A stretch of 35,376 nucleotides of DNA from an uncultured Gammaproteobacteria bacterium. Lineage in GTDB: Bacteria; Pseudomonadota; Gammaproteobacteria; Pseudomonadales; Pseudohongiellaceae. Position numbers and translations under genes: made by a program. Below are positions 1 through 35,376 of this stretch, in pieces (the first letter of the stretch is position 1; every line of letters begins with the position of its first letter). The DNA lies in assembly GCA_913054495.1 (NCBI GenBank), contig CAJXIY010000023.1:1-35376 (forward strand), read 5' to 3'. The notes below the pieces were generated by a model, which was not told the DNA's origin, ran no database searches, and saw nothing but the letters and a program-made list of their open reading frames with translations.

Positions 1-259
1 TTTCTTTGGCACTGTCACGCAGCGCTTTACATTGCATAGTTCAGCCGCCGGTAAAGGCTTTGGGAAAGAAGGCAATGACCACAGGTTTTTCGCCCAAAAA
101 CTGGGACATGCTGTAGGTCATACCGTCAGATGCCTGCAGTGAAAAATTGGGCGCTTTATCGCCTACTTCCAGTGCGGCAGCAATTTGACCAGTCAGGGTA
201 ACCACAGCAAATAAAGCTGACAGCAACACCCGGCTTGATCGGTTAGCAAATTGAGACAT
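1..259 (-). CDS. Exported peroxiredoxin-like selenoprotein, 3' end beyond the window
   Basis: A thioredoxin-fold thiol peroxidase of the AhpC/TSA type, predicted to reduce peroxides in the periplasm. The start at 259 is chosen because GGAGGA lies just upstream and a Sec signal peptide follows directly (about residues 1-28, ending near QIAA-A). The mature part begins LEVGDKAPNFSLQ, typical of the family, and reaches FFPKAFTGG. The next codon, at 41-43, is TGA, and the same frame continues T-M-Q-C-K-A-L-R-D-S-A-K-E to the edge. Homologues have cysteine in this position (FTxGCT..CK.L), so the TGA sits exactly on the peroxidatic residue and is read as selenocysteine. A SECIS-like hairpin follows at 9-25. 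A gene finder would stop at 41 and miss the active site. The alternative is a nonsense mutation or sequencing error; the position and the hairpin argue against it. Peroxiredoxin-like selenoproteins are a known class. The remainder of the gene and the selenocysteine machinery lie outside. Confidence 0.82.
9..25 (-). promoter_or_regulatory. SECIS-like hairpin for UGA recoding
   Basis: In the mRNA sense the element is GCGCUG-CGUGA-CAGUGC: a six-base-pair stem including one G-U pair and a five-base loop. The loop starts 21 nt after the UGA at 41-43 and has G as its second base. This agrees with the known bacterial SECIS pattern: a stem-loop a short distance after UGA with a G at the start of a small apical loop, bound by SelB. 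It lies within the coding sequence, as bacterial SECIS elements do. Confidence 0.68.
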
Positions 260-541
260 AATCTCCTCCGGTTGAAATAAGTGGGTGTCGAAGCCATAGC
301 TGGGACACCTCAATCTGGTTAACGCAGCGGGGGCTTCATCGACCAGGGCTTTTTGTACCCCGTGTGGTCCTATTTTTCCAGTAAAAACGGTCAAAAATAG
401 GTATTTTTGCCGTAGATTGAGTGTAAATGAAGAATTAGGCGGTCAAGGTCGGGTTCCGACCGAGGGAGATGCGGGCAGTCGCACCGGGGCAAGGCGGTTT
501 TTCTGGCAGGCGGAATCCGGATTATGGGATCGTAGCAGGTC

Positions 542-1723
542 TTATAATAGTAGCCGACGTCCGGCCCGCAGTAATTGCTCCGACTGGCTCTGAAGTTGAA
601 CAATCTGATTTTCCAACTCACGCAATTGTGCCGCACTCAATTCGGTGGTCGTTGTCCGGATTGTCTCCAATCGCTCTATCGATTGGACAATGTTTCTGGT
701 ATGCCTGTTCATTGCATTTCGTTTCGCATCACGCTGTGATTGTCGATAGCGAGGGTTCTCTACCTGTACGTTGTAACACTGCCTGACGATTGCGCCACTG
801 GTCGTTCTCACATTCTGACACCGGGTCTGCGTAACAAATCGGCTGGCCAGGCCTTCGAATGCCGAAACCGGCGTGCTGGCGACGGAGCGCGCGAGGGCCA
901 GGTCGGCCTGGACCTTGTCAGAGACCAGGTGCACCAAAGTAGTAACACCGATATCCGGTTGACCTTCGATACTGACGATGATGCGCTCATAGAATTCACT
1001 GAGATCGGTGGCACCATTTGCCAGCGCACGAAAATTCTGCTGCAGCAGATTGTCACGGATCAATTCCAGTTTCCAGCCGCCATAAATCTCTGCATAGGCC
1101 AGATAGTGAGAGTCGGTGAGCGGGTACAGACGGCTATTAATATGCAGCGAGAGTTCGTACAGGTCGTCGACTTCCTGCCAGGCTTCCAGCTTGCGATTGA
1201 GGTCGATGAGATTGATTAAGACCGGCAGCTGCGTTTCGCTATCTAGCCCGGAACTGATTCGCGCCACCTGCAGGGCGTCGGTGAAAAGTTTCACCGCATT
1301 TTCGTAGTCTTCAATTTCATTGTAGAAGCCGGCGAGGTCGGAGTAGGCCTCCAACAAGGCAGGGTCGTATATGCCCAGCTCACTGCGCATGTTCTCAAGG
1401 GCTTGCTGTCGTAGTAACAACTCCCGGCTGATCTCCAGCGATCGGGCCCGGTCTCGTGCCTGTTTCTCCTCGTCCGCCTGCGCCTGTGCCCGTTGTTCCG
1501 CCTCCGCCACTGCCTTTACTTTGATTAGGAGATCGATACCGACAGCCGCTTCATTCTCGGCGACATCCGGCTGCTGGGCCCACAGCGAAGTCGCCATTCC
1601 GAGTAGAATTACGAAGGACAAGCAGAGTCGAATCAGCAGCGCCACCATCAGGGACGATTCGCAGGTTCTCATTTTGTGAACAGGTCTTGCAGACATGATT
1701 TTTGTCATCTCTCTATTAGCCAT
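542..1723 (-). CDS. Exported TPR and coiled-coil protein of unknown function
   Basis: Function not recognised. The 393-residue product has a hydrophobic export segment at about residues 26-48 (ending in SLWAQ), so the protein is probably periplasmic or attached to the envelope. A charged Ala/Glu/Arg/Gln-rich helix at about 62-112 looks coiled-coil. Residues 115-200 read as two or more TPR-like repeats (for example AYSDLAGFYNEIEDYENAVK), a fold used for protein-protein contact. The last 45 residues form a second Leu/Gln/Glu-rich helix, and a central stretch holds a pair of cysteines. The start is uncertain: ATG at 1723 has AGGTGA only two bases upstream, and in-frame ATGs follow at 1708 and 1696, the last of which leaves a more usual signal peptide. 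It stands alone on the minus strand, 282 bp upstream of the selenoprotein gene. Confidence 0.7.
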   Translation of the reverse strand: MANREMTKIMSARPVHKMRTCESSLMVALLIRLCLSFVILLGMATSLWAQQPDVAENEAAVGIDLLIKVKAVAEAEQRAQAQADEEKQARDRARSLEISRELLLRQQALENMRSELGIYDPALLEAYSDLAGFYNEIEDYENAVKLFTDALQVARISSGLDSETQLPVLINLIDLNRKLEAWQEVDDLYELSLHINSRLYPLTDSHYLAYAEIYGGWKLELIRDNLLQQNFRALANGATDLSEFYERIIVSIEGQPDIGVTTLVHLVSDKVQADLALARSVASTPVSAFEGLASRFVTQTRCQNVRTTSGAIVRQCYNVQVENPRYRQSQRDAKRNAMNRHTRNIVQSIERLETIRTTTTELSAAQLRELENQIVQLQSQSEQLLRAGRRLLL

Positions 1724-2085
1724 TTCACCTGCTGCGTAATTCCGAATGCTTGGGTGTATTTTCCTCTGTTCAAGCTTATACCGTTATTCACCTGAATCAA
1801 GACTTAACCGGGCGCGTGAAAATCCACGTGCCGATTCATGCGCCAGCCGTCATTTGCCGTCCCTGGGGTGCACTTGCAGTGTCACAAACCCTGATCGCTA
1901 TCAGCGCGGCGACAGTTTCAGCAGGCTATAGCCAATACCTGTTCAGGCTGGCTCATGCGACGCTGTACCGCATGACAAAAGCTAATAGCTGCGTTACTCT
2001 CAGCCTCAGTTCCAGGGAACCGATGTGTCGGCAATAAAGCTGAGTACAGCGGCAAATCCTGCCCTGTTAATGTGAGGTACCTGCA
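1724..2085. other. Intergenic stretch upstream of the PQQ dehydrogenase gene
   Basis: A divergent intergenic region of about 360 bp. Short open frames occur here but none has a ribosome binding site or recognisable protein, and none is preserved as a family. I see no convincing promoter or RNA gene. GAGG at 2074-2077 belongs to the leader reading frame described next. Confidence 0.4.
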
Positions 2086-2100
2086 ATGGCAAAACAATAA
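2086..2100 (+). promoter_or_regulatory. Four-codon leader ORF overlapping the PQQ dehydrogenase start
   Basis: ATG GCA AAA CAA TAA (peptide MAKQ) starts eight bases after GAGG, an ideal spacing. Its stop overlaps the ATG of the dehydrogenase at 2100 (TAATG). The best ribosome site in the region therefore serves the leader, and the dehydrogenase start would be reached by translational coupling. This is a reading of the sequence, not a known element. Confidence 0.35.
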
Positions 2101-4136
2101 TGATGACAAATATGAGTCAGCAACCCCAATCCCTGCCGCGTCGGGCGCGCGTGATAGTGAGCATCGGCCTTGCCGGCCTGTTGCTTGCGTCCGCTGCAAC
2201 CTACGGCCAGGACACCATCGAATGGACAACGCTCGGTAATGACTTTGCCCATACCCGTTACTCACCCGCCGATCAGATAAGCGCCGACAACTTCGATCAG
2301 TTGGAAGTGGCCTGGACCTGGGATGGTTCCAGCTTTCAGGCACAGAGTGGTCGCTCCACGCCAAGCTATATCAACGGTCGCATGTATACCGTGGCCGGAG
2401 CCCGCAGGCACGTGATCGCCATAGACCCGAGGACCGGTGAAACCATCTGGTCGTACCGGGAACCGAACACGGAGCGTTGGCAGTATTCCATGCGCGCCGA
2501 TTACGGTAAGGGCGTAGGCTACGGCGTGGTCGACGGCAAGGACGTGATTTACATCATCTCCCCTGGTTTCTTCCTCACCGCGCTGGATGGCGAAACCGGC
2601 GCACCCCTGGAAGGCTTTGGCAAGCCGGTTCCCATCGACGGCTTTCCCGATACCGGGGTGGTAGATATGTTGGCTGACCTGGGTCATCCCTATGATCCTT
2701 ACAAGGGCCTGCCTCTGGAACGTGGCTATATTACCTCTTCCTCACCACCGATCGTCGTCAATGGCGTGGTGGTGGTGGGTAATTCCGCCGAGCAAGGCTA
2801 TAACCAGTCGCGCATCGAGAATGTGCCCGGCGACATGTTGGGTTACGATGCCAGGACCGGTGAGTTCCTGTGGAAATTCAACGTCATCCCCCAGCCCGGC
2901 GAATACGGGCACGAAACCTGGGAGAATGATGCCTGGCAATATACCGGCGATATCTCTTCCTGGGCACCGCTCTCTGCGGATCTGGAACTGGGCCTGGTCT
3001 ACATTCCCACCAACGGCGTCACCATCGACTACTATGGTGGCCACCATCCCGGTGACAACCTCTACGGTACCTCCCTGATCGCCCTCGATGTCCGCACTGG
3101 CGAACGGGCCTGGCATTATCAGCTGGTGCACCATGACATCTGGAATTTCGACACGCCGACCGCGCCAATACTGCTGGATGTGATGACAGATCAGGGACCG
3201 ACCGCTATCGTCGTGCAACCAACCAAGCAGGGCCTGGTCTACACGTTTAATCGGGAAACTGGCGAACCGATCTGGCCTATAGAAGAACTGCCAGTGCCGG
3301 CTTCCATCGTTCCCGGCGAAAAATTGTCGGAGACGCAGCCGTTTCCAACCAAGCCTGCGCCTTTCGATATGCAGGGCTTGAGCGAAGATACCCTGGTGGA
3401 TTTCACGCCGGAGATTCGGGCACAGGCAATCGCCGCGGTGGCCGAATTCCAAATGGGACCGGTGTTTAATCCACCTCTGCACCGAGACAATCCCCTGGGT
3501 AAGATTTCGGCGATGATATGTCCTTCCGGCTCGGTCAACATCACCCATCCGTCGGTAGCCGATCCGGTTACCGGTATCCTCTATGTGACCTCCCGTTCCG
3601 GCTGTAGCTCCAGATCATTGGTCACCGGTGCCGAAGCAGATACCTACTATGAGGCACCAACCGGTGTGACCCTGTCCCAATATGCAGCGGGCAGAGGTGG
3701 TCCCACGCCCAGGCATCCCCTGGGTATTCCATTATGGAAGCCGCCCTATAGCCGCATTACCGCGATAGACATGAACACCGGTGAGCATCTGTGGATGATT
3801 CCAACTGGTGAGACACCGGCGCGAATCGCAAACTTGCCGGAGTTGCAGGGAGTTGACATCGGCAACACCGGTACCGGCAACGCAGTGCCGATGGTGGCCA
3901 CCGCCACCTTGTTGATCTACTCAGACGTCACCAGCGATGGCACCCCGCAGCTATTTGCGATCGACAAGGCAACCGGCGCCGAAGTCGGGCGGGTTGAGGT
4001 GCCAGCCGCCAGTCGTTATGGCATGAGCACCTGGATACACGAGGGTCATCAGTATGTGATCCTGCAGACCGGCAGCAGCCTGACGGCGATGGCGCTACCG
4101 GGCGCAGATTCAGGTACTGGGGCTGTGGCCCACTAA
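2100..4136 (+). CDS. Periplasmic PQQ-dependent dehydrogenase
   Basis: A quinoprotein of the PQQ alcohol/glucose dehydrogenase superfamily, which oxidises an alcohol or sugar in the periplasm with pyrroloquinoline quinone and passes electrons to the respiratory chain. The 678-residue product has a signal peptide (positive RRAR, hydrophobic core, end near TYGQ at about 37). The eight-bladed propeller follows, with repeated tryptophan-docking motifs: DPRTGETIWSY, DARTGEFLWKF, DVRTGERAWHY, NRETGEPIWP and DMNTGEHLWMI. It lacks the five N-terminal membrane helices of Gcd and has no CxxCH haem site, so it is a soluble form; the QGLVYTFNRETGEPIWPIEE region resembles the glucose-dehydrogenase branch more than the methanol branch. 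The substrate cannot be assigned. ATG at 2103 and 2112 are alternative starts. No PQQ synthesis genes are in the window. The signal-peptide protein at 4220 follows after 83 bp and may be cotranscribed. Confidence 0.9.
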   Translation: MMTNMSQQPQSLPRRARVIVSIGLAGLLLASAATYGQDTIEWTTLGNDFAHTRYSPADQISADNFDQLEVAWTWDGSSFQAQSGRSTPSYINGRMYTVAGARRHVIAIDPRTGETIWSYREPNTERWQYSMRADYGKGVGYGVVDGKDVIYIISPGFFLTALDGETGAPLEGFGKPVPIDGFPDTGVVDMLADLGHPYDPYKGLPLERGYITSSSPPIVVNGVVVVGNSAEQGYNQSRIENVPGDMLGYDARTGEFLWKFNVIPQPGEYGHETWENDAWQYTGDISSWAPLSADLELGLVYIPTNGVTIDYYGGHHPGDNLYGTSLIALDVRTGERAWHYQLVHHDIWNFDTPTAPILLDVMTDQGPTAIVVQPTKQGLVYTFNRETGEPIWPIEELPVPASIVPGEKLSETQPFPTKPAPFDMQGLSEDTLVDFTPEIRAQAIAAVAEFQMGPVFNPPLHRDNPLGKISAMICPSGSVNITHPSVADPVTGILYVTSRSGCSSRSLVTGAEADTYYEAPTGVTLSQYAAGRGGPTPRHPLGIPLWKPPYSRITAIDMNTGEHLWMIPTGETPARIANLPELQGVDIGNTGTGNAVPMVATATLLIYSDVTSDGTPQLFAIDKATGAEVGRVEVPAASRYGMSTWIHEGHQYVILQTGSSLTAMALPGADSGTGAVAH

Positions 4137-4219
4137 CGAGGATTTACCGGGCCTGGGACTCAGGCTCGTTGAAACGAATTCACAACAGCAATAAAACTGA
4201 AATTTTCGAGGAAAAATCC

Positions 4220-4873
4220 ATGAATAAATCAAAACTGCTAGCCTCCGCTGCCTTGCTCGCGACCGTCGCGACGCTGGCCACCATCAACTCGCAAGAGAAC
4301 GAAATGAGCTTCTTCATTACCAGTGCCGGTTCCGGTGACGGCGCCAATCTGGGAGGGCTGACAGGCGCAGATGCACATTGTCAAACCCTGGCCGAGGCGG
4401 CGGGCTCCAGCGGCAAGACCTGGCACGCCTACCTGAGCGCTCATGCCAGCGGCAATCAGCGAGCCGTCAATGCGCGCGAAAGGATTGGTTTTGGCCCCTG
4501 GTACAACGCCAAGGGGGTCGAAGTAGCATCGACCCTGAACAATCTGCATAGCCCGGTCATGCAACTGGGCAAGGAAAATTCTCTCACCGAAAACGGCGAC
4601 ATGGTAAACGGGCGTGGTGACTCACCCAATCAGCATGACATACTCACCGGGTCCACACTGGATGGCCGTACCATCGATGATGGCAGCAGCCATACCTGTA
4701 ATAACTGGACCAGCAACAGCGACGGTACCGCACAGGTAGGTCACTTCGACCGGACCGGTGGTGGCGCCAACCCCAACTCCTGGAATAGCGCACACGGCTC
4801 TCGCAGTTGCAGCCAGGAAGACCTGATTGCGACCGGAGGCAACGGCTATTTCTACTGCTTCGCCATCGATTAA
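4220..4873 (+). CDS. Exported lectin-like protein (DUF1554 / C-type-lectin-like fold)
   Basis: A secreted 217-residue protein. The start at 4220 has GAGGAAA at a suitable distance and leads into a signal peptide (KSKLLASAALLATVATLA); the longer upstream frame has neither. The mature part begins with FFITSAGSGDGANLGGLTGAD, the opening of lectin-like domains in bacterial exported proteins, then AHCQTLA, WHAYLSA, IGFGPWYNAKG and a C-terminal CNNW...Y-F-Y-C-F. Four cysteines (54, 160, 197, 213) could make two disulfides, fitting the periplasm or outside. Ligand unknown; carbohydrate binding is an inference from the fold, and calcium-binding residues are not clearly visible. It lies between the PQQ dehydrogenase and the GST gene, whose likely TTG start is 11 bases after its stop. 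The family assignment rests on overall pattern, so it is less sure than the reading frame. Confidence 0.72.
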   Translation: MNKSKLLASAALLATVATLATINSQENEMSFFITSAGSGDGANLGGLTGADAHCQTLAEAAGSSGKTWHAYLSAHASGNQRAVNARERIGFGPWYNAKGVEVASTLNNLHSPVMQLGKENSLTENGDMVNGRGDSPNQHDILTGSTLDGRTIDDGSSHTCNNWTSNSDGTAQVGHFDRTGGGANPNSWNSAHGSRSCSQEDLIATGGNGYFYCFAID

Positions 4874-4884
4874 TCGATACGCCT

Positions 4885-5523
4885 TTGAAACTCTATGGCA
4901 TGGCGCAGTCCCGTTCCTTCCGGGCGCTATGGGCTCTGGAAGAAAGCGGACTGGATTATGAGTATGTGGCGATAAAGCTCTTCGGCGATCCGGCGGACTC
5001 TGATAGTGCCCAGAATGTAGAATACCTGGCCCTGAATCTGCAAGGGAAAGTGCCAACACTGGTGCATCAAGACCTGGTACTGACCGAGAGTGTCGCCATA
5101 CTCAATTATATCGGCAGACAGGCGCCGGACTCCGAACTGCTGCCACGGATAGATACCGCTAGCTATGCCCACCACGATGAATTGGTTTGCTTTATCCTGG
5201 CCGAACTGGAGCAACCGCTGTGGAGCAGTGGCAAACACCGCTTCGCCCTGCCCCCTGAACAGCGCATCCCGCAAATGCTGGAGACTGCGAAATTTGAATT
5301 CGCGAAAGCTGTGAGCACCCTGGACAAATTGTTAGGAGACGATTTTTCCACCATCGATGACTTTTCGATTGGAAAAAATTTCTCGATAACAGACCTGTTA
5401 CTCGCTCATACCTTTAACTGGGCCATACGCTTCGAATTCGATGTGCCTGAAAAATACGTGGAACTGCGCGACAGACATTATCAGAGACCTGCTGCGGTAC
5501 GGGCCATGGCGGTTATCGAATAG
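4885..5523 (+). CDS. Glutathione S-transferase
   Basis: A cytosolic glutathione S-transferase, joining glutathione to electrophiles or acting as a reductase. The thioredoxin-like N-domain shows LKLYGMAQSRSFRALWALEE with a serine-rich start of helix 1, then QGKVPTLV with the cis-proline and LTESVAILNYI, the glutathione gamma-glutamyl site. The C-domain is helical with the N-capping box SITD before LLLAHTFNWA. TTG at 4885 is preferred because it gives the exact family start (MKLYG) and follows the previous stop by 11 bases; the first in-frame ATG, at 4900, would remove beta-strand 1, and longer frames would overlap the lectin gene. No clear ribosome site is present, suggesting coupling. A short repeated patch (DDFSTIDDFSIGKNFSI) lies before the N-cap and is longer than usual. 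The stop overlaps the next gene's GTG (TAGTG). Confidence 0.85.
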   Translation: MKLYGMAQSRSFRALWALEESGLDYEYVAIKLFGDPADSDSAQNVEYLALNLQGKVPTLVHQDLVLTESVAILNYIGRQAPDSELLPRIDTASYAHHDELVCFILAELEQPLWSSGKHRFALPPEQRIPQMLETAKFEFAKAVSTLDKLLGDDFSTIDDFSIGKNFSITDLLLAHTFNWAIRFEFDVPEKYVELRDRHYQRPAAVRAMAVIE

Positions 5524-6590
5524 TGACCGGGGTAAGGTTTCCCCGGTGGACACTGTTACTGCTACCGGTTTTCGGATTTTCTTCTGCGGCGTTGTCTCAG
5601 CCCCCAGATGCGGACCGTCTCGGGCCTGACCAACTGCAGTATTACCTGATGCAGGCCTTTCATGCAGATTCGGCGGAGAACCGACGCCCCCTCAATCATA
5701 TCGGTATTCAAGTGCAGCCCAGCGCCAGTGGCTATCTGGTCACGGCGGTGCTGGAGGGCTACCCCGCTCATCTCGCCGGCATCAATCGTGGCGACATAAT
5801 CCAGTCTGTCAACGCTATGCCTTACCACCCGGTTTACTCCTTCAATGCGGCGACGAGCGGGCCCGGTGATTTCCCTCCATCCAACACGAGCTACGAAATT
5901 ACTTGGCGCAGAAATGACGGCACCTCATCTGCAAGCCTGATGCCGGTGTATGAAAATCTTTATGACAGCTATCGTTCTGCCACACTCAACAGCATTCAGG
6001 TATTTCCGTCGGGCAATAAATTAGTTGGCTATGTCCGCCTGTGGGGATTCTCCAGATCCAGCAACGACCTCGTGTCATTCAGGCAAATATTGGCGGAATT
6101 TGATGATTGTGACGGGCTCATCATCGACCTGCGTAACGCCTACGGCTTTCTGGGGCACCAACATCTCGACCTGATATTTCCCTCGCGACGGCGCCTGTTT
6201 CAACTTGGGGGCGTCATCAACGAACACGTCGATTTGTCCCATACCGAATCGGCTCCCAGCGAAACCTATTATCAGAAACCCATCGCGGTACTGTTGAATT
6301 CAGCAACCGCAGGCGGTGCCGAATTATTTGCCTATCAGCTTGCCAAGCTAGAGCGAGTCATCACTGTGGGAGAGGCGACCCCGGGCAGGATTGGAGGTTT
6401 TCACCAGGTTTCGGCAATGGCATCAGCCGAGCTCGAATACCGTCCCGCTGTGGAAACCCTGATAGATGGTAGTGTGTTCGAATCTTCGGGCGTGCAGCCG
6501 AAACAGGTGGTTGCTTATCCATTCTCCCAGAGCAGCCGCGGCGACCCGCAATATCAAGCGGCTCTACTCACTCTCCTGGGCATCATATAG
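5523..6590 (+). CDS. Exported S41-type protease homologue with PDZ domain, catalytic residues replaced
   Basis: A C-terminal-processing-protease relative of 355 residues. GTG at 5523 overlaps the GST stop (TAGTG), so translation is probably coupled. Residues 8-25 form a signal peptide. A PDZ-like domain follows at about 60-140 (GYLVTAVLEGYPAHLAGINR, then GDIIQSVN), then the S41 core at about 165-345, including DGLIIDLRN and PIAVLLNSATAGGAELFAY. In Tsp/CtpA the nucleophile is the second Ser of S-A-S-A-x-E; here the equivalent is Gly264 in T-A-G-G-A-E. The catalytic lysine falls 25 residues later in Tsp, and at exactly that spacing this protein has Arg289 (GEATPGRIGG). Both residues of the Ser-Lys pair are thus lost, so it is probably a binding or scaffold protein, not a peptidase, unless another residue substitutes. 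It ends five bases from the convergent YiiX-like gene. Confidence 0.82.
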   Translation: MTGVRFPRWTLLLLPVFGFSSAALSQPPDADRLGPDQLQYYLMQAFHADSAENRRPLNHIGIQVQPSASGYLVTAVLEGYPAHLAGINRGDIIQSVNAMPYHPVYSFNAATSGPGDFPPSNTSYEITWRRNDGTSSASLMPVYENLYDSYRSATLNSIQVFPSGNKLVGYVRLWGFSRSSNDLVSFRQILAEFDDCDGLIIDLRNAYGFLGHQHLDLIFPSRRRLFQLGGVINEHVDLSHTESAPSETYYQKPIAVLLNSATAGGAELFAYQLAKLERVITVGEATPGRIGGFHQVSAMASAELEYRPAVETLIDGSVFESSGVQPKQVVAYPFSQSSRGDPQYQAALLTLLGII

Positions 6591-6595
6591 AAGAC

Positions 6596-7372
6596 TCAGG
6601 GATCGCTCGTAGCTCCCTTCTGGCGCTCCGATTGTTGCCAGTTGAGTCGACGGTAGTCGAATCCCTTCTCTATAGTCGGCTTCACCACCGCGAAGTACGG
6701 AGACAAATCGAAATCCCGCGGTGTAAATAGTGTGAAGTGGCGCTTTTTGTATTGCAGCTGTTCGCCAGCAACCCCCTGAGCAGCTTCGCTGGCTGCGCCT
6801 CCCCTGGGAAATATAGGATAATCGATGGACTGAAAGGATTCGGCTATCAGGGTGGAACAAATAGCTCTGGTGGGTTCACCGCTGCCGAGGCCGATCATGG
6901 CGCGGCGGTATCGATTAGGAACAGCAGGTTTCTGAATTAGATAACGAATCAGATCGAACACATTCTTTAGATCGTAAAGATGACCGAGTTTGGATTTTGC
7001 GAATACGATCAGCCTTTCGGTGTCTTCGCTGCTCAAGTCTACCGGCCGACAGATGCGCAAATTGAAATTGGCATAGCGCTCCACGCTCACCAGGCGCACC
7101 CCATGATTCAGATCCGCTTCCAGCAAATTCGCCACGTCACTAGCCTCGGCCCCGCCTCCTACGTAGAGACAGGCATGGGACCAGGAAGACTGAGTGAGAT
7201 ACTTGATGGCCGTGCTGATGCGGGTATTCCCTTCCACCAACAGGATGTCGCCGGCTTGCAGAACCGCCGCCACATCGGCCGCCGACACCCTATCGATGCG
7301 CTGATATCCCCCCTGGGTCTTCGTCAGGTAGGCAGCCAGTCGCTGGCCTATGGCTCTAGTGATGACACTCAC
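6596..7372 (-). CDS. Permuted NlpC/P60 papain-like hydrolase (YiiX/YebB type)
   Basis: A 258-residue member of the circularly permuted papain-like group, acting on amide or ester bonds in peptides or lipids; the exact substrate is unknown. The order His-acidic-Cys, reversed from ordinary NlpC/P60, is visible: GDILLVEG at 41-48, the His in SSWSHACLYVG (His66), the acidic LLEAD (Glu85) and the nucleophile in ICSTLIAESF (Cys172). No signal peptide or membrane helix is obvious, so it is probably cytosolic or peripheral. The frame starts with GTG at 7372; AGGAAA lies about 16 bases upstream, so the start is only moderately sure. It faces the S41 homologue tail to tail and is divergent from the aldehyde dehydrogenase gene. 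Confidence 0.8.
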   Translation of the reverse strand: MSVITRAIGQRLAAYLTKTQGGYQRIDRVSAADVAAVLQAGDILLVEGNTRISTAIKYLTQSSWSHACLYVGGGAEASDVANLLEADLNHGVRLVSVERYANFNLRICRPVDLSSEDTERLIVFAKSKLGHLYDLKNVFDLIRYLIQKPAVPNRYRRAMIGLGSGEPTRAICSTLIAESFQSIDYPIFPRGGAASEAAQGVAGEQLQYKKRHFTLFTPRDFDLSPYFAVVKPTIEKGFDYRRLNWQQSERQKGATSDP

Positions 7373-7430
7373 ATCGATCTACTTCTATTTCCTGTTGGCG
7401 ACAGCCGCCGCCTAGTTCATGGATTGATTC

Positions 7431-7458
7431 TTAATGGACCGCAAAAATCGGGTATACT
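7431..7458 (+). promoter_or_regulatory. Candidate sigma-70 promoter of the aldehyde dehydrogenase gene
   Basis: TATACT at 7453-7458 is a good -10 match; TTAATG at 7431-7436, sixteen bases upstream, is a weak -35. The spacing to the start at 7527 leaves a leader of about 60 bases with AGGAG before the ATG. Judged by eye only. Confidence 0.35.
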
Positions 7459-7526
7459 GGCGGGCCATTTTCCACGAGCTTGCCAGTAGCCAGATACAGT
7501 GTAATCGAATCCATAGGAGTAAGAAA

Positions 7527-8954
7527 ATGACCGCGGCCTACAATAAATTTTATATCAACGGTGAATGGATGCTGCCTGCTGATAAATCCATCCTCGACGT
7601 CATCAATCCAGCCACCGAGGAGGCCTTCGCAACCATCGGCATGGGTACCGCCGAAGATGTAGACGCGGCAGCTAGCGCCGCCAGAGCCGCATTTCCGGAA
7701 TGGTCACAGTCGACGGTCGATGAACGCAAGGCGGTTATCGGCAAGATTCTCGCAGGCATGAAGGAGCGCGGCGAAGAACTGGCCATCGCTATATCAAATG
7801 AAATGGGCGCGCCCATGGGTCTGGCCAGGACTGCACAGCTGGGCAGCGGCATGGGTCATTTCGCCAATATTCTCAGCGTGCTGGAAAATTACGAGTTTGA
7901 GGAAACCCGGGGTTCTACCAGGATCGTAAAGGAGGCGGCTGGCGTCTGTGGCTTCATCACTCCCTGGAATTGGCCTCTGAACCAGATCGCCTGCAAGGTC
8001 GCACCTGCACTCGCGGCCGGTTGCACCATGGTCCTCAAACCGAGTGAAATCGCTCCCGTCAGCGCCTATCTACTGGCGGAGATCATCGCCGATTCCGGCC
8101 TGCCCGCCGGCGTATTTAACCTCGTTAACGGCGACGGTCCCACGGTCGGCGCAGCGATCTCTGCGCATCCGGAGATCGACGTGGTGTCATTCACCGGCTC
8201 TACCCGCGCCGGACGCGCAGTTGCGAAGGCGGCAGCCGACGGTATCAAGCGTGTGACCCAGGAACTGGGCGGCAAGTCAGCCAATATTATCCTGGACGAT
8301 GCACCGGATTTCGCCAAGGCAGTTAGCGGCGGCATCATCGGTTGTTTTGGTAACAGTGGCCAGTCCTGTAACGCTCCCACGCGCATGTTGGTGCCGAAGG
8401 CACGCCTGGCTGAGGCCATGGAAATTGCCACGGCGGCAGCGGCTAAAGCCAGTGTTGGAGACCCATCGGATGAAAATACCCGACTCGGTCCTGTGGTGAG
8501 CGAATTGCAATTCAACAAGATAACGGCACTGATCGAAAAAGGTATCGAAGAAGGGGCCGAGTTGCTCGTGGGCGGACCTGGCCGACCGGAAGGCTTCGAC
8601 AAGGGATATTATATTCGACCCACTGTGTTCGGCAATGTAACAAACGACATGACCATAGCGAGAGAAGAAATTTTCGGCCCGGTACTCGCAATTCTCGGCT
8701 ACGAAGACGATGCCGATGCCGTTCGCATCGCCAACGACACGGAATATGGACTGTCCGGTTATGTATCTGGCGAGCCCGAGCATGCGGAAAGAATCGCACG
8801 CCAGCTGCGCACCGGCATGGTACATATTAACGGCGCCGGTCCCGATTTCTCAGCCCCCTTCGGCGGTTACAAGAAATCCGGCAATGGTCGCGAATGGGGC
8901 GTGGAAGGCTTCGAAGAATATCTTGAAACGAAATCCATGATGGGCGCCGCCTGA
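7527..8954 (+). CDS. NAD(P)-dependent aldehyde dehydrogenase
   Basis: A 475-residue aldehyde dehydrogenase oxidising an aldehyde to its acid with NAD or NADP, cytosolic. Full length for the family. Visible residues: the oxyanion Asn in TPWNWP (148), cofactor Lys in VLKPSE (171), SFTGST for the nucleotide-binding turn, the general base in QELGGKSA (Glu246) and the nucleophile in GNSGQSCNAPTR (Cys281), plus EEIFGPVL and the C-terminal PFGGYKKSGNGRE. The start at 7527 is favoured by AGGAG upstream and by the family opening (YINGEWM); the frame is open further but without support. Substrate unclear. This branch is often annotated as a broad-specificity or semialdehyde enzyme. A glyoxalase remnant follows directly, suggesting the original operon had another gene. 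Confidence 0.92.
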   Translation: MTAAYNKFYINGEWMLPADKSILDVINPATEEAFATIGMGTAEDVDAAASAARAAFPEWSQSTVDERKAVIGKILAGMKERGEELAIAISNEMGAPMGLARTAQLGSGMGHFANILSVLENYEFEETRGSTRIVKEAAGVCGFITPWNWPLNQIACKVAPALAAGCTMVLKPSEIAPVSAYLLAEIIADSGLPAGVFNLVNGDGPTVGAAISAHPEIDVVSFTGSTRAGRAVAKAAADGIKRVTQELGGKSANIILDDAPDFAKAVSGGIIGCFGNSGQSCNAPTRMLVPKARLAEAMEIATAAAAKASVGDPSDENTRLGPVVSELQFNKITALIEKGIEEGAELLVGGPGRPEGFDKGYYIRPTVFGNVTNDMTIAREEIFGPVLAILGYEDDADAVRIANDTEYGLSGYVSGEPEHAERIARQLRTGMVHINGAGPDFSAPFGGYKKSGNGREWGVEGFEEYLETKSMMGAA

Positions 8955-8982
8955 TTCCTAGCAGGCATAAGAAGGTAGAGTA

Positions 8983-9072
8983 ATGTCGGTTGAAATAAAA
9001 AAGCCTGCCATCGATATTGGCATCGTCGCCGATCCAGACGGCAACTGGGTGGAGCTGTTGCAGACGGATTAA
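8983..9072 (+). pseudogene. C-terminal remnant of a glyoxalase/VOC family gene
   Basis: A 29-codon frame beginning ATG at 8983, with GAAGG upstream, and ending at 9072. Its product finishes DIGIVADPDGNWVELLQ, the last strand of vicinal-oxygen-chelate proteins, where the Glu is a metal ligand (typical form DPDGN.iEL.q). The domain of about 120 residues that should come before is missing, so this is a truncated gene, probably left by a deletion between the aldehyde dehydrogenase and this end. Translation of the short peptide is possible but it could not fold as a VOC enzyme. Confidence 0.65.
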
Positions 9073-9353
9073 ACGACTGGCGATGCCAAGCAAGCCGGTT
9101 CTATACTGAGCTCATGCTTGAGTTATTTCTTTTACTCGGCTTCCGCTGATAATTACCGATGTCACCTATACGGTGATAATGATTTTTATTACTACAAGTG
9201 TGACAGGTCGGTTATTGATTTCTGCTAGCTTGTTTCAATCACTTCTTGACCTGAGGCTAGACAGATAACCACCCATACATTAGAGGCAAAAGATATAGCC
9301 CTGTTTATGTCAAAATGGATTGCGGGGGGCTCTATTTTTAGCGAGGGTATCAG
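9073..9353. other. Intergenic stretch with short repeats
   Basis: An AT-rich stretch without a convincing gene. It holds an inverted repeat TCACC-TATAC-GGTGA at 9162-9176 with no T-run after it, and the first copy of a 13-base direct repeat described separately. No RNA gene is recognised. Confidence 0.4.
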
Positions 9354-9397
9354 GTGCCGGTGCGAGATTGGAGAAAAACCCCAGTATTTTTAGCGAG
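9333..9397 (+). repeat. Two 13-base direct repeats, TATTTTTAGCGAG
   Basis: Identical copies at 9333-9345 and 9385-9397, 52 bases apart start to start. In both, the GAG is followed by purines. The first provides the GAGGG that precedes the GTG start of the broken membrane-protein gene; the second lies inside its first helix. They may be regulatory or a local duplication. Confidence 0.5.
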
Positions 9398-9715
9398 AGG
9401 AGTACTGTATCTCCTCGTGACAATTCATCTTATTCTCCCCTTTACCCCGGTTAATCCTCATCCCGAAATAAGGATAAAATAGCCGGTATTATATTGGCGA
9501 CACTATTTTTAACCCTGGGGATTCGTTCGTTGCGTAAACCCAATTCAAGCTTTAAATCGGGGCTTGCATTATTGCTTATCGTATATTTAGTGAGTGCGGC
9601 GACCGGGGCTTCATCCCTGGGCGAAGGCCTCATTGTGAAAATTGTATTCGCATCTTTACTGGGCGCCGGCATATACTCGACGCGTGGGAAAAGAGCCAGA
9701 CCTACCGCTAGCTGA
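9354..9715 (+). pseudogene. Small four-helix membrane protein split by an apparent one-base frameshift
   Basis: Two adjoining frames look like one gene. The first starts GTG at 9354 (GAGGG upstream) and codes 42 residues with one hydrophobic helix (FLARGVLYLLVTIHLILPF), ending at TAG 9480-9482. The second frame, open from 9455 to the stop at 9713-9715, has three more hydrophobic segments (IAGIILATLFLTLGI, GLALLLIVYLVSAATGA, LIVKIVFASLLGAGI) but lacks an ATG or GTG; only a TTG at 9494 could start it. Adding one A to the AAAA run at 9476-9479 would join them as ...EIRIK-IAGIIL..., a protein of about 120 residues with four helices. Either a real frameshift mutation, a sequencing indel, programmed slippage, or two coupled small genes. 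Function unknown. The opposite-strand frame here has no support. Confidence 0.5.
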
Positions 9716-9735
9716 ACATCAAACCAACAGGATCG

Positions 9736-9753
9736 ATGGAGGAATTCCTCCAT
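9736..9753. terminator. Palindrome between convergent genes, possible two-way terminator
   Basis: ATGGAGG-AATT-CCTCCAT is a perfect seven-base-pair stem with a four-base loop. It sits between the membrane-protein remnant and the convergent DUF6265-type gene. There is no strong T-run on either side, so termination is unproven. Confidence 0.3.
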
Positions 9754-9781
9754 TACCAACATCCTGCTTTTCAGCTACTGC

Positions 9782-10273
9782 TTACTTCCAAACACTGCGA
9801 GCAGTCAAGGTAATATCAAATACCTGGCCAGATGCCTGTCCCACGTGAATAATGAAGGTGTCTGCATCCGGGTGACTATAAGCCAGAGATGCCATGCCGC
9901 CTTCCGACACCGCCTTGAATTTCACGCTATTCTCGCCAATCTCTTCCAGCTCCATTTCCTGTGCGCCTTCGGTGCGCGGAGCCATGCCAGGGTCCCATTG
10001 CTGGATGTGTAATACCAGCGAGCCATCCACTTCTTCGATGGTGATCATCTCGAACATGCTGGTAGCGTCGTTGCCAGTCATTCTGACCATGGCGGCGATG
10101 GAACCACCCTCTCCGGCTATCCAGTTTTCTTCCAGTTGATTCGGACCCAATGCCCCCGCCCAATTACCTGTCATCCAACTAAGGTCTGCCACCGTAGCCG
10201 GCGGACCCGCATAGACAGAAGCGCTGAGCAAAGCCAATAGGTTCAGCGCCAGAATAGCCGTTAATTTTTTCAT
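9782..10273 (-). CDS. Exported DUF6265-type protein
   Basis: A 163-residue secreted protein. A Sec signal peptide is plain (MKKLTAILALNLLALLSASVYA, cut before GPP). The mature part opens with LSWMTGNWAG and continues LEENWIAGEGGSIAAMVRM, then a beta-rich body (FEMITIEEVDGSLVLHIQQW, VKFKAVSEGG). This pattern fits the DUF6265 family, small lipocalin-like beta barrels of unknown role that often have a tryptophan-rich start. GGAG about 12 bases before ATG 10273 supports the start. It follows the alpha/beta hydrolase after about 100 bp and may be cotranscribed with it. No catalytic role can be assigned. Confidence 0.78.
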   Translation of the reverse strand: MKKLTAILALNLLALLSASVYAGPPATVADLSWMTGNWAGALGPNQLEENWIAGEGGSIAAMVRMTGNDATSMFEMITIEEVDGSLVLHIQQWDPGMAPRTEGAQEMELEEIGENSVKFKAVSEGGMASLAYSHPDADTFIIHVGQASGQVFDITLTARSVWK

Positions 10274-10377
10274 TATCGTTTATCGCTCCGTTTTATCATT
10301 GTAGTGAAATATCAAGAAATTGGAATTGAACCGGATACCTGCGCCGCCAATGTTGCGAGCCCTAATCCGATCATAGC

Positions 10378-11079
10378 TTACTTCGTCCTCTGTGCTCGAA
10401 TTTTCCCCAGCCATGAGCCCAGCGTGCTCCAGTCCATCCTGAACATGTGAGGAGCACCATCGAGTATGGCCGCATCCAGTTCTACACCGGCTTCGGTGAA
10501 GATTGCTACCGTTTCTTCAAATCGGTCCGCCCAACCCAGTTGATCTGCGCCGCCGATGCGAAGATAGACCGGAAATCCCTGTAGGGCCGCATTCGCCCTG
10601 TTCTCACTTAACAGCGCCGGGACTGCAGCTACACCGAAATATCTTGAAGGGTCTGAGCGAGCGATTTCCAATGCCGACATGCCACCATTGGAAACACCCG
10701 CGAGCAAAACCTTGCCCCCGGCGACATCGTCTCGCTGCTGCAATTTATCGATAAGCAAAGAGATCATTTCATTGTTTTCGGAGCCACGGAATGAGCGATT
10801 GTTAGGGGATATGGGCACTGCCACGATCCAGCCACGTTGCGCGAAGCCGGAACCGAGCCATTGCGAAGTGTCGCGGGAGATAGAAGCATTGCCGGCTCCG
10901 CCTCCCATCAATATTACCATGGGCTTCGGTGCATCGGACGCTTCCCCTTCGACCATGAACACATTCAGCACCGCATCATTAGCAAGTACGATTCGTTCCT
11001 GAGCTTGCAGGCTCGCCGATGCGAAACCCACTGCTAACAAGCAAATTAGCAGTAACAGATGTTGAGTCAGTTTAGACAT
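10378..11079 (-). CDS. Exported alpha/beta hydrolase
   Basis: A 233-residue serine hydrolase of the alpha/beta fold with a signal peptide (LLLLICLLAVGFASASLQAQ, end near residue 27), so periplasmic. The triad can be placed: nucleophile in AGVSNGGMSA (Ser130), acid in RIGGADQLGW (Asp179), base in DGAPHMFR (His211). An oxyanion-type glycine run is seen at MGGGAGN (58-64). No lid domain is evident, so it looks like a small esterase or dienelactone-type enzyme, substrate unknown. It is the third gene in a minus-strand row after the nitronate monooxygenase and the SDR; the gap from the SDR stop is 26 bp, which suggests one operon. Confidence 0.83.
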   Translation of the reverse strand: MSKLTQHLLLLICLLAVGFASASLQAQERIVLANDAVLNVFMVEGEASDAPKPMVILMGGGAGNASISRDTSQWLGSGFAQRGWIVAVPISPNNRSFRGSENNEMISLLIDKLQQRDDVAGGKVLLAGVSNGGMSALEIARSDPSRYFGVAAVPALLSENRANAALQGFPVYLRIGGADQLGWADRFEETVAIFTEAGVELDAAILDGAPHMFRMDWSTLGSWLGKIRAQRTK

Positions 11080-11105
11080 TTCCTGCCTCCGGATTGGTGT
11101 CGCCT

Positions 11106-11900
11106 CTATTCTCTTTTTTTATAAATGTCTTCGAACTTTTCATGTAAGCGGCGCATACCACCCAACCATCGATCATAGTCGTCAGTCTTGCGGCGCATAT
11201 AAGTTAACACTTCCGGGTGTGGCAGCACCAGGAACCGCTCCTTCTCCAGCGTTTCAATCACCGTATCAGCCAACTTTTCCGGCTCCAGCATGCCATCCAA
11301 TCCAGCCACACCGCCATCGCCTCCGGCTGTCATCGCGGTGCGCACAGCCTGTGGACACAACACAGAGACCTTGATGCCCTTGTTGCCATAGCTAATGGAT
11401 AGCCATTCTGCAAAACCGATCGCCGCATGTTTCGTCACCGAGTACGGCGCGGAACCGACCTGGCTCAGAAGTCCTGCGGCCGACGAGGTGTTCAGCAGAT
11501 ACCCCTCGCCCCGCGCCAGCATACCCGGCAGCACCGCACGGGCGGCAAAAATGTGAGACATCACATTGATTTCCCAGATGGTTTGCCAGGCCTCGGTAGA
11601 GACATTCTCACCACCGGCGGTAAAAATACCCGCGTTGGAACAGAACAAATCGATGTGAGAGAAGCTATCCAGGGTCTTTGCTACCAGCTCGTTTACTTCT
11701 TCTTCAACGCCGACATCGGTCTTCACCCCCAAGGCCTGGGTGCTTGTAGAGATGTCCGCAACAGTCTGGTCGATGCCTGCCTGGTTAATATCGGACACCA
11801 CAACTGCGCTGGCGCCCTCCTGCGCAAAGCGCTCACAGAGAGACTTGCCAATGCCGCTAGCGCCTCCAGTTACTACAACAACCTTGCCCTTAATCTGCAT
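11106..11900 (-). CDS. Short-chain dehydrogenase/reductase (classical SDR)
   Basis: A cytosolic NAD(P)-dependent oxidoreductase of 264 residues. The cofactor motif TGGASGIG is at 11-18, the NAG motif appears as CSNAG (87-91), and the catalytic set is Ser140 with YSVTK (Tyr153, Lys157). ALGVKTDVG marks the adenine-binding Asp. The C-terminus, after about residue 215, is a helical extension longer than in minimal SDRs. The substrate cannot be named. It lies 16 bp after the nitronate monooxygenase-like gene and 26 bp before the alpha/beta hydrolase gene, consistent with one catabolic operon in which the three enzymes act on related compounds. Confidence 0.88.
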
Positions 11901-11916
11901 ATTTCTTTGTTCTCAA

Positions 11917-12924
<1,008 letters not shown>

Positions 12925-13113
12925 CTACCGCATGATTTATATGGTCTGTCTCAAAAATCGAAGGCTAGTTTACGTGGTATGGGGCATCGGTGCAAAGCCA
13001 GGGGATTCGGGGATATTTATGTGTTATATTTGCCAGCGTTTAGGCCGTCCGACATTGAATATGCTTCTCGCAGAGGCAATGAAAGCGGCACTTACGGAGT
13101 TTGTTCAGGTTCA

Positions 13114-13136
13114 GTTCATGAACAGGAGCGTATAAA
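13114..13136 (+). promoter_or_regulatory. Palindrome and -10-like box upstream of the TonB receptor gene
   Basis: A perfect ten-base palindrome GTTCATGAAC (13114-13123) is followed seven bases later by TATAAA (13131-13136), about 60 bases before the start codon. A second GTTCA half-site lies just upstream at about 13103-13107. This could be an operator over the -35 region of a promoter. No -35 box of good match is seen and the regulator is unknown. Confidence 0.3.
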
Positions 13137-13197
13137 GTGCCCGCAACTGCCGGAGAGCAGGATTCAGCATTTAAGCAATAACCCCATGGAGAGAAAT

Positions 13198-15270
13198 ATG
13201 ATACGCAAGCTATTGCTTTGCAGCATTGCCGCCACCACCACCCTTATCACCATCCCTGTTTTAGCCCAGAACGACCAGCAGACCATTGAGGAAATCCAAG
13301 TCACGTCCAACAGCAGACGCTCCCAGGGACTGGCCGACGTCAATGCGGCCGTTTCCGTTTTAGGGCAAGCGGAGCTGGATCTGATCGGCCTTACTCACTA
13401 CCAGGAGGCACTGAATCGCCTGCCTGGTTACAGCGGCCACCGCAATAATGGCCAGGAAAGCCTGAATGCGATTCGCTCCCCGATTCTCACCGGCGCCGGA
13501 GCCTGCGGTGCATTTCTGATTGCGGAAAACGGCATTCCGGTACGCTCCAGTGGTTTCTGTAATGTCAACGAGATGTTCGATACCCATTCGGAGAATGCGG
13601 CACGAGTGGAATTGGTTCGTGGCCCCGCCAGTGCTTTCTACGGCTCCAATGCCGTACACGGCATGATTAATGTGGTCCTGCCGGAGCCCGGTGATGCCGG
13701 TGAATTGACACTGGAAAGTGGCCCTGAAGGCTCTTATCGAGTGAAGGGTCGTTACGGCCGCGACTACGGTAAATTAAAGCAATTGCTGTTGTTCAACGGC
13801 GTCAATGAAGACGGCTACCGCGACGACAGCGGTGTCGATCAGCAGAAAGTATCCTGGCTGTATAGTTATGACAGCGACAATGGCACCCGATTCGACGGTG
13901 GCTTCACCTTTATTAATCTAAATCAGGAAACGGCTGGTTACGTAGTCGGCACCGATGCCTTCGAAGGTAGCCGCAGGGACAGCAACCCCAATCCCGAAGC
14001 CTTTCGCGACAGTGTCAGCACCCGCGTCTGGACGACTATCTCGCGCACTGTTAACGACTGGGACGTGGTTTTCACACCTTATCTGCGTGACGTTAACATG
14101 ACCTTCATGCAGCACTTTTTGCCCGGGAAGCCAATCGAGGACACAGAACATCGTAGCCTGGGTTTTCAGCTCGCCGCCTATCGAGAGTTGTCGAATGGTG
14201 CAAATTTCGCCATGGGTTTCGACCTGGAAGACACCGAAGGCAACCTGAAACAGTTCCAACCCAACCCAACCACGGGTTCATTTTTCCTACGCAATAGCAT
14301 CCCTCAGGGCAGGCACTACGACTATGAAGTGGACGCTACTCAACTCGCCGCCTTCATCAACTATGAACAGCGCTTCGATAATGGCTGGGAAATCTCTCTC
14401 GGCCTGCGGGTCGAAAACATCGACTACAGTTACGACAACCAGATGATCGATGGTCGTACCGATGAATTCGGTGTGCCTTGCCGCTTCGGTTGCCGCTATA
14501 ACCGACCCTCCGATCGTGATAACAGTTTTACCGATATCTCACCAAAGCTGGGTCTGAGCTACGCCCTGAATGAAGTGAGCACTTTACAGATTCGGGTGCA
14601 GCGGGGCTTTCGAGCACCACAGGCGACTGAATTATACCGACTCCAGAATGCCCAGACCGTCGCCGACCTGGATTCCGTAGAACTGGACAGCTATGAGGTG
14701 GCAATCAACAGCGCCGGTGACGGCTGGAATCTCTCGGCCAGCATCTATTACATGGACAAGGAAAACGAGATAATTACCGACAGTTCACGTCTCAACTTGA
14801 ATGGCAATCATACCAAGCATCGCGGGATTGAGTTCGACTTTGGCTATGATATTTTAGACACACTTGCAGTTCGTGGCGTCTTCAATCTTGCCAGTCATAC
14901 CTACGAGAACGATCAATTTTCAGGCGGCATCAACATCAACGGTAGTGACGTCGACTCGGCGCCAAATAGCTTTGGCAATATTGGACTACGGTGGCGCCCT
15001 AACTCGGCCTGGTTTACCGAACTGGAAATGGTTCACATGGGCGACTACTACACGAACCCCGAGAACACAGCCTCCTACAACGGCCACGATATCGTCAATC
15101 TGCGAACTCAATACAGGTACAGCGATACTTTGAGTTTCTCTCTCAATATTCTTAACTTGCTGGATGAAGAATATGCGGAACGAGCGGACTGGACGACCTT
15201 CACCGGCGATCGTTATTTCCCGGGCGAACCGGCTCGTGCCTACTTCGCTGTACACTGGAAATACCGTTAG
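13198..15270 (+). CDS. TonB-dependent outer-membrane receptor
   Basis: A 690-residue outer-membrane transporter powered by TonB, taking up a siderophore, vitamin or sugar-type ligand. The start at 13198 follows GGAGAG at six bases and gives a clear signal peptide ending VLAQ; the frame is open about 1.2 kb further upstream but that part is antisense to the nitronate monooxygenase gene. A TonB-box-like EEIQVTS lies at 31-37, then the plug with LGQAELDLIG, LNRLPGYSG, and RVELVRGPASAFYGSNAVHG. The barrel follows, with alternating aromatic strands and a typical LGLSYALNEVSTLQIRVQRG and FRAPQATELYRL region. Two cysteines sit close in the plug (103, 121) and two more in CRFGC. The last strand ends KYR, not the usual terminal Phe. 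Ligand unknown; length fits vitamin or iron receptors. Confidence 0.9.
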   Translation: MIRKLLLCSIAATTTLITIPVLAQNDQQTIEEIQVTSNSRRSQGLADVNAAVSVLGQAELDLIGLTHYQEALNRLPGYSGHRNNGQESLNAIRSPILTGAGACGAFLIAENGIPVRSSGFCNVNEMFDTHSENAARVELVRGPASAFYGSNAVHGMINVVLPEPGDAGELTLESGPEGSYRVKGRYGRDYGKLKQLLLFNGVNEDGYRDDSGVDQQKVSWLYSYDSDNGTRFDGGFTFINLNQETAGYVVGTDAFEGSRRDSNPNPEAFRDSVSTRVWTTISRTVNDWDVVFTPYLRDVNMTFMQHFLPGKPIEDTEHRSLGFQLAAYRELSNGANFAMGFDLEDTEGNLKQFQPNPTTGSFFLRNSIPQGRHYDYEVDATQLAAFINYEQRFDNGWEISLGLRVENIDYSYDNQMIDGRTDEFGVPCRFGCRYNRPSDRDNSFTDISPKLGLSYALNEVSTLQIRVQRGFRAPQATELYRLQNAQTVADLDSVELDSYEVAINSAGDGWNLSASIYYMDKENEIITDSSRLNLNGNHTKHRGIEFDFGYDILDTLAVRGVFNLASHTYENDQFSGGININGSDVDSAPNSFGNIGLRWRPNSAWFTELEMVHMGDYYTNPENTASYNGHDIVNLRTQYRYSDTLSFSLNILNLLDEEYAERADWTTFTGDRYFPGEPARAYFAVHWKYR

Positions 15271-15309
15271 TGTGACATACAGGCTCTAAAGCTATATAGT
15301 TGAAAGGAT

Positions 15310-15335
15310 ATGCCGACTCGAAGTCGGCATTTTTT
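15310..15335 (+). terminator. Rho-independent terminator of the TonB receptor gene
   Basis: ATGCCGACT-CGA-AGTCGGCAT is a perfect nine-base-pair stem with a three-base loop, followed directly by a T-run to 15335. It is 40 bases after the stop codon on the same strand. Confidence 0.9.
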
Positions 15336-15358
15336 GTGATACGGACTCTTAGAGATCG

Positions 15359-15448
15359 ATCAATACCATCAACAAAATCTGGACTAACTGCAATCGACAC
15401 CTCCAAATCAGAAGCCACCCCCTTTCATAGTTTGCTCGACTATTTTTC
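15359..15448 (+). repeat. Imperfect repeat, copy A: probable fragment of the NUDIX gene 5' end
   Basis: This 90-base segment resembles 19320-19401 in the same orientation. Shared blocks are ATCAATACC, TGGACT, a 16-base identical ATCGACACCTCCAAAT (15393-15408) and a final TCGACT.TTTTTC. Read in frame, copy A gives IDTSK......HSLLDYFSRP and copy B gives IDTSK......CSLVDCFSRA, so the similarity holds at protein level. Copy B leads straight into the NUDIX coding frame, whereas copy A runs to a stop at about 15477. Copy A is therefore best read as a truncated duplicate. Confidence 0.6.
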
Positions 15449-15476
15449 ACGGCCTATTGAAATAAAAAGACTTTAA

Positions 15477-17489
15477 TTATGTAACTGCAGCATTGCCGCC
15501 ACTTAAACCCAGGGTTTCCTGATAAAACTCAAGTTCAGTAAGCAAGGCCTGGACCTGGTTCTCCAGTCGGCGAAAACCATGGCCTTCGCCCTCAAACGCC
15601 ATATAGCGCACATCGACGCCCTTTTGTTTCAATTTATTACATATTCGCTCCGCCTGCTCGGAGGGCACTACCTTATCCTCCAGGCCCTGCAATAACAGCA
15701 ACGGTGCACTAATCTTGTCGATGTTGTAGATCGGGGACCGATCCCGGTAGGTTTGTTGCGCCTCCGGGTATGGTCCAATCAACTGGTCCAGATATCGCGA
15801 TTCAAATTTATGAGTACCCTGGGCCAGAACCTCCAGATCGCTGACCCCGTAGTAACTCGTGCCCGCAGCGAATAAATCACAGGCACTTAAGGCTGCCATA
15901 ACCGCATAGCCTCCTGCACTACCACCATGGATTGCAATTTTTTCAGGGTCGACCAAGCCCTCGGATATCAAATGCTGTACGCCAAAAATAATATCCTCGA
16001 GATCGACCACTCCCCATTTAAGATAGAGACTACGCCGAAATTTCCGCCCAAACCCGGTGCTGCCCCGGTGATTAACATCCAATACAGCGAAGCCCCGACT
16101 GGTCCAATATTGAACTTTTAAATTCAGAGAAACCTTAGCCGCACTGGTCGGTCCACCATGTATGCTAACCAGCAGGGGAGGCTGATCGTTTTCATTTCCC
16201 GTGAACACGGTGTTTACGGGTGGGTAGAAGTTGCCATAGGCAATTTGCTGGTCTGCCGTATTAAAACAAATGATTTCCGCTTGAGAAATCATCCCCCTAT
16301 CAATCGACGATTCCTCGGTGATTGACATTTTTTTAATTGCCAGAGAATTGATTTTTCGTGGCTTAGCCACCGCCAAACTATGAATGCTGTTGGCCCTTAC
16401 TGGTGAGGCAGCAGTGAAATACACCTGCCTATCGATTGTGACCAGGTTTTCCAGTTGCCCGTAACCATCTTCAATGATAAGCAGATTGCTCTTCCCTGCC
16501 GCGCTCGATTCGATAATCCCCAATTCCCATCGACCGTTGCGGGTTAAGCTGACAACAATGGAATCATCCCCTAGCAGAGCATAGTTGCTGGCACCAAGCA
16601 CCCAGGCTGCTGGCGCAAAATCTGCTGTCAGAGAACAGACAGGCTCGGGTTCGCAAGAAGCTTCCAATTTATCGGCAGTAACGCGATACAAATTCCACCA
16701 GTCAGACCAATCTGCAATAAAATACAGTTGCCCCTTGTTATCAAATTGAGGCTGAACCAGGGACCCGCTGGATGGTTGCTGAACTTGTCTGATGTTCGTC
16801 AGCTTGCCTTTGCTATCGAAATTCGCCAGGCGGATTTCGGTATCGTCCCAGGGCATATTGGGGTGAGACCAGGTCTGCCAGGCCAGGGTTTTGCCGTCGG
16901 GAGATAAGCGGGGCGTCGAAACAAAATCGGTACCTTGGAATAAAATTTCGCCTTCATCTCCCGATTCCAAATCTATGGCCACGAGTGTATTAACTACCCC
17001 CCTGGCATCAAAATCGGTGTCGTCGACTAGACGATGATCCTCTCGCACACAGATCAAGCGCTGGCGATGAACATCGACCAGAAAATCGGCGTAACGAAAA
17101 TTGCCAACTTGATCCGACTCAATCTGGGTAAGTGGAACAGGCGCGGCAATGGGATCTTGCGCATTCCCCCCCAGGGGCTGTTTGTAGATTAGCTGATCGA
17201 CCAGATTACATACGTATAAATGATTCTCATGAACTACATAAGGTAATCCGCCATATTCGTGTACTCGGCTTCTAACATTAATTTCATACGCTGAAATCCT
17301 TCTGAGTTCCCCCATATCGGATAAATGCCAAACTGCCAGTTTGTCTTTTTCTCCAGCTTCAGAATTGACGAAATAGACTCCATCGGACGCAGGCCGGACA
17401 AAATTAATGTCGTTGGAATCTCGACATACCTTCTCCGCTGTTAGCGCAGAACCCCAGTTGCCGTATGCAGCTTGCCGTTTTGTTGTCAT
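15477..17489 (-). CDS. S9 family prolyl-oligopeptidase-type peptidase
   Basis: A serine peptidase of 670 residues of the acylaminoacyl-peptidase/dipeptidyl-peptidase branch (S9C-like), cutting short peptides. The N-terminal 400 residues form a beta-propeller of WD-like strands (TPRLSPDGKTLAWQTWSHP is a typical TolB-like turn). The C-terminal alpha/beta hydrolase domain holds PPLLVSIHGGPTS, DVNHRGSTGFGR, the nucleophile in IHGGSAGGYA (about Ser524), the acid in LQGLEDKVVP (about Asp605) and the base in GEGHGFRR (about His637). There is no signal peptide, so it acts in the cytosol. It starts six bases after the stop of the MFS gene, so the two are one operon. A linked role is plausible, for example handling a peptide that the transporter moves, but this is inference. 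Confidence 0.92.
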   Translation of the reverse strand: MTTKRQAAYGNWGSALTAEKVCRDSNDINFVRPASDGVYFVNSEAGEKDKLAVWHLSDMGELRRISAYEINVRSRVHEYGGLPYVVHENHLYVCNLVDQLIYKQPLGGNAQDPIAAPVPLTQIESDQVGNFRYADFLVDVHRQRLICVREDHRLVDDTDFDARGVVNTLVAIDLESGDEGEILFQGTDFVSTPRLSPDGKTLAWQTWSHPNMPWDDTEIRLANFDSKGKLTNIRQVQQPSSGSLVQPQFDNKGQLYFIADWSDWWNLYRVTADKLEASCEPEPVCSLTADFAPAAWVLGASNYALLGDDSIVVSLTRNGRWELGIIESSAAGKSNLLIIEDGYGQLENLVTIDRQVYFTAASPVRANSIHSLAVAKPRKINSLAIKKMSITEESSIDRGMISQAEIICFNTADQQIAYGNFYPPVNTVFTGNENDQPPLLVSIHGGPTSAAKVSLNLKVQYWTSRGFAVLDVNHRGSTGFGRKFRRSLYLKWGVVDLEDIIFGVQHLISEGLVDPEKIAIHGGSAGGYAVMAALSACDLFAAGTSYYGVSDLEVLAQGTHKFESRYLDQLIGPYPEAQQTYRDRSPIYNIDKISAPLLLLQGLEDKVVPSEQAERICNKLKQKGVDVRYMAFEGEGHGFRRLENQVQALLTELEFYQETLGLSGGNAAVT

Positions 17490-17495
17490 CGCCGT

Positions 17496-18887
17496 TTATC
17501 CATACCCATGGACTCGACCACGAATCACCGAGAGATAGAGACCTGGAAGACAAACCGCAGCCGCCAGATAAAAGCTAAAACTGATAGTTCGTTCCAGAGC
17601 CGGATAGCTGGAAGGCTCTATTTGAGCCGTGCCCAGACTCAATGCCATGACCAGTGTAAACAGCACCATACTCATCAACTGACCCAATATGCGTGTCGTG
17701 GATACAGCAGCGGCCGCGGCTCCGAGATGCTTCTTTTCCACTGAGCCCATGATGGCGTTGACGTTTGGCGAAGAAAACAAACTAAAACCCAAACCGGTGA
17801 CAATCAGCGCCGTGACTATCGTAGCAGTGCCGGAGTTACTATCGAGCGAAGCGAATAAGACGAGTCCGATGGCGGTAATAGCCATGCCGGCGGAAGCCAG
17901 TATCCTGGGTTCCATGTGATCTGACATCTTCCCCATCAACGGCGAAAAAACCGCCATAGTCAGTGGTTGTATCATCATGATCATGCCCGCGTTGGTGGCT
18001 GTGAGCCCTTTCAGATATTGCAAGTAGAGACTCAGCAAAACTACGTTCATGAAGGTGGCACTGTAGATGATGAACGATGCGAGGCAGGAAAAAGTGAAGA
18101 CTCGGTTGGTGAAAAAAAGCATGACATCCCAAATAGGGTATTGTTTCGATTTCGCTTGTTGGAAAAAAACCACGACTCCGAACAAACCCGCTGCAATAAT
18201 CAGATAGCTGTATTGCCTGGGCAACAGGGAAACTCCCAGGCAAATGACGAAGATTGCCAGGCAATAGTTCAGTGCCCCGGAGAAATCGAATGTACCCTTC
18301 TCTTCTGCTACCCATTCTCCTTTCACCTTATAAACACCCACAAATAGCACCAACACGGCAATGGGTATCTGCAGAAGAAAGTTAGCCCTCCAACCCAGTT
18401 GATCCACCAGCAATCCTCCCAGCAGTGGTCCACCGGCCAGACCGAAATAGATCACCGACACTACCAGACCGATCACTCGCCCGCGGCTTGCGGCTGGAAA
18501 TACCGACGAAACGATTGCCATTTGAGTCGCATATAGCATGGCGGCACCAAAACCTTGCAGAAATCGTGCCGTAATAAGTAGCGCCGCGCTGTTTGCCAAC
18601 GCCGCCAACAAGGACGCAAGGATTACAGCGACAGCGCCTGTCAGAAATATTTTTTTGCGACCGTACATGTCAGCAAGACGACCAAAGATAAGAACAAACA
18701 TGGCGCTTGCCATCAAGAAAGCGGTAGGAATCCAACTCAGGCTACGGGCCGAGAGTGACAGATCTTCGGCGATGGCTGGTAGCGCTACATTAACCGATGA
18801 CAGCATGATCGGTACTGATATGGCGTTCAATAAGACCATGAACAGTACGTATCTTTGCAACACAGTGTAGGGTTTGGTTTCTGACAT
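17496..18887 (-). CDS. MFS transporter, drug:proton antiporter type (DHA2-like)
   Basis: An inner-membrane carrier of 463 residues of the major facilitator superfamily. Motif A is GRLADMYGRKKIF in the loop after helix 2; the antiporter motif C is seen as GLAGGPLLGGLLVDQLGW in helix 5, the mark of proton-driven exporters. The opening VNVALPAIAEDLSLS and SWIPTAFLMASA are typical of the EmrB/QacA group, which usually has 14 helices; the length here is a little short for that group. Probably exports a small organic compound; substrate unknown. First gene of a two-gene operon with the S9 peptidase. The upstream region of about 400 bp has no clear regulator gene. Confidence 0.9.
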   Translation of the reverse strand: MSETKPYTVLQRYVLFMVLLNAISVPIMLSSVNVALPAIAEDLSLSARSLSWIPTAFLMASAMFVLIFGRLADMYGRKKIFLTGAVAVILASLLAALANSAALLITARFLQGFGAAMLYATQMAIVSSVFPAASRGRVIGLVVSVIYFGLAGGPLLGGLLVDQLGWRANFLLQIPIAVLVLFVGVYKVKGEWVAEEKGTFDFSGALNYCLAIFVICLGVSLLPRQYSYLIIAAGLFGVVVFFQQAKSKQYPIWDVMLFFTNRVFTFSCLASFIIYSATFMNVVLLSLYLQYLKGLTATNAGMIMMIQPLTMAVFSPLMGKMSDHMEPRILASAGMAITAIGLVLFASLDSNSGTATIVTALIVTGLGFSLFSSPNVNAIMGSVEKKHLGAAAAAVSTTRILGQLMSMVLFTLVMALSLGTAQIEPSSYPALERTISFSFYLAAAVCLPGLYLSVIRGRVHGYG

Positions 18888-19319
18888 ATTACGGCTGAAG
18901 ATTTTCTTAAAGCGCTAGCATACAGGGTAAGAATTATCTTGCAATACGCCTGTAATCGACCGCAGGCAACTTGCAAGGACTCGGTGAGTCAATGTCGGAG
19001 GCGGTATCGCAAACCGAAGACAAGACTTCGCTTATGCTACAATGAATCAGTCTAATAAACTGCACATCCATTGCTTCGGCAAGTACGAGTAGTGGCTGTC
19101 AATTTTTAAAGAATCACTGCGGCCGAACGGATTCCTAAATCGTTATTACGCTAGTTCAGCCAACAACTCTTCGGAAACTCGCTGCCCAGAATTACTTCTG
19201 GAGTAGAATTAGACCCTGCGTCGAGTAAATTCGGATGGATATTCGTGACGCGGTACAATTTTGAATTGTTTATTGAGTAATTCGTTAACAGAGTGGTTTT
19301 ACTTGTCAACACCCATTTC
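18888..19319. other. Intergenic stretch upstream of the MFS operon
   Basis: About 430 bp with no gene that I can support. An extended -10-like TGCTACAAT (19035-19043) and TACAAT (19254-19259) occur on the plus strand, without good -35 boxes, and could belong to the NUDIX gene. The MFS promoter must lie here on the minus strand but is not distinct by eye. Confidence 0.35.
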
Positions 19320-19401
19320 ATCAATACCCACCTGGACTGACGCCGATCGACACCTCCAAATTACAAAGTAGCGCTTATTGTAGCCTCGTCGACTGTTTTT
19401 C
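19320..19401 (+). repeat. Imperfect repeat, copy B: joined to the NUDIX reading frame
   Basis: The partner of 15359-15448, 82 bases, with the 16-base identical block at 19346-19361. The frame is open from 19289 through this repeat into the NUDIX gene. The segment CSLVDCFSRA resembles the N-terminal helix of NudL proteins (for example TLDDFLSRF in the E. coli protein, as I recall it), so this is probably the real 5' end of the gene. The two copies bracket the S9/MFS operon as direct repeats. Confidence 0.6.
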
Positions 19402-19459
19402 CCGGGCTCGAGCCGAAGACCCGGAACCCATTGCACACCCTGACAGTGCGGTAAACAAG

Positions 19460-19993
19460 ATGGTGAAAGGTAAGGAGAACGACCTGCGAAAAGCAGCAGT
19501 ATTGATTCCCGTTACGCGTCAGGATTCTGAACATGAGAGTCATATCATACTGACCGTCCGCTCTGAAAACCTGAGATCCCATGCCGGACAAATCAGCCTG
19601 CCCGGCGGCACCCGCGACGCAGAAGATTCGGATGCTATTGCAACCGCCCTGAGAGAGAGTGAAGAGGAAATAGGGCTGCTCTCCTCTCAGGTAGAAGTTA
19701 TTGGTAAATTGGGCGACATGGCACTTCCATCAGGTTTCCATATTACTCCGATTGTGGGCCTGATCGACCCTGGACTGAGTTTTACCCCTGCTCCGGATGA
19801 AGTAGCCGATATTTTTCAGGTACCGCTGGAATTAGTGCTCGATCTCAATGCCTATGAGGCTTCATACATGACCTACAACGATGTTGAGCGCAAGGTCCTG
19901 GAACTCCACTATGAAGATTACAGAATCTGGGGTGCTACTGCGGCTATTCTTCATCATCTCGCCATGCAAGTCGCGAAGCATCGTAGAAGTTAG
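19460..19993 (+). CDS. NUDIX hydrolase, NudL / CoA-pyrophosphatase type
   Basis: A cytosolic NUDIX pyrophosphatase of the UPF0035/NudL branch, whose members split coenzyme A and related nucleotides. The product from 19460 has 177 residues: KAAVLIPVTR, then SHAGQISLPGGT, and the NUDIX helix with LRESEEEIGL, whose glutamates bind the metal. TPIVGLI and ADIFQVPL match the family further on. ATG at 19460 lacks a convincing ribosome site, and the frame stays open upstream to 19289 with residues that resemble the family N-terminus, but no ATG, GTG or TTG occurs there. The true start may be a rare codon (CTG at 19337) or the gene may have lost its original start. It ends 11 bases from the convergent GGDEF gene. 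Confidence 0.82.
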   Translation: MVKGKENDLRKAAVLIPVTRQDSEHESHIILTVRSENLRSHAGQISLPGGTRDAEDSDAIATALRESEEEIGLLSSQVEVIGKLGDMALPSGFHITPIVGLIDPGLSFTPAPDEVADIFQVPLELVLDLNAYEASYMTYNDVERKVLELHYEDYRIWGATAAILHHLAMQVAKHRRS

Positions 19994-20004
19994 CAGGCGT
20001 TGAA

Positions 20005-20658
20005 CTATACGCCAGAGAGGGCTCGGTCTTTCGCTTTATCAAGCTTCTTATGACGAACCTGGTTTCGACCTTCCTGTTTGGCAATATAGAGAAAGCCATC
20101 GACTTTCTCTACAAATTCCTTCTCGGTAATCTGGTCACCACGCTTGTACACATCGACGCCAAAGCTCGCCTCGATTCCCAGCCGCATGGCGAGGGTCTCT
20201 ACCGGCGTATTTTCGATAATTACTCGAAGACGATTGGCAAATCTAACGCCTTGCTTCAGCGTTGTGTCGGGCAGGATAAGGGTGAATTCTTCTCCGCCAT
20301 AGCGACAGGGAATATCCAGTCGACGAATGGCCTGGCGGATCAGATCGGAAATGTGGCTCAGTACGACATTCCCGACCTCATGACCATGAACATCATTGAT
20401 GTATTTAAAATGATCCAGGTCCAGCATAATCAGGCAGGTGGGCTGACCGGAACGGCGGGTACGTTCCATTTCCAGGCTCAGCGCCAGGTTAAAGTAGCGA
20501 AAGTTGAACAACTTCGTGAGCTCATCCGTGCGCACCAGCGCCGACAGGCGCTTGATTTCCTCCTGTAATCTCTTTACCTCAGGAAGATTCGTGCACTCAT
20601 CATCCCCCGCCGGGCAGGGACTAACGGGCTTGTAGCGTATTGAGGGAAGGTCTTTCAT
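20005..20658 (-). CDS. Diguanylate cyclase (GGDEF domain, GGEEF form)
   Basis: A 217-residue enzyme joining two GTP into cyclic di-GMP, the second messenger for surface growth and biofilm. The domain covers about 44-205: DELTKLFNFRYF, the metal site MLDLDHFKYIND, and the active loop RYGGEEF (121-125). The product-inhibition site RxxD is present as RRLD (112-115), exactly five residues before the loop, so activity is likely feedback-controlled. The final YIAKQEGRNQV is typical. Only about 40 residues precede the domain, with a short Leu/Glu/Lys-rich helix and no sensor or membrane part, so activation may depend on dimerisation through that helix or on a partner. It stands on the minus strand 198 bp after the anion transporter gene. 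Confidence 0.92.
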   Translation of the reverse strand: MKDLPSIRYKPVSPCPAGDDECTNLPEVKRLQEEIKRLSALVRTDELTKLFNFRYFNLALSLEMERTRRSGQPTCLIMLDLDHFKYINDVHGHEVGNVVLSHISDLIRQAIRRLDIPCRYGGEEFTLILPDTTLKQGVRFANRLRVIIENTPVETLAMRLGIEASFGVDVYKRGDQITEKEFVEKVDGFLYIAKQEGRNQVRHKKLDKAKDRALSGV

Positions 20659-20856
20659 AAGCTGTCGGATCGTGTTCTGTTTCTACCTGGTTGCGCAATA
20701 TCGTCATCCAAATTTAAGAACACCAGCTGTTTACCCCCCGGAATTCTGATTTTTCTCAGAAAATGCGGCTGAATTCAGTCCCGACAGTAGCATAAAGCCA
20801 GTCAGAAAATCTGAAATAGCGCACATTTTGAAAATAAACATCGCTAAATCAATTAG

Positions 20857-22554
20857 CTACGGTGCAGCCCAGGCCGGGAACTCCCCTAGCACCCCGAAGG
20901 TAAGATGGCCTAATGTGTAGACGAAAAACGTCACGAACAGCACCGAAAGCACGTCCAACCAGATACCCGCAATCACCATTTTCATTATAGGCACCCTGCC
21001 CGAGCCATAGATAATGGCATTGGGTGGTGTGGACACCGGTAACATAAATGCACATGACGCCGCCAGGGTCGTTGGGATGAGCAGCAATAGGGGGTGAACT
21101 TCGAGAGCCTGGGCCATGCTCGCCATGATTGGGACCGCCAGTGAGATAGTGGCCGTATTCGACATGACCTCGGTTAAACCGGTGATAAAACCCACCGTGC
21201 TGATCACGATAACCAGTGGGTTTGCATCCCCGAGCACCGCCTGTAACTGTGCTGCGATGTAGGTCGAGAGACCGGAGGTCCCAAAGCCCTTGGCGAGGGC
21301 CAGGCCCCCGCCGAACAATAACAAGATCCCCCAGGGCACTCTCTTGGCATCCTCCCAATCCATCAGACGGCCACCAATCTTCTTGCCCGCGGGGATAATA
21401 AACAAGGTCAATGCCATGGTGATTGATACGGTGCCATCATCGATCATATAACCCACCGGCGAAGAACCGACCCAGACCAGGAATGAATCCAGATAATGAC
21501 TCCAGCCGAAGATGTCTACCTCCGGTCCAAACAGTCGATCCTTGCGTGTCATCCACAGCAATGCCGCAGTGCCAAATACTGCCGCGACTCTTTTCTCTTC
21601 CGTCGACATGGGTCCCAGCTTACTAATTTCTCCGGTAATAAAATCGCGGCCACTGAAGGGTGTTGTAGGAGGCAGGGGAAACACGAGACGAGTCAGGACC
21701 AACCAGGCAGTGATCATATAGACTCCGCTCATGGGTAAGGCAAACAGCATCCAGGACGAAAAAGTAATATCTGGCGCCTCGGGGAAAAGCTGTGTCATCT
21801 GGGTTACCAGTATGCCGTTGGGCGGTGTGCCTATTAATGTCGCAAATCCGCCGATTGACGCAGAGTAGGCAATTCCTAACAATAAGGTTAGGGAAAAATT
21901 TTCTGCCCTCTCATCTACCACTCCCCCTTTCGCTACTATTTCCTTGTTCAAGTCTTCGTAGAGAAGTATCAATGACATACCCATGGGCAGCATCATTAAC
22001 GCGGTGGCGGTGTTGGAGAGCCACATAGACAGAAACCCGGTGGCCAGCATGAATCCCAACACCAGGCGGTGCGGCTGTCCACCGATAATTTTCAGTATAT
22101 TCAGAGCGATACGTTTGTGCAGATTCCATTTCTCGACCGCGATGGCGATCATGAAACCACCGAGGAACAGGAGAATGATCCAGTCCATGTACTGCCCGGC
22201 GACATTGGGGAAAATGATGTCGAAATCGGAAGGGGTCAGACCATCGCTAATACTTACGGTATCGAAATCTATGCGATTTGCCGCGGGCATTTCCCGCCCG
22301 CGCATAATGCCAAGCAGCGGGAACATCACGATGGGTATCAACGCCGTCGCCGCCAGCGGAATCGCTTCTGTAATCCACCAGATAGCCATGAATACGACTA
22401 TGGCAGCCATCCTCGTTACTTGGGGATTGCCGGGCTCCAGATCGACGAAGAACAATATCAGCAGAAATACCGTGGGTGCGAGCCAGAGACCAATGCGGCT
22501 TCGCAGAGAATCTTCAGTAATTTCATCGGGATTTACTTCGGTACTGGATGTCAT
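20857..22554 (-). CDS. DASS/SLC13-type sodium:anion symporter
   Basis: An inner-membrane carrier of 565 residues for di- or tricarboxylates or sulfate, driven by sodium. The two conserved Ser-Asn-Thr motifs that bind sodium and substrate are visible: WLSNTATALMMLPMG in the first half and EVMSNTATISLAVPI in the second. The half-repeats also carry IGTPPNGILV and STPPNAIIYGSG. The N-terminal part shows IWWITEAIPLAATAL, a family signature. There are 11 or so hydrophobic segments. A loop of about 40 residues between the first helices (REMPAANRIDFDTVSISDGL) is longer than usual. It follows the dienelactone hydrolase gene by 65 bp, possibly in one transcript with the peroxiredoxin gene. The exact anion cannot be assigned. 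Confidence 0.9.
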   Translation of the reverse strand: MTSSTEVNPDEITEDSLRSRIGLWLAPTVFLLILFFVDLEPGNPQVTRMAAIVVFMAIWWITEAIPLAATALIPIVMFPLLGIMRGREMPAANRIDFDTVSISDGLTPSDFDIIFPNVAGQYMDWIILLFLGGFMIAIAVEKWNLHKRIALNILKIIGGQPHRLVLGFMLATGFLSMWLSNTATALMMLPMGMSLILLYEDLNKEIVAKGGVVDERAENFSLTLLLGIAYSASIGGFATLIGTPPNGILVTQMTQLFPEAPDITFSSWMLFALPMSGVYMITAWLVLTRLVFPLPPTTPFSGRDFITGEISKLGPMSTEEKRVAAVFGTAALLWMTRKDRLFGPEVDIFGWSHYLDSFLVWVGSSPVGYMIDDGTVSITMALTLFIIPAGKKIGGRLMDWEDAKRVPWGILLLFGGGLALAKGFGTSGLSTYIAAQLQAVLGDANPLVIVISTVGFITGLTEVMSNTATISLAVPIMASMAQALEVHPLLLLIPTTLAASCAFMLPVSTPPNAIIYGSGRVPIMKMVIAGIWLDVLSVLFVTFFVYTLGHLTFGVLGEFPAWAAP

Positions 22555-22574
22555 AATCGCCCTATTATTGTTGT

Positions 22575-22605
22575 GAGCCTCTGATTAAGTATTCGATATC
22601 TCTGG
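22575..22605. repeat. Dispersed intergenic repeat, copy 1 (core GAGCCTCTGAT)
   Basis: This 31-base stretch matches 26676-26706 at 26 positions, with all five differences being transitions. It lies between the transporter start and the dienelactone hydrolase stop. Related cores occur at 24886-24920 and 30723-30738. Confidence 0.6.
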
Positions 22606-22619
22606 CCTTCAGAGCGGCC

Positions 22620-23330
22620 CTAGAAAATTTCTTGAAGGAAATTTTCCAGTGCCTGGTAGCTGCGTTTCTGTGCCACCTCGCTGTAGAGCGTACCAAAATC
22701 CGGATTGTTGGCAGCGGGATTGGTGAACGCATGCATGGTGCCACCGTAGGCGTGTAGTTGCCAGTCTGCATTAGCCGTGGTCATTTCGGTCTCAAAAGCC
22801 AATACCTGTTGCGGCGGTACCATGGGATCATCATGACCATGCAGACACAGAATTTTGGCTTTGATCGCTTCGTTCGCTACCTCCGATGCCGCCAGGATGC
22901 CGTGGATACTCACCACCCCCAGTACATCTGCGCCGGAGCGGGCGAGTTCCAGCACACACATACCACCGAAGCAGTAGCCCATAGCCGCTACCCGCGTCGC
23001 ATCGACCTGGGGGATATTACGACCGGCGACCAGAGCCGCTCGCACCCGTTGTCTTAGCACCAGCCGGTCCTCCGCCAGGGGATTCATCAGTGCCGAGTTG
23101 ACTTCAATATCTCCGTCGGTGCCGAACACCCCCTTGCCATACATATCCAACGCGAATCCAATATAACCCATGTCCGCGATTCGTTCTGCCGCGTCGCAGG
23201 CATGCTGGCGCCGACCACTCCAGTCGTGGGCGACCAGTACCAGAGGCTGCTGCGTGTTGGTCTCCTGATAAGCCAGATAGCCCTCTAAGACGGTTTCACC
23301 ATCATGGTATTCAATGTGATCAGTTATCAT
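22620..23330 (-). CDS. Dienelactone hydrolase family protein
   Basis: A cytosolic alpha/beta hydrolase of 236 residues in the dienelactone hydrolase family, which opens lactone or ester bonds in the breakdown of aromatic compounds and related molecules. The cysteine nucleophile is in AAMGYCFGGMC (Cys120), the acid in LHGHDDPMVP (Asp168) and the base in GGTMHAFTNP (His200), the Cys-Asp-His triad usual for the family. It has VAHDWSGRRQHACD near the N-terminus as the oxyanion region. Full length. Whether it truly acts on dienelactone is unknown, as many members have other substrates. It follows the peroxiredoxin gene by 64 bp on the same strand and precedes the anion transporter gene. Confidence 0.88.
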   Translation of the reverse strand: MITDHIEYHDGETVLEGYLAYQETNTQQPLVLVAHDWSGRRQHACDAAERIADMGYIGFALDMYGKGVFGTDGDIEVNSALMNPLAEDRLVLRQRVRAALVAGRNIPQVDATRVAAMGYCFGGMCVLELARSGADVLGVVSIHGILAASEVANEAIKAKILCLHGHDDPMVPPQQVLAFETEMTTANADWQLHAYGGTMHAFTNPAANNPDFGTLYSEVAQKRSYQALENFLQEIF

Positions 23331-23394
23331 TTAGTTTACCTGTGATCGATTACGGCTGTGTACCTGCTCGCGGCTGGAGTTAGTGAGAATCAAC

Positions 23395-23874
23395 CTACAG
23401 CACTTCGAGCATAGCCTCGGCCGAGCTCACCTTAATTTCACCCGGCGCCTCGATGACCAGATGGATTACGGTGCCATCGTCAACAATCATACCGAAGCGC
23501 TTGGCCCTGCCTCCCATGCCGAAACCGCTGGCGTCAAGCTCCATGCCGATCGCAGCGGTGAATTCCCCATTGCCATCGGCGAGCATGAGGATCTCTTCGG
23601 CATTTTGTGCCTGGCCCCAGGCGCCCATCACGAAGGCGTCATTCACCGACATACAGGCAATAGTATCCACGCCCTTGTCCTTGATGGCATCTGCACTGAC
23701 GACGAAGCCAGGCAAGTGGGTCAGGGAACAACCCGGCGTGAAGGCGCCAGGCACGGCGAAGAACACGACTTTCTTGCCGTCGAACACCTCCTGAGAACTC
23801 ATGTCTTTGGGGCCATCTGCCATCATTACCTTGAAATTGACCGCCGGTATCTTGTCTCCCACCTGAATTGACAT
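23395..23874 (-). CDS. Peroxiredoxin, Prx5 type (cysteine form)
   Basis: A cytosolic thiol peroxidase of 159 residues, reducing hydrogen peroxide and organic peroxides with glutathione or a thioredoxin-like partner. The active site is FFAVPGAFTPGCSLTHLPGF, with the peroxidatic Cys49 in the Prx5 motif. A second cysteine at 74 lies in TIACMSVNDAFVMGAWG, a conserved family stretch. It lacks the C-terminal glutaredoxin domain seen in some gammaproteobacterial fusions. It differs from the selenocysteine peroxiredoxin at 1-259 in branch, cell location and catalytic residue. It heads a minus-strand row ahead of the dienelactone hydrolase gene, and is divergent from the YdcF-type gene across 176 bp. 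Confidence 0.92.
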   Translation of the reverse strand: MSIQVGDKIPAVNFKVMMADGPKDMSSQEVFDGKKVVFFAVPGAFTPGCSLTHLPGFVVSADAIKDKGVDTIACMSVNDAFVMGAWGQAQNAEEILMLADGNGEFTAAIGMELDASGFGMGGRAKRFGMIVDDGTVIHLVIEAPGEIKVSSAEAMLEVL

Positions 23875-24050
23875 CGCTTATACTCCTGCCTGGATATAGT
23901 GTCTGGATCGCAAGATAGTAGCAAATTCGATGGCACATTCTAAGCACCGAGGGAGTATTAAATTGCCCATGTCATCGCCCGAAAATTGAGGTAGCATTCG
24001 GTGCATTAGCGGCTGCCCCAAGTACGCACAGAAAGGATAACCACGCAGCG

Positions 24051-24881
24051 ATGGACACGATTTTCTTTGTCGCCTCGAAAGTCATCTGGGCATTGATCTC
24101 TCCAGACAGTCTGATCGTATTGCTCGGCGTCTCTGCATGGCTCGCACTGGTATTTGGCTGGCACAAGATCTCGCGTCGAGCCTTGGCCCTGTGTGCATTC
24201 CTTTTACTTGTCATAGGGTTCCTGCCAGTGGGCGAGTGGGCTATCTCGCCCCTGGAGAATCGCTTCGTCGCCAATGCCGCCCTGCCGGCGCAGGTAGATG
24301 GCATTATCGTGCTGGGGGGCGCACTGGCGCCCTATCGTTCCCAGGCATGGAACCAGGTACAACTGGGTGTGGGCGCCGATCGCATCACTAACTTCCTCTA
24401 TCTGGCCAATCTATACCCTTCGGCACAGCTCGTGTATACCGGCGGCAGCGGTGCGGTCACCGAGCAGGAATACAAGGAGGCAGAGATCGCCCGGATTCTG
24501 TTTGACCAGTTAGGCCTGTCGCAGCGAGCGATTATTTATGAGAGTGAGTCCAGAAACACCTTCGAAAATGCCTTGAATACCAGGCGATTGCTCTCCCCCG
24601 GTGCGGATGAGACATGGCTGCTAATCACTTCCGCCTTCCATATGCCGAGATCGATAGCTGTGTTTTGTCAGCAGGATTGGCCGGTTCAACCCTACTCGGT
24701 GGATTACTATTCGAAGAAAGGAGACCTGATCCGGGTCGAATTCAATTTCGTCGGTAATCTCTCCAATCTGAACACTGCGATAAAGGAATGGGTGGGGCTG
24801 ATTGCCTACCGCATCACCGGCAAGACCAGCCGCCTGCTGCCAGGGGACCAAAACTATTGCGGCGCGGCGCAGCCTGGTTAA
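24051..24881 (+). CDS. YdcF/ElyC-type membrane protein (DUF218)
   Basis: An inner-membrane protein of 276 residues with a DUF218 domain, the group including ElyC, SanA and YdcF, linked to envelope integrity and peptidoglycan or lipid carrier supply. Two hydrophobic helices lie at about 18-38 and 44-62, then PVGEWAISPLENRF, and the Rossmann-like domain: GIIVLGGAL, LVYTGGSGAV, ESESRNTFENA and LLITSAFHMPRSIAVF, the conserved blocks of the domain. The biochemical activity of the family is not settled. AAGGA stands about 15 bases before ATG 24051, rather far. It runs into the convergent serine protease gene with 35 bp between the stops, where an inverted repeat lies. Confidence 0.85.
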   Translation: MDTIFFVASKVIWALISPDSLIVLLGVSAWLALVFGWHKISRRALALCAFLLLVIGFLPVGEWAISPLENRFVANAALPAQVDGIIVLGGALAPYRSQAWNQVQLGVGADRITNFLYLANLYPSAQLVYTGGSGAVTEQEYKEAEIARILFDQLGLSQRAIIYESESRNTFENALNTRRLLSPGADETWLLITSAFHMPRSIAVFCQQDWPVQPYSVDYYSKKGDLIRVEFNFVGNLSNLNTAIKEWVGLIAYRITGKTSRLLPGDQNYCGAAQPG

Positions 24882-24885
24882 ATTG

Positions 24886-24920
24886 TTAGGGTACCTCTGA
24901 ACAATGCAGTGATGCCCTAA
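24886..24920. repeat. Inverted repeat around a CCTCTGA core, copy 2 of the dispersed family
   Basis: TTAGGG (24886-24891) and CCCTAA (24915-24920) form six-base arms around TACCTCTGA and further bases. It lies exactly between two convergent genes, with the right arm crossing the protease stop codon. Related in form to 26671-26706. It may also serve as a weak terminator, though no T-run follows. Confidence 0.45.
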
Positions 24921-25729
24921 CTATCGAATGGGACCTTGGCGCCAATTACTGCTTCGATCCAGCTAATATGTTCTGAGAGTCGTTCATACACGGCAATCGA
25001 TCCATATTTACCCTGAGTCTCTTCAGAAAACTTCTGGCCTTCGATCTCTCCAACGAGGACCCCAGCGAGGCGAAACCCGGTGTCGGTATGGATAAAGGCT
25101 GGCCCGCCGCTATCTCCCAGACTCGGCACTCCTTCCAGCGCCAGCGCGTCTGTAGATCTGTCACGGGGATCATCGAATACGATCTGCAAACGCCGCTCTG
25201 CCATACTTATGCGATTCTGTGCGAGTCTGAACACGCCATTGTCGTACTGTCGGCCCCGGGTGCCGAGACCAAAAAAACCCCAGCCAATGATACTCACCAC
25301 CCGATCCAGCTCGGTGGATTCGGTCTGCAGGGGAATTGGACCCGGGTTGTCTGCCTCTTCGCTGAAACGTAACAGGGCCAGGTCGACGTCGGTTGCGGAT
25401 GCCTCGTCGTATAGAGGATGTACCACCAGCAGGTCAATAAGCCGGGTTCTATTACCAACTCGCACCGCGAACTTACGCCCATTTTCGATGGTATCGCCCA
25501 GCGTTGTTTCCCTGGCACAGTGCGCGGCCGTAATCGCCCAGCGCCGATGGATAACCGTTGCGACGCAGACTCTCCGATTGCCTTGCTGTTCGAGGTAAAA
25601 GACTGCCGGGTAATCGCTGGGACTGACTTCATAACGCGATGGCCCCACGTCGTGACGAATAATGATGCCGTGACTACTCAGCACAGACAAAGCAGCGAAG
25701 ACTAGCAACAGGCTTCTTATCGCATCCAT
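24917..25729 (-). CDS. Trypsin-fold serine protease (S1 family), exported
   Basis: A 270-residue chymotrypsin-fold protease with a hydrophobic export segment at 4-20, so periplasmic or secreted. The triad is complete: WAITAAHC (His70), ATDVDLALLR (Asp117) and SLGDSGGP (Ser207). One disulfide, Cys55-Cys71, matches the Cys42-Cys58 pair of trypsin; the pair near the active serine is absent. The residue six before the serine (trypsin Asp189, base of the S1 pocket) is Val201, so cleavage after Arg or Lys is unlikely and a small or hydrophobic P1 residue is more probable. No propeptide with a clear activation site is apparent. It starts one base after the stop of the 61-residue membrane protein gene, suggesting the two are translated together. 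Confidence 0.88.
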   Translation of the reverse strand: MDAIRSLLLVFAALSVLSSHGIIIRHDVGPSRYEVSPSDYPAVFYLEQQGNRRVCVATVIHRRWAITAAHCARETTLGDTIENGRKFAVRVGNRTRLIDLLVVHPLYDEASATDVDLALLRFSEEADNPGPIPLQTESTELDRVVSIIGWGFFGLGTRGRQYDNGVFRLAQNRISMAERRLQIVFDDPRDRSTDALALEGVPSLGDSGGPAFIHTDTGFRLAGVLVGEIEGQKFSEETQGKYGSIAVYERLSEHISWIEAVIGAKVPFDS

Positions 25730-25730
25730 T

Positions 25731-25916
25731 CTACTTGCGCCTGCTGCGCCTGAGAGGTCGTAAATTCGGAGTGTAGGTTTGTTTCCGGGTCATGCCGAAT
25801 AAAGTATAGATTTTATGGATAAACACCAGCACCGCCAACACCATGAATACCATGATGCTTATCATTAACCATTGCTCATGAGTCCAGCTTGATGGGTCGA
25901 TTAGATCTGCAAGCAT
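25731..25916 (-). CDS. Small single-helix membrane protein coupled to the serine protease
   Basis: A 61-residue protein that I do not recognise. It has one strong hydrophobic helix (LMISIMVFMVLAVLVFIHKIY, written here at about residues 17-37 without a break) followed by a basic tail (RPLRRSRRK), which predicts an inner-membrane protein with the C-terminus in the cytosol. Its stop is one base before the protease ATG, an arrangement that implies translational coupling and a real gene. No clear ribosome site stands upstream of 25916. Whether it acts on the protease is unknown. Confidence 0.68.
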   Translation of the reverse strand: MLADLIDPSSWTHEQWLMISIMVFMVLAVLVFIHKIYTLFGMTRKQTYTPNLRPLRRSRRK

Positions 25917-26005
25917 ATCGATGGGGAAGCTCTGGTTAGCCCAATTTTCGTGGGCTGTGGCGCAAAAACCGCATTATGCGCTAAATAATGCGGCAATCGC
26001 CAGTA

Positions 26006-26620
26006 CTAACGCCTGTTTGCCAGGCTTGAGACCAACTGCTCCAAGCGCTCAATACGCTCCCAGGGATCGTCCAGTTCCAGCAGTACCTGTTTCTTTTCTA
26101 TCTCCACTGGGATCAACTCACTCAATCGCCAACCCAAATCCCACAGATTATTGTAGTCAATATTCAGTCTCTTCCGTTCCACCAGAGGATGATCCTGCAA
26201 TTGGCGTAGTAAGTCCGCGAGCCCGCCAAAGCGCTCATCCACAGGAATGAGTTGGCTGCCAACGCTGTCTGTGTCGCTAAATTTCACCAAGGCTTTCCAC
26301 ACGCCGCTATCGTCCTGCCAGCACTTTTCGACCCCGAATTTCCCGGTCCCCTCTATGGTGATTCCCAGCAGACCATTTTCCAACTGGTCCCAATCGGCGA
26401 TGGCGGCATAGGTGCCAGTGTGATGAATTGTTTGCTTGTTGCCCGCTTGCAGGGCCTCCTCGCCCTGTTTCAGCAGGCAAACACCGAAGCCGGTGTTGGT
26501 CTTCATGCAGTGACTGATGAGGTCGATATACCTGCGCTCAAATATCTGCAGGTCTACTCGACCACCCGGAAACATCACCACGTGCAGGGGAAAAAGATGA
26601 ATTTCTTGCAGCTCGGCCAT
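26006..26620 (-). CDS. Lon N-terminal-domain protein (LON substrate-binding domain alone)
   Basis: A 204-residue stand-alone LON domain, the substrate-recognition part of Lon protease without the ATPase and protease parts. It begins ELQEIHLFPLHVVMFPGGRV and LQIFERRYIDLISHC, the typical opening, then GFGVCLL and a helical C-terminal half ending WERIERLEQLVSSLA. Such proteins are common in proteobacteria; the role is not established, perhaps protein quality control. The start at 26620 is preferred: the frame is open to 26728, but the extra residues come from the dispersed repeat at 26671-26706 and lack family similarity. Ribosome site is weak. It follows mpl on the same strand, 129 bp apart. 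Confidence 0.85.
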   Translation of the reverse strand: MAELQEIHLFPLHVVMFPGGRVDLQIFERRYIDLISHCMKTNTGFGVCLLKQGEEALQAGNKQTIHHTGTYAAIADWDQLENGLLGITIEGTGKFGVEKCWQDDSGVWKALVKFSDTDSVGSQLIPVDERFGGLADLLRQLQDHPLVERKRLNIDYNNLWDLGWRLSELIPVEIEKKQVLLELDDPWERIERLEQLVSSLANRR

Positions 26621-26670
26621 GAACAGTAATTCTAATCCGGATGCTATTCGATTGTCAGCAGGTAGAGCGT

Positions 26671-26706
26671 CCAGGGAGCCTCTGATCGGGTATTCAATAT
26701 CCCTGG
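26671..26706. repeat. Dispersed intergenic repeat with inverted ends, copy 3
   Basis: CCAGGGA (26671-26677) and TCCCTGG (26700-26706) are perfect seven-base arms around CCTCTGAT. The inner part is the close match to 22575-22605. It lies between mpl and the LON-domain gene and can form a hairpin in the joint transcript. Confidence 0.6.
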
Positions 26707-26749
26707 ATTCTTCAGGATAAGTGGGCAATCCGGTGGCAATAGAACCTGC

Positions 26750-28201
26750 TCAGAGCCGATGCGACTCAGCCGGGCCAGGATCCAGGGCTTGTAATAGTTT
26801 TTCGTGAATACGTCCAAAACCGCCGTTGCTCATAACCACGATGCGATCGCCAGCCCGGCAATTTTCTTCGAGAAAGGAAACTATCTCATCGACTTCACCG
26901 AAGACATACGCTGGCACCTCACTGTCGGCAACCAGCGCCTCAAAATCGAGTTTTGACCGCTCCGGCCGCTGCCACACAACCATGTCTGCGGCCTGACAGG
27001 ATGCTACCAGTTGCGCCTGGTGCACGCCGAGCTTCATTGTGTTCGACCGCGGCTCGATCACGGCAATCAATCGGGTTTGATCCCTAACCGCAGCCAATTT
27101 GGCTGCCAAACCTGCGAGGGTGGCGGCAATTGCAGTGGGGTGATGGGCAAAATCATCGTAGACCTCGATACCTCCGACCTCACCACGTAGCTCCAGCCTG
27201 CGTTTAACACCCTTAAATTGATTCAATGCCTCCTGCGCCGAGGTGACGTCTACGCCAACATGATGGGCAGCGGCAACCGCCGCCATTCCATTGCGCACGT
27301 TATGCAGGCCGGTCATGCCCCAATCTACCTGTGCACGATTCATCACTTCACCGGTAGAACCTTGACCGTACTTGACCAGTTCAAACTCGCTGCCGGCCTG
27401 GTCGCGGAGAATTGCGTTCCAGAAGACACCACCATTCGCCGCCAGTTTCTTACAGATTTCTTCCGGCACAGCGATACCGAATTGCTGTCGCCTGGTCCAG
27501 CACCCCATGCGCAGGACGGTTTCAATCGAGGCCTCTTCATGGGGATAGATAATGAGGCCATTGCCGGGAATTGTGCGTACCAGATGATGAAACTGTTTCT
27601 CGATCGCTGCCAGATTATCGAAGATATCGGCATGATCGAATTCGAGATTATTGAGAATAGCCGTGCGAGGGGCGTAGTGTATGAACTTCGAGCGTTTGTC
27701 GAAGAATGCGCTGTCGTATTCATCCGCCTCAACCACAAAAAATGCCGAATCTCCCAGACTTGCGGAGCTCGGTAAGTCCTCGGAAACACCACCAATAAGA
27801 TAACCCGGTTGCAAGCCGGCAGACTCGAGTATCCAGGCCAACATGGCACTGGTGGTGGTCTTGCCATGGGTCCCTGCGACCCCCAATACCCATTTGTCAT
27901 GCAGGACATACTGCGCCAGCCACTGGGGACCGGAGGTGTAATTCAGGCCTTCGCTCAATACGTACTCGACGGCAGGATTGCCACGGGAAAGCGCATTGCC
28001 GATAATTACCAGATCGGGTTGGGGATGCAGATGCTCAGATCTGTAGCCTTCCAGCAGCTCGATTCCCTGTTCCTGCAACTGCGTGCTCATGGGGGGGTAT
28101 ACATTGGCGTCGCTGCCACTGACGCGGTAACCCAGCTGCTTGGCCAAGATCGCCAGGCTGCCCATAAAGCTGCCACAAACCCCTAGTATATGTACGTGCA
28201 T
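26750..28201 (-). CDS. mpl: UDP-N-acetylmuramate:tripeptide ligase Mpl
   Basis: The murein-recycling ligase that attaches the recovered tripeptide L-Ala-gamma-D-Glu-meso-DAP directly to UDP-MurNAc, using ATP, in the cytosol. The product from 28201 has 483 residues, a little longer than the E. coli enzyme. It opens MHVHILGVCGSFMGSLA with the nucleotide-binding glycines, has the P-loop GVAGTHGKTTTSAML (about 108-122), EADEYDSAFFDKRSKF and LNNLEFDHADIF, which separate Mpl from MurC, and GGIEVYDDFAHHPTAI in the C-domain. The frame is open a further 309 bases upstream, but that part has no homology and runs antisense to the TIGR02444-type gene; GGGGG precedes the chosen ATG. It recycles cell wall material and implies a DAP-type Gram-negative wall. 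Confidence 0.95.
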   Translation of the reverse strand: MHVHILGVCGSFMGSLAILAKQLGYRVSGSDANVYPPMSTQLQEQGIELLEGYRSEHLHPQPDLVIIGNALSRGNPAVEYVLSEGLNYTSGPQWLAQYVLHDKWVLGVAGTHGKTTTSAMLAWILESAGLQPGYLIGGVSEDLPSSASLGDSAFFVVEADEYDSAFFDKRSKFIHYAPRTAILNNLEFDHADIFDNLAAIEKQFHHLVRTIPGNGLIIYPHEEASIETVLRMGCWTRRQQFGIAVPEEICKKLAANGGVFWNAILRDQAGSEFELVKYGQGSTGEVMNRAQVDWGMTGLHNVRNGMAAVAAAHHVGVDVTSAQEALNQFKGVKRRLELRGEVGGIEVYDDFAHHPTAIAATLAGLAAKLAAVRDQTRLIAVIEPRSNTMKLGVHQAQLVASCQAADMVVWQRPERSKLDFEALVADSEVPAYVFGEVDEIVSFLEENCRAGDRIVVMSNGGFGRIHEKLLQALDPGPAESHRL

Positions 28202-28226
28202 CCAGGCTGCCCCCGCTACGCCACGA

Positions 28227-28256
28227 TTACGCTTACTGGCGTGTTTATAGCATAAT
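28227..28256 (+). promoter_or_regulatory. Candidate promoter of the TIGR02444-type gene
   Basis: TTACGC (28227-28232) and CATAAT (28251-28256) are 18 bases apart, about 45 bases before the start codon, in the short divergent region next to mpl. Both boxes are imperfect. Confidence 0.3.
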
Positions 28257-28298
28257 ATTTCGGTAGCATTGGTGGTTTCCTGAGTAAGGGTGCACAGA

Positions 28299-28832
28299 AT
28301 GCCAAAGTGTCCACAGAAATTCTGGAATTTTTCCGTCGAGCTGTACGGCCGACCCGGGGTAGCCGAAGCCTGCCTGGAATTGCAAGATTCCCATGGTATG
28401 GACGTCAACCTCCTGCTTCTTTGTTTCTGGTACGGAAATTCCTTTGGCAGTTTCGATAAATTACTCCTCGAGGAGTTGGTGAAGTTCTCAATCACGTGGA
28501 AACAAGGCATCGTGCAGCCACTGCGTACAGTCAGGCGATGGATGAAAAACCAGACTCAACTGGTTTCAGAAAACCAGGCGGCGCAATTTCAGTCCCTCCG
28601 AGAACGCATTGAGTCGGAGGAACTAAGCGCTGAAAAAATACAGCAGGAAATGCTCGAAGTGATTACTTTGCAGGCGGTCCCGGCAAGTTCAGATACCGGT
28701 TCGAAGGCTATACAGGCGAATCTTGTGCGGCTTCTGAAGATTTATGCACTAACGGCAGAGGACGACGTCCAGGCAAAACTGAATAAGATTAGCCTGGCCT
28801 ACTCGCTGCTGCCCGTATCTCCCTCAGATTGA
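28299..28832 (+). CDS. TIGR02444 (DUF2390) family protein
   Basis: A 177-residue cytosolic protein of a family restricted mainly to gamma- and related proteobacteria and without known function. It opens with FWNFSVELYGRPGVAEACLE and continues LQDSHGMDVNLLLLCFWYG, the family signature, then a helical body with W-K..IV.PLR..RRWMK. The rest is mostly charged helix. The start at 28299 is chosen because AAGG lies nine bases before it; GTG at 28290 is a less likely option. It is divergent from mpl, and its last 34 bases overlap the convergent small membrane protein gene. Confidence 0.85.
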   Translation: MPKCPQKFWNFSVELYGRPGVAEACLELQDSHGMDVNLLLLCFWYGNSFGSFDKLLLEELVKFSITWKQGIVQPLRTVRRWMKNQTQLVSENQAAQFQSLRERIESEELSAEKIQQEMLEVITLQAVPASSDTGSKAIQANLVRLLKIYALTAEDDVQAKLNKISLAYSLLPVSPSD

Positions 28833-29020
28833 GGGGATTTCGAGAGATATATAGCGGAAATTGCGAAGGCGAAGGCACCAGCCAACCAGAGAAAACCCAC
28901 TATCATGCCGTTGTCAGTTTCGCTGGTGAATGACAGCAAGGCCAGTAGTAATAAAATAAATGAAACGCCCCAACAGAGTATTTTCGAATATTTGGCGAAG
29001 GCTGCGCCTGGTGTCAGCAT
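28799..29020 (-). CDS. Small two-helix membrane protein of unknown function
   Basis: A 73-residue protein with two hydrophobic helices (ILCWGVSFILLLLALLSF and IVGFLWLAGAFAFAISAIYL) joined by a short polar loop, and a polar, acidic C-terminus. Not recognised. The start at 29020 has GAGG at five bases (GAGGATCTCATG); the frame is open for 33 more codons without a ribosome site or likely protein. Its final 34 bases overlap the end of the TIGR02444-type gene on the other strand, which is unusual but possible for convergent genes; the overlap codes the polar tail only. Confidence 0.62.
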   Translation of the reverse strand: MLTPGAAFAKYSKILCWGVSFILLLLALLSFTSETDNGMIVGFLWLAGAFAFAISAIYLSKSPQSEGDTGSSE

Positions 29021-29240
29021 GAGATCCTCACAGAGAGTTATGATTGTGTGTGACTCGAGCGCAACACTCTCACCCACGGGGCTTTCAGTCAACCCTCTTA
29101 CGCCCGTTTCAGGGCCCAATTCACACTAATACAGGGTGAAGGTGGGTAAAAATAAAATTATCACTCAACTACGGGCGGATTGACTCCGGCAGTAACAGCT
29201 TTTCTGTCCTGGCTCAGTGGTCCTGGCTCGGCGGTCAAGG

Positions 29241-30638
29241 TTATTGGGTCGCCGCCAAATCCATCACCAAATCCCAGTTAAAACGAACGAAGCGATGCAG
29301 CTCACTGATCAGAATGCGTTCCTGATCGCTGTGGGCGCCATAGCCTAATGCGGCATCTTCTCGATCGATGGCGGGGCCGATGCCATAGCATTGAATACCC
29401 TTGTTGCGAAGATAAGCCATGTCGGTGGCACCGGTACTCATGGTCGGCAGCGTGACCACGCCGTAGTGGGTCTGGATATTCGCTTCGATGGCAGCGAAGG
29501 CAACTGTGTTCAGGCTCGACTGTCCACGGGGGCGAGAGTTGCGTTGCCCCAGGCTCACCTCGACAGCGGGATCATTCACTACCCTGCGTATTTCATCGAG
29601 AAATTCCGGAATACTCTCATCGGGTAACGCACGAAAATCTACACTTGCCCTGGCTTCAGAGGGGATCACATTAATTCGATAACCGGCATCAAATATATTG
29701 GGAGAAAGAGACGATCGCAACATGGAAGCATGACGAGGTTCGTTGCTTAAAAAATACTCGTCAGATTCACTGGCACGACCGGGATCGAGCACGTTCAGAT
29801 AACGCTGCGCCGCATCTGCAGGGGAGATGGAAGCCAGGCGCTCAAAATAGGCTGCCGTGGTTTCGTTAAGACGGATTGGCGTGCGCCAGTCGGCGATGGC
29901 AGCCACCGCCTTGGCCAGACGAATAACAGAATTCGTCTGTAGCGGCACCGAACCGTGGCCCGCGATTCCCGTCGCAAGTAATTCTACCCGGTAGGGGATT
30001 TTTTCCACCGTCTGGATGCCCGCGTATTGTACTTCGCGATTTACCCGGGCGACGGAACCTCCTTCGGCTAGACAAAATTCGGCGTCGATCTTGTCGAAGT
30101 GGTTGTTCACCATGAACTCGATACCGAATTCGGTGGCACCTTCTTCACCGGACTCGGCCAGGAAAATCACATCGCGATCCAGGGAGATATTGTTACGCTT
30201 CAGTTCCAACATTATCATCAGCGCGGATGCGAGGTTGTCTTTATCATCCACCGCACCACGGCCATAAACATAGCCGCCATCGACGGTGGCGCTGAAGGGC
30301 GGGAATTGCCATTTCTCCGGATCCACATTGACGACATCGGTGTGGGCCATCAGCAACAAGGGCTGTTTACTGCCGTTGCCTTCGATCCGCGCCAGCACGT
30401 TGGGGCGCTCTGAATCTGTGGCCAGCATTTCCACGTCAATGCCCTCCGCCTGCAACACATCATAAATATATTCGGCGGCGGGCAGCTCGCGCCCCGGGGG
30501 ATCGGATGTATCAAATTGCAGTAACGTTCGAAAGTGTTTTAAGGTCTCTTCCTCGAGCGCAGACCAGTCGGGGCCGGCGACCTGGGCAAGTGCATTGGAG
30601 CTTAGGCAAACAGCTAAAAAACACAGGGTAATACGCAT
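29241..30638 (-). CDS. Exported M20 family metallopeptidase
   Basis: A zinc peptidase of 465 residues of the M20 family (carboxypeptidase/aminoacylase-like), with a signal peptide (ending SNALA-Q), so periplasmic. The two-metal site is visible: LLMAHTDVV (His99 and the nearby Asp101), YGRGAVDDKDNL (bridging Asp131), ESGEEG (Glu165 general base, Glu166 ligand), EGGSV (Glu192) and the distal GYGAHSDQE histidine. The dimerisation insert has the typical GHGSVPL. Substrate is probably a peptide or N-acyl amino acid. The start at 30638 has GGAGAG at a good distance; the longer frame from 30671 is unsupported. It follows the helicase gene by 139 bp, which contains a repeat. Confidence 0.9.
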   Translation of the reverse strand: MRITLCFLAVCLSSNALAQVAGPDWSALEEETLKHFRTLLQFDTSDPPGRELPAAEYIYDVLQAEGIDVEMLATDSERPNVLARIEGNGSKQPLLLMAHTDVVNVDPEKWQFPPFSATVDGGYVYGRGAVDDKDNLASALMIMLELKRNNISLDRDVIFLAESGEEGATEFGIEFMVNNHFDKIDAEFCLAEGGSVARVNREVQYAGIQTVEKIPYRVELLATGIAGHGSVPLQTNSVIRLAKAVAAIADWRTPIRLNETTAAYFERLASISPADAAQRYLNVLDPGRASESDEYFLSNEPRHASMLRSSLSPNIFDAGYRINVIPSEARASVDFRALPDESIPEFLDEIRRVVNDPAVEVSLGQRNSRPRGQSSLNTVAFAAIEANIQTHYGVVTLPTMSTGATDMAYLRNKGIQCYGIGPAIDREDAALGYGAHSDQERILISELHRFVRFNWDLVMDLAATQ

Positions 30639-30722
30639 GACAGTCTCTCCACGCTCGACTCGATGAAACACAAGGTTAAGCGAGCATAACAGGGATTTGT
30701 AATCGGGGCTAAAAGCAGTGGC

Positions 30723-30738
30723 TAGGGAACCTCTGATC
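30723..30738. repeat. Dispersed intergenic repeat, copy 4 (TAGGGAACCTCTGATC)
   Basis: A 16-base core with the same GGG..CCTCTGA pattern as 24886-24920 and 26671-26706. It lies between the helicase stop and the M20 start. Its longer right half is not preserved. Confidence 0.45.
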
Positions 30739-30754
30739 CATGGTGTTGTGGGTG

Positions 30755-30784
30755 TCAGCCCCTCAAGCCTCAGCCCCTCAAGCC
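30755..30784. repeat. Tandem 15-base duplication spanning the helicase stop codon
   Basis: TCAGCCCCTCAAGCC occurs twice in direct tandem at 30755-30769 and 30770-30784. On the minus strand the right-hand copy includes the helicase stop TGA (30780-30778). As 15 is a multiple of three, the left-hand copy supplies a second in-frame TGA (30765-30763). Confidence 0.75.
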
Positions 30785-32091
30785 GAGGCGGCAGTCCTCG
30801 ACCGATAGGGTTTGCTGCGGTTGCCAGATGAAAATTTCTTCACTGAGCTGAACCGCGGCTTGCTACGGCGCGTATTGGGGCGTCGCGACGCCTTGTTCTT
30901 GTTTTCAGGAACTTGTCGACCGCGGCCATGCGAACCAGACTCGGGTCGCTGCTCGCTGACTGCCGAGAGATCGAATTCAGTAATATCGCCCACCGGGATC
31001 GAGCGCTTGATCAGCCTTTCGATATCCCGCAACTGCCTGCGCTCATCGGAGCCCACCAGTGAGATAGCCTGGCCCGTGGCCCCGGCCCGACCGGTGCGGC
31101 CGATGCGATGAATATAGTCTTGGGCAACATGGGGCAGATCAAAATTGACTACCGTGGCCAATTGCTCAATATCGATGCCGCGGGCGGCGATATCTGTCGC
31201 CACCAAAACCTGCACCCGACCACGTTTGAACTCATCGAGGGCCCTGGTTCTTTGCGCCTGGGACTTGTTGCCGTGAATCGCTACGGCGTGAATATTATCC
31301 CGGTTCAGACGCTTCGCAAGATTATTTGCACCATGCTTGGTGCGGCTGAAAACCAGGGTCTGTCCCGGATTTTTTTTGCACAACTGGCTTAATAATTCCG
31401 CCTTCTGGTTTTTCCCAAGCTGGTAGACTTTCTGCGATATCGCAGCCACCGTGGAATTACGGGGAGCCACGTCTATTTCTACAGGATTGTGACAAATTGT
31501 TTTCGCCAGTTTGCGGATGTCGTCTGAAAATGTTGCCGAAAACATCAGGTTTTGCCTGCGCCTCGGCAACAGCGCCATAATTTTCCTGATGTCTCGAATG
31601 AAACCCATATCCAGCATGCGATCGGCTTCATCCAGAATCAGGATTTCCACATCGTCGAATTTGACGGATTTCTGTTGATACAGGTCTAACAGCCGACCCG
31701 GTGTGGCCACCAGTATGTCCAGACCGCGTCGGAGGAACCGCTTCTGAGGGTTAATATTTACGCCACCGAAGACTACATTGGAACGCAGATTCTCGTTGCT
31801 ACCATAGGTGTCGATGCTGGCCTGAACCTGAGCCGCCAATTCACGGGTGGGGGTAAGTACCAAGGCTCTAATACTTAAATCTTTAGTGTTGCGTTGGCCA
31901 CTCAGCAACTGCAGCAGAGGCAAGGTGAAGCCGGCCGTCTTGCCGGTGCCGGTCTGTGCTGCCGCCATCACATCCTTGCCGCTAAGAATTACAGGAATTG
32001 CCCTTTCCTGAATGAGTGTGGGTTTCGTATAGCCTGATTTTTGCACGGCGTGCAACAGGGAGTCGGATAAACCGAGCATGTTAAAAGTCAT
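30778..32091 (-). CDS. DEAD-box RNA helicase, RhlE type
   Basis: An ATP-dependent RNA helicase of 437 residues acting in ribosome assembly and RNA decay, often needed in the cold. All core motifs are present: Q motif (PTLIQERAIP, Gln28), AQTGTGKT (45-52), PTRELAAQ, GG, TPGRLLDL, DEAD (154-157), SAT in MFSATFS, then TLVFSRTKHGA, DIAARGIDIEQL and HRIGRTGRAG. The tail from about 385 is basic and rich in Arg, Lys and Ser, as in RhlE proteins, and probably binds RNA. The start MTFNMLGLSDSLL fits the family. It is preceded by about 500 bp without a gene and followed by a tandem stop codon arrangement. Confidence 0.93.
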   Translation of the reverse strand: MTFNMLGLSDSLLHAVQKSGYTKPTLIQERAIPVILSGKDVMAAAQTGTGKTAGFTLPLLQLLSGQRNTKDLSIRALVLTPTRELAAQVQASIDTYGSNENLRSNVVFGGVNINPQKRFLRRGLDILVATPGRLLDLYQQKSVKFDDVEILILDEADRMLDMGFIRDIRKIMALLPRRRQNLMFSATFSDDIRKLAKTICHNPVEIDVAPRNSTVAAISQKVYQLGKNQKAELLSQLCKKNPGQTLVFSRTKHGANNLAKRLNRDNIHAVAIHGNKSQAQRTRALDEFKRGRVQVLVATDIAARGIDIEQLATVVNFDLPHVAQDYIHRIGRTGRAGATGQAISLVGSDERRQLRDIERLIKRSIPVGDITEFDLSAVSEQRPESGSHGRGRQVPENKNKASRRPNTRRSKPRFSSVKKFSSGNRSKPYRSRTAASA

Positions 32092-32598
32092 AGTTTTCTC
32101 TTTCTTAATGCAATCGCATTAATCATATTTCAGGGAACCGCCCTGGTTTCAATTCACAAACTTGCCTCGGCGCAAGGTCCTGTCTCTCGATTAAGGTTTT
32201 ACGAGACAACTCGCACGCGCAACGGCGTTCACCGCTGTCACAGGGTCGGGCATGTTTGTCGTTATGTGGTTCCCGGGGGTTTAGACCCGGTCGCACGACT
32301 GTGCAATTCAAAAGTAGCTAATGAAGTCGCTGTATTAAGCAGCGACTAGCTCAAGCGTGGAGGGAAAGCGTTGGAGACTGCAAATCCTTGCAGACAAGGT
32401 GTCCCTGATTACTTATTTATGCACCGTCAGTCAATCTCGGCCTTTGGTATCAAGCAGGTACTGAGCTGACGAGGCGGCACTTTATCACAAATTGTTGAAA
32501 AGTATCGATTTATTTTAATTTCAAGCTGCAAGCCCTAAGGTGCCGGCTGCCGATGCAGGCGCGCTGCACCGCCGTTCCGGTCTCACGGCTTACTCGGC
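32092..32598. other. Long gene-free stretch upstream of the helicase gene, with inverted repeats
   Basis: About 507 bp with no supported gene. It contains perfect inverted repeats GTCGCTG-TATTAAG-CAGCGAC (32326-32346) and CTGCAA-ATCC-TTGCAG (32378-32393), plus CCCGGG..CCCGG near 32272-32290. Genes for cold-induced DEAD-box helicases often have long structured 5' leaders, so this may be one; no start site is certain. A non-coding RNA is another option. No T-run terminator follows either hairpin. Confidence 0.4.
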
Positions 32599-33378
32599 TC
32601 AGAACAGGAAAAAGCCCCCATCGATCAGGAAGCTATCGCCACTATGGTAACGACTTGCATCGCTCATCAGGTAGGCGGCGATGCCCTCGAAATCTGACTT
32701 GTCGCCCCAGCGCCCTGCAGGAATTCTCGGCAGGATGGCGTTGGCAAATTTCTCATTCTTGTAATTCTCCGCGGTCATCGCGGTTTCAATATGGCCGGGC
32801 AGTATGGAGTTGGCGGTGACACCATGACGGGCGTACTCGATCGCCAGCGCTTGCATCATGGCGATCACTGCTCCCTTGCTGGCGGCATAGGCCTCTACCC
32901 TGGCCATACCCATCAGTGCGCCCAAAGAGGAGGTGCCGATCAAACGACCACCGGTGTCGCCCGCCAGCGACCGTGCCTTCATATGCTTCGCGGCACAGCG
33001 CAGGGTATAGAAGAGGCCATCCAGGTTCACATCCATCACCGCGCGCCAGTCTGCATTCGAAAACTCTTCGAAGCGACCCGATCTGGCCACACCGGCATTG
33101 GCGAAACAGGCGTCCACACGGCCGAATACTTCCAGGGTTTCAGCGAAGGCTTTTTCCACAGATTCTGCGTCAGAAACATCACACGCGATGGCGTGGAGCA
33201 GCGTGCCATACTCACAGAGTACGGCGATGGCCTCCGCGTTTTTCTCGGGATTGGTTCCCCATATGCAAACATCGGCGCCCTGCTTCGCGACACCTTCGGC
33301 GAAGCCAAGGCCTATGCCGCTATTGCCACCAGTAATGAGCGCGACCTTCCCCGTCAGATCGAATAGTTCACTGGTCAT
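32599..33378 (-). CDS. Short-chain dehydrogenase/reductase (classical SDR)
   Basis: A cytosolic NAD(P)-dependent oxidoreductase of 259 residues. Cofactor motif TGGNSGIG at 16-23, DVSD for the adenine pocket, FANAG (92-96), and catalytic Ser151 with YAASK (Tyr164, Lys168). The C-terminus ILPGHIETAM and the final FLIDGGFFLF match the 3-oxoacyl-reductase/gluconate-dehydrogenase branch. Substrate unknown. It starts 16 bp after the stop of the ubiX-type gene and is probably cotranscribed with it; the function of that pairing is unclear. It shares the fold with the SDR at 11106-11900 but the two are not close copies. Confidence 0.88.
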   Translation of the reverse strand: MTSELFDLTGKVALITGGNSGIGLGFAEGVAKQGADVCIWGTNPEKNAEAIAVLCEYGTLLHAIACDVSDAESVEKAFAETLEVFGRVDACFANAGVARSGRFEEFSNADWRAVMDVNLDGLFYTLRCAAKHMKARSLAGDTGGRLIGTSSLGALMGMARVEAYAASKGAVIAMMQALAIEYARHGVTANSILPGHIETAMTAENYKNEKFANAILPRIPAGRWGDKSDFEGIAAYLMSDASRYHSGDSFLIDGGFFLF

Positions 33379-33394
33379 CGCTACGCTACCTTAA

Positions 33395-33970
33395 TTATGC
33401 CTTGCCGGTGCGGCTTCCCTGCCACCGCTGCACCAGGGAGGAATCGATATCGAATAAATCCAGTACCCTGCCCACGTGATGATTCACCAGGTCGTCTATG
33501 GTTTGGGGCTTGATGTAGTGTGCCGGCATGGGTGGGGCAATGATGGCCCCAATCCGACTGGCCTTATAGAGCAACTCACAATGTCCGGTATGCAGTGGGG
33601 TTTCCCGTGGCAATAAAACCAGGCGCCGGCGTTCTTTCAGGCTGACGTCGGCGGCTCTGACGATAAGCGAGTCGGCATAGGAGTTGGCGATCGCAAACAG
33701 GGTTTTTATGGAACAGGGTGCGACGATCATGCCACCGGTCTGGAAGGAGCCACTGGCGATCGTAGCGGCAATATCCTTGTTGGAATGCACATGATCGGCC
33801 AGGGCTTTGACGGCGTTGGCGGAGAAGTCTGTCTCGATACCGATATTCATCTTCGCGGCGTCCGACATCACCAGGTGGGTCTCAATATCCGGGTCTTGCT
33901 TCAGCACTTCCAGCAGACGAATGCCGTAGATAACACCACTGGCGCCGGACATACCGATAATCAACCGCAT
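33395..33970 (-). CDS. ubiX: Flavin prenyltransferase UbiX
   Basis: Makes prenylated FMN from FMN and dimethylallyl phosphate, the cofactor of UbiD-type decarboxylases in ubiquinone synthesis and aromatic acid metabolism. 191 residues, close to the usual size. It opens RLIIGMSGASGVIYGIRLLE, the flavin-binding turn, then GGMIVAPCSIKTLFAIANSY and LKERRRLVLLPRETPLHTGH, the substrate-binding run, and APPMPAHYIKPQTIDDLVNH. The start at 33970 has AGGAAA at about nine bases; the longer frame from 34081 is unsupported. UbiD is not in the window. In many gammaproteobacteria ubiX follows mpl; here the two are about 5 kb apart, with this gene instead next to an SDR. Confidence 0.93.
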   Translation of the reverse strand: MRLIIGMSGASGVIYGIRLLEVLKQDPDIETHLVMSDAAKMNIGIETDFSANAVKALADHVHSNKDIAATIASGSFQTGGMIVAPCSIKTLFAIANSYADSLIVRAADVSLKERRRLVLLPRETPLHTGHCELLYKASRIGAIIAPPMPAHYIKPQTIDDLVNHHVGRVLDLFDIDSSLVQRWQGSRTGKA

Positions 33971-34174
33971 CGCACATTTCCTTTCGAGTACACTTGTCGC
34001 CTTGGTCCAACTAAGAAGACCCGTACAATAAGGGCCCGTATAAAAAGGCTCGCAAAAAAAGACTAGTGATTGTTGCATCAATGTCCGCTAACTGGCAAGC
34101 GATTGCGGCCGCTAGCAACAGCTAGTAACATGACGCTTCTCCCACTCTTCACCGCTGCCCAACGAAGCCAATCT

Positions 34175-35376
34175 ATGAGCAAGGCCAATCTTTTCTACGC
34201 CCAATCCGGTGGTGTTACCGCCGTTATTAATGCCAGTGCCTGCGGTGTCATCGAAACCGCGAGACAACACAAAGATAAGATTGGCAAAGTCTACGCCGGT
34301 AGGAATGGCATCGTTGGCGCGCTCAGGGAAGAACTCATAGACACCTCCAGGGAATCGGCAAAGACGATTGCCGCACTACGCTCCACCCCCGCCGGCGCAT
34401 TTGGTTCCTGTCGTTACAAGCTCAGGTCTTACTCCGAAAACAAGCGCGAATACGAACGCCTGATGGATGTGTTTCAGGCACACAATATTCGCTACTTTCT
34501 TTACAACGGTGGCGGTGATTCACAGGACACTGCCAACAAGATTTCTCAACTCAGTCTGGAAAAGGGCTTCCCAATCACCTGCATCGGCATTCCTAAAACC
34601 GTAGATAACGATCTGCCAATTACCGATAACTGTCCTGGCTTTGGTTCCGTCGCCAAGTATGTAGCCGTCTCCATTCGCGAAGCAGGACTGGATGTCGCCT
34701 CTATGTGTGAGAACTCGACCAAGGTGTTCGTGATGGAGGTAATGGGTCGACATGCGGGCTGGATAGCCGGTGCTGCGGGACTCGCCAGCGAAGTCGAAGG
34801 CGATGCGCCACATATCATCCTCTTCCCCGAGATCCCATTCAACAAACAGAAATTTCTGAGGAAAGTAAAATCCTGTGTCAGGAAATATGGATACTGCGCC
34901 GTCGTCGTATCCGAAGGCGCACAGTATGCCAACGGTGCCTTCCTGGCCGATGCCGGTGGCGCCGATGCTTTCGGACATGTACAACTAGGCGGCGTTGCAC
35001 CCTTCGTGGCCCAGTTGATCAAGGCCGAACTGGGATACAAGTACCACTGGGCTGTGGCCGACTATCTGCAAAGGTCGGCGCGCCACATCGCTTCGGCTAC
35101 CGATGTCGAGCAGGCCTACGCGGTTGGCAAGGCGGCTGTAGAATTCGCGCTTGATGGCAAGAACGCCGTTATGCCAATTATTATTAGGGGCAAGGGAAAG
35201 AAATACACCTGGCGCATCGGGGAAGCCAGCCTGGCAGATGTGGCCAACGTGGAAAAAACCATGCCAAGGAAATATATCAGCAGCGATGGTTTTCATATTA
35301 CCGCTGCGGCACGAGCCTACTTCTCGCCGCTGATTCAGGGTGAAGATTATCCCGTGTTCAAAAACGGTATTCCGCA
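34175..35376 (+). CDS. Phosphofructokinase, pyrophosphate-dependent type, 3' end beyond the window
   Basis: Phosphorylates fructose 6-phosphate in glycolysis, in this branch using pyrophosphate. About 400 residues are present before the right edge. The start MSKANLFYAQSGGVTAVINA is typical. PKTVDND (140-146) has lysine where ATP-using enzymes have glycine (PGTIDND), a mark of PPi use, and NGGGDSQDT (111-119) has aspartate at the other deciding position. MEVMGRHAGWIAG follows for sugar-phosphate binding. An in-frame ATG at 34130 is an alternative start, but its 15 extra residues do not match the family; the ribosome site for 34175 is weak. PPi enzymes allow reversible flux and are common in marine and methylotrophic gammaproteobacteria. 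It is divergent from ubiX across about 200 bp. Confidence 0.92.
   Translation, partial: MSKANLFYAQSGGVTAVINASACGVIETARQHKDKIGKVYAGRNGIVGALREELIDTSRESAKTIAALRSTPAGAFGSCRYKLRSYSENKREYERLMDVFQAHNIRYFLYNGGGDSQDTANKISQLSLEKGFPITCIGIPKTVDNDLPITDNCPGFGSVAKYVAVSIREAGLDVASMCENSTKVFVMEVMGRHAGWIAGAAGLASEVEGDAPHIILFPEIPFNKQKFLRKVKSCVRKYGYCAVVVSEGAQYANGAFLADAGGADAFGHVQLGGVAPFVAQLIKAELGYKYHWAVADYLQRSARHIASATDVEQAYAVGKAAVEFALDGKNAVMPIIIRGKGKKYTWRIGEASLADVANVEKTMPRKYISSDGFHITAAARAYFSPLIQGEDYPVFKNGIP

Follow-up and report, generated by a model that had tools for sequence, protein, structure and literature searches.

The window analysed here, a stretch of 35,376 nucleotides that makes up contig C23 of the 201-contig genome of an uncultured gammaproteobacterium (family Pseudohongiellaceae), opens at its left edge on a minus-strand gene that, judged from sequence, very probably encodes a peroxiredoxin (Prx) of the AhpC/TSA family. 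In sequence the protein appears closest to two groups, PrxQ/Bcp and AhpE; it is probably exported, and an in-frame UGA would specify selenocysteine (Sec) at its peroxidatic position. Standard gene calling splits such a protein at the active site, so that it is easy to overlook what may be a conserved defence against peroxides in a group of marine gammaproteobacteria.

Gene structure and contig join

The reading frame begins at an ATG (positions 259–257, minus strand), meets a TGA at 43–41 and is then open to the contig edge. Under translation table 11 the ORF terminates at position 41, as the original prediction had foreseen for an automatic call. The first 86 codons lie within the window (1–259, minus strand) and the remainder on contig C111 of the same genome (L003, 9875–9537, minus strand). 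Window bases 1–55 are identical throughout to the last 55 bases of C111 (9821–9875), on which the frame reaches a TAA, leaving 107 residues after the TGA and a joined product (C23 plus C111) of 180 residues. Readthrough gives ...FFPKAFTGG-U-TMQCKALRDSAKE around the TGA, and the active-site stretch of the joined 180-residue reading is ...VVIAFFPKAFTGG-U-TMQCKALRDSAKE....

The join was drawn from this identity together with gene order. It is supported by the unbroken contigs of relatives, in which the same gene is flanked upstream by a TPR-repeat gene (542–1723, minus strand, in the window) and downstream by DUF3014 and rhodanese genes; the rhodanese gene downstream at the Sec loci matches C111. 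The 55-mer, which spans both the UGA and the hairpin described below, is letter-identical in the sister genome G093 (L025; also L115 in the named collection), and we infer that the assembly probably broke at this point because of it. The TGA sits inside the C23/C111 overlap, and the two contigs need not be independent evidence for it.

Coding signal across the UGA

The original prediction held that the frame runs through the TGA at 41–43 without another stop and that this codon falls where relatives have the catalytic cysteine. Both claims were borne out: homology does not drop off after the TGA but carries on through the rest of the completed gene on C111, and the Cys copies carry TGC (11) or TGT (4) at the UGA place (n = 15). 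Site 73 is TGA in 75/75 TGA copies from 74 genomes (partial copies and the window's own included), never TAA or TAG, and none of the 75 has any other inner stop. The median dN/dS was 0.075 before the TGA and 0.078 after it, based on 400 random pairs of which 232 and 233, respectively, were used once pairs with saturated dS had been left out. Equally low values on both sides, combined with the lack of other inner stops, are a strong argument against a decayed gene. Taken at the sequence level, these comparisons confirm the TGA-interrupted frame as a real gene, far beyond chance.

Peroxiredoxin family and active site

The complete frame matched PF00578 (AhpC-TSA) with an E-value of 6.6e-30 and 104 bits against a gathering score of 26, and each half of the frame matched the same model separately. 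The TGA occupies the peroxidatic place of PxxxTxxC, so that the UGA (41–43, minus strand), based on the frame, the homologue alignment and the conservation of TGA, would be Sec73 of a PxxxTxxU motif. P66, T70, site 73, Cys77 and R141 were invariant in 14/14 aligned rows. PxxxTxx[U/C]xxxC was found in 101 of the 102 distinct homologues, the exception (L100) having an ambiguous residue at the Cys, and the Arg-aromatic-Thr pattern around R141 in 97/99. Past residue 25, sites 73 and 77 are the only Cys/Sec residues in 98/101 homologues, whereas L187, L194 and L199 have more than these two. The conservation of Cys77 (codon at 29–31, minus strand), at +4 of Sec73, suggests that it is the resolving thiol.

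The best NCBIfam match was the PrxQ/Bcp model NF006960, whose Bcp cut-off of 140 bits the protein, at 76.9 bits, does not reach. Among PDB sequences, the Bcp homologue 3drn and Rv2238c (1xvw, 4x1u), the latter known as AhpE, matched best. In one PrxQ type the second Cys follows five residues after the peroxidatic one (+5). The present protein differs from PrxQ/Bcp in having the second Cys at +4 (versus +5 in the PrxQ-type rows L200–L203) and Sec in place of Cys. Elsewhere in the window, a second peroxiredoxin-like ORF (23395–23874, minus strand) has PGAFTPGC with Cys and no evident signal peptide.

Relation to described selenoproteins

With Thr at −3 of Sec (T70/U73) in a PF00578 protein, the gene falls under the TxxU Prx definition given in extracts of PMC2398784 and PMC1088965. 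Selenoproteins of this family, marine ones included, have already been described: excerpts of these papers report 43 genes in the Sargasso Sea (PMC1088965) and 253 in GOS (PMC2398784), and portions of two reviews list them as well (PMC9312934, PMC13188914). The present gene thus appears to be a well-supported addition to a known family (TxxU, PF00578/COG1225), and the finding is therefore less novel than the original prediction rated it. PF00578 membership, TxxU and the peroxidatic Sec are shared with described members, among them the Eubacterium acidaminophilum enzyme and marine sequences. The descriptions of Prx selenoproteins in these extracts mention neither an export signal nor UxxxC; by this comparison, made on descriptions, the present gene may differ in having both, its export being predicted. 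Neither an exported Prx selenoprotein nor the UxxxC motif was met in the excerpts returned by a literature search limited to open-licence papers, and OM182 and Pseudohongiella are not mentioned among the matches listed in the open-licence search.

A SECIS-type hairpin after the UGA

Directly downstream of the UGA lies a predicted SECIS-type hairpin, GCGCUG-CGUGA-CAGUGC (9–25, minus strand; arms 25–20 and 14–9, loop 19–15), recognised from codon conservation and a pairing table. Its apical loop, CGUGA, is 21 nt from the UGA, with a G at loop position 2 and a U at position 3. In distance and loop the hairpin fits the bSECIS model as quoted in the available part of PMC13188914, which places a G at loop position 1 or 2, often followed by G or U, 16–37 nt from the UGA. 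E. coli formate dehydrogenase, a different enzyme from the present peroxiredoxin, is alike when compared through that model: its UGA is followed by an in-gene hairpin with a G within the first two loop positions (PMC13188914, same part).

Codons 79–83 (GCG CTG CGT GAC AGT), which make up the greater part of the hairpin, were identical in 75/75, 75/75, 74/74, 74/74 and 73/74 TGA copies, respectively. Synonymous diversity over codons 79–84 of the TGA copies was 0.13 of expectation, a value as low as which occurred in 0 of 20000 random column sets, versus 0.76 over codons 30–72 and 0.83 over codons 86–176. For the 15 Cys copies the same codons gave 0.72 of expectation, and 1285 of 20000 random sets reached a value that low. 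What the hairpin costs is directly visible here, with codons frozen in the presence of the UGA and free in the presence of Cys. The inner four pairs and the CGUGA loop occur together in 42/42 distinct Sec sequences and 0/16 distinct Cys sequences, while all six pairs are found in 37/42 of the former and the loop letters alone in 5/16 of the latter. The pairing table leaves out L114 as well as the copy in the window, whose 45 bases equal those of L025, and also rows with N and the PrxQ-type rows L200–L203; these last were also dropped from the distinct-homologue counts and the 55-row trees.

Covariation lends the hairpin weak support. Two-sided changes affect two pairs only, both in the distant sequence L199, where C-G replaces the loop-closing G-C, changing Asp to Glu, and U-G forms the outer pair. 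The covariation score of the hairpin was 0.098 versus 0.118 for a control slid by three columns, i.e. similar, whereas 98 percent of its cells were paired versus 55 percent in the same control. The sequence behind the UGA, folded by itself, does form a hairpin, but its folding energy compared with shuffles was not more stable in any of the four stretches examined (z of −0.25, −0.59, −0.59 and +0.15), and codon conservation was therefore taken as the evidence for the hairpin. On that footing, alignment of the two forms shows that a putative RNA hairpin immediately after the UGA is kept at the nucleotide level in the UGA form only.

Selenocysteine machinery

The search for selenocysteine genes proposed with the original prediction recovered selA, selB, selC and selD in this genome, and the selenoprotein reading of the peroxiredoxin is accordingly supported. 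The selA gene is on contig C176 (572.7 bits) and the tRNA-Sec gene, with anticodon tca, on C99 (63.7 bits). The selB gene is split over C143 and C151 as contig-end readings with the same letters, its N-terminal part scoring 305 bits and its C-terminal part lying on the overlapping contig. SelD is encoded on C98 (274.9 bits) as a fusion to an Ndh-type domain with CxxC present (L022, 1–2088); marine Ndh-SelD fusions were reported earlier, according to extracts of PMC2398784. Approximately 100 bases beyond the tRNA-Sec gene is a phage-type integrase ORF (PF00589; L013 on C99, 10099–11893), which suggests that selC may serve as an integration site in this genome.

Probable export and a possible reductant

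The N-terminus has R7 and R10, a hydrophobic stretch and A27-x-A29, and contains no Cys. Based on this pattern and on hydropathy, residues 1–29 (173–259, minus strand) are a likely signal peptide with predicted cleavage after A29. The highest 12-residue mean hydropathy near the N-terminus was at least 1.63 in the 101 measured of 102 distinct homologues (L100 was set aside for its ambiguous residue). The N-terminus therefore resembles a Sec-pathway signal peptide, and the protein is probably exported. If so, a selenoenzyme would operate in the oxidising periplasm, with its reductant supplied across the membrane.

In the mechanism that we propose, SelB would bind the hairpin and deliver Sec-tRNA at the UGA, and the signal peptide would direct the protein to the periplasm. 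There the Sec73 selenolate would attack and reduce peroxides, turning into a selenenic acid, which Cys77 (most members have no further Cys) could resolve as a selenenylsulfide. Re-reduction would come from a periplasmic thioredoxin-like protein, itself fed by the DsbD/ScsB-type membrane reductase of the genome. The candidate for that reductase is the only DsbD_TM match in the genome at E 0.001 or better, a protein encoded on contig C140 that combines DsbD_N, DsbD_TM and thioredoxin domains and scores below the NCBIfam DsbD cut-off. A precedent for a reductant of the DsbD/ScsB type is offered by Caulobacter, in which ScsB, TlpA and the periplasmic peroxiredoxin PprX are described in extracts of PMC5403849. 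By description, PprX works in the periplasm and is supplied by a membrane protein resembling DsbD, as is proposed here for the present protein; those extracts mention no selenocysteine.

Alternative explanations

Several other readings of the locus were weighed. That it is a decayed peroxiredoxin gene with the TGA as a real stop, or a product of sequencing error, is barely credible. Such a reading would agree with the table 11 termination at 41 and with the five genomes that carry the TGA gene with no selA match, but it does not sit with a TGA shared by 75/75 copies that have no other inner stop and dN/dS values of 0.075 and 0.078, with the sel genes of this genome, or with a nucleotide-level hairpin limited to TGA copies. 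A true selenoprotein might, on the other hand, work mainly as a thiol:disulfide oxidoreductase or sensor instead of a peroxidase. We regard this as unlikely: the oxidoreductases in question, several PF00578 selenoproteins listed as Prx-like in portions of PMC13188914 and PMC9312934, have UxxC or UxxU, and while the second thiol of UxxxC would suit such a role, the peroxidatic PxxxTxx[U/C]xxxC is found in 101/102 distinct homologues and the Arg-aromatic-Thr pattern around R141 in 97/99.

The location of the protein is a separate matter. A selenoperoxiredoxin held by an N-terminal membrane anchor, or translated from a later start, would not be released to the periplasm. This seems quite unlikely given that the N-terminus is hydrophobic in all 101 measured of the 102 distinct homologues while its letters vary, and that an AxA-like stretch follows the hydrophobic part and precedes the conserved LEVGD in most aligned rows, Cys forms included. 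An exported selenoperoxiredoxin is the reading preferred here.

Distribution among relatives

Among 137 genomes of the family, 74 have the TGA gene, 15 a Cys gene and 48 no close copy. The TGA genomes all belong to the genus of the window (g1) with the exception of G018 (genus g4), and the Cys copies come from genera g5 (one genome) and g6; records of Pseudohongiella in the named collection carry the same Cys proteins (L185, L186). L073, a second fetch of copy L041, was dropped from the codon, homologue and dN/dS counts and from the trees. At E 1e-50, selA was found in 69/74 TGA genomes, 11/15 Cys genomes and 13/48 genomes with no copy (TGA genomes versus the rest, Fisher p 2.7e-12, uncorrected for kinship). 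A second search for selA, at E 0.001, in eight members of the genus that lacked it likewise gave no match; five of the eight carry the TGA gene, including G087, which is rated 99% complete. These five genomes are in 70 to 390 contigs, so that assembly gaps are a likely, though not proven, cause.

A scan of the named collection matched at least 481 relatives, and the best 80 comprised 70 Sec and 10 Cys forms, 68 of the Sec forms being recognised by pattern and two (L184, L189) by eye. In a sample of 369 genomes of the class, nine matched at E 1e-30: the genome itself, G450 and G468 with Sec, G158 and G306 with Cys, and four of PrxQ type. In a sample of 398 genomes of the phylum, three matched at E 1e-35, namely the genome itself and two Cys genomes. 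Three single records deserve mention. L187 (PBVL01000159.1) has a second in-frame TGA at residue 158, near the end of the reading, which could be explained by an error, by a genuine stop or in some other way; G061 has two TGA copies, L100 and L113, one of them cut by a contig end, which could represent mixed strains or a duplicate; and the Cys copy L064 (G022) stops at a TAG nine codons short of the end of its close relative L065.

Evolution of the Sec and Cys forms

The original prediction proposed a search for Cys homologues in sister genomes, and these were found, in sister genera and at the same genomic place. A DUF3014 neighbour is present at 19/27 loci, comprising 14/14 Sec loci of the family group (L116–L158, L171) and 5/5 Cys loci (L174, L176, L181, L185, L186), and the TPR gene is present at 18 of these 19; it is thus found at Sec and most Cys loci (18/27 overall). 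The remaining eight loci are more distant Sec rows with other neighbours. Gene order thus shows the Sec and Cys forms to occupy one and the same genomic place, and the idea that the Cys form had arrived elsewhere in the genome was rejected on the basis of these common neighbours.

Trees were built from rows of at least 150 residues, the 55-row trees with every fourth family Sec row plus named ones. In the 55-row tree, the 14 family Cys rows are nested together with 29 Sec rows in a group of 43 rows (100/97), which needs two changes. The outgroup rows L197, L198 and L199 do not form one side of a branch, and the root as drawn lies next to L197 and L198, which are Cys rows. A tree constrained to unite all Cys rows cost 27.2 log units (AU p 0.015, all columns), and 20.7 units (AU p 0.033) when the UGA site was left out along with the 14 residues that follow it; the group constrained was picked after the first tree, and the outgroup branches are long. 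With the same residues left out, support for the 43-row group was 34/96 and that for the branches beside the Cys clade 44/0 and 67/57. A single change between Cys and Sec with no reversion is disfavoured by both AU values (0.015 and 0.033). A tree that included the PrxQ rows had very long branches, and its root is not settled.

Based on these comparisons, the best reading, with modest support, is one Cys-to-Sec gain followed by a return from Sec to Cys in which the hairpin was lost. The excerpt seen of Table 1 of PMC1794560 seems to contain no Sec-to-Cys case for Prx. The contrast between frozen and free codons makes both the gain of selenocysteine and the apparent reversion testable at one syntenic place.

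A more far-reaching history, as a whole slightly less likely than not, would have a periplasmic selenoperoxidase with Sec73-x-x-x-Cys77 arise a single time in Gammaproteobacteria out of a Cys form, persist across dozens of species within one genus, and go back to Cys, with loss of its SECIS hairpin, in a sister lineage (g5 and g6, the Pseudohongiella type). If true, the locus would serve as a natural experiment, with a before and an after, for asking why a lineage still able to make selenoproteins gives one up. Of the 15 genomes of the apparent reversion, 11 still have selA.
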